IMG/VR virus record: IMGVR_UViG_3300042429_000404
Location: 1-45,459 of that record
Length of the DNA: 45,459 nucleotides
Strand: one strand, 5' to 3'
DNA from: a virus
Shown here: one piece after another, positions 1-45,459 of the stretch
Layout of the letters: every line of letters begins with the position of its first letter
Position numbering within the stretch: position 1 is the first letter of the stretch
Made by a program: the position numbers and the translations under genes
Notes under the pieces: model-generated
Told to the model about the DNA's origin: nothing
Seen by the model: only the letters and a program-made list of their open reading frames with translations
Databases searched by the model: none

Positions 1-17
1 TGCCCGGCGCAGAAACA

Positions 18-86
18 GGGAACGAATGGAATGATGATGATGCGAGCGCAATGGATTTATAGCACCCCCTGTTTGTCTAGTATTAT
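18..86 (+). promoter_or_regulatory. Early promoter cassette P2
   Basis: One of four copies of a shared upstream element. It has a GGAACGAATGGAA-like block, then GATGATGATGC, then AATGGATTTA ending at 59, then exactly 18 bases to a -10-like TAGTATTAT (78-86). The AATGGATTTA block lies where a -35 box should be, and there is no TTGACA. Transcription would start just before the leader hairpin at 94. The element also occurs at 45330-45398 because of the terminal repeat. Promoter function is inferred from conservation, from position after a terminator, and from the following ribosome binding site. Confidence 0.65.
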
Positions 87-93
87 TGTTCTT

Positions 94-109
94 GTAGCCA
101 CTTGGCTAC
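94..109 (+). promoter_or_regulatory. 5'-terminal leader hairpin of P2 transcript
   Basis: GTAGCC and GGCTAC form a perfect 6-bp stem with an ACTT loop. It sits a few bases after the predicted transcription start and just before the AAAGGAG ribosome binding site (116-122). The identical hairpin occurs at 725-740. A role in protecting the mRNA 5' end or in presenting the ribosome binding site is inferred. Confidence 0.55.
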
Positions 110-131
110 TCAACCAAAGGAGCAAACCAAA

Positions 132-542
132 ATGACAGCAACTGCTATCAAAGTAAACCGCTTAGCACTGGTAGCCAGACTCAAGGAAGTCAAGGCTATA
201 CGGGAGGCAGAAAATGACAAGGTAATCAACGATTACCAGACCTACAAGTCAGATAATGACAAGTGGCTTGAAGGAGCTAAAAAGCACATTATCAAAATCT
301 GGAACAGCTACGGCAATGAGTTTAGGGTAGACATTGACCCTGACTATGAGAGCAAGAAGCCTAAAGAGCCTACCAGCCCTAGTAGCTATGTCCAGCACGG
401 CAGGCAGGGTTCAATCACCCTAAGCGCAAAAAACAAGGAGGAGCTGAGTGAGCTAACCGCCACTATCAACCTCCTAGAGCTAAGCAACGAGGAAACAGTT
501 GGGCAGACATTGCTCAAGAATGTAGCTAAGTTTCTAGGCTAA
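132..542 (+). CDS. Hypothetical early protein, 136 aa
   Basis: I do not recognise a family. The start is ATG 132, placed by AAAGGAG at 116-122. A longer in-frame TTG reading from 102 would run through the leader hairpin and is rejected. The protein is highly charged. Residues 15-60 are Lys/Glu-rich and probably helical, and are followed by a Pro/Ser/Lys linker (PKEPTSPSSY). The C-terminal part (SAKNKEELSELTATINLLEL) again looks helical. It forms its own transcription unit between the P2 cassette and a strong terminator, so it is probably a strongly expressed early gene, perhaps an anti-host or regulatory protein, but nothing in the sequence gives a function. Its first codons are duplicated at the right end of the window. 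Confidence 0.8.
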   Translation: MTATAIKVNRLALVARLKEVKAIREAENDKVINDYQTYKSDNDKWLEGAKKHIIKIWNSYGNEFRVDIDPDYESKKPKEPTSPSSYVQHGRQGSITLSAKNKEELSELTATINLLELSNEETVGQTLLKNVAKFLG

Positions 543-549
543 AAGACCA

Positions 550-589
550 CCCTGCCAGCGAGCCCCCCTCTCGCTGGCAGGGTTTTTTT
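550..589 (+). terminator. Rho-independent terminator after first early gene
   Basis: A perfect 13-bp stem (550-562 with 570-582, CCCTGCCAGCGAG and its complement) has a 7-base C-rich loop and is followed by seven T residues (583-589). It separates the first early gene from cassette P3. Confidence 0.95.
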
Positions 590-626
590 ATGCCCAGATT
601 TTTCTAAAGGCTAAGCTCATTTATAA

Positions 627-717
627 CGGGAACGAATGGAACGATGATGATGCGTATGATGATGATGATGATGATGATGCAATGGATTTAGGACAGGCCG
701 TGCCAGTGTAGTAGTAT
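627..717 (+). promoter_or_regulatory. Early promoter cassette P3 with ATG microsatellite
   Basis: This copy of the cassette has ACGGGAACGAATGGAACG, GATGATGATGCG, an inserted run of eight ATG triplets (656-679), AATGGATTTA ending at 690, 18 bases, then TAGTAGTAT at 709-717. Spacing from the AATGGATTTA block to the -10-like box is identical to P1 and P2. The triplet run lengthens only the distance between the upstream block and the putative -35. Confidence 0.65.
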
Positions 718-724
718 TGACCTT

Positions 725-740
725 GTAGCCACTTGGCTAC
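725..740 (+). promoter_or_regulatory. 5'-terminal leader hairpin of P3 transcript
   Basis: GTAGCC-ACTT-GGCTAC is identical to the hairpin at 94-109 and lies at the same distance from the -10-like box. AAAGGAG follows at 747-753. The longer ORF reading that starts with TTG inside this hairpin is not the gene start. Confidence 0.55.
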
Positions 741-759
741 CAAATCAAAGGAGCAAACC

Positions 760-1194
760 ATGCAAAGAACATACCAAGTTGAATACCGTGCCACTTACTG
801 GGTCCGAGCTAACGACGAAGACCATGCAATTGAGCTAGGTATTGAGGAACACAGCGATGGCCCAGACGGCGAATGGGAGGCCTTTATTGACCCCCACTTG
901 TCACCGCTTCAGGACCTCGACGACGGCACCTACATCCAAAGCGTCGACGGTCTAGAAGACTACGAGGCACCAAAGAATGGCTACTGGATAGGCACCGTGC
1001 CCGTGCAGAGCCTGTCGGACGTGCCACTAGGAGCCTTCTTAGGCGTCTGGACCGACCCAGCTGACGGCAAGCGATACTACGACATAACCGTGTATCAAAT
1101 TGACCTCACTGAGGCGCTGAGAATTGGCAAGTTATTTGGCCAAATAAGCATCTGGGATATATCAGAAAAGAGACCTATCCCAGTAAACGTCTAG
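760..1194 (+). CDS. Conserved actinophage-type protein, 144 aa
   Basis: Start ATG 760 is set by AAAGGAG at 747-753. The N-terminal half (TYQVEYRATYWVRANDEDHA) is a short beta-rich domain like those in many phage early proteins. The C-terminal half has the pattern GVWTDPADGKRYYDITVYQ followed by GQISIWD, which resembles a family of small actinobacteriophage proteins of unknown function (from memory, not searched). It is acidic and lacks a membrane segment or signal peptide. It is the only gene between cassette P3 and the terminator at 1209-1248, so it is transcribed as a single-gene early unit. Confidence 0.85.
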   Translation: MQRTYQVEYRATYWVRANDEDHAIELGIEEHSDGPDGEWEAFIDPHLSPLQDLDDGTYIQSVDGLEDYEAPKNGYWIGTVPVQSLSDVPLGAFLGVWTDPADGKRYYDITVYQIDLTEALRIGKLFGQISIWDISEKRPIPVNV

Positions 1195-1208
1195 GTTGCT
1201 CCTAGGCT

Positions 1209-1249
1209 AGCCCTGCAAGCACTGATCCCCGGTGCTTGCAGGGCTTTCT
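1209..1249 (+). terminator. Rho-independent terminator
   Basis: A perfect 14-bp stem (1209-1222 with 1232-1245, AGCCCTGCAAGCAC and its complement) is followed by TTCT. The core CCCTGCAAGC/GCTTGCAGGG is shared with the terminator at 45272-45311, and both continue into ATGCCCGGC. This suggests duplication of a whole terminator-promoter cassette. The T-run is short. Confidence 0.85.
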
Positions 1250-1301
1250 CATGCCCGGCCCGGGTGGATGATGATGATGCGCAGATTTATGAGACGGGGA
1301 C

Positions 1302-1386
1302 GAATGGAACGATGATGATGCGCCTGCTTGCACCGCCTGCAGGGCCTGCAATGGATTTAGAGGGGCATGATTGGCAGTGATAGAAT
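1302..1386 (+). promoter_or_regulatory. Early promoter cassette P4
   Basis: The copy has ACGGGGACGAATGGAACG, GATGATGATGCG, a 25-base GC-rich insert, AATGGATTTA ending at 1359, 21 bases, and a good -10 TAGAAT at 1381-1386. Upstream at 1266-1291 lies a partial extra copy (GATGATGATGATGCG, then GATTTATGAG). A dyad CATGACCT (1392-1399) / AGGTCATG (1416-1423) lies across the predicted start and could be an operator or leader hairpin. Confidence 0.6.
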
Positions 1387-1446
1387 GGCTACATGACCTC
1401 AGTAGTAGACACTGCAGGTCATGCCTACACAAAAAAATCGATGCGT

Positions 1447-1465
1447 GTTAGCCAGTTTGGCTAGC
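1447..1465 (+). promoter_or_regulatory. Leader hairpin before 97-aa gene
   Basis: TAGCCA (1449-1454) pairs with TGGCTA (1458-1463) around a GTT loop, extended by a G-T wobble and a G-C pair. It is related to, but not identical with, the hairpins at 94 and 725. It again directly precedes the ribosome binding site AAAAGGAG at 1470-1477. Confidence 0.5.
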
Positions 1466-1484
1466 ACAGAAAAGGAGCACCACA

Positions 1485-1778
1485 ATGGGAAGCAATTTCT
1501 CAACCGAGCTAGCTAATGGAGTCTTCCCGGACTTGACGCTAGAGCTACAGATTCAGATGCACCTAACAAGTAACCACTATCCGCCGGTTCCGTTGAGCAT
1601 GGTCAAGCCTTGCATCGACGCGATCGACGCCTATTGGGAAGAAGATAGCAATCGCCAGATCAACCTGAATGGAAACATCTGGAAAGGACAGCCCACAGCA
1701 CCTGCTTGGGCCATAATAGATGGACACCACCTCGACCCGTGGGTTGACCAGTGGGACAACGAAGAAGAAGGAGAATAA
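1485..1778 (+). CDS. Conserved actinophage protein with HYPPVPLSM motif, 97 aa
   Basis: ATG 1485 follows AAAAGGAG by about 8 bases. The protein carries HYPPVPLSMVKPCIDAIDAY, later TAPAWAIIDGHHLDPWV, and an acidic tail. I recall this combination (HYPPVPLSMV...CIDAIDA...TAPA..IIDGHHLD) from small early proteins in many actinobacteriophages, with no known function. Conserved His, Cys and Asp positions could bind metal, but that is only a guess. It starts the P4 transcription unit, and two further genes follow without a terminator. Confidence 0.9.
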   Translation: MGSNFSTELANGVFPDLTLELQIQMHLTSNHYPPVPLSMVKPCIDAIDAYWEEDSNRQINLNGNIWKGQPTAPAWAIIDGHHLDPWVDQWDNEEEGE

Positions 1779-1780
1779 CA

Positions 1781-2188
1781 ATGCAAGCACTGCATTCACC
1801 AGCACTACTACCGACCGATGAGATCGGTCTGCACATCGCACCAAAAGTCAGCATCTCAGCGATCATCGACCTTATCGACTCAGCACCGCAAGCTATTGGG
1901 TATTGGGTTGATAAGTATCAGGATGTTCATTACACACAAGAGACGCCTAAGCGGATCTACAAGCTCAGCATCTTTGATGAGAACACTGATCTTGAGCACC
2001 TAATCAGCGTAAACACGATCATCGAAGGGATCCAAAAGATCGTGTCTGGCAACGTTGAGATCAACTCAAGCATCGTTAGCTACATCCTTAGCGACATAGG
2101 CCAAGGCTTAGCTGGCGGATACATCGACGGCGAAGCTCTTGATGTGATCATCCAAGTTGGATTGTTTGGTGAGATCGTTTATGGCTAA
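1781..2188 (+). CDS. Hypothetical early protein, 135 aa
   Basis: ATG 1781 has an AAGGAG just upstream, inside the end of the previous gene, so the genes are translationally coupled. A longer GTG reading from 1751 gives an implausible RRRRR N-terminus and is rejected. The protein is predicted soluble, rich in Ile, Asp and Ser, and probably alternates helix and strand. No family is recognised. It is the second gene of the P4 unit and overlaps the next gene by 8 bases. Confidence 0.8.
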   Translation: MQALHSPALLPTDEIGLHIAPKVSISAIIDLIDSAPQAIGYWVDKYQDVHYTQETPKRIYKLSIFDENTDLEHLISVNTIIEGIQKIVSGNVEINSSIVSYILSDIGQGLAGGYIDGEALDVIIQVGLFGEIVYG

Positions 2189-2762
2189 CACCTGTTACAA
2201 CCGCGCATTCATTACTGGCCAACGTAAGTCACTGGATGCATTAGAGAAAGCGATCGAAGACAAGGGGGGTGAGTTAGGAGTGGCCCTCGAGGCCCTCCTG
2301 CCACCTCCTAAGGGCTTGCCTTATGACTCTCAAGAAGAGTTGTTTGGTGAGTTCGCAGATGCGTTGGATGGAAACACCCACAGGCAGTACTCGACCGAGT
2401 ATAACTGGAGGCTGGCATTCCATGGCACCAAGGCAGTGTATCCGGGAGGCACTAAGATCCGGATCGACGATAACCTACTGATCCTTGAGTACACAACAGC
2501 TTGGGCTCCTAACCTTGAGTACTGGCATAACCTGATCAAAGAAACACCAAGACTGTTGGATCTTGTAGTCAACCACCGTTACTACGAGGATGGCCTTGGA
2601 TTCATCGGAGAAGCAAGAATTGATCAGACCTTTTTGATCAATAAACAAAAGGATCTAACCGTCGAGCACTGGCAGAAAGCTGGAGCAATAACCATAGATG
2701 ACGAGATCCTTTGGGAGAGCACAGATAACGTAAATCTATTTGATGCATTCCCATTACAGTGA
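2181..2762 (+). CDS. Api92-like ferredoxin-fold protein (putative), 193 aa
   Basis: ATG 2181 overlaps the end of the previous gene; a TTG start at 2157 is less likely. The order of features resembles the Api92-like ferredoxin-fold family of phages and plasmids (recalled, not searched). These are an N-terminal N-x-C-x-N-x-x-x-I-x-G strand (NTCYNRAFITG), a helix, an RLAFHGTKAV segment where the family has W/H-GTK, a TTAWAPN segment, and a C-terminal Y-x-E-x-G-x-GF-x-G stretch (YYEDGLGFIGEA). The molecular role of that family is not established. It is the last gene of the P4 unit. Confidence 0.75.
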   Translation: MANTCYNRAFITGQRKSLDALEKAIEDKGGELGVALEALLPPPKGLPYDSQEELFGEFADALDGNTHRQYSTEYNWRLAFHGTKAVYPGGTKIRIDDNLLILEYTTAWAPNLEYWHNLIKETPRLLDLVVNHRYYEDGLGFIGEARIDQTFLINKQKDLTVEHWQKAGAITIDDEILWESTDNVNLFDAFPLQ

Positions 2763-2767
2763 TCCGT

Positions 2768-2805
2768 AAGGCCCTGTCAGAGAGATCTGGCAGGGCCTTT
2801 TTTTA
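2768..2805 (+). terminator. Rho-independent terminator with GAGA tetraloop
   Basis: AAGGCCCTG (2768-2776) pairs with CAGGGCCTT (2791-2799). The helix continues through a T-G wobble and CAGA/TCTG to a GAGA tetraloop, and the stem is followed by a T-run to 2804. It ends the P4 unit before the HTH regulator gene. Confidence 0.95.
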
Positions 2806-2952
2806 TGACCTAAATAGCATCGACAATACGGAGGCTACTCACTGCTAATCTACTCATGAGTTGATTAGTAAGTAGTAGGTATCAATATAGGACTTCAATG
2901 CAGAATGGCAATTCCGAGGTGTTTCAATGGGATCGCGACACGCTAAATGATC

Positions 2953-3021
2953 TTGCTTAGAAAAATCTCAGTTTTCTGAGTAGAATAGCCGTTGAGTCAG
3001 ACTCATCGGCTCATTGACTCA
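2953..3021 (+). promoter_or_regulatory. Promoter with operator-like dyads upstream of HTH gene
   Basis: The -10 TAGAAT is at 2981-2986, with TTAGAA (2957-2962) 18 bases upstream as a weak -35. A CTCAG-TTTT-CTGAG dyad (2967-2980) fills the spacer. A perfect TGAGTC-A-GACTCA dyad (2993-3005) covers the expected transcription start, and a further TTGACTCA half-site is at 3014-3021. Related half-sites on both sides of the -10 fit repressor binding, most simply autoregulation by the HTH protein encoded next. The stretch 2806-2950 shows nothing else I can name. Confidence 0.55.
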
Positions 3022-3033
3022 GGAAGGTAACAC

Positions 3034-3648
3034 ATGACACATTACGACCCAATTTATGGTGAGCTTTTGACCTCTAAAGAGGCCTCATCGCTTACCGGAT
3101 TCACACTCAACCAACTACGCAATCATCGCCAGCGACCAGAGACATCGCCTTTTTCTTTTGTTAGACAGGGAGGCACATCTTGGTATCGCAAGGATGATAT
3201 TGATCTTTGGCTTGAACAAAATGGTGGCATCGAGTACGAGTACATAAAGTCACCGCAAGCTCTATCTGCACCACTACGCAACCAAGCGACCGGTAGCAAG
3301 CACCGCGACTATCTGGACAAGCTAACGCGGATCACATCGCGCAACGCATGGTCCAAGTGGTATGGATTCTTTGTTGATCAGGCCGGATGGAAAGGCAACC
3401 CTTATGACGACTCAAGGGAGTGGATGACCTACTACTGGAAGCTCAAGGAGAATGAGGATCTAACTGAGGTATACCCATCGGTAGTCGACTTCAATAAGAT
3501 GCGCCAGAATGATCCACACCGGTACTGGCCAGCTATGACCTATGCCATGAGAAAAGCCATGAGCGAGGTAAACGGCTGGGGAGCCACAGATGAAGAGATC
3601 CTGCAGGCACCGGTAGGTGAGGTCCCACCAAGCAAGCTAGAGTCATAA
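3034..3648 (+). CDS. HTH DNA-binding protein (MerR/excisionase-like), 204 aa
   Basis: ATG 3034 follows AGGAAGG. Residues 10-64 have the layout of a short winged HTH of the excisionase/HTH_17 type: LTSKEASSLTGFTLNQLRNH for the first helices and turn, then the wing FVRQGGTSWYRKDDIDLWLE. The remaining 140 residues are Trp- and Tyr-rich (for example WSKWYGFFVDQAGWKG) and match nothing I recognise. There is no integrase, so this is probably a transcription regulator rather than an excisionase. It is transcribed from its own promoter with dyads and likely represses or activates the downstream early operon. Confidence 0.85.
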   Translation: MTHYDPIYGELLTSKEASSLTGFTLNQLRNHRQRPETSPFSFVRQGGTSWYRKDDIDLWLEQNGGIEYEYIKSPQALSAPLRNQATGSKHRDYLDKLTRITSRNAWSKWYGFFVDQAGWKGNPYDDSREWMTYYWKLKENEDLTEVYPSVVDFNKMRQNDPHRYWPAMTYAMRKAMSEVNGWGATDEEILQAPVGEVPPSKLES

Positions 3649-3652
3649 AAAA

Positions 3653-3690
3653 ATAGATCCCTAGCTCAGAGAGGTAAGCTAGGGATCTAT
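3653..3690. terminator. Perfect 14-bp hairpin after HTH gene
   Basis: ATAGATCCCTAGCT (3653-3666) pairs perfectly with AGCTAGGGATCTAT (3677-3690). There is an A-run on the 5' side (3647-3653) but no T-run on the 3' side. It would therefore act as an intrinsic terminator only for leftward transcription. For rightward transcription it may be an mRNA stabiliser or attenuator in front of the ribosome binding site AAAGGAG at 3694-3700. Confidence 0.6.
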
Positions 3691-3705
3691 CCGAAAGGAG
3701 ATACC

Positions 3706-3807
3706 ATGATCAAGAACCACCCCGATCATGCAACAATCATAACAGCACAGAAAGGAATATCCACATGGCACGCAGTATATTGCCCCAGAGGATCCAAGAG
3801 CATCTAA
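3706..3807 (+). CDS. Possible 33-aa leader peptide
   Basis: ATG 3706 has an excellent ribosome binding site (AAAGGAG, spacing 5) directly after the perfect hairpin. It encodes 33 residues ending in RGSKSI. It overlaps the first 43 bases of the next gene in another frame, so it could act as a leader peptide coupling translation of the 78-aa gene rather than as a functional protein. No family is recognised. The case rests only on the ribosome binding site and position. Confidence 0.4.
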   Translation: MIKNHPDHATIITAQKGISTWHAVYCPRGSKSI

Positions 3808-4001
3808 AGACCCATAAATGGGTAGTCTACTCAAAAACGGCCCCTGTCGAGGTCTACAGCAGGGAAAAGACACTGATCTACATTCAGCCCAGCAAGGTAG
3901 ATCGGAACTTCTTCGCATGGGTAATTGAGTACGAGGACAAGCCGTCAGAGACCGGTGCAGGCGTTACCGAATCGTTACTTGACACGCTAAAAATAGTTTG
4001 A
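3765..4001 (+). CDS. Hypothetical protein, 78 aa
   Basis: ATG 3765 follows AGAAAGGA by about 8 bases. The protein starts basic, has alternating hydrophobic and charged strands in the middle (WVVYSKTAPVEVYSREKTLI), and ends with a short helix (ESLLDTLKIV). It is probably a small soluble beta-rich protein; no family is recognised. The ribosome binding site lies inside the possible 33-aa leader ORF, which overlaps its start. Confidence 0.7.
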   Translation: MARSILPQRIQEHLKTHKWVVYSKTAPVEVYSREKTLIYIQPSKVDRNFFAWVIEYEDKPSETGAGVTESLLDTLKIV

Positions 4002-4027
4002 CAAATGTCGGAGGGTACCATTAGCGT
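3998..4027 (+). promoter_or_regulatory. Possible promoter with canonical TTGACA -35
   Basis: TTGACA (3998-4003) is followed after 18 bases by TAGCGT (4022-4027), which fits the loose actinobacterial -10 consensus TANNNT. It would drive the operon that starts at 4071 with ribosome binding site AAGGAG. TTGACA overlaps the stop codon of the previous gene. Confidence 0.4.
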
Positions 4028-4070
4028 CGTATATGTGAGGTAATTCAGCCCCACTGAAAGAAGGAGATCC

Positions 4071-4370
4071 ATGAGAAAGTTCAACCCCGGCTACGCACCG
4101 CAGGTGATCGCAGTTCCGGTTAGAAAACTGACTAGGCGCAGACTAGACAGAGCAATAAAGAAGCTAGCGCGTTACTTTAGAATCGAGAATGATCTAGAGC
4201 AGGTAGCGCGTTATGGTGAGTACTACGGCTATTCACTAGCCACTACTGACCACTTTGTATTCCTTATAGAAGAGGGATCAGAGTTCCTAGACATCGCGGT
4301 GGAGCACAGCTCCATCCTCGAGCTAGCAATCCGTGAAGAGCGCGACAAGTATGCGGTGGTGATCCTCTAA
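4071..4370 (+). CDS. Hypothetical protein, 99 aa
   Basis: ATG 4071 has AAGGAG upstream. The N-terminal third is strongly basic (KLTRRRLDRAIKKLARYFRI) and probably forms an amphipathic helix able to contact nucleic acid. The rest is acidic and beta-rich. No family is recognised. It is the first gene of a tightly overlapping operon: its TAA stop overlaps the ATG of the next gene by one base. Confidence 0.8.
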   Translation: MRKFNPGYAPQVIAVPVRKLTRRRLDRAIKKLARYFRIENDLEQVARYGEYYGYSLATTDHFVFLIEEGSEFLDIAVEHSSILELAIREERDKYAVVIL

Positions 4371-4708
4371 TGTTCAATGATTACGACATGAACGTATGGT
4401 CACAGGACGGCGACACACTTAGCCTGACTGCATATCGCCAAGAATTGTTTACCAAAGACGGCAAGCAATATATACAGACTGACACATCTGAGTCGACATC
4501 TGAGAATATTACATTCTCAATTCACGACAATCTTGAGACAGTCAAATACCTCATAGAGAATGACGATCCGGCTCAAGTAATTGCAGACGGCTTGACTGAC
4601 TATGACGACTGGGTAAGTATCGAGTTCCTAACTCGAGGCCCAATCCCTACACGCTTAGCTGAATGGCTAGGAGCACTACCTGAATATGAACCGGAGGAAG
4701 CAAGATGA
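4370..4708 (+). CDS. Hypothetical acidic protein, 112 aa
   Basis: ATG 4370 overlaps the previous stop codon, and the gene ends with an ATGA overlap into the following one. The protein is strongly acidic (many Asp, Glu and Thr) with a beta-rich N-terminus (NVWSQDGDTLSLTAYRQELF). It is followed by a helix (HDNLETVKYLIENDD) and a Pro/Glu tail. No family is recognised. The acidity could suggest a DNA mimic, but no specific evidence supports that. Confidence 0.75.
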   Translation: MFNDYDMNVWSQDGDTLSLTAYRQELFTKDGKQYIQTDTSESTSENITFSIHDNLETVKYLIENDDPAQVIADGLTDYDDWVSIEFLTRGPIPTRLAEWLGALPEYEPEEAR

Positions 4709-5079
4709 ATACCACTGAAACACGCACACTAATTGACGAGGCTAAGGCCAAGTTAGTAAGCAAGCCAAAGGCATCAAAGACTAATGCCAAGGCAGTAGAG
4801 GTCGCAGATCCTAACACCGCGAACGCACTACTAGCACAACGATCAGAGATCTACGACGCCAAAAAGAGACTCGAGGCAGAGTTATCAGAGATCGACGCCA
4901 TTATCAAGGACATGATTGGCAACAACGACGAGCTTCACATCCACGGAGCTAAGGTTGCCAGCATCGCCCGATGGAAAGAAACATCCCTGATCACTGACAA
5001 TGTGAAAGAGCTATTCCCACTCACAGAGTACCCAGAGATCTACAAGCGCATTGCCAAGTCAAGATTGACAGTGCACTAA
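4705..5079 (+). CDS. Coiled-coil protein resembling exonuclease C-terminal module, 124 aa
   Basis: The start is in an ATGA overlap with the previous gene. After a Lys/Ala-rich N-terminus, residues 45-72 form a clear amphipathic helix (LLAQRSEIYDAKKRLEAELS). Residues 77-124 contain ELHIHGAKVASIARWKETS and end in PEIYKRIAKSRLTVH. That helix-hairpin-ending layout resembles the C-terminal appendage of phage YqaJ/lambda-exonuclease-type proteins, but here there is no nuclease domain. The link is recalled and tentative. A role with the downstream nuclease and ssDNA-binding protein would be consistent. Confidence 0.75.
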   Translation: MNTTETRTLIDEAKAKLVSKPKASKTNAKAVEVADPNTANALLAQRSEIYDAKKRLEAELSEIDAIIKDMIGNNDELHIHGAKVASIARWKETSLITDNVKELFPLTEYPEIYKRIAKSRLTVH

Positions 5080-5267
5080 TGGGATTTGTATGGGTCCACA
5101 ATGGCCCCGGATCAGCAAGATTTGTTGATGCTAAGTACTTACCGCCATGCAACATATGTGGCAAGCAATTAGATCAGTGCCCCAAACATGAAAAGGAGAA
5201 CCAAGATGGCCAAGATGGCATCGTTGCACGAGGAGACGACTCGTCCAGCAACAATAACGATAACTGA
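5079..5267 (+). CDS. Small zinc-finger-like protein, 62 aa
   Basis: The start is in a TAATG overlap. A single compact motif C-x2-C-x6-C-x2-H (CNICGKQLDQCPKH, residues 24-37) looks like one zinc site. The C-terminal 20 residues are low-complexity Asp/Ser/Asn and overlap out of frame with the next gene, so translation may be partly overprinted there. It is one of five very small cysteine-motif proteins in this genome (others at 5474, 41602, 44893 and 45021). Confidence 0.7.
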   Translation: MGFVWVHNGPGSARFVDAKYLPPCNICGKQLDQCPKHEKENQDGQDGIVARGDDSSSNNNDN

Positions 5268-5481
5268 GGATCAGTGGTACGCAGGTTATGCGCCAATGAC
5301 TCACACCCCACTAGACACAGTAGATGACTATGTACCAGTAAGAAACGTCTGGACCTTAGTCGACACTGACGACAAGCTATACATCGTGAACGGCTACCAC
5401 GTAGTCAATAAGATCGGCTACCACATAACCGAAGAGCGATGGAAGCACGGACAAGAGATCGAGGTGAGAATAAATGACTGA
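5206..5481 (+). CDS. Hypothetical protein, 91 aa
   Basis: ATG 5206 is chosen because AAGGAG lies 8 bases upstream (5192-5197), inside the preceding gene. An in-frame ATG at 5188 lacks this spacing. The gene overlaps the preceding one by 62 bases and the next by 8. The protein is soluble and aromatic-rich, with DDKLYIVNGYHVVNKIGYHI suggesting a small beta-sheet. No family is recognised. Confidence 0.75.
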   Translation: MAKMASLHEETTRPATITITEDQWYAGYAPMTHTPLDTVDDYVPVRNVWTLVDTDDKLYIVNGYHVVNKIGYHITEERWKHGQEIEVRIND

Positions 5482-5668
5482 CGAAGTAGAGCTATGCGAG
5501 TACTGTGGTGACACACCAGAGGACTGCGCTGATGCAGGCGAATGCAATTACAACAAAGACATCGCATGTGGCTTATGCAGTAGCACTTGTCGTTGCGACG
5601 AAATATATGAACAGCAACGCGAGCGCGAAGCAGACGAGTTCTTCGATGATCTAGACAGCTGGCACTAA
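5474..5668 (+). CDS. Cysteine-rich zinc-ribbon-like protein, 64 aa
   Basis: ATG 5474 overlaps the previous gene. Eight cysteines lie in 34 residues. They include CEYC, C-x5-C, and C-x2-C-x3-C-x-C at the end, enough for two zinc sites or a metal-bound mini-domain. The tail is acidic (EREADEFFDDLD). The stop overlaps the ATG of the WhiB gene, so the two are co-translated. No specific function can be assigned. Confidence 0.8.
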   Translation: MTDEVELCEYCGDTPEDCADAGECNYNKDIACGLCSSTCRCDEIYEQQREREADEFFDDLDSWH

Positions 5669-5964
5669 TGGCTGAGCTAATGAACGGCTCAAGACAATTG
5701 CGGGATTGGTTATCACTGAACAACGCTATTGATAAAGAAGCTGGACAAATACCGTGCAGACAAGCACCGGATCTATTCTTCCCAGAGAAGATAGGTGTTG
5801 GATCAGGGTTTGATGGCAGTCATCTAAAAATGGCAGTCAAGGCTTGCAATGCTTGCCCTGTAATGAAAAAGTGTGGCGACTATGCGATCAAGCATAAAGA
5901 GGTCTCAGGTATCTGGGGAGGCCTAACAGCTACACAACGCAAGGCGTTATGGAAAGATAAGTGA
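5668..5964 (+). CDS. whiB: WhiB-family Fe-S transcription regulator
   Basis: The 98-aa protein has all four WhiB cysteines (C30, C60, C63, C69) in the C-xn-C-x2-C-x5-C arrangement. The CNACPV motif is followed by the diagnostic GIWGGLT turn (residues 81-87) and a basic tail (TQRKALWKDK) expected to touch DNA. WhiB proteins are restricted to actinobacteria and their phages. They bind a 4Fe-4S cluster and the primary sigma factor next to the -35 region. This copy could redirect host RNA polymerase to the unusual phage promoters that carry AATGGATTTA instead of TTGACA; that link is inference. The next gene starts at the overlapping GTG. Confidence 0.97.
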   Translation: MAELMNGSRQLRDWLSLNNAIDKEAGQIPCRQAPDLFFPEKIGVGSGFDGSHLKMAVKACNACPVMKKCGDYAIKHKEVSGIWGGLTATQRKALWKDK

Positions 5965-7526
5965 CGATCTATAACGACGTGTTATTCGATTACCAAAAGG
6001 TCGCGGTTGATCGGATAGTCGAGCGAGAGATCGCTTTGCTAGCCGATCAACCCGGCCTAGGTAAAACACTTGAGGTGCTCTCATCCCTCGAGGAGCTAGG
6101 CGCATTCACTCAGCCCGGCCAGATGACTTTGATCCTCACACCGATCGTTGCTGCACAAACAGCGTGGCGCGACACTATTGAGCGTTACCTCATACCATCC
6201 TCACCGGTAGAGATCATTGATCTTTCTTATGGCACCACACCACAGCGTGTGAAGAGATTTACTGATGCTATGCAATCCAAGTCTGACTTGCCTGCAATTG
6301 TGATCGCCAACCATGCGCTTGTCGAATGGAAAAAAGGCAAGGGCTCCCGAGTGCCAGAATTGTTTGAGACAAACTTTGACGCAATTGTGATCGACGAGTC
6401 TCACCTTGTGTTGCCAATCTTGAACGATCGCAAACTAACTACATTCTGGATAGGCCTATCCAAGTTCAATTACGTAAACTATCGCATCGCAGTGTCAGGT
6501 ACACCGGACCGGGGAAAACTTGAGAACAGGTATGGCACATACAAATTCCTACGCCCCGCATCGTTCGCGAGGTACTCCCGCTGGGCGTGGCTTGAAGAAA
6601 ACTTTTGGGTATACGAGAAACAAGTTGCCCGCAATAGAACTATCAAAGCTATTGGCACAATGAAGAGTGCGAAGCGCTGGGCTGACACTGAAGACGATGT
6701 GATCATACGTCGCACCAAGAAAGAGGTACTAAAGGATCTTCCGGACAAGCAGTACAACTATGTTGAAATCGAATTGAGTAAAGAGCAGAAGGCTGACTAT
6801 GGTCAAGCAATCAAGAATGCTTATGACGAGAAACAGAAAGCTCTCGAAGAAGATAAGCTCACTGCATCTGCAATGGTGTTCGCATTGCGAGCGCGACAGA
6901 TCTCATCGTGTCAATGGACCAAGGATCCTCAGAACCCTGTACCTATTGTTGGTGGCAAGTCATCTAAGCTTGACTGGCTGATCGAATGGCTCAACGAACG
7001 TGGCTTTGACGAAGGCAGAGGTAAGGTTGTGATCGCTAGCCAATTCTCCATGGTGCTTGATTGGCTACATAAAGAACTAAGCAACCTGGGTTATTCCTCA
7101 CAGGTAATAAGTGGATCAACCCCCCAAGTGATGCGTACCAAAATTCAACGTGACTTCCAAGATGGCGAGCTCAACATTGTGTTGCTGTCCGGTCGCATGG
7201 GTGTTGGCATAACGCTTGATGCAGCCGATGACCTGATCATGTTTGATCTGCCCTACGACCCTGACATGATTGAGCAGATCGAGGACCGCATCCACCGCGC
7301 CTCAAGGAACCACCAAGTGGTGATCTGGAGCCTGCTGGCTATTGGTACCATCGACCAAGCAGTGGCCCAGAAGGTCTCGAACAGGTACCAGATAACCCGG
7401 CAGTCTATGGATGGCAGGCGAGGCATCGACTTTGAGAAAAAAATTCTTGAAAAGATCCGCGTGTTGTCAAAAATGTCGGACGGCCATGATAGTGTAATGG
7501 TCTCAGAAGGAGAGAAAAATGGCTAA
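5961..7526 (+). CDS. SNF2/SF2-family DNA helicase
   Basis: GTG 5961 overlaps the WhiB stop. The 521-aa protein has the SF2 order: a Q-like YQ at 11-12, Walker A QPGLGKT (30-36), LILTP motif Ia near 57, Walker B IDESH (144-148), motif III SGTPDRG near 179, and motif V/VI GRMGVGITLDAADD followed by QIEDRIHRASR near 415-453. This is the minimal SNF2-like translocase seen in many actinophage replication modules. It likely remodels DNA at the replication origin or during recombination, together with the nuclease encoded next. There is no chromatin or accessory domain. Confidence 0.95.
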   Translation: MTIYNDVLFDYQKVAVDRIVEREIALLADQPGLGKTLEVLSSLEELGAFTQPGQMTLILTPIVAAQTAWRDTIERYLIPSSPVEIIDLSYGTTPQRVKRFTDAMQSKSDLPAIVIANHALVEWKKGKGSRVPELFETNFDAIVIDESHLVLPILNDRKLTTFWIGLSKFNYVNYRIAVSGTPDRGKLENRYGTYKFLRPASFARYSRWAWLEENFWVYEKQVARNRTIKAIGTMKSAKRWADTEDDVIIRRTKKEVLKDLPDKQYNYVEIELSKEQKADYGQAIKNAYDEKQKALEEDKLTASAMVFALRARQISSCQWTKDPQNPVPIVGGKSSKLDWLIEWLNERGFDEGRGKVVIASQFSMVLDWLHKELSNLGYSSQVISGSTPQVMRTKIQRDFQDGELNIVLLSGRMGVGITLDAADDLIMFDLPYDPDMIEQIEDRIHRASRNHQVVIWSLLAIGTIDQAVAQKVSNRYQITRQSMDGRRGIDFEKKILEKIRVLSKMSDGHDSVMVSEGEKNG

Positions 7527-8280
7527 AATTACCATCCTTGGAGTCGAACCAGACGGCTACGATGGCAAGGATCAGATTGCCCTAGCAACAGCTCAGACTT
7601 GGATCGCAAGGATACCCGAGCTGTTCATTACAGAGCGCTCAAAGCAAATAGAGATCGGCATCAGCGAAGTTGGCATGGACTGCCGTAAGTGTGTTGCACG
7701 CAAGCTAGCAAAGACACCAAGAGACATCGATGGCGCATGGTTCCCCTTCATTGGAACTGCAGTACACGATGCACTTGAGCGCGGGTTCAATGAGCGCTAC
7801 CCACTTGATTACAAACTCGAGGAACGTTTGTTTGTTCACGAGTACAAGGATCTAAAACTTACCGGATCATGCGACATGATGGCCTTCACAGGCGATGCAG
7901 GATGGTCCGGGATCGTCAATGACTGGAAAGTTGTTGGTGATTCTGCCCTTGCAGAAGCCCGTAGAGGGAAGATCAAGGAGCAGTACAGAATCCAGGCAAT
8001 GCTTTACGGCTATGGCTGGGAACAAAAAGGCTACAAGGTTAGCCACGTATCACTTACATTCCTGCCTAGGGATGCGAAACTCGAGGATGCGGTGGTAGTG
8101 ATGCTCCGCTATGAAAAAGAGATCGCTACCGAATCACTAGCACAGCTTGAGTCGTTAATCGATGCAGCTGAGTTAGTTGGCTGGGATAAAGTGATAGAGA
8201 AACAACCGAAGGCAAGCTTTTGCTTTAGTTGCCGTCGGTATGATCAAACAAATCATTCTGACGTCGAGTCGATGATCTAA
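7519..8280 (+). CDS. Cas4/RecB-like PD-(D/E)XK exonuclease with four-Cys site
   Basis: ATG 7519 overlaps the helicase gene, with AGAAGGAGAG upstream. Nuclease motifs are visible: H83 in GTAVHDAL, D119 in GSCDMM, D135-x-K137 in IVNDWKVVG, and the QAMLYGYG helix (Q159, Y163). C55 and C58 before the nuclease core and C235 and C238 after it (CFSC) match the split four-cysteine iron-sulfur site of Cas4/AddB-type nucleases. It probably resects DNA ends for recombination or replication with the SNF2 helicase and the downstream OB-fold protein. A CRISPR-linked role is unlikely, since no array or other cas gene is present. Confidence 0.93.
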   Translation: MAKITILGVEPDGYDGKDQIALATAQTWIARIPELFITERSKQIEIGISEVGMDCRKCVARKLAKTPRDIDGAWFPFIGTAVHDALERGFNERYPLDYKLEERLFVHEYKDLKLTGSCDMMAFTGDAGWSGIVNDWKVVGDSALAEARRGKIKEQYRIQAMLYGYGWEQKGYKVSHVSLTFLPRDAKLEDAVVVMLRYEKEIATESLAQLESLIDAAELVGWDKVIEKQPKASFCFSCRRYDQTNHSDVESMI

Positions 8281-8306
8281 ACTATATAAACTAAGGAAAC
8301 TAAAAC

Positions 8307-8933
8307 ATGAGTGAATTAAATGAGAACCTACCAAGTGTCGATGACCTACTTGCAGGTGGTGGCTCCAAGTCACTATCCTTCAAGGACTTCAAGGTCGGAG
8401 ATTCTTATGAAGGAACCATCGCCGGACTACGAACTGTACAGGTTCGCAACTACGACGACCCTACCAAGCTAGAGTTCTGGGATGACGGTAAGCCCAAGCT
8501 TCAGATCGAAGTTACTCTAGACACCGATTACAAAGATCCATCTGACGATGAAGACACTGGCGAGCGCCGTGTGTTTTTGTTTGGACAGAAGCTAACCGCT
8601 GCAAAAGAAGAACTAAAGCGCAAGGGCTTCACCAAGCTAGAGATCGGATCCGTATTCAAGATCACCTTGACCGGCACAAAGCCAGCCAAGAACCCTCGCT
8701 ACAATGACGTGAAGCTTTACGGCATTGAGCTAACACGAGGAACATCTAACCCTGCAGTTGACGCCTTACTATCGTCTGGCGCGACTGAAGTAAAAGGTGC
8801 TAAAATAGAAAAGCTGACACCAAAGCAGGCGGGTATCGCAAATACTTTGCAGTCTAATGGTTTTGATGCAGCTGAAATTGCAGAAAACTTAGGAGTTAGT
8901 GTCGAGGCAGTAAACGCCTCCCTAACCTTCTAA
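8307..8933 (+). CDS. OB-fold ssDNA-binding-like protein, 208 aa
   Basis: ATG 8307 follows AAGGAAAC. The segment FKVGDSYEGTIAGLRTVQVR, then a PKLQIEVTLDTD strand and RRVFLFGQ, has the strand pattern of the OB-fold ssDNA-binding-like proteins found next to replication genes in many actinophages. The C-terminal 45 residues carry a helix-turn-helix-like segment (GFDAAEIAENLGVSVEAVNA). Its place between the nuclease and the primase-helicase supports a ssDNA-binding or recombination-mediator role. The acidic SSB tail of cellular proteins is absent. Confidence 0.85.
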   Translation: MSELNENLPSVDDLLAGGGSKSLSFKDFKVGDSYEGTIAGLRTVQVRNYDDPTKLEFWDDGKPKLQIEVTLDTDYKDPSDDEDTGERRVFLFGQKLTAAKEELKRKGFTKLEIGSVFKITLTGTKPAKNPRYNDVKLYGIELTRGTSNPAVDALLSSGATEVKGAKIEKLTPKQAGIANTLQSNGFDAAEIAENLGVSVEAVNASLTF

Positions 8934-8939
8934 CAAAAT

Positions 8940-8987
8940 GTGTGACGGGCTTCGTCCTTTCCCTCCTTTCAACGAGGCCCGTCACAC
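8940..8987 (+). promoter_or_regulatory. Hairpin with double anti-Shine-Dalgarno loop
   Basis: GTGTGACGGGCTTCG (8940-8954) pairs with CGAGGCCCGTCACAC (8973-8987): 15 pairs including one wobble. The 18-nt loop (8955-8972) contains TCCTTTC twice (8955-8961 and 8964-8970). Each copy is perfectly complementary to GAAAGGA (8994-9000), the ribosome binding site of the primase-helicase. Loop-to-ribosome-binding-site pairing would form a pseudoknot and block translation. There is no T-run, so it is not a standard terminator. Confidence 0.7.
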
Positions 8988-9005
8988 CCTACCGAAAGGA
9001 TTATT

Positions 9006-11492
9006 ATGGACTCACCATCCCAGTTCAAGGAGCTTCTTTACCGGCTTGGTCGCACTGACGAAGACGCTGTAACTATTTGCTATCAGTCACCAGCTCAACG
9101 CTTTACAGCGAAGACGATCAAGGTTGACTTAGTTGACTCGGTTATCAATGCACTTGATGACTTAGGTAACAACATATGGTTTGAGATCAACCCAACATCA
9201 GTAACCGGTAGAGGAACTGCACAAGACGTCACTAGACTTGCAGCTTTCTATATCGACATAGATTACAAAGATGGTGGTGCTGGATCCGCAAAGAACGCTA
9301 AGCAGTTTATGGACATGCTCACCTCACTGATTGGAGTTGGCCCTAGCGCAATTGTTTTTTCTGGACATGGCATTCAGCCATACTGGGCCATTGACATCGA
9401 AGAGGAATACGACTTTGGGTTAGCGCAAGGCGTACTAAACCGATGGGGAGTCTTCTGTAAGTTCTTGGGTGGAACGATGGACACCAGCCTTGACTCCGTG
9501 TTTGACCTACCAAGGATCTTCCGTGTACCATCCTCACAGAACATGAAAGATCCGCAAAACCCAGTCAGGGTAAGCGCACTGTTCCCTAAGGATTGGCGTC
9601 CGGTCTCTATAAACGAGATCAACGAGATCCTTATTGATCACGGCATCACAAACGAGCACAGCCTACCTGAGAGCTATGATCCAGTAAGCACTTCGGACAA
9701 GTGGCAGTATGGTGCTAATGACTGCCAGTTTACCCCTACCCTTTATGCTGGCATTAGACCCACTAATGGCATACCAAAGAGCAGGCACGGCTGGTTGTTA
9801 CAACAACTAGTATTGATTCATTCTGCACATCGAAACGCTTGTATCACACCAGACACTAAAGAAGATCTGATTCAGCGTGCAGGTGAGAGGTTTGAGTACT
9901 TCTTGACTCAAGGCTTGTCTAGGCCAATGAACCAAGGCGAGATTGCATCAGCGTCTCAGTGGGCCGTTGCGAAAGTAGAAACCTTTACTGATGAAAAGCT
10001 TCGCAATGAGCTAAGACAACACCAGCACTCGGATTTTTTGTTAGGCGACCCAACCAGCGTCCTTGGGGAGCCATCAGCAAACGTTGAGCGTTCCGAGGAG
10101 GAGCTAGCGCTTCTCTACGAGAGCACTTACGGAACTTATGGACGCACTGATGCTGCTAACGCTAGACGCTTAGTGTATTTCTCAGAGGGAAGATTTAAGT
10201 ATGTTCCTGATGTCGGATGGTACTTCTGGGATGGTGGACGATACACTTTTGATAAAGATAAGTCGATCATGCAGATGGCAATTGATGCAGCTCAGTTTGT
10301 TGAGCAGACTCAAATTTCAGGTGATCAGCTTAAATGGGCTCAAGGATCATCAAACAAAGAAAGGATAGTAAATGCAATCACACTTGCGGGGACCGATCCA
10401 GAGGTATTGGTACAGGCTATTGAACTTGATTCGCAGGCAAACGACCTATGTACTCCAAACGGCATTGTTAATCTCCAGACTGGCGAAATTAGAACGGCTA
10501 TCAAAGGTCTTGACCTCAATACACGTCAAACTACAGTTACCCCTAAGGAACTTGCCACACCGATCTGGGATACTTTCCTCAGAGAAGTTATCCAAGAAGA
10601 AGATCGAATTAACTATCTGCAAGAGTTGCTCGGAGCTTCTTTGTTTGGAGACGCAAGGTACCACGTGCTTCCTGTGCTCGCTGGATCCGGAGCTAACGGA
10701 AAATCCACGCTTTTAGATGTAGTAGCCGGGATACTTGGAGACTACTCGGCATCGATGCCTGAAAACTTCTTGCTTGACACTAACTCAAGTACTCACCCAA
10801 CTGAGATCGCCCGCCTTCGTGGTATTCGATTTGCTATGGCATCTGAGACAAGACCTGATGGCAAGTTCAACGAGTCTCGCGTAAAGATGCTTACTGGTGG
10901 CGACATGCTTTCTGCACGCTTTATGAATAAGAACTTTTTTGACTTTAAGCCAACCCATACATTGTTCTTAGCCGTAAACCACTTACCTGCTGTTAAGTCC
11001 GGTGGTGATGGGTTCTGGAGAAGACTTCGTAAGATGGACTTTAGGATCACTATTCCTAAGGAGCGCCAGAAAGAAAACTTTGCTCAGCTGATGATAGAGA
11101 CTGAAGGTGCTGGCATTCTTGATTGGATAGTTAAGGGAGCTGTACGTGTCACGGTGCAAGGATTCAACGAACCAGACAGCGTTCGCCTATCAACCCTTGA
11201 GTACCGCCATGAAGAAGACCACATTGCCAAGTTCCTTGATGAGCGTGTCGTGTCTGCTTCTAACGCTAGCGCCACAAAGACTGCCGTCTTTAACGCCTAT
11301 AGAGATTGGTGTGATGACAATGGTGAGCGTCCTATTACTCAGAATGCCCTTAACCGGGAGGTCCGTTCTCGTATGAACGTTCCAGAGGTAGAATTAATGG
11401 GTATCAGAATGTTCAGTGGCATCGAGCTATTGACACTAAACCCAACGCCTAAAGACATGGCGGGAGAACAAAAAGATGAGTACTGGCGGTGA
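9006..11492 (+). CDS. AEP primase-polymerase fused to D5-type SF3 helicase
   Basis: The 828-aa protein has an N-terminal archaeo-eukaryotic primase core with catalytic FYIDIDYK (D84, D86) and SGHG (H121). A D5_N-like linker follows, and then a superfamily 3 helicase: Walker A GSGANGKST near 560-568, Walker B region MASETRP near 610, and sensor FLAVNHLP near 655. Such proteins prime and unwind phage DNA, and some also polymerise. No separate DNA polymerase was recognised, so this protein either polymerises or hands over to the host enzyme. Translation is probably controlled by the hairpin just upstream. Confidence 0.96.
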   Translation: MDSPSQFKELLYRLGRTDEDAVTICYQSPAQRFTAKTIKVDLVDSVINALDDLGNNIWFEINPTSVTGRGTAQDVTRLAAFYIDIDYKDGGAGSAKNAKQFMDMLTSLIGVGPSAIVFSGHGIQPYWAIDIEEEYDFGLAQGVLNRWGVFCKFLGGTMDTSLDSVFDLPRIFRVPSSQNMKDPQNPVRVSALFPKDWRPVSINEINEILIDHGITNEHSLPESYDPVSTSDKWQYGANDCQFTPTLYAGIRPTNGIPKSRHGWLLQQLVLIHSAHRNACITPDTKEDLIQRAGERFEYFLTQGLSRPMNQGEIASASQWAVAKVETFTDEKLRNELRQHQHSDFLLGDPTSVLGEPSANVERSEEELALLYESTYGTYGRTDAANARRLVYFSEGRFKYVPDVGWYFWDGGRYTFDKDKSIMQMAIDAAQFVEQTQISGDQLKWAQGSSNKERIVNAITLAGTDPEVLVQAIELDSQANDLCTPNGIVNLQTGEIRTAIKGLDLNTRQTTVTPKELATPIWDTFLREVIQEEDRINYLQELLGASLFGDARYHVLPVLAGSGANGKSTLLDVVAGILGDYSASMPENFLLDTNSSTHPTEIARLRGIRFAMASETRPDGKFNESRVKMLTGGDMLSARFMNKNFFDFKPTHTLFLAVNHLPAVKSGGDGFWRRLRKMDFRITIPKERQKENFAQLMIETEGAGILDWIVKGAVRVTVQGFNEPDSVRLSTLEYRHEEDHIAKFLDERVVSASNASATKTAVFNAYRDWCDDNGERPITQNALNREVRSRMNVPEVELMGIRMFSGIELLTLNPTPKDMAGEQKDEYWR

Positions 11493-12078
11493 CTTCTGCT
11501 TTAGTTGCAGATCCGGGTTCCACAACGAATGCCATCAGGCGTGGTCAGACGCCGTGCAGGAGTGCTGTTGCGGTGGCGAGATAGTCTTTACTGCTAGCGG
11601 GGACATAAAGTCCTCAGGGGACGTCATAGAGGGCGATAAAGATAGTGGCTACATTGATGATGGTTACGAGGCCTACAAGGACATTGAGAAATACAAGGAT
11701 CCGTTATCTACGGGTAGAAAACGTGCAGCCCAAATGTACCCAATTGAAGTCGGTATGGTTTGCGAGTGGGCTAATCTGGCTAAAGCCGGCGGTGGAGTGG
11801 TTCCTATTGTGGGTTGCGTAGGTCGCCCTGCTTCTGATCGTCATCACGGTCCGGATAAAAACACCATGAACAACGCTGAGGGTAACGTACACAGGATTTG
11901 CGACTATTGCCACAATACTTGGCACGCTGTAAACGATCCTCATTACGGCGATCGTCCGGATCACACGCTACCGTTTATCCCTAAGGGAAAGTACGAGGCA
12001 CATGATTCGATTACTAAAGCAACTGCAGAGCAGCTTATTGATGCCGAAGCTAAACGAATTGGTGAAGCTACTTCTTAG
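11476..12078 (+). CDS. HNH-like zinc nuclease, 200 aa
   Basis: It overlaps the primase gene by 17 bases. The N-terminal 34 residues hold a Cys/His cluster (C8, C11, C19, C30-C32). The C-terminal half has C96 and C114, then SDRHHGPDK (H123, H124), N132-N133, and NVHRICDYCHNTWH (H139, C142, C145, H146, H150). This is the layout of HNH domains with structural zinc ligands. These domains occur free-standing in actinophages as homing, packaging-associated or host-DNA nucleases, and which applies here is open. Its 3' end overlaps the end of the opposite-strand phosphoesterase gene by 11 bases. Confidence 0.85.
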   Translation: MSTGGDFCFSCRSGFHNECHQAWSDAVQECCCGGEIVFTASGDIKSSGDVIEGDKDSGYIDDGYEAYKDIEKYKDPLSTGRKRAAQMYPIEVGMVCEWANLAKAGGGVVPIVGCVGRPASDRHHGPDKNTMNNAEGNVHRICDYCHNTWHAVNDPHYGDRPDHTLPFIPKGKYEAHDSITKATAEQLIDAEAKRIGEATS

Positions 12079-13033
12079 AAGTAAACTTCTGTCCCCTAAA
12101 GTAAGCCACTGCATCATTGATCTGTACTAATTCAAAGTACGGCTTCTCATCTTCAATGGTTACAATCAAGATTCCGTTTTGCCAGTTCTCGTAGTACCTG
12201 GCCGAAGTTCCGTCAATTCCTGTGGATCCATTAACGCTAGGAACCGCTCCATCAACTCGACATAGGCAACCCGGACTAACGGCGACTGATTTAATAGATC
12301 CGTCACGGTTAAAGACTGTCTTGGACTGAATTTCAAGTCTGTGTGAATGTCCGAAGATGGTTGAGATATGTGGGTCTGAGTTAGTGTAGGCAGCTGCTGT
12401 AGATCCGTTGGATCTTGCTTTTGTGCCGTGGATGGCCCTGAGACTATCAGTAAGCCAATAGGCTCCCGCTGGGTAGGCATCAATGTACTGCACTCCGATC
12501 TCATCGAGTCTTAGTAGATAAGGGATGCTCATTACTGGCAACTCTTCCATGTTAGCTCGCTTGAGCCCCCATGCGCTAGCAGCATTGATCATAATAAACT
12601 TTTCAAGTCTGCGATCATGGTTTCCCTCGATCAAAACAATCTCAGCATTAGGGCCGGCTGCAGCTCGTTGCTCTTGCAAGAACTTGTGACCCCTGTCAAA
12701 TGCAGCTTGAGTTGTACCAGCAAAAGCCGCCTCTTGTTCAAAGCGACCTTGGCTTGGTAGATCTAGGAAGTCACCTAGGTTTATTACGCCATCGACGCGA
12801 TCATTGTGGTAAAGGTAGTTAGTGATCTGAAGGGCTACATCAATAGCACCTTCGTCGTGGAATGGGAGCCACTGGCCATCAATGTGACGGTAGCCAATCT
12901 GAGGATCCGGTAACACTACCCAGACCTTATTTTTAGACTTAGCTTTCTTAGGTTCTTTAGGGTTGTTAATATAAACGGGCTTAGCTGGCTGTACCAGATC
13001 CCATTTAGGCTGTGGCCTCAAATCGTTAAGCAC
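12068..13033 (-). CDS. Calcineurin-like metallophosphoesterase
   Basis: The gene uses a GTG start at 13033, overlapping the preceding gene by 8 bases. The 321-aa protein shows the family motifs in order: DPQ (D43, Q45, the phage variant of DxH), LGDFLD (G87, D88), GNHD (137-140), a later HGTK and GHSH. It would hydrolyse phosphomono- or diesters with two metals; the substrate is unknown. Similar DPQ-type enzymes are frequent in phages, with suggested roles in nucleic-acid processing. It is last in the leftward transcript downstream of the endolysin. Confidence 0.93.
   Translation of the reverse strand: MLNDLRPQPKWDLVQPAKPVYINNPKEPKKAKSKNKVWVVLPDPQIGYRHIDGQWLPFHDEGAIDVALQITNYLYHNDRVDGVINLGDFLDLPSQGRFEQEAAFAGTTQAAFDRGHKFLQEQRAAAGPNAEIVLIEGNHDRRLEKFIMINAASAWGLKRANMEELPVMSIPYLLRLDEIGVQYIDAYPAGAYWLTDSLRAIHGTKARSNGSTAAAYTNSDPHISTIFGHSHRLEIQSKTVFNRDGSIKSVAVSPGCLCRVDGAVPSVNGSTGIDGTSARYYENWQNGILIVTIEDEKPYFELVQINDAVAYFRGQKFTSKK
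12069..12083. other. Perfect dyad at convergent gene ends
   Basis: TACTTCT-T-AGAAGTA covers the overlapping stop codons of the HNH-like gene (+) and the phosphoesterase gene (-). It lacks a T-run on either side, so a terminator role is uncertain. No other terminator lies between the two convergent operons. Confidence 0.45.
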
Positions 13034-13247
13034 AAATACACCTGCCCGTTCTATGTAGCCTTACTTGATCAGCATAGCACTTGAACCCACGCTCGTTTAG
13101 CGCCGTGGCTAGGTTAGCGTGGTTCCATCTAGTGTCAGCAAGGTTGTCTTCAAGGATCTTATAGTCGTCCTTGTCTAGCTTTTCTCCGGCCGTTTTGATA
13201 AACGCGCAGATGTATTCCTTTTCAGGCGGGGTAAGCCCTTTTAGCAT
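13026..13247 (-). CDS. Hypothetical small protein, 73 aa
   Basis: The start is ATG 13247 (MLKGLTPPEKEYICAF), preceded on the minus strand by AAGGAG. An in-frame ATG at 13262 lies upstream of that site and is not used. The protein is helical, with K-D-D-Y repeats and an R-W-N-H-A-N-L-A-T-A-L segment like a small HTH. It ends in a basic Cys-containing tail (RTGRCICA). The helix pattern DTRWNHANLATALNERGFKC could bind DNA, but this is tentative. It probably has its own promoter at 13280-13307. Confidence 0.75.
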   Translation of the reverse strand: MLKGLTPPEKEYICAFIKTAGEKLDKDDYKILEDNLADTRWNHANLATALNERGFKCYADQVRLHRTGRCICA

Positions 13248-13279
13248 GATCGTCTCCTTCATGTAGTACTTCAGGGTTT

Positions 13280-13307
13280 AGCCTAACCTAGTGACAACGT
13301 GTGTCAA
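13280..13307 (-). promoter_or_regulatory. Minus-strand promoter with TTGACA
   Basis: Read on the minus strand, TTGACA (13307-13302) is followed after 16 bases by TAGGCT (13285-13280), which fits the TANNNT -10 form. The -35 is embedded in an inverted repeat (TGACA/TGTCA). It would drive the 73-aa gene and the phosphoesterase gene separately from the tail operon. Confidence 0.5.
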
Positions 13308-13326
13308 GTACCTAAAAACGGCGTGT

Positions 13327-14097
13327 TTACATCTTGGCGTAGGTAAGAGGGCCAACAATTCCGTCTACTTTTAGCCCATTTACCCTTTGAAACTCCCTTA
13401 CGTGGCGATCAGTAATTGGACCAAATACGCCATCCTGCCTGATTCCTAGCACTGCTTGAATATACCTTACGGAGCTCCCCATTGATCCAAACTTTAGCCA
13501 ACCAGATAGTGGTGGCTTTGCTGGCTTAGCCGGGGCTGGTCTAGCAGGCGCTGGGACTGGCTTGCTTGGGGCCACAGGAGCTGGCTTTGCGGCTCTTTTG
13601 TTACACTCGGCAACAATGTAGTCAAGCTTAGAGATCACAAAGGGTCCAGGACAAGCTGTTGCGACGTACTGGGAATGCCAAGCTATAAAGAACTCTTGCT
13701 GAGTCTGGCCTTTTATGTTCTTGGCAAAACCTTTACCGGACCTAGGGGACTGACTACCATGAAAAACAATCACATTTATAAGCGACTCAAGGGCTGCCGG
13801 GGAAACCGGCCAGTCTCCTCCAGTCGAGGAGTTGTCGACCTCAAAAGTAACAGCATTTGGGTCTGGAACACCGCCAGTTGAGAACGGCCTACGCTCTGGA
13901 TTGACAATGCCTGTTACAGCACCCGAGTTAGCAATGTGGTAAGTAGGATGAGAGTTACGTGAGTTTTCGTTAGCGACATAAGACAGGCCGTTAGTGCCTG
14001 CTACGTGATGAATAACTACGCCATTGATGGCTTGTCCATTACGGGAGCCACCAAATCCATTGTCTTGAACTCCTGCTACCTTTGGATACCAGCTCAT
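13327..14097 (-). CDS. Endolysin: N-acetylmuramoyl-L-alanine amidase plus peptidoglycan-binding domain
   Basis: The 256-aa protein has an N-terminal Amidase_2 domain with VVIHHVAG (H30/H31), FEVDN (E86), and WHSQYVATACPG (H141, C149) as zinc and catalytic residues. It cuts the bond between N-acetylmuramic acid and L-alanine. A Pro/Ala/Lys linker (170-197) leads to a C-terminal PG_binding_1 domain (about 205-256, with QDGVFGPITDRHVREFQ and VDGIVGPLT). There is no signal peptide, so export depends on a holin. The holin-like genes are about 28 kb away in another operon. Confidence 0.96.
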   Translation of the reverse strand: MSWYPKVAGVQDNGFGGSRNGQAINGVVIHHVAGTNGLSYVANENSRNSHPTYHIANSGAVTGIVNPERRPFSTGGVPDPNAVTFEVDNSSTGGDWPVSPAALESLINVIVFHGSQSPRSGKGFAKNIKGQTQQEFFIAWHSQYVATACPGPFVISKLDYIVAECNKRAAKPAPVAPSKPVPAPARPAPAKPAKPPLSGWLKFGSMGSSVRYIQAVLGIRQDGVFGPITDRHVREFQRVNGLKVDGIVGPLTYAKM

Positions 14098-14112
14098 TAT
14101 TTTCCTGTCAGC

Positions 14113-15132
14113 TTATGTTATTGGTACAAAGGTTGTACCATTCCAGACTTTAATTGTACCAGACACAAAAGCTGTGCTATTCCAAACTTTTATTGTGCCG
14201 GGGACAAAAGCCGTGCCATCCCAAACTTTTGGCCTAGATCCCCCAACGGTAATTGTTAATGCTCCAGTGTCAGCTGATCCCGTCACGTTGGTAGCTCTAA
14301 TTACAAAGATAAATACGCCAGCAACAGTAGGCGTTCCGGTAATTGCACCTGTAGATGTATTTAAACTAAGGCTAGTAGGTAAGGCTCCAGAAAATACAGA
14401 ATAGGTTGTTGTATCACTCGCGGCAACTCCATCAGAATAAGCTGTGCTTAAATTTATTGAATTAAGAACAGAACTGTCTGAAAATACCGGAGTAGGCGGG
14501 TTGACTACAACCGTTTTTGATACGTTAGCCGATCCGCCCGGCCCGTTTGCTGTAATTGTAAATCCATAAGACCCAACAGTGTTGGGGGTTCCAGTTAACG
14601 CACCGCTTGAGGTGTTGAATGAAAGCCCAGGTGGCAGTGTTCCTGTTTGAGCGTAGCTACTTGTGTTGCTAGCTGTAAATTGACCAGTGTAAGCCACGCC
14701 TCTAATTACAGGCGTGGGGGCGTTTTGAGTACTAAATGATGGTGCTGGAGTAGGAGCCGCTGCGGTAGTAAAAGTACCGCTTGCGCTTGCCGCACCCATT
14801 GAGCCTTTTGGATCATTTGATCCGCTAAGGGATAAAGTAGATCCAGATGGAACAGAGATGGATCCAGATCCAATAAGCTTGGACATATTGCCGGATCCGC
14901 CGGTTCTAAAGTCGTAAGTATAGTAACCGCTAAAACCCGCAGCACCCAAAGCAAAGCTAAAGTACGGCGCGTTGTTTGGCGGTACGAATAAGTTATAGCT
15001 GGTCCAGCTTGTGCTTGAACGTTTAAAATAAACTTGATAATTTACAACACCGGTAGCAGCATCCTGCAAGTCAATTTGAGTAGTAAATACTGCATTGCTT
15101 GCGTGCGTAAATGTATAGCTTGCGCTTGCCAT
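14113..15132 (-). CDS. Ig-like fibre/adhesion protein with C-terminal repeats, 339 aa
   Basis: AAGGAG precedes ATG 15132. After a beta-rich N-terminal domain there are two putative Ig (He_PIG-type) domains. Each shows the signature GxLPxxLSxNTSTGAxTGTP followed by V-x-G-x-(Y/F)-x-F-x-(I/V). The C-terminus has three near-identical 12-residue units of the form IKVWNxTxFVxGT (KVWDGTAFVPGT, KVWNSTAFVSGT, KVWNGTTFVPIT). This is typical of an exposed tail-fibre or capsid-decoration protein that binds carbohydrate. It stands directly upstream of the endolysin in the leftward operon. Confidence 0.85.
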   Translation of the reverse strand: MASASYTFTHASNAVFTTQIDLQDAATGVVNYQVYFKRSSTSWTSYNLFVPPNNAPYFSFALGAAGFSGYYTYDFRTGGSGNMSKLIGSGSISVPSGSTLSLSGSNDPKGSMGAASASGTFTTAAAPTPAPSFSTQNAPTPVIRGVAYTGQFTASNTSSYAQTGTLPPGLSFNTSSGALTGTPNTVGSYGFTITANGPGGSANVSKTVVVNPPTPVFSDSSVLNSINLSTAYSDGVAASDTTTYSVFSGALPTSLSLNTSTGAITGTPTVAGVFIFVIRATNVTGSADTGALTITVGGSRPKVWDGTAFVPGTIKVWNSTAFVSGTIKVWNGTTFVPIT

Positions 15133-15142
15133 TGGCTACTCC

Positions 15143-15412
15143 TTAGTAGGAGATCCAGACATCGCCTGTAACAAACCCGCCAGCAGGCGCGGTCGGCTCA
15201 GTTGTCTGTACGTAGACTCTTTTGTCGCTGATCTTGTTTGCTGAGTTAGCCACAACGTAAGGCAAGGCTGTCCAAGCAGCAGCTCCAGTGCCAACCTTAG
15301 TTAAACGAGTGTCAGTCTCAAAGCCTGTTTCGCCAGCAGCAAGGGTAGGGTTAGTTGAAGTCCAGTTGGCAGCGGTATCCCTGCGAACTTGGATTAGGTT
15401 TACTCTAGGCAT
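15143..15412 (-). CDS. Short protein with fibre N-terminal anchor domain, 89 aa
   Basis: The segment QVRRDTAANWTSTNPTLAAG, then GFETDTRLTKVGTGAAAWTALPY, is the same module as residues 6-52 of the collagen-like fibre (545 aa, 20083-21720). In phage fibres this module forms the attachment end (like the N-terminal domain of major tropism determinant proteins). Here it is almost free-standing, with only a 35-residue tail (KRVYVQTTEPTAPAGGFVTG). It may be an adaptor joining fibres to the tail or a trimmed-down fibre. GGGAGC precedes the ATG. Confidence 0.85.
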   Translation of the reverse strand: MPRVNLIQVRRDTAANWTSTNPTLAAGETGFETDTRLTKVGTGAAAWTALPYVVANSANKISDKRVYVQTTEPTAPAGGFVTGDVWISY

Positions 15413-15448
15413 TAAATGCTCCCGTGTTAGGCGTTGATCTAAGGCTTA

Positions 15449-15808
15449 TTATAGCGCAGATTCAGGCTCAATTAGAGCCCAATCCTTAGCCTGTTCATCC
15501 CAGTTGTACCGCTCACCATCGTTAGGGTAGGCCACTGGTGGCTCCCATAGACAGCTATCTTCATCAAGTAACCAAGACTCAAAAGGTTTAGGCGCAATAA
15601 AGGCGTCGCGATCTTCATCAAAAGCGTAGCCAATTCCAGCGTAATTCTTGCGGTAATTGCCATTGTAAGAAGTGCGCTTGCAAGTTTGATCACGGAAGTT
15701 GCCATACCAAGTTTCGGTATCTAAGCCTTCAATAAGCTCAGTTTCATCAATGCCAGTGATCACTTCAGTGACAATATTGTTTTCATCTAAAAATGCGTAA
15801 TGTGCCAT
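15449..15808 (-). CDS. Conserved aquatic-phage virion-type protein, 119 aa
   Basis: AGGAAA precedes ATG 15808. It begins MAHYAFLDENNIVTEVITGI and later has NYRKNYAGIGYAFDEDRDAF, PKPFESWLLDEDSCLWEPP and an ending around YNWDE. I recall this architecture from many cyanophage and marine or freshwater phage genomes, usually close to tail-fibre genes, and no function is established. It is probably a small structural or fibre-associated protein. Acidic and Trp/Tyr-rich. Confidence 0.9.
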   Translation of the reverse strand: MAHYAFLDENNIVTEVITGIDETELIEGLDTETWYGNFRDQTCKRTSYNGNYRKNYAGIGYAFDEDRDAFIAPKPFESWLLDEDSCLWEPPVAYPNDGERYNWDEQAKDWALIEPESAL

Positions 15809-15820
15809 TTATTTTCCTAT

Positions 15821-16681
15821 CTATGCCCAGCTGACGTTTCCAGCGCCAGCGGTTATTGTGGTTACTTTGTTTATGCCAACAGTTGCAGTTGAACCAGTAA
15901 CTCCCGCTCCTATTGTAAGTGTATAAGCAGCTGGGTATCTAAGCACAACTAGACCAGAACCACCAGTACCACCTGTGCTAGTTCCATTAGCGCCACCGCT
16001 TCCACCGCTTCCAGTATTAGCTGCACCTGCAGCGCTATTATTAATAAAGTTGCTTGTTCCTTGACCCCAGCCACCAGCTGCCCTAACAACGCTTGCTCCA
16101 GTTATTGGGCTAGCAGTTCCAATTCCAGGCGACCTACCTGACCCCGCTGAGCTTGAACCACCACCACCACCACCTGCAAAGCTTCCAGCGTTAGCGTCGT
16201 TTCTAGTGCCACCATTAGTTCCTTGACCTACTGTTCCAGTACCAAGATCTCCACCTGAGCTACCAGAAGCTCCACCGCCAGAACCACCAGTTGAAATTGC
16301 TACGTTAGCATCATCGGCATCTCGCCCAGCACCACCACCAAGGCAAGTAATACTAGCAAAAGTGCTATCTATACCCTTGGCGCCAACGTTTCCACGGCTA
16401 CCTCCCGCGCCACCTGCTCCAATACTTACTGCATAGTTAGTTAGAGGTTGCAAAATTAATCGTGACTCAGGCTCTAATCCTGAACCACTTGTGCAAATTG
16501 AAGTCCTGTATCCACCAGCGCCAGCGCCTCCACCACCCGCAACTGCATCAGCGCTAGAACCACCTCCACCTCCACCGCCTGCAATTACGAGATAGTCAAC
16601 AGTAAGAAAGTTATTAACCGTAGCGTTTTTGTATCTAACAAAATTTACTATTCCAGACCGGATTAGACTTTGCGCTGCCAT
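15821..16681 (-). CDS. Glycine-rich fibre protein, 286 aa
   Basis: After a 30-residue N-terminus, VDYLVIAGGGGGGGSS opens a glycine-rich domain with GGGAGAGGY, a metal- or sugar-like loop, repeated GGxG stretches, and the closing motif GGSGLVVLRYPAAYTLTIGA. It ends in GNVSWA. The layout matches the glycine-rich domain (Gly_rich_2 type) common on aquatic-phage fibres and adhesins. It is paralogous to the 323-aa protein at 17219-18190: both share the YLVIAGGGGG opening and the LRYP...TGSTATVG closing. Confidence 0.88.
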   Translation of the reverse strand: MAAQSLIRSGIVNFVRYKNATVNNFLTVDYLVIAGGGGGGGSSADAVAGGGGAGAGGYRTSICTSGSGLEPESRLILQPLTNYAVSIGAGGAGGSRGNVGAKGIDSTFASITCLGGGAGRDADDANVAISTGGSGGGASGSSGGDLGTGTVGQGTNGGTRNDANAGSFAGGGGGGSSSAGSGRSPGIGTASPITGASVVRAAGGWGQGTSNFINNSAAGAANTGSGGSGGANGTSTGGTGGSGLVVLRYPAAYTLTIGAGVTGSTATVGINKVTTITAGAGNVSWA

Positions 16682-16683
16682 GA

Positions 16684-17016
16684 CTAAGCCGTTATTTCAG
16701 AGCCAAATACACTAAAGCTTAAGTTTGCAGTGCTGGCATAAACAGTAATTATGTCAGTCGCTGCTAGCGTAATTCCAAGAGTGAGAGTAGTAGAGTCTGC
16801 TGCACCAACGGCAACATCGTAAGCAATGTAGTGCTGATTAGCTATAACTGCGCCTACTGGTCTAATTGCAATCCTGTAAGTTGCACCTGTTGCTGCCCTG
16901 TTAGCAACAACAATTGTAGAAATTACTGCGCTAGTCAGGGCGGGCGCTGTATATAGGTTAGTGTTAGTGGTTGCAGCGGGTGCTGACTGTCCAAGCACTT
17001 TGTAAACTGTTGGCAT
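16684..17016 (-). CDS. Small virion-type beta protein, 110 aa
   Basis: The protein (MPTVYKVLGQSAPAATTNT, then QHYIAYDVAVGAADSTTLTL, ending NLSFSVFGSEITA) is almost all beta strands and very poor in charge. This family is common beside tail-fibre genes in marine and freshwater phage genomes and is thought to be structural. No enzymatic motif is visible. Its ATG is one base away from the stop of the newly noted 54-aa gene. Confidence 0.88.
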   Translation of the reverse strand: MPTVYKVLGQSAPAATTNTNLYTAPALTSAVISTIVVANRAATGATYRIAIRPVGAVIANQHYIAYDVAVGAADSTTLTLGITLAATDIITVYASTANLSFSVFGSEITA

Positions 17017-17017
17017 A

Positions 17018-17182
17018 TTATGCTCCCATCAATAGAAATATTTGCGGAGTTGGGTCTGGTGAACTAATAGTTACGGATCCAGTAAGGCCCCTCCAGAGGG
17101 TACCAGTCCATTCCCAAGTAGTGTCGCCAACTGTAAATAGTTGACCTACTGTGGGGGAGTTTGGAAAATCAATAGCTGGCAT
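17018..17182 (-). CDS. 54-aa fibre-anchor-like protein
   Basis: This short ORF fills a gap that otherwise appears empty. It starts MPAIDFPNSPTVGQLFTVGD and continues with TTWEWTGTLWRG and GSVTISSPDPTPQ. The N-terminus matches that of the 323-aa glycine-rich protein encoded just upstream (MPIDFPSGPTIGQLYTY, then WIYNGYAWD). The shared pattern FP-x2-PT-x-GQL-(Y/F)-T followed by W-x-(W/Y)-x-G-x-x-W is a common attachment module of phage fibre proteins. Here it stands alone, perhaps as an adaptor. The stop is at 17018-17020, one base from the next ATG. No strong ribosome binding site is evident. Confidence 0.8.
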   Translation of the reverse strand: MPAIDFPNSPTVGQLFTVGDTTWEWTGTLWRGLTGSVTISSPDPTPQIFLLMGA

Positions 17183-17218
17183 GATCTTATTGTACCTTAC
17201 TTAGCTTGTGCTGTGCCA

Positions 17219-18190
17219 TTACGCCCAACTGACATTTCCAGTACCGAGGGTTATTGTTGTTACCTTGTCGGTGCCGACTGTTGCTGTTGAGCCAGTAAGT
17301 CCGGCACCAATTGTAATTGTAAAGGCAGATGGGTAGCGAAGTATTACTAAACCAGAACCACCAGCAGCACCCGCAGTTCCCGCAGGAGTTGAGGTAACAC
17401 CTCCAGACGCACCACCACCGCCTGTATTGACCGTTCCAGGACTACCTGCACCACCGCTGTTCGATGCGCTACCGCCTCCTTGTGTTCCAATACCCGCAGT
17501 TTTTGCACCAGTACGAGAGTCTGTACCGCCACCGCCACCGCCAGCTCTTCCAGCACTAGATCCGCCTATGTTACTTAAAACACCAGCACCACCGTTTCCA
17601 CCATTATTGGTCCCAGCGTTATCGCCCGCGGTACGAGCACCACCACCACCTCCACCGTGACTATTGTTCAAGCCAGTAATTCCAGCACCTCCCGCAAAAC
17701 CTTGATTTACTGTCCCAGCTGCGGGCAAGCTTACAGAGTAGTCACCACCACCACCACCACCACCAGAACCACCGACTGCTGCGCTTATTGTTGGTGGTGC
17801 TGAGGTTGCTCCTCTACCACCACCAATAGAAGTGATTGACCCAAAAACAGAATTAGCCCCATTGCCTGGTGAAGTATATCCGTCAGCTGGCCCAGCTGCT
17901 CCACCAGCGCCAACTGTTACTGGGTAATCAGTAAAAAGATTAAGGGATAAAGGAGAGTTGATCCAAGCGTTACCGCCAGAGGTTCCCGTACTTGTTTGAT
18001 AGCCACCTGCACCACCACCACCGCCTCTGTTACCAGAACCACCACCACCGCCGGCAATTACTAGGTATTCCAAATTTATTCTCGAAGGAACAGCTGAAGC
18101 ATCCCAAGCATAGCCATTGTAAATCCATGACCTACCTAGGTAGGTGTACAGCTGCCCAATGGTAGGGCCAGATGGAAAGTCAATGGGCAT
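17219..18190 (-). CDS. Glycine-rich fibre protein with anchor domain, 323 aa
   Basis: The N-terminal 33 residues (MPIDFPSGPTIGQLYTYLGR, then WIYNGYAWDAS) are the same anchor module as the 54-aa protein downstream. LEYLVIAGGGGGSGN then starts a long Gly/Ala/Ser domain that closes with GGSGLVILRYPSAFTITIGA and GNVSWA. This indicates a trimeric or beta-solenoid-like fibre tip of the Gly_rich_2 type. The repeats are coding, not intergenic. It is a paralogue of the 286-aa protein, which has a different N-terminus, suggesting modular exchange of anchor and tip. Confidence 0.9.
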   Translation of the reverse strand: MPIDFPSGPTIGQLYTYLGRSWIYNGYAWDASAVPSRINLEYLVIAGGGGGSGNRGGGGGAGGYQTSTGTSGGNAWINSPLSLNLFTDYPVTVGAGGAAGPADGYTSPGNGANSVFGSITSIGGGRGATSAPPTISAAVGGSGGGGGGGDYSVSLPAAGTVNQGFAGGAGITGLNNSHGGGGGGARTAGDNAGTNNGGNGGAGVLSNIGGSSAGRAGGGGGGTDSRTGAKTAGIGTQGGGSASNSGGAGSPGTVNTGGGGASGGVTSTPAGTAGAAGGSGLVILRYPSAFTITIGAGLTGSTATVGTDKVTTITLGTGNVSWA

Positions 18191-18205
18191 TAGCTAAATC
18201 CTTAT

Positions 18206-18523
18206 TTATTCAGGCTTTGGGTATTTTGCTTTTACTGCTTTGCAAGCAGCGATGTAAGCGTCAACCTGAGCCTTGTCACCTTTTACTACACCGTCAATGT
18301 AGTCAGTGATTGCTGGGTACTCTGGTGCACGAAGTCGCTGATACTCTAGTGCGTCATAAGCAGCTTGTAGCTTTGCTGCCTCTGCTAAGCACTCGGCTTC
18401 AGTCGGCTGAGCCTGCTCTTGATCTAGCCAGTCAAGGCCAGCGTAGTCATCGCCATTTAGGCTCCACTGCGCACCAGGCCTTAAAGACTGTATTGCTTCT
18501 ACTATTCCAAATGTTCTGTTCAT
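18206..18523 (-). CDS. XkdW/tail-assembly-type small protein, 105 aa
   Basis: AAGGAAA precedes ATG 18523. The C-terminal half reads YQRLRAPEYPAITDYIDGVV, then KGDKAQVDAYIAACKAVKAK and YPKP. This is the conserved ending of the XkdW-like/tail-fibre-assembly family that typically follows fibre genes (Q-R-x-x-EYP-x-(I/L)-x-D-x-(I/L)-D ... KAVK-x-x-YPKP). It could be a fibre chaperone or a small structural protein. The N-terminal part WSLNGDDYAGLDWLDQEQAQ is also typical of the family. Confidence 0.9.
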   Translation of the reverse strand: MNRTFGIVEAIQSLRPGAQWSLNGDDYAGLDWLDQEQAQPTEAECLAEAAKLQAAYDALEYQRLRAPEYPAITDYIDGVVKGDKAQVDAYIAACKAVKAKYPKPE

Positions 18524-18531
18524 TATTTTCC

Positions 18532-19026
18532 TTACTGTGCGATTTCCATTAGTGTAATTGTTGAGATTGCTCCAAATCCGTTGTCCAATGAACGGCGATT
18601 AATAAAGCCAGTACTGCCTGAGTTTTGTCGCATGGCTGCTTTGTAAACAATTGAACTAGTTGTGTTTGGTGCGTCTAAAAAATTAATACCTATGTTATAT
18701 CCGTGCGTTGAGCCTATGTCTGCTAAAAACGCTGAAGCGTTTAAAACTGCTGCAGTTGTAGAACGTGCTATGTCAGTTGAGTCTCGTAATAAACCATAAA
18801 AGGTAGTGTTATTTGAGGGTGTTGAAGCAAACATTTGACAAGATATTAAAATTTTACTTGATGCAAACTTAGGAGTAATAGTAGCTGACAAACCTGTAAT
18901 GTCAGTAAAAGTTGTATTTGTAGTAGAAAACACATCTGTCTTAGTAACACTAACAACCTGCAACACTGTACCGTATGACTGACCAAGGCTGTTTTGCCAT
19001 CTGTCAAATCTCATTGTTGATGTCAT
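18532..19026 (-). CDS. Virion protein paralogue 3 of 3, 164 aa
   Basis: The pattern VLQVVSVTKTDVFSTTNTTF, then LSATITPKFASSKILI, and a C-terminal ISTITLMEIAQ is shared with the two genes immediately upstream. The N-terminus (MRFDRWQNSLGQSYGTV) is different from theirs. These are beta-rich small virion proteins often found in tandem near fibre genes of aquatic phages. ATGA overlaps link the three genes. A role as fibre tips or receptor-contact proteins is inferred. Confidence 0.85.
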   Translation of the reverse strand: MTSTMRFDRWQNSLGQSYGTVLQVVSVTKTDVFSTTNTTFTDITGLSATITPKFASSKILISCQMFASTPSNNTTFYGLLRDSTDIARSTTAAVLNASAFLADIGSTHGYNIGINFLDAPNTTSSIVYKAAMRQNSGSTGFINRRSLDNGFGAISTITLMEIAQ

Positions 19027-19577
19027 TGTGCTATCTCCCAGATTGTTCCGTTTGAAATTGTGTTCTCATTAGTGTCCCCACCAGTTGAGCTTATTGTTCT
19101 GTTTAAATATAGAGTAATACTCGTACCTCCAGAAGCTCTTGTTGCTGGGGCAAACACTTGCGCAGCCGTAGAACCAGAAAGACATTCGTACTGAATAAAG
19201 TAATTGCCTTGCGTAGTGGACTGGTCATTGTCCCAGACTGCTGATACAACACCAGACCACCTGACGTTTCCAGCCTCAGAGTTATAACCAGTTGCACCAG
19301 CAGTTGTTATTAAAGAACCATCTTTATGAATTAAAAAAACAGAGTCTTGCGGAACTTCTGCGTTTATCATCCATTGCATAATTAATTTACTGTTTGCAAA
19401 TTTTGGGGTAATGCTTAAATTCAGTTGAGTAATAGTTGTTCCGTTGCCTGAGTTATTTGAAGCAATTGTTGTTCTTGAGTCGCTTCTAACTGTCTGCACT
19501 TGAACAACAGTTCCTGGTGGGTAGATATACCTAGCTCCGCTTAGATCGGTAACGCTGCTTACTCTTAGTTGGCTCAT
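19023..19577 (-). CDS. Virion protein paralogue 2 of 3, 184 aa
   Basis: It shares with its neighbours the GTVVQVQTV opening, the LNLSITPKFANSKLIMQ strand and the C-terminal IWEIAQ. The N-terminus SQLRVSSVTDLSGARYIYPP resembles that of paralogue 1 (SELSVGQLRGLTVNSNVITV), so the anchor segment is retained. The middle part (VFLIHKDGSLITTAG and later STTQGNYFIQYECLSGS) differs strongly, suggesting diversification of the exposed loops. Start and stop overlap the neighbours by 4 bases. Confidence 0.85.
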   Translation of the reverse strand: MSQLRVSSVTDLSGARYIYPPGTVVQVQTVRSDSRTTIASNNSGNGTTITQLNLSITPKFANSKLIMQWMINAEVPQDSVFLIHKDGSLITTAGATGYNSEAGNVRWSGVVSAVWDNDQSTTQGNYFIQYECLSGSTAAQVFAPATRASGGTSITLYLNRTISSTGGDTNENTISNGTIWEIAQ

Positions 19578-20086
19578 TGTGCTATCTCCATAAGAATTAT
19601 GCTGCCTAGTGTGTTAAGGGTTTGAGCCACGCAAGCGCCAACAGCTCCTCCTCCGTTTTTAAAAGCAAAAGTGTAAGTTTGAGCGCTAGTAGTATTCGGA
19701 GAATCTACTATTTGAGCAGCAAGATTTCCTTCAATTGAACCACCAGAAGTGTAAAGAAATTGAAATCCGTTAGTACCGGCAGCTAAATCAGTTCCAGATA
19801 CTGTTCCTCGAAAGATTGTGCCAGTCACATAGCTAAGGTTATTTGGAGTAAGGGTATGGGTTCTCGCCAAAATCATAACTTTGCTAGAAGTAGAACTTGG
19901 AGTAATGGTGGCGCTTAGTCCTGTTGATACATATGTTCCTGAGTTGTTAGTAACTGGGGTAGATGAAGTGACAGAGACAACCTGTACAATATGCCCTGGA
20001 GCGTAAAGCTTATGCCCAGAAGGAACAGTAATAACGTTGCTGTTTACAGTCAGCCCTCTAAGCTGACCTACAGATAGTTCACTCAT
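19574..20086 (-). CDS. Virion protein paralogue 1 of 3, 170 aa
   Basis: ATG 20086 overlaps the stop of the collagen-like fibre gene (ATGA), with GGAG upstream on the minus strand. A longer TTG reading is rejected. The conserved parts are GHIVQVVSVTSSTPV, LSATITPSSTSSKVMILA and IILMEIAQ. The N-terminal 30 residues (VITVPSGHKLYAPG) form a typical fibre lead-in. It is the first of three tandem paralogues. Confidence 0.85.
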   Translation of the reverse strand: MSELSVGQLRGLTVNSNVITVPSGHKLYAPGHIVQVVSVTSSTPVTNNSGTYVSTGLSATITPSSTSSKVMILARTHTLTPNNLSYVTGTIFRGTVSGTDLAAGTNGFQFLYTSGGSIEGNLAAQIVDSPNTTSAQTYTFAFKNGGGAVGACVAQTLNTLGSIILMEIAQ

Positions 20087-21720
20087 ACAATGCTCCAAGA
20101 AGACCCAGCAGGGATAGATACAATTGCGCCGTTAGAAATAGTGATTGGCCCAGCGCTCACTCCATTATAGCCTGTAGGTATCTCATAATTATTAAAAATT
20201 GTTTGTCCATTAAGTTGAATAGGGAAAGTCTCTGATCCCCCAGATAAAGCCGTCCAAAAGCTGTCGTAGTAAATGTAAGCATTGCCATTTTCAGTGTTAT
20301 ACCAAATTGCGCTTGTATCGACTGGAGCAGTAGCAGAGGAGACAACTTCAAGACTTGCTTTTGGTGGAGAGATCGGAACCCAGAAGCTGTCGTAGTAAAT
20401 ATAGGAAGTTCCCTCAGTAGAGTTGAACCAAACGTTGCCAGCAGTAGGGGTTGCTGGTGCCGTTTCGGAAATCGTTACGCTTGAGCCACCAGCAGCAGGT
20501 GTTACCCATTCGGTGTTGTAGTTAGTACCGTCGATCTTGGCAAGGACCTGCCCAGTTGTTCCGCCAACTACAACCCCTGCACCGGTTGCTCCAGTGGCTC
20601 CAGTAGCCCCAGTAACGCCCTGAATACCTTGTATGCCCTGTGCTCCAGCTGGGCCAGTAGCACCAGTGGCTCCAGTAGCCCCAGTAGGACCAGCTGGTCC
20701 AACATTTCCAACAGAGATAACAATTAAAAGGACTGAGTGATTGTTTGCAAAGTTTGTTGTACCAGTACCACCTGAGGCAATAAGGGTTACGGGGAACTGG
20801 TCCCAACCAACGTTAAAAGTCGGAGCGCCTGACACTTCCCACTTCTGGTAATTTGCAGAGTTATTTTTGTCTTGAATAATAAGAACGTCGTATTGGCTGA
20901 TTAGGTCAAGAAATATGCCATCGTCTTGACCGTCAGCATCTACGTGGTTTACCTGAAGAGTGGTAGAGCTTGTTTGAGTAGCGTTATTCCAAGCAAGATT
21001 CTGGCTTGATGGGTCTCCGCTTGTAGTGGTCGTCTTGGCAGTGTAATGGTAATGAGTTGAGCTATCGCCAGTAGCACCTTGAGCTCCAGTAGCACCAGTT
21101 GGGCCAGTAGCGCCAGTTGCTCCAGTAACACCTTGAATACCTTGAATACCCTGTGCTCCAGTTGCCCCAGTTGGGCCTGTTGGGCCTGTTGGGCCAGGCA
21201 CCGTTGAGGCAGCTCCAGTCGCACCAGTAGCACCAGTTGCCCCAGTTGGGCCAACTATAGAAGTTGCTGCACCCCAAGCACCCGCTGCTTTTGGTCCGTA
21301 AATGTTGTTAGTAGCGGTGTCAATATAAAAGTCACCGTTTACGCCCAGCCCAGCTGACGGGACGCCAGAACCGTTTAGTAAGGTCTTACCGTCTAAACCG
21401 TTAGTTCCATTGGTTCCATTGGTTCCATTTGTCCCGTTAGTTCCATTGGTTCCTGCTGCACCAGTAGCACCAGTGGCACCAGTTGCACCAGTAGCACCTG
21501 TAGGTCCAGCAGGACCAGTCGGGCCAGTCGGGCCAGCGGGTCCAGTTAGACCAGTTGCGCCCTGAGTAAAGTAAGGTAGTGAAGTCCAGACAGTGCTGCC
21601 GTTACCGATCTTGATCTTGAGGGTATCGGTCTCAACGCCCATTTCACCCTGAGCAAGGGTAGGGTTAGCGGCAGTCCATTGCGCGGCTGTGCCACGTCTA
21701 AGCTGTAAGATTACTGCCAT
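20083..21720 (-). CDS. Collagen-like tail fibre protein, 545 aa
   Basis: Start ATG 21720 is placed by GGAGGAG. Residues 6-52 are the fibre anchor module (QLRRGTAAQWTAANPTLAQG, later KIGNGSTVWTSLPY). Three blocks of Gly-X-Thr/Pro triplets follow (GATGLTGPAGPTGPTGPAGP and similar, including six GTN triplets). They are separated by a beta-rich insert containing HYHYTAKTTTTSGDPSSQNL. Near the C-terminus are two copies of a short unit with N-x-x-YIYYDSFW. Collagen-like triplets form trimeric rods in phage fibres. The triplet-encoding DNA is repetitive and prone to recombination or length change. Confidence 0.95.
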   Translation of the reverse strand: MAVILQLRRGTAAQWTAANPTLAQGEMGVETDTLKIKIGNGSTVWTSLPYFTQGATGLTGPAGPTGPTGPAGPTGATGATGATGATGAAGTNGTNGTNGTNGTNGTNGLDGKTLLNGSGVPSAGLGVNGDFYIDTATNNIYGPKAAGAWGAATSIVGPTGATGATGATGAASTVPGPTGPTGPTGATGAQGIQGIQGVTGATGATGPTGATGAQGATGDSSTHYHYTAKTTTTSGDPSSQNLAWNNATQTSSTTLQVNHVDADGQDDGIFLDLISQYDVLIIQDKNNSANYQKWEVSGAPTFNVGWDQFPVTLIASGGTGTTNFANNHSVLLIVISVGNVGPAGPTGATGATGATGPAGAQGIQGIQGVTGATGATGATGAGVVVGGTTGQVLAKIDGTNYNTEWVTPAAGGSSVTISETAPATPTAGNVWFNSTEGTSYIYYDSFWVPISPPKASLEVVSSATAPVDTSAIWYNTENGNAYIYYDSFWTALSGGSETFPIQLNGQTIFNNYEIPTGYNGVSAGPITISNGAIVSIPAGSSWSIV

Positions 21721-21989
21721 TAGACTCCTCCGCCATCCCAAGCTGGGATTGGCGTATAAATCGTGTCAGGAATACCGCCGTCGATATTCCATAAGCCACC
21801 TTCAATGTCAGAAAAGCTTATTCGCTTAGATGTTTTACCATCATGCACGTGATCACCGGGGCTAGCCTGAGTAGCCAACGTTCCCAGAGTGTGGTGCTGC
21901 GATATTGCGCTTTTATCAACATCTGAACTAGTATGAAAGGTGTTGACTTCTTCAGCGCCAGGCGCACTAGTATTAGAGAAGAAAGACAT
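21720..21989 (-). CDS. Hypothetical virion-associated protein, 89 aa
   Basis: The start is taken as ATG 21989. A TTG reading from 22016 would extend into the ribosome binding site of the divergent gene. There is no ribosome binding site before 21989, but TATACT sits exactly 6 bases upstream, so the mRNA is probably leaderless. The protein has ISQHHTLGTLATQASPGDHV and HDGKTS, a His/Gly pattern often found in short phage fibre or baseplate proteins (H-x-H-x-x-LGT ... A-x-G-DHxHDG). It is the first gene of the leftward adhesion operon; its stop overlaps the fibre ATG. Confidence 0.8.
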   Translation of the reverse strand: MSFFSNTSAPGAEEVNTFHTSSDVDKSAISQHHTLGTLATQASPGDHVHDGKTSKRISFSDIEGGLWNIDGGIPDTIYTPIPAWDGGGV

Positions 21990-22001
21990 ACCATAAGTAT
22001 A
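21990..22001 (-). promoter_or_regulatory. Leaderless promoter for adhesion operon
   Basis: On the minus strand TATACT (22001-21996) is followed by 6 bases and then ATG 21989, so the start of transcription would coincide with the start codon. A weak TTACTC lies 17 bases upstream of the -10. The gap between the two divergent start codons is only 27 bases. The rightward packaging operon must therefore have its promoter inside the 89-aa gene or further upstream. Confidence 0.5.
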
Positions 22002-22016
22002 GACTAAAGGAGACAA

Positions 22017-22448
22017 ATGAGTAAGGCAAAACAGATCGGAACTAAAGCAGAAACGGCTGTTAGAAATTACTTACTTTCGGTTGGCTATACCCCACTAGAG
22101 GCTCACAGAAATGTACTGAAAGGACAAGATGATGAAGGAGATGTTTGGCTTCGTGAAAGCAACGGCCTTATTGTATTTGAGATTAAAGGCGGGAAGTCCG
22201 CCAAAGAAGCCTCATTCCAGCAAGTAGGTAAATGGTATGAAGAGGCCGAAAAAGAATGCAAAAATGCCGATGGACGTTTTGGTTTCCTTGTTACTCAGCG
22301 TCCTGGGGTTGGCTATCCCCGTGCTGGTGAGTGGTGGGCTTATGCAACTTTGGGAGATCTTATCCATTTGCGCACTAATCTTGATCTTACTGATAAGACT
22401 CTTGTAAGAATAACGCTAGCTGAGCTAGTAAAATTGATTCATGGCTAA
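22017..22448 (+). CDS. Holliday-junction-resolvase-like PD-(D/E)XK nuclease, 143 aa
   Basis: AAAGGAG precedes ATG 22017. The nuclease core is clear: E12 in KAETAVRNYL, GD (D42) in DDEGDVWLRE, and E55-x-K57 in LIVFEIKGGKS. A helix with QVGKWYEEAEKE follows. Size and layout match small actinophage endonucleases of the PDDEXK superfamily, often annotated as resolvases. Placement directly before TerL fits clearance of branched DNA before packaging. The gene overlaps TerL by 8 bases. Confidence 0.88.
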   Translation: MSKAKQIGTKAETAVRNYLLSVGYTPLEAHRNVLKGQDDEGDVWLRESNGLIVFEIKGGKSAKEASFQQVGKWYEEAEKECKNADGRFGFLVTQRPGVGYPRAGEWWAYATLGDLIHLRTNLDLTDKTLVRITLAELVKLIHG

Positions 22449-23979
22449 GGAAGACATTGATTTCTCAGAAGCTCTTAGGAGGCTTGGTGAAGGCCTCCAA
22501 GAAGCATCGCACCAACCAAATCTATACGATTACATACCTAGCGAAAAACAGCGACTCTTCCATCTCGATAGAAATCCTGATCGACTCTATATCGGAGGAA
22601 ACAGATCTGGCAAGTCACTTGGCTCTACTGTCGAAGCAATATGGTGGCTTACCCATTCACATCCGTTTCGCGACACCCCCGAGGGGCCCATACGAGGACG
22701 AGTCGTTGCGGTTGACTTCCTAAACGGTGTAGATAAAATCATCCTGCCACTCTACAAGCAGTGGCTTCCCAAGACATACTTGATCAATGGATCGTGGGAA
22801 CAGAGCTACTCCCGAGAGCGCCACGTTCTAACGCTTAACAACGGCTCGTTTGTGGAGTTTATGTCCCAAGATCAGGATCTAGACAAGTTCGCCGGATCTT
22901 CTAGGCACTTTGTTCATTTTGACGAGGAGTGCCCCAAGTCTGTGTTCCAAGAGTGTCTTGCTCGTCTAGTTGACACCGATGGAGTTTGGTGGATGTCTCA
23001 GACTCCGGTGCAGGGTATGGAATGGATCTTTGACGATATCTACATCCCTGCCAAGGAAGGTAAAAAACCCATTGGCATCGTTGAAGCTGAGATGGCAGAC
23101 AACCCAACCCTTTCCAGGGAAGCAATTGCTAAGTTCCTAGATATGCTCCCAGAGGAGGAACGTATTATTCGGAGCAAGGGTCAGTATGTTCACCTTGGCG
23201 GGGCCGTTTTCCCTGACTTTAACCCCAACACTCACTGTATCCCTAAAGGTCAATTTACCCCAGGGCCAGAACACAGGATTATCCGGACAATGGACTCGGG
23301 TTACACAAACCCTACGGTTTGGCTGTGGATGGCGGTAGACGAGCACAATAACGTGACAGTATTTAAAGAGCATTATCAGTCAAAGCTAAACGTAGCTGAG
23401 CACGCAGCTATAGTTAATAGGATTACGAAGCAGGTAGAGGCTGAGGCAGGCACTAAAGTGTGGCTAACTACTGGAGATCCGGCGATTAAGCAGACTAAGG
23501 AGCATACCGGTACGTCAATACTTCAGGAGTACCAAAAGCACGGCATCTTTATAGCAGTGGACATGATCCCAACTGACAGGCGAATTGGCCTTGAACGGAT
23601 CCGGCAATACATGAAATTTAACAAGAAAAGCAACCGCCCTCACCTAATGATCACAGACGATTGCCCTCATTTAATTGCCGAGTTACCTAAGCTTAAATGG
23701 AAAAAGTGGGCTAGTGTTAAGGTAGCAGAGCAAAATAATAAGCTAGAAGATATCCGAGACAAGGACAATCACTGCTATGATGCTCTTAAGTATGCAATGA
23801 CGTTTATGGCGGATCTAGCGCCAGACAATACTGAGTTGCCTACGGACAGAACACAATTTCATAATGCTTTTTCTGATGCATTCGGAGCAGTTGTGCCACT
23901 GGGAGACGTTGATGACAGCGACGACTGGGGATCCAGCTGGAAAGGTGCCTCAGACGTAAGGTCTCTGGAAGGACAATAA
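22441..23979 (+). CDS. terL: Terminase large subunit (TerL)
   Basis: The 512-aa protein has an ATPase with Walker A GGNRSGKS (52-59), Walker B HFVHFDEE (156-163, D161 and E162), and coupling SQTPVQG. A C-terminal RNase H-fold nuclease follows, with TMDSGYTNP, TTGDPAIK, and a final DNHCYDALKYAM acidic motif. It pumps DNA into the prohead and cuts it. The putative small subunit is not adjacent; the best candidate is on the other strand at 42820-43596. Confidence 0.97.
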   Translation: MAKEDIDFSEALRRLGEGLQEASHQPNLYDYIPSEKQRLFHLDRNPDRLYIGGNRSGKSLGSTVEAIWWLTHSHPFRDTPEGPIRGRVVAVDFLNGVDKIILPLYKQWLPKTYLINGSWEQSYSRERHVLTLNNGSFVEFMSQDQDLDKFAGSSRHFVHFDEECPKSVFQECLARLVDTDGVWWMSQTPVQGMEWIFDDIYIPAKEGKKPIGIVEAEMADNPTLSREAIAKFLDMLPEEERIIRSKGQYVHLGGAVFPDFNPNTHCIPKGQFTPGPEHRIIRTMDSGYTNPTVWLWMAVDEHNNVTVFKEHYQSKLNVAEHAAIVNRITKQVEAEAGTKVWLTTGDPAIKQTKEHTGTSILQEYQKHGIFIAVDMIPTDRRIGLERIRQYMKFNKKSNRPHLMITDDCPHLIAELPKLKWKKWASVKVAEQNNKLEDIRDKDNHCYDALKYAMTFMADLAPDNTELPTDRTQFHNAFSDAFGAVVPLGDVDDSDDWGSSWKGASDVRSLEGQ

Positions 23980-24452
23980 TGAACATATTTAACAAGAGTT
24001 ACCGCTTTTATGAAGCTGGAGCACCACACCCAGGAGTCTGCATAGCTTGCTCAAATATAAACAACCTGTGGGACATTGGCGTGATCAGCGGAACAAACAG
24101 AGGTGCGTACCTTTGTGACGTTTGCCTACAGGACCTAGCCTTATTTGCTGGTTTTGTATTAAACACTGTGCATGAAAAAGAAACTACAGAACTACTCACT
24201 AAGATTGAAATTGCGAACAATCAAATTCAAGCCGCACCAAGCCTAATAAAGGAGTTAACCCATGACATTACCTCTCTACTCGGTAACTTTGTCACTAGCC
24301 TTGCTAGTGTCTCTATTTCTAGTAAGCCTGTTCAATCTGAAAGTCCTAAAGCCGACACTGGAAGCGATGAACAAATCGCTGGAGTTACAAAAAGAGGCAG
24401 CAAGGGATCAGCAAAGACTTCTAAGCCAAGCGCTGAACTTACTGAGCTCTAA
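23979..24452 (+). CDS. Zinc-ribbon protein with disordered tail, 157 aa
   Basis: ATG overlaps the TerL stop. Residues 21-49 carry two Cys pairs (CIAC at 21-24 and CDVC at 46-49), forming a zinc ribbon. A helical segment follows, then a Ser/Lys/Thr-rich low-complexity tail (SKPVQSESPKADTGSDEQIA, KRGSKGSAKTSKPS). From residue 95 the DNA also encodes, in the +1 frame, the N-terminus of a membrane protein with its own strong ribosome binding site. The tail may therefore be shaped by overprinting. Function is unknown; similar proteins sit between TerL and portal in some actinophages. Confidence 0.8.
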   Translation: MNIFNKSYRFYEAGAPHPGVCIACSNINNLWDIGVISGTNRGAYLCDVCLQDLALFAGFVLNTVHEKETTELLTKIEIANNQIQAAPSLIKELTHDITSLLGNFVTSLASVSISSKPVQSESPKADTGSDEQIAGVTKRGSKGSAKTSKPSAELTEL

Positions 24453-24618
24453 AGACCCAATTGCTTATCAAATGGTTGCTTCGGTAACACCAGAACCAAT
24501 GGACACTTCAGTGTATAATGGACCGTATATGACTGGCGAAGAATACCAGGAATTATTGAATACCGAATCGCGTATGGACGCGCTTTGGAAAATACAGCAA
24601 GAGGACATAGAGGACTAA
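24262..24618 (+). CDS. Single-span membrane protein overlapping out of frame, 118 aa
   Basis: AAAGGAG lies 7 bases before ATG 24262. The first 191 bases overlap the preceding gene in another frame. The N-terminus has a strong transmembrane segment (about residues 4-26, LYSVTLSLALLVSLFLVSLF), then a charged helix (EAMNKSLELQKEAARDQQRL) and an acidic C-terminus. The stop codon is one base from the GTG start of the portal gene, so it is fully embedded in the operon. It could be a virion-membrane, holin-like or injection-linked protein; no family is recognised. Confidence 0.8.
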   Translation: MTLPLYSVTLSLALLVSLFLVSLFNLKVLKPTLEAMNKSLELQKEAARDQQRLLSQALNLLSSKDPIAYQMVASVTPEPMDTSVYNGPYMTGEEYQELLNTESRMDALWKIQQEDIED

Positions 24619-24619
24619 A

Positions 24620-26809
24620 GTGGCAGTTAACCCACTAGACGAGATCGCCCAAGCAGGGCCGGACCTTGCTACATTTGAAAAAATCCCAACAGTTAAAGAT
24701 GCTGAGCTTGTAGAAGACAGCGTTTTAAACAAGTTTAAAAAAAGAGAAGAAGCTAAGAAGCTGGTTGCTTGGGTTAAAGCTGAGTACGACAAGTGCAGGC
24801 TTAACCGCAGAACCGAAGAGAACGACTGGTACCTACAGTTGGCTTTTTACAACGGTCAGCAGTACCATTCTTGGGCGACAATTAACGGACGCCAGGGATT
24901 GTCAGAAGAGCCAAACCCATCAGGCCTTCCACGTATTACCGTTAACCGCATTGAGCCTGTTGTACGTACTGAGGTTGCTAAGACTACTTCCGGGCAACCA
25001 TCGGCTTCTGTAGTACCTGCATCAAACGACGATGACGATCTTTTAGCTGCTACAGCAGCTGAGCAAGTTTGGCAGTCTGTCTATGACAAAAATAATTTCC
25101 AAACTCAGATCTTGCAGAAAGCTGAGTTCTGGAGAGCGATCACTGGCAACGGCTTTATTAAAGCAATGTGGGATTCTTCAATTGAGATCAAGACACCACG
25201 GACAGACGTTGATCAGCTAACTGGTGAAAAGAAGGTCATTCAAGAAGTTAGCGCAAAGGGCGACGTTAAGTTCGAAGCCGTTTCCCCGTTCCACGTCTTT
25301 GTTCCGGACCTAGCTCAAGAAGACATTGAAGAGCAGCCGTTTATTTTTAACGTGTACACAAAGTCTGAGCTGTGGGTAAAGTCGACTTTTAAAAACGTGC
25401 TACCAAAAGACTTTACTCCAACTAAGGTTAACTCAACCGACATACAAGAAGCAGCCTTGATGGATCTTCGTGGAGTTGACAGCGCTCGTCCAGACATGGT
25501 GCTTGTAATTGAAATGTGGGCAAAGCCGAATGGTTGCCCATGGCTACCTAAGGGTGGACTAGTTACAATCGTAGACAACGAGATTGTTCAGTACTCCGAG
25601 GAAGGCATTCCTTACGCTCATGGCCAGTACCCAATTGCACACTTACACGGTATCCAAAACGGTAAGTTCTACCGTAGGTCTGTAGTTAAAAACCTGATCC
25701 CGCTACAGCGCGAATACAACAGGACTCGTTCTCAGATCATCCACGCAAAGAACCTGATGTCTAAGCCTCAGATGATGTACGCTGAAGGCTCAGTAGACCC
25801 TAAGCGCATTACAGCAAAAGCTGGTCTATGGGTTCCAGTTCGTCCAGGATTTCAGTTCCCGACTCCTATTCCAATTCAGGCTTTACCTAGCTACGTTATT
25901 CAGGAAATACAGCAGCTCCAGAGTGACTTCGAAGACATTTCCGGACAACACCAGATTAGCCGTGGAGACTCAGCCCCTGGTGTTACGGCTGCAACTGCCA
26001 TCGCCTACCTTGGCGAAAGAGACGACGCTTATCTAACCACTATATTTAATAGCATTGAAGCTGCACTAGAGAAACTAGCAAGGCAGGCCCTTAGCCTATT
26101 TGTCCAGTACGTACAGAGTGATCGTTTGATCAAGACTGTCGGTACAGATGGTTCATTTGACGCGCTAATGTTGTCTGGTGCGGACATTGCATCTGGTACG
26201 GATATTAGAATTGAATCCGGATCAGCACTACCTACATCCAAGTCTGCGCGTCAGGCACTAATCACCGAATGGATGAAGATGGGCTTCATTTCCCCTCAGG
26301 ACGGTCTACGTGTTCTAGAGATGGGTATGTTGAAGCAGTACTACAACCTAATCAAGATCGACGAAAACCAAGCTCAGCGCGAAAACTTGATGATGAAGAA
26401 GCTTACTCCAGAAGAGATTGAGCAGCACTACGCGGAGTGGCAGTCTGGCATTGATCAGAACGATCCAACTAAATTTGTTCCTGGATCTGAGCAAGAAACC
26501 GGAACACCTATTCCTATGAACGCACCTACTTTAGTTGCGGCTCATGACTACGATAACCACGCAGTACACATCGAGGTTCATAACAGGTTCCGTAAGAGTC
26601 AGTCATTTGACCTACTAGCACCTGAGATTAAGGCAGAGTTCCAGAAGCACATCCAGGCTCACGAAGTTGCATTAATGCAGCGTGAAATGCAGGCTGCGCA
26701 AATGGGAATGGCGGGTCCAGCGCAAGATATCGGAGCCCCGGAAGAAGATCCAGCAACCGCTGGCGAATCCCCAGAGCAGTCAGGGATGACTGAAGAACAA
26801 CTAGCATAG
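24620..26809 (+). CDS. Portal protein (podovirus P22-like type), 729 aa
   Basis: GTG start at 24620 with GAGGAC upstream. Size and order (TerL, portal, scaffold, capsid) identify the portal. Internal features include WYLQLAFYNGQQYHSW near 70, GLPRITVNRIEPVVRTEVAK, KNLIPLQREYNRTRSQIIHA, and the FEDISGQHQISRGDSAPGVT segment typical of large portals of short-tailed phages. The C-terminal 80 residues are Gln/Met-rich and coiled-coil-like (HEVALMQREMQAAQMGMAGP), as in barrel-forming portals. It forms the dodecameric DNA gateway. Confidence 0.93.
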   Translation: MAVNPLDEIAQAGPDLATFEKIPTVKDAELVEDSVLNKFKKREEAKKLVAWVKAEYDKCRLNRRTEENDWYLQLAFYNGQQYHSWATINGRQGLSEEPNPSGLPRITVNRIEPVVRTEVAKTTSGQPSASVVPASNDDDDLLAATAAEQVWQSVYDKNNFQTQILQKAEFWRAITGNGFIKAMWDSSIEIKTPRTDVDQLTGEKKVIQEVSAKGDVKFEAVSPFHVFVPDLAQEDIEEQPFIFNVYTKSELWVKSTFKNVLPKDFTPTKVNSTDIQEAALMDLRGVDSARPDMVLVIEMWAKPNGCPWLPKGGLVTIVDNEIVQYSEEGIPYAHGQYPIAHLHGIQNGKFYRRSVVKNLIPLQREYNRTRSQIIHAKNLMSKPQMMYAEGSVDPKRITAKAGLWVPVRPGFQFPTPIPIQALPSYVIQEIQQLQSDFEDISGQHQISRGDSAPGVTAATAIAYLGERDDAYLTTIFNSIEAALEKLARQALSLFVQYVQSDRLIKTVGTDGSFDALMLSGADIASGTDIRIESGSALPTSKSARQALITEWMKMGFISPQDGLRVLEMGMLKQYYNLIKIDENQAQRENLMMKKLTPEEIEQHYAEWQSGIDQNDPTKFVPGSEQETGTPIPMNAPTLVAAHDYDNHAVHIEVHNRFRKSQSFDLLAPEIKAEFQKHIQAHEVALMQREMQAAQMGMAGPAQDIGAPEEDPATAGESPEQSGMTEEQLA

Positions 26810-26816
26810 GAGACGT

Positions 26817-27683
26817 ATGTCAAACGAAGAAACAACTCTAGATGATCTAAGTCTAGAAACCCCAGATCTAGAAACTCCAGATCTTGAAACACCGGCTGTT
26901 GCAGAGCCAGTTAAGCCACACCCTGCACACGAAAAGCTTTTGGCTGAATTGCCTGAAGCATGGCATCAAAAAGTATTGCCACATTTACAAGAGCAGGATA
27001 AGTATTACCAACAGCAGCTAGAAAAGTTTTCCCCATACAAGGACTTTATCGACAATAACGTGGATGCTGATTACATTAATCAAAGCATTCAACTTGCACA
27101 GGCTATTTCGGATGATCCAATTTCAATTCATGAAAACCTGACCCGTGCACTAATGGCTCAAGGCCTACTAGAGAGCGATGCTGTAGAGGCTGCGTCCGAG
27201 ATTATAGAAGAAGAAAGTGATTTCTTTGAAGAGTCGGATATCTCACCTAAGCTTCAAAAAGAGCTTGCTGCACGTGATGCAAAACTAGAAGAGTTGCAAA
27301 ACAGCATCGACCGTCAGGAACTAGAGCGCGAAACTGCTCAGGAATACCAAATTCTTGAAGGTCAACTAAAGGGCCTTAAAGACGTATACGAAGTAAACGC
27401 ACAGCAAGAGCAGGCAATTATTGAGTTGATGGAGTCTTCCCTTGAAAGAGGTCAGGACATCACTGTTCTTGATGCCGCTAAGAAGCTTGTTGGTATTACT
27501 GGCGTTGGTTTTAAGCGTATAGGCAACTCAGCTGAAGCAGCTAATGGAGCTCCTATTGTTGTAGGATCAACCGGCGGTGTGCCTTTTGAGTCCGTCTCTA
27601 TTCCAAAAGACTTTAGAGACAAAAAAGCAATGCTTGCTCAAATGTTTGAGCAGCAGCTAAAAGCTGGACCTAACAGCCTGTAA
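26817..27683 (+). CDS. Capsid scaffold protein, 288 aa
   Basis: AGGAGAC precedes ATG 26817. The protein is acidic and strongly helical, with coiled coils at about 60-80 and 150-215 (LQKELAARDAKLEELQNSID). The N-terminus contains three LETPDL-type repeats, encoded by a short tandem DNA repeat (26854-26893). Position between portal and capsid genes, size and composition fit an internal scaffold that is removed at maturation. No protease motif is visible. Confidence 0.85.
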   Translation: MSNEETTLDDLSLETPDLETPDLETPAVAEPVKPHPAHEKLLAELPEAWHQKVLPHLQEQDKYYQQQLEKFSPYKDFIDNNVDADYINQSIQLAQAISDDPISIHENLTRALMAQGLLESDAVEAASEIIEEESDFFEESDISPKLQKELAARDAKLEELQNSIDRQELERETAQEYQILEGQLKGLKDVYEVNAQQEQAIIELMESSLERGQDITVLDAAKKLVGITGVGFKRIGNSAEAANGAPIVVGSTGGVPFESVSIPKDFRDKKAMLAQMFEQQLKAGPNSL

Positions 27684-27692
27684 CTAACATAA

Positions 27693-27736
27693 AAAACCGG
27701 CCCTACTAGCAATAGTGAGGGCCGGTTTTCTTTTTA
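27693..27736 (+). terminator. Terminator/attenuator between scaffold and capsid genes
   Basis: AAAACCGGCCCT (27693-27704) pairs with AGGGCCGGTTTT (27718-27729). The hairpin continues as ACTA-GCAA-TAGT with a GNRA-type tetraloop and one bulged G, and a T-rich stretch follows. It is strong enough to terminate or attenuate, so the capsid gene must depend on readthrough or on its own promoter. Confidence 0.9.
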
Positions 27737-27857
27737 TATGGCTAATTGTGGTATCCTAAAATAGTCTGTAAGTACAGCCCCCAAGGGGTCAGGGCAAAAA
27801 GACTTGAGCGTATAACGCATTTCATTTATTCATACAAACAATCTAGGAGTCATTCAC
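27734..27857 (+). promoter_or_regulatory. Capsid gene promoter and 5' leader (putative)
   Basis: TAAAAT (27757-27762) is a good -10, but only a weak -35 (TTATAT, 27734-27739) is present 17 bases upstream. The leader contains small dyads (CTGT-AAGT-ACAG at 27766-27777 and CCCC/GGGG at 27779-27788) before TAGGAG at 27845-27850. An own promoter would explain high capsid expression despite the terminator before it. Confidence 0.35.
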
Positions 27858-29090
27858 ATGGCAGGACAATCAATTCTGACGTTTGCGTCAGAAGCAATCA
27901 AACTAGTGTATGGAGACCTTCACGAGCAGCTGCGCGACAAGAACCCTGCACTGCAGCTCATCGAGGCTTCATCCGCTAACATCACCAAGAACGGTAAAGA
28001 AGTTATCTTCGATACCCACATTGGACGTAACCAGGGAATCGGTGCACGTGGCGTTCGCGAGAAGCTACCTCTAGCCGGAGCTCAGAAGTACAAGCAGGCT
28101 CACCTGTACCTAACCAACCTATACGGATCCATCGAGGTTGACGGTCAGCTATTCGAGCAGGCTTCAGAGGACTACCAGTCCTTTATCAACGTTGTTGACA
28201 ACGAAATCCGTGGTCTTAAGAAGGACCTTGCCACCGATCTAAACCGTCAGGTTTATGGAAATGGTACCGGTACGTTGGCAGTAGTAGTTGCACAACCATC
28301 AGGAACTACCATTACAGTTGACTCAACTCAGTGGCTAGAAGAAGGAATCACCTTCGATGTTGTTGACCCAACAACTGGTGTAAAGCAGCAGTCAGGCGCA
28401 GCATCAAGCCTTGAAATCACATCAATTAACGAAACCACTAAGGTAATTACCGTAACAGGTAGCCTTGGAACCTTCAGCACTAACATCAGTGCTGGTGACG
28501 TTCTAGTTCGTTCTTCCAACGGAGTAAACTCCTTCGGTAAGGAATGGACTGGTCTTGGTGCAATCGTTAAGGCATCTGGAACATTGCACGACATTGATCC
28601 AGCTACCTACCCAATCTGGAAGGCAACAGAAGAAGCTCTTGGAGTTCCAGGAACATCTACTGGTTCGCTAACTGAGCTTGCTCTTATCAACCTAGTTCAG
28701 AAGGTTGACAAGAAGGGCGGCGACGTTGACGTAATGCTAGCATCCCCAGGCGTTTTCAACGCTTACTGGGACTTGCTACAGGGCCTACGCCAGTTCACCA
28801 ACGGTGCAACTCTTGAGGGTGGTCAGCGTGCATTTACATTCGATGCAGTTGGCAAGCCAATCAAGTTCGTATCCGACTACGCAGCTCCAAAGGGAACCTT
28901 GTACGCTCTAAGCAGCAAGGAAATCGTTGTGAACCGCAAGAAGGACTGGGCATGGATGGACCGCGATGGATCAATGTGGTCACGTGTCGCAGACACCGAC
29001 GCCTACGAAGCTCGCATCTACCAGTACTCACAGCTTGGTACCTACCGCAGAAACGCACACGCGGTACTATCAAACATCACTGAGAAGTAA
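27858..29090 (+). CDS. Major capsid protein (HK97-fold), 410 aa
   Basis: The N-terminus AGQSILTFASEAIKLVYGDL with no long delta domain, a long helix (QSFINVVDNEIRGLKKDLAT), an inserted beta-rich domain (about 145-235, Thr/Val/Ser-rich) and the C-terminal KPIKFVSDYAAPKGTLYALS fit a phage HK97-fold capsid protein. Codon usage here is visibly more GC-ended than in neighbouring genes, typical of the most expressed gene. Flanking hairpins probably adjust its mRNA dosage. The inserted domain may face outward. Confidence 0.93.
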   Translation: MAGQSILTFASEAIKLVYGDLHEQLRDKNPALQLIEASSANITKNGKEVIFDTHIGRNQGIGARGVREKLPLAGAQKYKQAHLYLTNLYGSIEVDGQLFEQASEDYQSFINVVDNEIRGLKKDLATDLNRQVYGNGTGTLAVVVAQPSGTTITVDSTQWLEEGITFDVVDPTTGVKQQSGAASSLEITSINETTKVITVTGSLGTFSTNISAGDVLVRSSNGVNSFGKEWTGLGAIVKASGTLHDIDPATYPIWKATEEALGVPGTSTGSLTELALINLVQKVDKKGGDVDVMLASPGVFNAYWDLLQGLRQFTNGATLEGGQRAFTFDAVGKPIKFVSDYAAPKGTLYALSSKEIVVNRKKDWAWMDRDGSMWSRVADTDAYEARIYQYSQLGTYRRNAHAVLSNITEK

Positions 29091-29104
29091 GAAGCGAATA
29101 ACTG

Positions 29105-29148
29105 CCCGTAGGGATCAGGCCCCCGTCTCACCTGATCCCTACGGGTTT
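29105..29148 (+). terminator. Strong hairpin after capsid gene
   Basis: A perfect 15-bp stem (29105-29119 with 29131-29145, CCCGTAGGGATCAGG and its complement) has an 11-base loop and only three following T residues. It is probably a leaky terminator or a 3' stabiliser that raises capsid mRNA over the downstream genes. Confidence 0.8.
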
Positions 29149-29165
29149 CAACATAGGAGACAAAA

Positions 29166-29588
29166 ATGTCATACATAGAGTTCGATAAAATTGACGGTCT
29201 TTATTCGACAGACCACCGCCGGGTTGCTGAGGTAATCCGAGATCTTTTTCCAACCGTGAGACTTATTAAGGTTGACTCTTTACACCCTGGTTATAGCCCA
29301 GAAATGCCGTTTGCTTTAGTAGACGAGCCCCACATGCTTCCACCTTACGTAATAAGGTACATGAGGGAATCAGAAGTAGATCAGAGACTTATTGCATGGC
29401 TTGTAGAAAACAACATGCAGGATGCTAATTCAAAAGTAAACAGGTTTAGAATCTTAGAAATGGCAGAAGCCGCCATAAAGGCCAAGCGTGAGCTAGAATG
29501 GATGGAAGAGAAAAAAGATATGATGAAATCCGTCATGAGTTCACGTAAAAACGAATACCGCCACGACGGAAAAGTACTTAGGAAATAA
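29166..29588 (+). CDS. Hypothetical head-associated protein, 140 aa
   Basis: TAGGAGAC precedes ATG 29166. The protein has a folded N-terminus (DHRRVAEVIRDLFPTVRLIK, then a conserved-looking LHPGYSPEMPFALVDEPHML) and a strongly charged helical C-terminus (EAAIKAKRELEWMEEKKDMM). No known family is recognised. It lies between the capsid and the adaptor gene and overlaps the latter by one base, so a head-completion or virion role is likely. Confidence 0.8.
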   Translation: MSYIEFDKIDGLYSTDHRRVAEVIRDLFPTVRLIKVDSLHPGYSPEMPFALVDEPHMLPPYVIRYMRESEVDQRLIAWLVENNMQDANSKVNRFRILEMAEAAIKAKRELEWMEEKKDMMKSVMSSRKNEYRHDGKVLRK

Positions 29589-30259
29589 TGCCAGCAGAAA
29601 CTTTTACCAGAACTACGCTAGATGTAGCAGACCGAGTTAAGGTCTCATTTGGAGACACCTCAGGATCGCAAATCACTGACGACATGCTTATTAGGTGGAT
29701 TAACGACGGCCAGCAGGAAATAGTAAACAATAACGCTATTCTTAAGGACACCAAGTTTTCTGACGTTATTGCAGCACAGTCAGACTACACTTTTCCAACT
29801 GATAAAGTTCAGTACATTGAAGCGGTGTATATTGACGGTCGCCCAGTTAAGAATGTGACACCTCAAGAGTTTAGAGAATTTATTCTTAAGGAGGATCCTA
29901 ACCTAATTGCAAAGGCGGACGTACCTCTGCTATGGCAAGAACGTGCTGGAATTATTACTTTTTACCCAGTCCCACAGAAAACCTTTATTGGTGGCCTTAA
30001 GCTAGAGTTTGTTAAGCAGCCTACTGCAATTGCAACAATAAGCGGAGCAACTATTCTTAGCATTCCGGATCGCTATTTAAATGAGTTAGTGTCTTACGTA
30101 ATGGCACAAGCACTAGAATTAGACGAAAACTTTAATGCAGCCGAGGTAAAGAGAGGACATTTTAGGGAAGGTCTCGACCGTCAGTACCTAAGGGAAAACA
30201 CTTCTCAGATTTCGAAGTACCCTCAGGTTATGGCAGATCCGGACGATTACCTTGTCTGA
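29588..30259 (+). CDS. Head-tail adaptor protein, 223 aa
   Basis: The layout matches adaptor proteins of short-tailed phages (P22 gp4/T7 gp11 type). It has an N-terminal helical DVADRVKVSFGDTSGSQITD and MLIRWINDGQQEIV, a central beta domain (YTFPTDKVQYIEAVYIDGRP, then ITFYPVPQKT), and C-terminal PDRYLNELVSYVMAQALELD and a charged helix. It would dock under the portal. The start overlaps the previous stop, and the end overlaps the next gene by 8 bases. Confidence 0.85.
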   Translation: MPAETFTRTTLDVADRVKVSFGDTSGSQITDDMLIRWINDGQQEIVNNNAILKDTKFSDVIAAQSDYTFPTDKVQYIEAVYIDGRPVKNVTPQEFREFILKEDPNLIAKADVPLLWQERAGIITFYPVPQKTFIGGLKLEFVKQPTAIATISGATILSIPDRYLNELVSYVMAQALELDENFNAAEVKRGHFREGLDRQYLRENTSQISKYPQVMADPDDYLV

Positions 30260-31814
30260 TTTAGTTAGAGAGCGGTCAACGCCTCTTAATGATTTTTCTG
30301 GTGGATTAAACAACTACTGGGACCCATCCTCTATCGCGGAAAATGAAGTACCTTATCTACTTAACCTAGACTTTTCTCCTAACGGAGCTTTGCTTTCTAG
30401 ACCACCTATTTTTGATAGCGGACTACCTTCGCCTGTTGTCGGTCAATACATTGACATTCTTGGCTTTTACACACCAGCAAATGGGCCACGCTACATTGTT
30501 GTAACCACTGATTCAAAAACCTGGATTAAAGATCTAGCTCTTTCAAACGCTTGGATTGAAGTCTGGGCTAACAAGGCGTCTTCTTTTATTCAATACAACG
30601 ACGAGGCTGTGTTTAGTAAAAAAACCATTGGCGGTATGAGATGGAAGCTAGCTACTGGAGCAACTGCAATTACAACCATGCCAGCCCTAGATGGCCTAGC
30701 TATATTTCGAGACAGGTTTTTTGGTTGGGGTGTAGCAAACACCGCAAGTCAAACCAAGCTTTACTTTAGCGACATTATTACACTAGCCGAACCAACTGGT
30801 GCCTATACATGGAATGCCGATTCCGTGTTTGAGGTTGGCCGAGGAGATGGCCAGCGCATAAGCTCTGTCATTGCTGACTACAGCAAGGTTATTATTTTTA
30901 AGAGTACTTCTACTTACACTTTGACGTATTCTGCGCTTGTTGAAGAGGGCGTTATCTCTCTTATCCAGCAAGGTATTGGCGCAGAAAATCCTGATTGCGT
31001 TGCTATCTATCAAAACGGCTACGTCGTGCTGCATGATCAGATTTTATATAAGTTTATGAATGACTCGTTTTCCCCACTAAACGCTCAAAAAGTAAACTTT
31101 AATGGAGTTACCACTACTGCTTGGAAAAAAGATTATGCGGTTTCTGTTTTTGGCGATCGTGCAATTGTGTGGTTTAGCGGCGTTTCTTACGTACTAAATT
31201 TGCTTACTGGCACATGGAGCATTTGGGACTCTACGTTCTCAAAGCTTGCAATTGTAAAACAACGTGCAAGGCTTGCTGATGAAACTTTACCTTACGAAGT
31301 TGGCTACGGAATAAGCGGATCTCCAACATCAGGTAAATGGAAGATTTACCAGATAGACAACACTAACGTAAGTTTTACAAATTCCGAGGCGTTTGACTGC
31401 CAAGTAAGAACTAGAATTTACGACTTTAACACCCCGGTCGAATGGAAAAGGCTGTACTGGTGGGCGGTCGATATGGTTGGGTCAGGTTCAGTTACGGCAC
31501 AAGCACATGTGGTAGGTCTTTCTAGCTACGAAAACCAATGGGATCAAATGGATACATACACTTGGGACTTCCTAAACGTTGGTAGCTGGGATACTCCGAT
31601 TAATGAATCTCCGCCAATAGTAAGCGTCAGGCAGATCCCTACGGGTAAGCCACAAAGAACGCTGCTTAAACTGGAGCACGGATTGCGCTTTAGGCGCATA
31701 TATTTTGAGGTATACTTTACTTGTGATGGCACTCCAGCCACCGCGCCTACACAGGTGTTTAGCATAACCCCCATGATCGGGGAAAAAGCTAAGATGACCA
31801 AGGGAGTTAACTAA
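30252..31814 (+). CDS. Tail/stopper hub protein, 520 aa
   Basis: The first codon is probably TTG 30252 in the 8-base overlap with the adaptor gene; no better in-frame start exists near the conserved N-terminus (PLNDFSGGLNNYWDPSSIAE). The N-terminus and the propeller-like series of beta segments (RYIVVTTDSKTWI, GLAIFRDRFFGWGVANTASQ, YVVLHDQILYKF, YVLNLLTGTWSIWDS) match stopper/tail-tubular-B-like proteins of podoviruses (P22 gp10/T7 gp12 role). It closes the head channel and forms the tail stub. Confidence 0.85.
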   Translation: MSDLVRERSTPLNDFSGGLNNYWDPSSIAENEVPYLLNLDFSPNGALLSRPPIFDSGLPSPVVGQYIDILGFYTPANGPRYIVVTTDSKTWIKDLALSNAWIEVWANKASSFIQYNDEAVFSKKTIGGMRWKLATGATAITTMPALDGLAIFRDRFFGWGVANTASQTKLYFSDIITLAEPTGAYTWNADSVFEVGRGDGQRISSVIADYSKVIIFKSTSTYTLTYSALVEEGVISLIQQGIGAENPDCVAIYQNGYVVLHDQILYKFMNDSFSPLNAQKVNFNGVTTTAWKKDYAVSVFGDRAIVWFSGVSYVLNLLTGTWSIWDSTFSKLAIVKQRARLADETLPYEVGYGISGSPTSGKWKIYQIDNTNVSFTNSEAFDCQVRTRIYDFNTPVEWKRLYWWAVDMVGSGSVTAQAHVVGLSSYENQWDQMDTYTWDFLNVGSWDTPINESPPIVSVRQIPTGKPQRTLLKLEHGLRFRRIYFEVYFTCDGTPATAPTQVFSITPMIGEKAKMTKGVN

Positions 31815-32032
31815 TGCCTAAGTCTTTTGGTGCACCTCAATTTAACGAATTTGCAGCTGGTGCAAAGGTTTACGGCGGAGGGCGCATGAACCCAACTATG
31901 GGCCCAGTAGACAAGACTGGTTACGCTGAGCGTGATCGTAAGCTAAAGGTGCGTAGGAATGCATTGCAGGCAAAACTTAAGGCTAATGGTAAGGGTGCTT
32001 ACGCTAGCTCAGACTCGATGAGGTTTAACTAA
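31814..32032 (+). CDS. Small basic protein, 72 aa
   Basis: Start and stop overlap both neighbours by one base. The protein is Gly/Lys/Arg-rich (GAKVYGGGRMNPTMGPVDKT, then DRKLKVRRNALQAKLKANGK). It is basic enough to bind DNA or be packaged with it. No family is recognised. A virion-internal or assembly role is inferred from position. Confidence 0.75.
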   Translation: MPKSFGAPQFNEFAAGAKVYGGGRMNPTMGPVDKTGYAERDRKLKVRRNALQAKLKANGKGAYASSDSMRFN

Positions 32033-32868
32033 TGGCAGCCGGAGGATACAAACCTGCTAAAAAGCCTGCTGTTCCTGCAAAAAAGCCAGCACCGGTAACT
32101 CGTCTTACCCCTAACCAGGCAGACAGGCAAAACGCTATAAAGGCAGTAGCCCCTAAGGGCGCAGACGCCTTGACAGCATGGCTTGCACCAAAAACTTCTA
32201 CCCCAGCCCCAGCCCCAGCCCCAGCTTACGTTGCCCCAGCTTACGTTGCCCCTAGGGCTTCATCACCAGCACCAGTAACTCAACCAGTAATTGAGCCAAT
32301 GGCTGCAGCAGCAACCCCAGTAAATTTTGATCCGAATAAAGCTATGAATGATCCTATTTACCAGTACTACATGAACGAAGCTCTTGGTGACTTTAGGGGA
32401 CAAAGCGTTCAGGAAAATGAGCGTCTATCAAATCTTTTCACCGGTATCTACGGTGAGACAGGTCAGTTAAAAAACTTTGACACTCAGGCAACTCAAGATC
32501 AGAGAAGACTAGCTGCAGAAATGGCAGGCCGTGGCACTCTTCGTAGCGGTGCCTACGCTGGTGGAGAGCGTGGTTTAGGTACCCAGCAGCAAAAAGAGCA
32601 AGCCTCTAATCGTGCTGGAATTGAAAAGGGTTACAGCGATCAGACTTCACCACAAGCGCTATTTGATCAGGGCTTAACCCGTGGACCAGATAAGAAGGTT
32701 CGTGAACTAGTGCAAGGTGAAGACGTTTCTTGGACGGATCCAGCAACTGGTGAAACCAAAACAATGAAGTACGATTGGACAAAAACAACTGCAGGAAGAG
32801 CAGCTAAGCAGGCCGCCTTAGCGCAATGGATGAGCAGTCAACTAGCTGGCGTAACGAGTGTGATGTAA
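32032..32868 (+). CDS. Pro/Ala/Lys-rich virion protein, 278 aa
   Basis: The N-terminal 95 residues are low-complexity (KPAKKPAVPAKKPAPVTRL; PAPAPAPAYVAPAYVAP, encoded by short tandem repeats near 32200-32250) and probably disordered. The rest is helical, with an AAEMAGRGTLRSGAYAGGER segment that resembles motifs in small internal proteins of other phages. It lies between the connector genes and the internal virion proteins, so it is probably an ejected or internal protein. Confidence 0.8.
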   Translation: MAAGGYKPAKKPAVPAKKPAPVTRLTPNQADRQNAIKAVAPKGADALTAWLAPKTSTPAPAPAPAYVAPAYVAPRASSPAPVTQPVIEPMAAAATPVNFDPNKAMNDPIYQYYMNEALGDFRGQSVQENERLSNLFTGIYGETGQLKNFDTQATQDQRRLAAEMAGRGTLRSGAYAGGERGLGTQQQKEQASNRAGIEKGYSDQTSPQALFDQGLTRGPDKKVRELVQGEDVSWTDPATGETKTMKYDWTKTTAGRAAKQAALAQWMSSQLAGVTSVM

Positions 32869-32869
32869 T

Positions 32870-34066
32870 ATGGCTGGCTATCCTACTGGTGGTAGAAGAT
32901 ACGATCAGAGCAACACTACTGATTTTCTTTTTGGAAAACCTCAAGAGCCACTTGGTGGTAAAAGATGGTGGACTCCTAAAGATCCTGTTTTAAACCCTAA
33001 GCCGACACCTCCACCAATTAATTTTGGCAAAACCGGATCTAGCGGGTTTAGCGCTGACGCTCAAGACAGAAGAGACGGAATGGGCGACGGAAGCACTCCT
33101 CCTCCAGGAAACGATCCCTACCTAGAGCTGCTTTACGGATTAATGGGTCAAGCTGGACAGGGGTCTGGACCAAACCTATCTGGCTTTAATAATGCCCTGG
33201 CTGAGCTTGAGGCAGAAAAAACTCGTGTTAGTGATCGCTACAAGAAATACTCGGGTCAGATTTCTGACATTTATGGAACTCTTACTGGTATCACGCAAGC
33301 AGATATTGCAAACATTGCTCCAGCTGGAGAAAGTGTAAGATCGACTCTTTCCGCTCAGGAAGCAGAGCGTGCTGCAGCTACTAGGTCCACAGAAGAAGCC
33401 CGTCTTGCTACTGCTACTCAGGCAAGAGAGGCTTTAGGACTAGGAGATTTAGCTGGTCAGTACGCTGGTGGTGACATAGTTACTCAGCAAGCAGAGGGTT
33501 CAATTGCAGACTCAGAGGCACAAAGAGGAGCCGCAGAAAACACCCTGCTAGCTAATGAGGCAATTGCTCAGCAAGCAGGTCAAAACAGAATTGCTGGTTA
33601 CGGACTACAGCAAGAACAGTCTGCTAGACAACTTCAAACCTCACTTGAGGACGCTTTGGCCGCAATTAGAGCACAACAGGCTCAAATTGAAATGCAAAGA
33701 TCACAAGCGGCTAGCAGTGGTAGTGGACCAAACATTAACGCACAGCTGGCTATCTTGGATAAAATCCAGGCTTACTCGAACCCAGAAGTGCTTGGAGAGC
33801 CTAGCGCCCTTGATATCTTTGAGTCAAGAAACCCTGGACTAGGATCAACAGGACGTGCAGCCGCAGATACATTTGCTCAATGGATAAGCAATTCAGCTAA
33901 CTACAATGCTATTCCTGCTGTAAACGTAGGGCGCAAGCCTAGTGCAGCAGAGGTTGTTGGAGCATTCTTAACTCAAACAGGGCAAACCGTACCACAGGCA
34001 CAGGCTTGGGCTAAAAACAATAAGGTATTCAATTTACTTGTAGATCTAGCTAATACAGCAGAATAG
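32870..34066 (+). CDS. Putative internal virion protein, Ala/Gln-rich coiled coil, 398 aa
   Basis: The N-terminal 100 residues are Gly/Pro-rich and disordered. Residues 105-290 are helical and coiled-coil-like with Ala, Gln and Glu (LSAQEAERAAATRSTEEARL; LQTSLEDALAAIRAQQAQIE). The C-terminus is a small folded domain (PSAAEVVGAFLTQTGQTVPQ). It shares its GxGGxx/helix design with the preceding protein. Position before two giant proteins suggests an ejection-complex component. Confidence 0.8.
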   Translation: MAGYPTGGRRYDQSNTTDFLFGKPQEPLGGKRWWTPKDPVLNPKPTPPPINFGKTGSSGFSADAQDRRDGMGDGSTPPPGNDPYLELLYGLMGQAGQGSGPNLSGFNNALAELEAEKTRVSDRYKKYSGQISDIYGTLTGITQADIANIAPAGESVRSTLSAQEAERAAATRSTEEARLATATQAREALGLGDLAGQYAGGDIVTQQAEGSIADSEAQRGAAENTLLANEAIAQQAGQNRIAGYGLQQEQSARQLQTSLEDALAAIRAQQAQIEMQRSQAASSGSGPNINAQLAILDKIQAYSNPEVLGEPSALDIFESRNPGLGSTGRAAADTFAQWISNSANYNAIPAVNVGRKPSAAEVVGAFLTQTGQTVPQAQAWAKNNKVFNLLVDLANTAE

Positions 34067-34100
34067 CGTGAAACCGATCCAGTATTGGTAGAGTGTATAT

Positions 34101-37100
34101 ATGGCGACTAGTAGTCTTTTTAATCAGTATTTTGAGCAAGCAGCAAAACGTGCAGCTCAAAATAGAATCTCGGGAGGCACTCCTGGTGGGCCAGCCGATC
34201 CATTAAAGTCTTACTCGCTGTTAAACCAAACAACCGCGCAACCAACTAAGTCTCAAATAGAAAGTGGATTTAGCTTAGGTCAGAGTTTTATTGACATCCT
34301 TTCAACTGGATCATACGCAACTGCTGGTCTTGGTAGAGCGTTTGGTGAAGCCAGCCAAAAGGTTCAGCGCGGAGATCTTTTTGGTGGAATAGGGACCATT
34401 CTTGGCGGAGCAGGTCAGGGTATTGCAGATCGTAGAACCTGGTCAGACAACTTAAAGGATCTTGGAGTTGAAGAAGGCGCAGCTTCTGGCTGGGGCCTTG
34501 CTCTTGATATTGCGCTTGATCCATTGTGGCTTATCCCGGGTGGAGCAATTGGCGCTGGAATAAAAGGTACGACTCGTGGTGTGGTAAAAGCTGCCGAAGC
34601 AAACCGAGCAGGCGTTAAACTTTCTGATCAAGCATTTAAACAGGCTAGCCAACGACTAGCGGAACCTCGTTTAGTCGACGGCAAGTTGGCTACTCCAACC
34701 ACTGAGCAGGGCATAAGAAACCTCTCCCCAATGAGAGCTATAACGCAGCAGCCCATTGCGGATCTGTTTCCCGCAACTGGCGTAAAAACACCACTACGCA
34801 CGGGCGCAGGTGTAAGCAACCTTTTTTCCGGAATACGTCAGGGAAACATAGAAAACTATGCCGAGTGGGCAGCTCTTCGAAAAGTAAACAGGGCTTCTAC
34901 TGCAATTAGAAGATCCGAAAAACCAAAGTGGTACCTACCGGGTAGCGGAACAAATGCACCACTAGACAGATTTGAAAAGAAGTATGGCATTACACCAGAA
35001 ATGCTATTTACAAACGCCTCGGCTGCAGCAGCTAAAGCAGCTGATGACGTTGTTCAGGGTGCCTCTACGGCTGCAACAAAGCCAAACGTTGAAGCGGAAA
35101 TTGCTAACCCAGCAGACGACGCTGCAGAAGCAGTTCAAGAGGCCGTTGAAAGCAAGGCTTCAACTAAGCTGGCCAAAGATGTTGAGAAAGACATTGATGC
35201 ACCAATAGAAGCTGCTGAAAATGCAATTGAAAAAGCTGGCGTTGTTGGGGTTAAAACAATCAACAGTCAAGCCAGGGAGGTTCTAAATCCATTTAAAGAA
35301 AACTTCTTAAAGACTCGCGGAATGGATGCGCCAGCTGTATCAGTTGACTCTTTTGTAAATGTTACCGCATCCCCGTTAGCTGGAGATATTGCCAAGTTCT
35401 ATGACGAAGCTATTAATGACCCAACAAACCCTGAGGTTATTGCCGCTTACAAGAAGCTATCAGAAGAAGTCGAAGATCAGTTCCAGTATCTGACAAAAGA
35501 TCCAGACGGCCCACAGATAAAGGTCGAATTTGTAAAAAAGGATCCTTACCAAGTTGACGGAAAACCTAGCTCAAAGCTTTTTATGGAAGACATCGTAAAG
35601 AATAAGCGCTTACGTATCTTTAAAACAGGTGAAGGCCAAGCTCACCCTATTCTTACAAATGACATAAACGACAAGTTCCGCGCTGTACACGATTTCTTTG
35701 GTCACGCTTCGTCCGGTAGGGGTGTCGCAAAAGACGGTGAAGAAGCTGCTTGGATATCTCACTCTACTATGTTTACAGAGCTTGCCCGTCGCGCAATGAC
35801 AACTGAAACCCGTGGTCAGAACTCGTGGGTAAATAGGTATGGAAAAACACCAGATGACTTTGCTGAGCAAAAAGCATTTTTGCTTCCTGATGCATACGTT
35901 GTTCTACCTACTGAGTATGCAAGAATTGAAAATCAAGTTGCAGTAACAAACGGCTTGATCATGAGAAGCGTTGCAGTTATAGAAGACCTTAACGATCAGA
36001 TTTTCGACAGACTAGGCATGGTCTCTAGTCCACTGCGTAGTTACGAATACACCCAAGAGAGCTTTAATGCAATTAGAAAAGTTAGAGATCAAATCACTGA
36101 CACTGAGTTTGTAAAGCCAGGCACTCCTAGTCATAAAGAGGTTCTAGGCGCTCTAACTGAAATGAAGAACAGGATCTCTGGCGGGGCGAGATTAAACAGA
36201 ATAGCTGAAGACTTTGAAAAGCTAGCAAACTCCCTAAAAGGTGAGGCTGGTATTGCGCTAAGAAAAGTACTTAACACGCCTGTTGATGCAACTGACTTGT
36301 TAACTGCAGCAGCAAAAGCAGAGGGTCGTAATCTAACTCTGCCTCCCGCTTTCAAACCTATAGAGTGGGCACCAAAAGCAACATACGGAAAGCCTGACTT
36401 TTCTATTAAAGACTTTGAGAAATACTTCCCTAGCGACTCGCTACTTAACGACGCAAAGAATCTAGAAATCGCAATGGGATCGGCCACAGCAACCGTTCGC
36501 GCCGTAAAAGGCGAAACAAAAGCGCAAGCGCTATCTAGAAAACAGCAACAGATCTGGGAGGACTTTAGAATTAGAAATGCTGACATTTTTGAGGATGTAG
36601 TAGCTGCACAAAAAGCTGAGTGGGATCAAGCTTTTTCTGTTCCCGACTCAAAAGTATTTTTAAGCTCAAAGGCAATTGGCTTGGGTAAAATCCCACTAGG
36701 CATACCTCAAAGCGCTCTGGGTTCAATTAACGGCACACCTACTGTAAACCTTGCAAAATTACTTAGCAGTATTCAGTCAACAATCATTAGGGAGCCAAAT
36801 CGAGTTACTCAAGGACTGGGTGACTTAGGTACCGTCATAACCTCAGCGCTGAAAAGAAAAATAAACGTCACAAAAAAGATGCTAGACGAAGAGGGTAATC
36901 CAGTAAAAGTTGATGAGCTTTTTGCAGAAGTTCCAGGAGACCAGGTTTTAGTGTACGCCAGCGCTGCAGTTAAAGGTGCCGAGTTTAGGGTAGTAGACGG
37001 AAATGGGGAAGCGCTTGAGGGCTGGCTAGAAACTGCAAGAGCTGGTGGTGGAGTCCCCCCTGGATCAACGCTTGAGGCTGTTAACGATTCTGCAAGAGAA

Positions 37101-38108
37101 GTGTTAGTAAGGCTTAGGCGTTTAAAGCCACAAATTGAAATTGACAGAATACCTCCAGTAATTAGTGACTGGGTAACTAAGCAACTTGACACTGTAACAA
37201 AAAACATTACCAACAACCCTGTGCGAATCAGCAGGGCTGTAGATCAAATGGCCAGCGAAGATATTGCTGGGCTTGCACGTAAACTTATGGATGCAGTTCC
37301 TGGAGTAAAGAGTTTTCAGGATGCAAAAATATTTATTACAAATTTTGATGGTGCAGTAGCATCTCTTGCAAAGAAACCCTCGCGGAAAATTTACATTAAA
37401 AAAGAAGAGATGCTACCCACCAGAGGTGCGCGAAAACCGGCACTAGATAGGGACAGAGAAACAGGTCTTCCTTTAGCTAACGCGCAACCTTATGCCTTAA
37501 GCGCTTTTGATGACCTAGTGGACGAGGGTGTTGATCTTGCCGACAGAACAATACTTACACGTACCGGAAAGCAGGCTACCGGAAGAGCAGCGGGCAGAGA
37601 CAAAACAAGCAGGCCTTACGAGTCTCAGCTTAGCGGAAGTAAAGAGCAGCTAGCTTCGGTTGCCAACGTAGCAAAAGGCTTAGACATAATTACTGGAGCT
37701 ATCGCCTCTAAAGAGCTTGCAGCTTCTCCTCAGCAGGCTGATCTACTAAGGCAAGTGCTCGGCACGCTGGGTAAGAAGGTCGCACCAGATGCTAGTCCTA
37801 AAGAGGTCTTTAAGGAGTTCCAAGGCGCTAAGGTGCTGTACGAAGATCTTATTAACAAGATTGAGTCAGCTGCAAAGCGAGAAGCTGTAATCATTGCTGC
37901 CCCTAGGTCCTTCAGTAAATCAATAGAAGAAAACATAGCTATACTGGAAGCTATTGAAAAAACAGATCCAGGAGAGCTACAGCGCCAAGTTGCCCAACTT
38001 ACAGAGTTGGCAGTAACTAGAGTAGATGACGCCTGTAGATCAAACCCAGCTATTGCAGCAGCTGCACCAGGACAATTCTTAGAATCAGTAATTAGAGGAG
38101 AACTATAA
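34101..38108 (+). CDS. Large internal virion/ejection protein, 1335 aa
   Basis: It begins with helical, Gly-containing hydrophobic stretches (GIGTILGGAGQGIADRRTWS; ALDIALDPLWLIPGGAIGAG) that could insert in membranes, then an Ala/Glu-rich coiled-coil region (300-385). Residues 528-600 carry a conserved-looking domain with VHDFFGHASSGRGV, MFTELARRAMTTETRGQNSW and VNRYG, which I recall from large internal proteins of other podoviruses without a known activity. The remainder is helical. It is probably ejected into the cell with the DNA. It ends overlapping the next giant gene. Confidence 0.85.
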   Translation: MATSSLFNQYFEQAAKRAAQNRISGGTPGGPADPLKSYSLLNQTTAQPTKSQIESGFSLGQSFIDILSTGSYATAGLGRAFGEASQKVQRGDLFGGIGTILGGAGQGIADRRTWSDNLKDLGVEEGAASGWGLALDIALDPLWLIPGGAIGAGIKGTTRGVVKAAEANRAGVKLSDQAFKQASQRLAEPRLVDGKLATPTTEQGIRNLSPMRAITQQPIADLFPATGVKTPLRTGAGVSNLFSGIRQGNIENYAEWAALRKVNRASTAIRRSEKPKWYLPGSGTNAPLDRFEKKYGITPEMLFTNASAAAAKAADDVVQGASTAATKPNVEAEIANPADDAAEAVQEAVESKASTKLAKDVEKDIDAPIEAAENAIEKAGVVGVKTINSQAREVLNPFKENFLKTRGMDAPAVSVDSFVNVTASPLAGDIAKFYDEAINDPTNPEVIAAYKKLSEEVEDQFQYLTKDPDGPQIKVEFVKKDPYQVDGKPSSKLFMEDIVKNKRLRIFKTGEGQAHPILTNDINDKFRAVHDFFGHASSGRGVAKDGEEAAWISHSTMFTELARRAMTTETRGQNSWVNRYGKTPDDFAEQKAFLLPDAYVVLPTEYARIENQVAVTNGLIMRSVAVIEDLNDQIFDRLGMVSSPLRSYEYTQESFNAIRKVRDQITDTEFVKPGTPSHKEVLGALTEMKNRISGGARLNRIAEDFEKLANSLKGEAGIALRKVLNTPVDATDLLTAAAKAEGRNLTLPPAFKPIEWAPKATYGKPDFSIKDFEKYFPSDSLLNDAKNLEIAMGSATATVRAVKGETKAQALSRKQQQIWEDFRIRNADIFEDVVAAQKAEWDQAFSVPDSKVFLSSKAIGLGKIPLGIPQSALGSINGTPTVNLAKLLSSIQSTIIREPNRVTQGLGDLGTVITSALKRKINVTKKMLDEEGNPVKVDELFAEVPGDQVLVYASAAVKGAEFRVVDGNGEALEGWLETARAGGGVPPGSTLEAVNDSAREVLVRLRRLKPQIEIDRIPPVISDWVTKQLDTVTKNITNNPVRISRAVDQMASEDIAGLARKLMDAVPGVKSFQDAKIFITNFDGAVASLAKKPSRKIYIKKEEMLPTRGARKPALDRDRETGLPLANAQPYALSAFDDLVDEGVDLADRTILTRTGKQATGRAAGRDKTSRPYESQLSGSKEQLASVANVAKGLDIITGAIASKELAASPQQADLLRQVLGTLGKKVAPDASPKEVFKEFQGAKVLYEDLINKIESAAKREAVIIAAPRSFSKSIEENIAILEAIEKTDPGELQRQVAQLTELAVTRVDDACRSNPAIAAAAPGQFLESVIRGEL

Positions 38109-41100
38109 TGGCATCTAAATGTGTAATTGAAGTACAAGAAGTAGTTTCTAATTACGTTAAAACTATGCCGGCAGTGGGGAAACTGATCGATGATGCATCA
38201 AAGCAAGTAAAAAGTTTACAAGCAATAAAAGAAGCTTCCTATCAAGGTCAGTTAAACACCACTGGAGCTGCGATTGGTTTAAGAGAAGCGTCCGATAGGT
38301 TTATTAGAGAGACCGAACTACCTGAGTCATTTACAAGACCGGGCGATGTCCCAATCAAGGCAGCAAAAGGAAAAATAAACAAAAGAGAAGCTCAGCAAGC
38401 TGGAATTATGAACCAGTGGGGAATGGCTGCAGCTTACGCCGACATAGCAGGTCTTGCAAGAGGGTTTGGTTCAGCCACTAAAGAGTTAACTGGGAAAGCT
38501 ATAAGAGTCTTTACCGTTCAGCTTAATCTTCACGACATAATTTTAAGAAGTTCCGGTATCCCCCTTAGCACAACTAAAGCTGGCGCTGAAGCGGGAAAGT
38601 TTTTCTACTCTAATTTAACCTTTGGTGATCTTATTCAAGTTTTTGACAAATTTAAAATGACCGGATCAATTGCTAAATATTTTCTTCGTAGCCCGGATGC
38701 TAGTAAAAATATCCAAAGTCAAAACACAGCAGAAGCTGTTAGAAGAATACTTGAGCATGGAGACCTCTACGGCAAGATTGATCTTGTAGACGATCTTCCC
38801 GTTTTAAAAGCTCAGGTGCTAGATGCTCTGCGGAATCCTAGCGGTATAGGTAAGCCACCAAAAGGAAAAAAGCTTGCAGAGTATGAAGCTACAGTAAAGT
38901 GGGCAAACGAAGGCGATGGGTTAAAACTTACCGAAGAGCTTGCAGATGAGCTCTTGACGGAAAAAATGGTTAGATCTTTAATTACAGAGAACGAAAGATT
39001 GCGTGTAATTACAGGCGTTCTTGCCAAAGGCGATGGCCTAAGAATGGCAGACGGTCTACTAAAGATGATTACATCTCTTCCTTTCAAGAATGACCGCATG
39101 TATGCCTATGGTGACATTTTGTTTAGTAACCGAATGCGCGACATTTACAAAGATGATGCTCTTGTTAACATGACACCAGATCAGCTGAACTTGGTTTTTG
39201 GTGAAAACTACTTAGCTCAGTTCTTTAATGAGATTGATCCTAGCTCTCTCGTGCATGTCAAAAATACTCAAAAATACTCAAAGGCTGTCGCAGCTGATAA
39301 GAAAGCGAACAAGAAAGCTGCCGCTTCTGGGGGGACAAGAAAAGACAACAATAAAAATAGAGCTCACGGTGAGGTTGTTGCTGAGACCAGTGGGCACGCT
39401 GCTACTAAGGCTGCAGATGACCTCAAAAACGACCCTAATACAGTGCCCCAGGAAGCGAGCCTAGAAGGCTCACAGAAGGCACGGCAGTTCCAACTTGAGT
39501 TCGAGGTGGGTCCACTCATGGGAGGGGCTGTACGGGCCTTTGGGTGGGTTAGCGACAAGGTTACGATGGGTGGCCAGTTGAAGACCTCCATTATTGGCGT
39601 AGAGCACTTCCGACTAGAAAATGCGGCAACTATGACAACCCAGCTAGCTAAACTATACAAGTCCGTAGGGCAGGATGACAAGCTTGTTAATGACACGTTT
39701 AGAGCTCTACAGAGCGGTACACCTCTAGATGGTATGCCGGAAGTTCAGCGCAAGTTAGCTGAAAGCATGAACAAGTTTATTGATGACATTTTTGGGTTTG
39801 GTCAAAGAAACAACCTAGAGATGAATGCAATCTATGGGGATGAGTTCAAGAAGAGTCTTAATTATCTTGGTCTGGGTAAAATGTCCGATGGCTTAAGTGC
39901 CGTTACTGATGACGTAGGTGATGTCATAGGTGAGTGGTGGAAGACCGTTGAACTTGATGAGGGTCAGAATGCATTAACAATGATGACCAAAGTTTACTCA
40001 GCTATGCAGCTATCTAGAATTAAGCCAACTATTGCAGCAACCTTGAGGCACCACTTTAGTCACACAGCTGAGGGCTTAACTTACGATCAGGCTGTAAAGC
40101 TTGGCTATCAGTCAATTGCTAAAGAGTCAGGATTATCTAACTTTATTAATATCGGAGATAAGCCAACTCTCTTTCACCCAGAAGTTATTCGCAATATGCG
40201 TGCACTAAATGCGCATCTTGAATTTGAAAAGGGCTTTAAAACTGAAGGTTGGCAAAAATTCTGGAACAAGATGGACCCGACAATTGGTGTTCTTAAATCA
40301 TCTCTCACTATCTGGAGGCCAGGCCACCACATGGTGAGCATGGTTGGTAACGTTTTGTTTAACGCCACATATGGAGTTTCTGCCGGGGACTATGCTGCAG
40401 CAATAAGGATGGTTGCGCGACGTGGCGACATCCTGGATCTAGACGAAGCAGCACTTACTGCAGCGCTAAGAGAAGGAGCCCCAGAAGGCTATGCGCTGAA
40501 AGGCGACGGTAAAGTATGGCCAATAGTTGTTGGCGGTAAGGTTGTTGATGTTCCTGTTGAGGTATTACTTAGAGGCGCTGACGAGATCGGTGGAGTTCCT
40601 ATTTCCGCTAGAGCTGCAAGGGACCTTCCAAACGATACTGATCCACAAAATTTCTCAGTTGATGGTTTTGTACAAAAAACTCCAGGTGTAAAACAGATTG
40701 CAGCAGTAGACCGTGGCTTAGCAAAAGTTGCAGCCATACGAGACAACGTTGCAAGGTACGCGCTATACATGCGAGAACTGCGTCGGGGGGGATACAACTC
40801 TATTGAAGAAGCGATCTTAACTGCATCTAGAAAAGTTCATGAAGTTCACCCAACAGTGGGAACGCTAACAAACGTTGAAAGAAAGAATGCTCGACGTGCG
40901 TTTTACTTCTACACTTGGCAGAAGCAGGCTCTATTTAAGGTTTTGGAAATGGCCGCTAACCAGCCCGCCATAATAACAATGCCAAGCAAGCTACAGTATG
41001 CTCTTGCGACTGCTGGTGGAGTAAACCCAGAAAGCTTTGGTGACGGTTGGGATCCAGAAGGTCTTTACGCTTCGTACTTCACAAACTCAGTATTCTCCCC

Positions 41101-41602
41101 TCAGGAAATAGATCCAGTGCTAGGTGCAGTTGGCGTTAGGCCAGCATCACCTCAGCTAGATGTTATTGATGCTTTCTTTAGCAAGGTTTACACTAAGCCA
41201 GGGCTGGGTTTCTGGGAGTCTCTTGGAGATCTATCTGCAAATACTATCGGTGGTGTTGTTGTGGGAAACGCTACTCCTCTGTTTAAGATACCGGCAGAGC
41301 TTGCCACTGGCACAAAAACTAGCGGTCAGCGTATTGATAACTTGGGTGAGTATTTGCTAGATCAGTCGGGCCTGGGCGGAATTACTAGATCACTTGGCTA
41401 CACACCGTGGGGTGAGCAACGATCAGACTTTAAAGAAGGCGCTTACGGTGAGGCAGACAGAGAAAGACAGGCTTGGAACCTGTTTACTGGCTTTAAGTCC
41501 ACTTATTACCAATCTCCAGCTTCGCTTGAAATAGCTAGACAAGAGCGTATAGACTACTGGAACAGGTTCTACAAATCAGGAAAATACGCAGAGGATAACT
41601 AA
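38108..41602 (+). CDS. Second large internal virion/ejection protein, 1164 aa
   Basis: ATG 38108 overlaps the previous stop, with AGAGGAG upstream. The protein is mostly helical. A very hydrophilic Lys/Ala/Asn-rich linker lies at about 390-450 (AAASGGTRKDNNKNRAHGEV) and could be a protease-sensitive hinge. Amphipathic or hydrophobic stretches occur near 735-770 (KSSLTIWRPGHHMVSMVGNV) and 935-960 (RRAFYFYTWQKQALFKVLEM). With the 1335-aa protein it probably forms the internal core and transenvelope channel. No lytic-transglycosylase motif was seen. Confidence 0.85.
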   Translation: MASKCVIEVQEVVSNYVKTMPAVGKLIDDASKQVKSLQAIKEASYQGQLNTTGAAIGLREASDRFIRETELPESFTRPGDVPIKAAKGKINKREAQQAGIMNQWGMAAAYADIAGLARGFGSATKELTGKAIRVFTVQLNLHDIILRSSGIPLSTTKAGAEAGKFFYSNLTFGDLIQVFDKFKMTGSIAKYFLRSPDASKNIQSQNTAEAVRRILEHGDLYGKIDLVDDLPVLKAQVLDALRNPSGIGKPPKGKKLAEYEATVKWANEGDGLKLTEELADELLTEKMVRSLITENERLRVITGVLAKGDGLRMADGLLKMITSLPFKNDRMYAYGDILFSNRMRDIYKDDALVNMTPDQLNLVFGENYLAQFFNEIDPSSLVHVKNTQKYSKAVAADKKANKKAAASGGTRKDNNKNRAHGEVVAETSGHAATKAADDLKNDPNTVPQEASLEGSQKARQFQLEFEVGPLMGGAVRAFGWVSDKVTMGGQLKTSIIGVEHFRLENAATMTTQLAKLYKSVGQDDKLVNDTFRALQSGTPLDGMPEVQRKLAESMNKFIDDIFGFGQRNNLEMNAIYGDEFKKSLNYLGLGKMSDGLSAVTDDVGDVIGEWWKTVELDEGQNALTMMTKVYSAMQLSRIKPTIAATLRHHFSHTAEGLTYDQAVKLGYQSIAKESGLSNFINIGDKPTLFHPEVIRNMRALNAHLEFEKGFKTEGWQKFWNKMDPTIGVLKSSLTIWRPGHHMVSMVGNVLFNATYGVSAGDYAAAIRMVARRGDILDLDEAALTAALREGAPEGYALKGDGKVWPIVVGGKVVDVPVEVLLRGADEIGGVPISARAARDLPNDTDPQNFSVDGFVQKTPGVKQIAAVDRGLAKVAAIRDNVARYALYMRELRRGGYNSIEEAILTASRKVHEVHPTVGTLTNVERKNARRAFYFYTWQKQALFKVLEMAANQPAIITMPSKLQYALATAGGVNPESFGDGWDPEGLYASYFTNSVFSPQEIDPVLGAVGVRPASPQLDVIDAFFSKVYTKPGLGFWESLGDLSANTIGGVVVGNATPLFKIPAELATGTKTSGQRIDNLGEYLLDQSGLGGITRSLGYTPWGEQRSDFKEGAYGEADRERQAWNLFTGFKSTYYQSPASLEIARQERIDYWNRFYKSGKYAEDN

Positions 41603-41814
41603 TGTCGGAAGAGACGAACGCAGTAGAGTTAACAGACGAAGAAGCACAAGAGCGCATAAAAAACATGTTTATTGCGCTAGATGCTATCTATAAACTACAC
41701 GGACCAAATCAAGAAGAAGATCCTTGGATCTGTCAAACCTGCAGCAACTGCGATGGTGACGTTGTTTGGCCTTGCGAGACCGAGAAGATTATTCTCGGTG
41801 CTTTAGGTATTTAA
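41602..41814 (+). CDS. Small zinc-binding protein, 70 aa
   Basis: The ATG overlaps the previous stop. An acidic helical N-terminus (LTDEEAQERIKNMFIALDAI) is followed by C-x2-C-x2-C-x7-C (CQTCSNCDGDVVWPC, residues 45-59), a probable zinc site, and EKIILGALGI. Similar small proteins are common in actinophages. Its TAA stop shares the bases TTAA with the stop of the convergent 45-aa gene. Confidence 0.82.
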   Translation: MSEETNAVELTDEEAQERIKNMFIALDAIYKLHGPNQEEDPWICQTCSNCDGDVVWPCETEKIILGALGI

Positions 41815-41948
41815 CCGCCGTAGACTTGAGATTTAACGCCGGAGAAGTTCTTTTTCTTCTTACCGGACTTCATAGCAAGCGCAGCTTTCTTAGCAGCAGC
41901 TTTACCTTCTTTTGTGTAAGGGTATTCCTTACCAGCTACGTTTGGCAT
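41811..41948 (-). CDS. Small basic protein, 45 aa
   Basis: This is a short ORF filling an otherwise unexplained gap: MPNVAGKEYPYTKEGKAAAK, then a Lys/Ala-rich helix (KKAALAMKSGKKKKN) and FSGVKSQVYGG. Composition resembles the short lysine-rich proteins often seen beside virion genes of aquatic phages. The start overlaps the stop of the Pro-rich gene (TAATG), and the stop shares TTAA with the convergent gene. DNA binding or packaging within the virion is possible but unproven. Confidence 0.78.
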   Translation of the reverse strand: MPNVAGKEYPYTKEGKAAAKKAALAMKSGKKKKNFSGVKSQVYGG

Positions 41949-42184
41949 TATGGCTTTGGCTTCTTTGCTAATGCAGCTAGAGCGTCTTTCTTTGCCTGAA
42001 CCTTGTTAAATGCAGGCTTCTGCACTTGACCTAGTGGGGCACTTCCAGGACGAGGGCGATTAGGGCGACCTAGCGGTGGCTTTGGAAACGTTGGGCGACC
42101 TAGCGGTGGCTTTGGAGACGTTGGGCGACCTGGCTTAGAAGGCAAAGCCTGTGGCTTCTGTGGGATTGGCTTAATTGGCTTCAT
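41948..42184 (-). CDS. Pro/Lys-rich basic protein with tandem repeats, 78 aa
   Basis: The sequence is low-complexity: LGRPTFPKPPLGRP occurs as imperfect repeats (encoded near 42065-42125 with nearly identical 33-base units) followed by a basic Ala/Lys helix. It is probably disordered and positively charged. It is co-transcribed with the holin-like genes and overlaps the next gene by one base. No function is recognised. Confidence 0.75.
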   Translation of the reverse strand: MKPIKPIPQKPQALPSKPGRPTSPKPPLGRPTFPKPPLGRPNRPRPGSAPLGQVQKPAFNKVQAKKDALAALAKKPKP

Positions 42185-42186
42185 GA

Positions 42187-42366
42187 TTAGTCTTCCTTGA
42201 TGTTGTTTAAAGCTAGAGCTGAGTTTCCTACGGCTAGAATAGCAGCGATCACATTAAGGATCAATGTACCCTCTTCGGTGGTGAACAAGCCATAACCGAT
42301 TAGCAATGGGACTAGTGCTACTGAGATACCGTAAATGTATCTGCGAATGTTTGCGTTTAGATTCAT
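42187..42366 (-). CDS. Holin-like protein with two membrane spans, 59 aa
   Basis: The start is ATG 42366. A longer reading to 42462 runs through the previous gene and is rejected. Two transmembrane segments, YIYGISVALVPLLIGYGLF (about 11-29) and ILNVIAAILAVGNSALAL (about 37-54), are linked by a short TTEEGT turn, and the ends are charged. This is typical of small actinophage holins. There is no ribosome binding site, but TATAAT lies exactly 6 bases upstream, suggesting a leaderless mRNA made independently of the operon. It would release the endolysin encoded at 13327-14097. Confidence 0.85.
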   Translation of the reverse strand: MNLNANIRRYIYGISVALVPLLIGYGLFTTEEGTLILNVIAAILAVGNSALALNNIKED

Positions 42367-42372
42367 GAGATT

Positions 42373-42378
42373 ATTATA
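42373..42378 (-). promoter_or_regulatory. Perfect -10 TATAAT giving leaderless holin mRNA
   Basis: On the minus strand TATAAT is followed by 6 bases and then the holin ATG. This is the same geometry as TATACT before the 89-aa gene at 21989. No good -35 is visible. Confidence 0.5.
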
Positions 42379-42380
42379 CC

Positions 42381-42632
42381 TTACTTTAGCAATGCAAATA
42401 TGGTAGCCACAAAGGAAACTATTGCGCCACCTAGGGCTGTTCTGGCAATAACGTCGATCCACTGTAATTTAGCTATTTCTAGCTCTACGTTACGCACCCT
42501 GTCAGGGATATCAGACAAGCCCTTAAGTTCACTGGCCAGCTGAATTAGAAGTTTATTGGTTTCTTGCTGTTCCTTGTAAAGGTCGTTAATGGTGACTTTT
42601 ACGTGGGCACCAGTTGTGGCGTCCGAGGACAT
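42381..42632 (-). CDS. XhlA/holin-accessory-like membrane protein, 83 aa
   Basis: The N-terminal 60 residues form a helix with heptad pattern (INDLYKEQQETNKLLIQLAS; DRVRNVELEIAKLQWI), and the C-terminal 20 residues form one transmembrane span (ARTALGGAIVSFVATIFALL). This coiled-coil-plus-tail-anchor design matches XhlA/DUF2746-like proteins that assist holins. It is adjacent to the two-span holin candidate. The start codon shares bases with the previous stop (TAATG). Confidence 0.8.
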   Translation of the reverse strand: MSSDATTGAHVKVTINDLYKEQQETNKLLIQLASELKGLSDIPDRVRNVELEIAKLQWIDVIARTALGGAIVSFVATIFALLK

Positions 42633-42820
42633 TATGCAGTTCCACCGTTAATGGTGATGCCGGTGGTCACAATAGTCTGAACCTTTGCAGTTAACTGAGC
42701 TACAGTGAGCGCAGTGTCAACTTTGTCCCAGTTAGAGTTTACGTCTGTAGATCTAAATGGTTCGGCTGTTCCAGGGGTAGGCTTAAATAAGCTAAGCTCA
42801 GGGGTTAACGTTGACGCCAT
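42632..42820 (-). CDS. Small virion-type protein, 62 aa
   Basis: AGGAAG precedes ATG 42820. LSLFKPTPGTAEPFRSTDVN followed by SNWDKVDTAL is a familiar motif of short phage fibre or structural proteins (KPTPGTAEPFR-x-x-D-(V/I)-N-x-NWDKVD). The rest is short and beta-rich. A virion role is likely, though it lies far from the fibre operon. Confidence 0.8.
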   Translation of the reverse strand: MASTLTPELSLFKPTPGTAEPFRSTDVNSNWDKVDTALTVAQLTAKVQTIVTTGITINGGTA

Positions 42821-43596
42821 TATTCTTCCTTAGTTAAGGGCAATACTTCAATAGTCGTCTCGCTCACCAGTATATCATCTGAGACGGGTTCAGGGATCAC
42901 TGTAATGGGTGAATTTCCCTGTGCAAGTGCCATTAGTTCTCGACCAATATTGCGCTTTGTAATCGGATCTCTTACGTGCCTAAGCACGATGTCCTGTACT
43001 TGTAGTAACAAAGATGTGACGTCAATGCTATTTTTGCTGTTTGGATCAAAGCGACCAGTTAGCTGATTTAGGAATGTGATCGCTTTCATGTCACCGGACT
43101 GCACCATTTGCCCAAGAGCCTGATCAGCAATCGGTAAATACTTTTTTAAATTGTCTTCTGCTTTTGCAGAAAATGCGCTCGCAAAATGTTTGTCGCGCAT
43201 CCAGCCATCAAGTTCTGCGATGTTGATCTTCATCTGCTTTGCAAGCACCTGAGGTGGCTTTAGGTTTAGCGGGTTCAGATAAGCCTGCAGAAATGTTTCT
43301 TGACGCAAAGTTAGGTTTGGGTTGTTTGTGGTCTTTACGCCACGATCTTCCATCGCACGCTGAAACTTAGAGGTCTCAAATACCAGTTCAACTTCATCTT
43401 TAGAAAGACTTGGATCTTGATCTAGCACGGTTTGCATCTCCACAAAGAAGCCTCGCCTATCCGCCGCGATAGCGGCCGCGAGTACTTTTTCAAATAGAGC
43501 TTGTTCTTTACCGGGCTTGGACTTGTAAAGTTTCGTCTCAAACTTTGACAAGTCCAAGTCCGGAGACTTCAGAACATGTTCTGAATTATCACTCAT
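42820..43596 (-). CDS. terS: Putative terminase small subunit, 258 aa
   Basis: ATG 43596 has GGAG 9 bases upstream; ATG 43611 is an alternative. The middle has NLTLRQETFLQAYLNPLNLK and PPQVLAKQMKINIAELDGWM, an HTH with the LT-x-(R/K)-Q-E-x-FL-x-A opening of phage small terminases. The helical QALGQMVQSGDMKAITFLNQ and LTGRFDP follows, also typical of TerS-like proteins. No other TerS candidate exists near TerL. The assignment is by pattern only, and the distance from TerL is unusual. Confidence 0.65.
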   Translation of the reverse strand: MSDNSEHVLKSPDLDLSKFETKLYKSKPGKEQALFEKVLAAAIAADRRGFFVEMQTVLDQDPSLSKDEVELVFETSKFQRAMEDRGVKTTNNPNLTLRQETFLQAYLNPLNLKPPQVLAKQMKINIAELDGWMRDKHFASAFSAKAEDNLKKYLPIADQALGQMVQSGDMKAITFLNQLTGRFDPNSKNSIDVTSLLLQVQDIVLRHVRDPITKRNIGRELMALAQGNSPITVIPEPVSDDILVSETTIEVLPLTKEE

Positions 43597-43873
43597 TAGG
43601 CCATTCTCCATCGAGGACCATCAGAGCAATAATGCTGTAATTAGCAAGGTCGATAAAACTATCGCGAAGACTCTCATTCTCAGGTGTAGCTCCTTTGTCA
43701 TATAAGTGGTTAATTCGGGCTAATTTGTCGTGCATTCGGACTCTAAGACCGTTAATAGGGCCTCCAGGGCTCTGTGAGATGTTCTTTGGTCCATAATCCT
43801 TGTGCTTCTTAAGTAGCAGCTGTTCGGCTTCTACGAAGGTTGCGCGGACGTTTTGCTCGAATTTATCGCTCAT
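43589..43873 (-). CDS. Nmad1/DUF1599-like protein, 94 aa
   Basis: Start ATG 43873 has AGGAAAG upstream; the longer reading to 43969 is rejected because it runs through the neighbouring gene. The motif series KHKDYGPKNISQSPGG, GLRVRMHDKLARINHLYDKG and ENESLRDSFIDLANYSIIAL matches the nucleotide-modification-associated domain 1 family, an all-alpha fold related to MazG-type pyrophosphatases. That suggests a role with modified nucleotides or nucleotide-pool cleaning, but no partner base-modification enzyme was recognised in the window. Confidence 0.88.
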   Translation of the reverse strand: MSDKFEQNVRATFVEAEQLLLKKHKDYGPKNISQSPGGPINGLRVRMHDKLARINHLYDKGATPENESLRDSFIDLANYSIIALMVLDGEWPNE

Positions 43874-44208
43874 TATTTCTTTCCTAACAGGTATTTGACT
43901 AGTGGTGGATTGTCTATCAGAACCATCAGTAGCGGCTCCTCGTATAAATTGATGAAAAAATGTTCCCATGTGTCTAGATCCTTATTTACTGGATGGTGTC
44001 CTGCATAAAATACAAACTTAAGGCAATGCAGGATCTCGTGTAGCAGTGTCTGTTTCCTTTTGGTCTCGCTTAGTCTATTCGACAACACGATCAGATTCTC
44101 ATCGTCTAGCGAATATCCTACGGCTTCGTGCAGCATTCCATCGCTTGCGGGATCACGCGACACGATCTTAAAAACCTGTGATCCAACTTTTATTGTCTTC
44201 GGGATCAT
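43873..44208 (-). CDS. HExxH metalloprotease-like protein, 111 aa
   Basis: TLLHEILHCLKFVF contains an HExxH zinc motif. The N-terminus (KVGSQVFKIVSRDP) is beta-rich, and the C-terminal helix includes DTWEHFFINLYEEPLLMVL with a possible third ligand. The gene overlaps the double-HTH gene by an ATGA. In Gram-positive mobile elements, ImmA-type HExxH proteases next to HTH repressors cleave the repressor. This pair could work likewise, but the protein is shorter than ImmA, so that remains inference. Confidence 0.75.
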   Translation of the reverse strand: MIPKTIKVGSQVFKIVSRDPASDGMLHEAVGYSLDDENLIVLSNRLSETKRKQTLLHEILHCLKFVFYAGHHPVNKDLDTWEHFFINLYEEPLLMVLIDNPPLVKYLLGKK

Positions 44209-44714
44209 GCTGCCGGCAACTTCTCTAGCTCAACAACATATTCCGGAGTCATCCCATACGGAGCGTAAGCCTCAACCAACTTACGGGAGAGTAACTCTGG
44301 GAACCCTTGTAGTAGACCATCTTCATAGCGAGAAATTACTGCGGGGTTAATGTGTAGCGTTGATGCAAGCGCTGTAGGTGTTCTTGCTAGCTCCAGTCGC
44401 CATTGCTTAAAGGATCTGTAGTACTGGCTCAGCGTGTACGGTGGGATCAGCATCAAGTTCTGCACGGCTGGCTTTGCGTCCACGGCTAGCGGCTTGTTTA
44501 TGTAGTTGTCGATCTGTTCGTATAGATCCGCTACTGACGTGCCTGTGCCATTAGCTAGCACGGCTACGATCTTCTCAGCAGGCTTTTTAGTTCTGCCATC
44601 TTCGATCGCTGTGATCGCTGCACGGTTTACGCCTGCCCGGCTAGCTAGATCCTTCTGAGAGAGTCCCAGCTGCAATCTTGCTAAGCGGACAGGGTGATCA
44701 ATGATTCTTGCCAT
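44205..44714 (-). CDS. Double Cro/CI-type HTH repressor-like protein, 169 aa
   Basis: AAGGAG precedes ATG 44714. Two HTH_3-like domains are visible. The first is at about 8-57 (LGLSQKDLASRAGVNRAAIT, IEDGRTKKP) and the second at about 97-150 (LARTPTALASTLHINPAVIS, RYEDG). It faces the P1 cassette across a divergent region of under 180 bases, as an early-gene repressor would. With no integrase visible it need not mean lysogeny. It is the first gene of the leftward holin/TerS operon. Confidence 0.92.
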   Translation of the reverse strand: MARIIDHPVRLARLQLGLSQKDLASRAGVNRAAITAIEDGRTKKPAEKIVAVLANGTGTSVADLYEQIDNYINKPLAVDAKPAVQNLMLIPPYTLSQYYRSFKQWRLELARTPTALASTLHINPAVISRYEDGLLQGFPELLSRKLVEAYAPYGMTPEYVVELEKLPAA

Positions 44715-44733
44715 CTCTGTCTCCTTGTTAATA

Positions 44734-44762
44734 TGTATAGTAGACAGCTTATCATATTTTAA
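44734..44762 (-). promoter_or_regulatory. Promoter of double-HTH operon
   Basis: Read on the minus strand, TTAAAA (44762-44757) is followed by exactly 17 bases and TATACA (44739-44734). The ribosome binding site AAGGAG and ATG 44714 follow. It is divergent from promoter cassette P1. Confidence 0.5.
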
Positions 44763-44789
44763 TATCTGGGGGAGTAAGGCTATATATAT

Positions 44790-44864
44790 ACGGGGACGAC
44801 TGGAACCTTGACAACATCAAACTATGGATTTAGGGCAGGCCGGGCTAGCGTAGTAAGCTATAAG
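44790..44864 (+). promoter_or_regulatory. Early promoter cassette P1 (divergent copy)
   Basis: ACGGGGACGACTGGAAC is followed by TTGACA (44808-44813) where the other copies have GATGATGATG. Then come ATGGATTTA ending at 44832, 18 bases, and TAGTAA (44851-44856), with an alternative TATAAG at 44859-44864. The 18-base spacing equals P2 and P3. It drives the two tiny zinc-finger genes and the structured RNA region. Confidence 0.6.
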
Positions 44865-44892
44865 TGTCAATTCAAAAAGAAAGGATGTTGAC

Positions 44893-45024
44893 ATGCACAT
44901 AACTACCGGCCCCATTACAGGAACAACAGCCACATGCGCCGAATGCGAGAGGGTATTCAACCTACTCAACCTAGGCGACGCAGAAGAATACTTCTACGGT
45001 CATGACTGTGAGGTAGACGAATGA
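44893..45024 (+). CDS. Tiny zinc-finger protein, 43 aa
   Basis: AAAGGA lies about 8 bases before ATG 44893. The product has CAEC (residues 15-18), then FNLLNLGDAEEYFYGH and C39, giving a C-x2-C ... H-x-C zinc site (H37, C39), and an acidic tail. It is expressed from cassette P1 and is followed by a second finger protein in an ATGA overlap. Too short for family assignment; an early regulatory or anti-host role is possible. Confidence 0.75.
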   Translation: MHITTGPITGTTATCAECERVFNLLNLGDAEEYFYGHDCEVDE

Positions 45025-45146
45025 TGACACTAGGCCTAGTGCCAACCCCAATGGGTTGGATGTACAAGTGTCTAGACTGTGAGGCACAATTCTTACCTGC
45101 AATTGCAGACTTCCATAAATGCCCGGAGGTTGAAGAGGAGGAATAA
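45021..45146 (+). CDS. Tiny zinc-finger protein, 41 aa
   Basis: ATG 45021 overlaps the previous stop (ATGA). The protein MGWMYKCLDCEAQFLPAIAD then FHKC has C-x2-C ... H-x2-C (C17, C20, H32, C34) and an acidic PEVEEEE tail, a minimal zinc ribbon. It is translationally coupled with the 43-aa protein, and the two may act as a pair. The noncoding structured segment begins right after its stop codon. Confidence 0.75.
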   Translation: MMTLGLVPTPMGWMYKCLDCEAQFLPAIADFHKCPEVEEEE

Positions 45147-45312
45147 GCAAGGTAGCTTGACTGGCAGACACCGGGGTTCAAGTCCCCGGCAAGCACGTGT
45201 GCCGAACAAATCAGTAGGCATCCATCGGGAATGAAACCCGGTTATCAAACGAGCTGGCAAACACCAGCGCTAACCCTGCAAGCCTATCCCCCTAGGCTTG
45301 CAGGGTTTTTTA
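45147..45312 (+). ncRNA. Structured noncoding segment with tRNA-elbow-like fold
   Basis: No ORF is visible here, but helices are dense. GCTTG (45155-45159) pairs with CAAGC (45190-45194), enclosing ACTGGCAGACA (D-loop-like, with GG) and a perfect T-arm: CCGGGG-TTCAAGT-CCCCGG (45171-45189). There is no anticodon arm and no CCA. Downstream are CGGG-AATGAAA-CCCG (45226-45240), GCTGG-CAAACA-CCAGC (45253-45268) and the terminator. An alternative pairing CGGCA (45187-45191)/TGCCG (45200-45204) excludes the T-arm, so two conformations are possible. A stable tRNA-mimic RNA or an mRNA 3' element is inferred. Confidence 0.55.
45272..45311 (+). terminator. Strong Rho-independent terminator
   Basis: A perfect 15-bp stem AACCCTGCAAGCCTA (45272-45286) / TAGGCTTGCAGGGTT (45293-45307) has a 6-base loop and continues into a T-run to 45311. 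It shares its core with the terminator at 1209-1249. It closes the P1 unit before the left-end promoter cassette P2. Confidence 0.95.
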
Positions 45313-45459
45313 TGCCCGGCGCAGAAACAGGGGACGAATGGAATGATGATGATGCGAGCGCAATGGATTTATAGCACCCCCTGTTTGTCTAGTATTATTG
45401 TTCTTGTAGCCACTTGGCTACTCAACCAAAGGAGCAAACCAAAATGACAGCAACTGCTA
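45313..45459. repeat. Right copy of 147-bp terminal direct repeat
   Basis: This block equals bases 1-147 except for G at 45333 (A at 21). It includes the P2 promoter, leader hairpin and ribosome binding site. Confidence 0.9.
45444..45459 (+). CDS. Start of 136-aa early gene, cut by window end
   Basis: The first five codons (MTATA) of the gene found complete at 132-542, repeated because of the terminal overlap. Not a separate gene. Confidence 0.85.

Follow-up and report, generated by a model that had tools for sequence, protein, structure and literature searches.

An anti-Shine-Dalgarno hairpin loop before a phage primase-helicase gene: a candidate pseudoknot that may lower translation

Introduction

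Pseudoknots between a loop and a Shine-Dalgarno (SD) sequence have mostly been described in metabolite riboswitches and in operators that bind proteins. As proposed for the locus described here, the translational pseudoknot riboswitches (SAM-V, translational SAM-II and the preQ1 classes) form an H-type pseudoknot within the 5' leader and thereby cover the SD. In one of them, SAM-V, the strand following the 5' arm of P1 becomes the third strand of a triplex in the major groove of P2, and the SD is occluded (PMC6061858). In the operator of T4 gene 32, a pseudoknot 5' of the SD of a replication gene controls the translation of that gene; binding of gp32 nucleates at the pseudoknot, and an unstructured part holds the SD (PMC535899).

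Comparable layouts have been described outside these systems. In the ESAS/SAS elements of cluster K mycobacteriophages, which are found in non-structural genes, an SD-like sequence is immediately preceded by an inverted repeat of about 17 bp, as at our locus; their authors argued against RNA hairpins or RNA pairing (PMC3203893). The B11/6C small RNA (RF01066) likewise carries a hairpin loop rich in pyrimidines, through which it pairs with purine tracts at ribosome binding sites (RBSs) (PMC12395582).

Here we analyse an environmental virus record of 45,459 bases (referred to as the window, at its full length), in which a strong hairpin stands between two genes of the same operon and presents a loop complementary to the SD of the downstream primase-helicase gene.

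Results

The hairpin begins 6 nt after the stop codon of the upstream gene. The nearest named relatives of the primase-helicase are found in mycobacteriophages (34–36% identity), many of which we take to belong to cluster K, and the terminase of the window is closest to those of Arthrobacter phages (46%). The host is probably an actinobacterium. Named phages contain no similar DNA over 8.3–11.5 kb, and the method used found no prophage carrying this primase-helicase in bacterial genomes. Coordinates of the features are collected in Table 1.

Table 1. Features of the primase-helicase leader and its flanking genes, with the evidence for each
Feature	Position	Strand	Evidence or remark
Upstream gene, same operon, 208 aa, phrog_1911, function unknown	8307–8933	+	ORF, PHROG; cluster K homologue
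5' arm of stem S1 (GUGUGACGGGCUUCGU)	8940–8955	+	folding; 16/16 pairs kept in 11 sequences
5' copy UCCUUUC	8955–8961	+	not conserved as such: UCCUUUU in L003/L018, absent in L014
L1 of proposed pseudoknot (CCUUUCCC)	8956–8963	+	UUUCC kept in L014, L054, L274, L057
Proposed Hoogsteen third strand CUUUCC	8957–8962	+	enrichment test; triplex inferred
Anti-SD UCCUUUC, proposed 5' strand of helix S2	8964–8970	+	kept in every primase leader read
L2, single unpaired A between S2 and S1	8971	+	UA in L014
3' arm of stem S1 (ACGAGGCCCGUCACAC)	8972–8987	+	folding; pairs kept in relatives
L3 linker CCUACC	8988–8993	+	sequence variable; 6–8 nt in clade, 12 nt in L014
Shine-Dalgarno GAAAGGA, proposed 3' strand of S2	8994–9000	+	invariant in relatives
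Primase-helicase gene, 828 aa, phrog_2478, D5_N	9006–11492	+	ORF, PHROG, domain match

RNA folding of positions 8930–9030 gives a minimum free energy of -34.5 kcal/mol (z = -4.8), a stability equalled by none of 200 shuffles. A preliminary description of this DNA had reported a hairpin before the primase-helicase with a loop complementary to GAAAGGA, and this hairpin is present with small corrections only: the stem has 16 pairs (one of them U.G) and the loop 16 nt (8956–8971, CCUUUCCCUCCUUUCA), in place of 15 pairs and 18 nt. The loop region holds two copies of TCCTTTC, the first T of the 5' copy being the closing base of the stem, and their ends lie 33 and 24 bases before the SD, in agreement with the spacing given earlier. 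The two tandem copies had also been called a surprising coincidence. Shuffles that keep the pyrimidine-rich composition of the loop contain at least one TCCTTTC in 6% of cases and at least two in 0.05%; the single match is thus weak and the double match moderate, and within one genome the complementarity is suggestive rather than proof.

The strong evidence for the loop is comparative rather than a chance match in a single genome. The leader type of the window recurs in ten further viral contigs, giving 11 leaders and seven distinct sequences in the alignment, and all 16 pairs can form in every one of them. Pairs 12 and 13 each occur as UA, UG and CG, pair 4 as UA and UG, and pair 6 as AU and GU. 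The loop varies at a single position, which lies in L1, while the L3 linker varies in both sequence and length. Formal covariation counts in this close set do not exceed those of shuffles, since most columns are fixed among close relatives.

Every departure from Watson-Crick pairing in the 11 leaders is a G.U on the + strand, and A.C is never seen. Selection on the DNA would be expected to leave A.C about as often as G.U, and selection on RNA of the opposite strand to leave A.C in place of G.U; the pattern therefore points to RNA of the + strand as the selected form. This bears directly on the possibility of a DNA-level element, either a hairpin at a replication origin or an operator-like inverted repeat of the kind proposed for the ESAS of cluster K. 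The site does adjoin a primase gene, a 17-bp inverted repeat directly follows the homologue of the upstream gene in the cluster K phage Milly, and DNA-binding sites are what the ESAS authors favoured (PMC3203893). Besides the absence of A.C, GC skew does not change at 8.9 kb and none of the strong hairpins of the genome provides a second site with the same arms, and we regard a DNA-level role as very improbable.

A second, more distant type of primase leader, common to contigs L014, L015, L016 and L019, is more informative. The primases of this clade are 64–71% identical to that of the window (about 70%), and their leader carries an 11-bp stem (GGGGGGCUAGG/CCUAGCCCCCC) whose sequence is unrelated to the window stem. 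Its loop ACGUUUCCUCCUUUCUA nevertheless retains UUUCCUCCUUUC, and GAAAGGA follows after 12 nt. L014 has a second GAAAGG closer to the AUG, which may be the working SD. Because the stem sequence is free while the loop core is kept, selection on the anti-SD loop is well supported by this comparison, which covers the only two independent types of primase leader found. The SD is invariant in all relatives found, so covariation between loop and SD is not visible. The comparison of related phages thus supports the earlier proposal in part, in that the stem is kept by paired changes and the complementarity and the SD are retained despite a wholly different stem in L014; among relatives of 64–94% identity, none keeps the gene and loses the complementarity. 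In the far more distant primases of cluster K (about 35% identity), a hairpin of the window type is lacking directly before the gene.

The same turnover of the stem weighs on the idea of a plain structural hairpin, that is a stabiliser of the mRNA, a processing site or a weak attenuator between genes, in which the loop sequence would be incidental. Such hairpins do occur before SDs or between genes elsewhere in the window (for example 1445–1467, 3653–3690 and 29104–29146), and in the L014 clade the stem is followed by the terminator-like AUUUUCUU. A loop core conserved through complete replacement of the stem is hard to reconcile with an incidental loop, and the window clade has no U-tract, so this explanation appears improbable. 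An intrinsic terminator in particular finds no U-tract directly after the stem in the window (CCTACC) or its clade, AUUUUCUU being confined to the L014 clade.

Some other hairpins and repeats of the window were recorded in passing. The 14-bp hairpin at 3653–3690 ends two bases before the SD GAAAGGAG of the gene starting at 3705 (region 3692–3707), and its loop CAGAGAGGTA is itself SD-like rather than anti-SD. The 16-bp hairpin at 29104–29146, which separates the major capsid gene from the gene after it, has the loop CCCCCGTCTCA, in which GTCTC complements GAGAC in the following SD region (ATAGGAGAC) over 5 bp only. Repeated leader units GGGAACGAATGGAA(C/T)GATGATGATGCG... are found at 1–130, 610–770, 1270–1480 and 45290–45459; both at the left end and near the right end they come after terminator-like hairpins, and two of the units have GTAGCCACTTGGCTAC in common, placed before an SD AAAGGAGCAAACC.

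Each of nine related contigs holds a single copy of CCTCCTTTC, and in every leader read that copy lies in the loop of this hairpin. We considered whether the loop could act in trans in the manner of B11/6C, as part of a processed leader or 3' UTR fragment that pairs with the SDs of other phage or host genes. The C-rich hairpin loop of B11 does target guanine tracts beside RBSs (PMC12395582), and GAAAGGA SDs also precede other genes of the window (before 3705 and 3765). Yet in both primase clades the hairpin stands 6–12 nt before an exactly complementary SD, and the element is present in one copy per genome with no sign of a promoter or terminator of its own; action in trans consequently strikes us as quite unlikely.

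Alternatively, the loop may be an operator for a protein: a phage or host RNA-binding protein would read the pyrimidine loop and control translation of the primase or stability of its mRNA, with the complementarity to the SD secondary. An invariant loop on a stem of variable sequence is the usual pattern of a protein operator, and conservation extends beyond the anti-SD part to L1. Phage replication proteins repress their own mRNAs, T4 gp32 being an example (PMC535899), and the control loci described below likewise carry pyrimidine-rich loops on strong hairpins before SDs. An operator would leave unexplained both the 16S-like CCUCCUUUC and the exact complementarity of the conserved core to the conserved SD; moreover, no candidate protein was identified. 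We consider this explanation unlikely, less so than the other alternatives.

Our preferred reading, to which we give somewhat better than an even chance, is that the hairpin is a cis-acting H-type pseudoknot that sequesters the SD and lowers translation of the primase-helicase. The 16-bp stem S1 would present the loop so that UCCUUUC (8964–8970) pairs with the SD (8994–9000), giving a pseudoknot with S1 of 16 bp, L1 of 8 nt, S2 of 7 bp, L2 of 1 nt and L3 of 6–8 nt. Formation of S2 would conceal the SD from the 30S subunit, and output of the primase would stay below, or lag behind, that of the upstream gene in the operon they share. We infer both the formation of S2 in vivo and the repression; relief could come from competition by the 30S subunit, from a phage or host protein, or from an RNA.

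The anatomy fits an H-type pseudoknot in that both primase clades place the anti-SD 1–2 nt from the 3' arm and share an L1 of 8 nt and an S2 of 7 bp. Across a 16-bp A-form stem the span is about 40 Å with little rotation left over. A linker of 6 nt reaches about 36–42 Å and is marginal; linkers of 7–8 nt reach further and could span the distance, though taken as a whole an L3 of 6–8 nt is marginal for 16 bp. The 8-nt L1 is ample, as is the 12-nt linker of L014. Modelled in this way, the geometry is possible but taut, and fraying of one terminal pair would relieve the strain. The S2 duplex (-7.4 kcal/mol) is weaker than the pairing of the SD with the 16S tail (-9.6 kcal/mol). Without base triples or a helper, repression would therefore be partial, with translation damped rather than shut off.

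The tandem arrangement itself, which the preliminary description had emphasised, did not hold up as a conserved feature: the 5' copy is broken in L003 and L018 (UCCUUUU) and absent in L014, and as a functional unit the pair is further contradicted by its absence in L054. Nor could the 5' copy supply the strand of S2, since an H-type pseudoknot built on that pairing would lack an L1 loop. The pattern that persists is UUUCC, then 0–2 nt, then UCCUUUC, forming a mirror repeat (C)UUUCC..CCUUUC, which in the window reads CUUUCC-CU-CCUUUC (8957–8970). From these comparisons the 5' copy is better read as one half of the mirror repeat. The 3' half is the Watson-Crick partner of the SD. In an H-type pseudoknot the 5' half matches a Hoogsteen third strand in both sequence and polarity, given that a parallel pyrimidine strand 5'-CUUUCC-3' is the Hoogsteen partner of 5'-GAAAGG-3' under the rules of triplex formation.

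We hypothesize that S2 is reinforced by such a triplex. L1 would leave the S1 junction and run up the major groove of S2 parallel to the SD strand, its UUUCC contributing U.A-U and C+.G-C triples in the register C8957.G8994, U8958.A8995, U8959.A8996, U8960.A8997, C8961.G8998 and C8962.G8999. This arrangement would give a reason for conserving both halves of the mirror repeat. In its favour, UUUCC is retained in L014, in L054 and L279, in L274 and in L057. UUUCC precedes the anti-SD in three of eight hairpin families and in five of 80 non-hairpin matches (p = 0.023), a modest enrichment among matches not selected for UUUCC, in a test devised after the triplex idea. The rule is not absolute, as L043, a homologue of L054, has UUUGC in place of UUUCC; in L003 and L018 the one base change in L1 would break one triple of the proposed register. 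One pattern scan required UUUCC, so that its matches are not independent evidence for retention of this motif.

Pattern scans of IMG/VR recovered the same layout before unrelated phage genes. L054, L043 and L279 have in common the hairpin GTGGGGGGTCGGGG-loop-CCCCGGCCCCCCAC before a homologous gene of 91–96 aa; the sequence from hairpin to start codon in L279 differs from that of L054 and L043, and in L054 the small gene is followed by genes for a PD-(D/E)XK nuclease and a DnaB-like helicase. In L274 the layout stands after a gene for an SMC/RecF-like ATPase, and L057 shows it with a shorter stem. Because these scans required a following SD, they could detect only copies placed before one. When 257 Gb of bacterial genomes were scanned with a similar pattern, none of the 111 unique matches was a convincing leader. 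Among the matches with strong hairpins, L315 and L346 resemble CCTTT repeats more than leaders, and L357 lacks a start codon just after GAAAGGA. The contrast between IMG/VR and bacterial genomes is qualitative, as the two patterns are not quite the same and bacterial genomes consist mostly of non-phage DNA.

As a control, a permuted 9-mer in IMG/VR yielded strong hairpins before SDs at a comparable rate, which indicates that pyrimidine loops are not rare. No general enrichment of anti-SD hairpins before phage SDs could accordingly be shown; the apparent excess in one comparison came mostly from motif-selected loci, many CCTCCTTTC matches look like SDs of divergent genes, and the position of the anti-SD within the loop did not differ significantly from the control (p = 0.28). 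We therefore claim no general class, and the firm case for the element is the primase leader only.

Discussion

Taken as a whole, the interpretation of this hairpin as a brake on the primase-helicase is probably right in outline and wrong in its tandem detail, with cis action and repression being what we infer from comparison of the leaders. If so, a pseudoknot with no known ligand, kept in environmental phages through complete replacement of its stem, would give phages a simple, reusable means of dosing replication proteins. Its short motif lends itself to scanning and to tests with compensatory reporters. It also offers a concrete RNA hypothesis with which the start-associated inverted repeats of actinobacteriophages, so far unexplained, can be compared.

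A broader and more tentative proposal, which we think doubtful at present, is that the element belongs to a phage RNA family in which a mirror-repeat loop (CUUUCC-n-CCUUUC) clamps a downstream SD by Watson-Crick pairing together with a parallel pyrimidine triplex in the major groove, acting as a portable, stem-independent brake before unrelated phage genes. If true, the purine tract of the SD would be the centre of a triple helix, and the C+.G-C triples would make the brake sensitive to pH and Mg2+.

An Rfam search of the window found no family at its gathering score, including SAM-II, SAM-V and preQ1; the highest of the weak scores, for a microRNA family on the minus strand, fell far below the cut-off, and this match was discarded. 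RF01066 scored 21.7 bits against a gathering score of 47. B11/6C acts in trans through C runs, and the window has no run of six C. In Mycobacterium phage Milly (L407 25993–26062, about 45992–46061 of the phage), the ESAS repeat lies directly after the homologue of the upstream gene and is followed by the SAS. Its arms, GAGGCGGGCCGGTGGCG and CGTCACCGGCCCGCTTC, can pair into a long RNA hairpin, the loop of which, TGGTTTTGGGAC, is not anti-SD.

By mechanism, the element most closely resembles the pseudoknot riboswitches. It differs from them in having no known metabolite pocket, in that the whole SD would be the second helix, and in a long stem free in sequence. By anatomy and position it resembles the ESAS, although the window lacks the SAS consensus GGGATAGGAGCCC, having ACCGAAAGGATTATTATG before the start codon, and has no 17-bp arms repeated across the genome (none among its strong hairpins); unlike the window loop, the ESAS loops seen are not anti-SD. 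In contrast to T4 gene 32, the SD of the primase-helicase is itself the proposed pairing partner, and in this pairing of a loop with an RBS the element resembles B11/6C.
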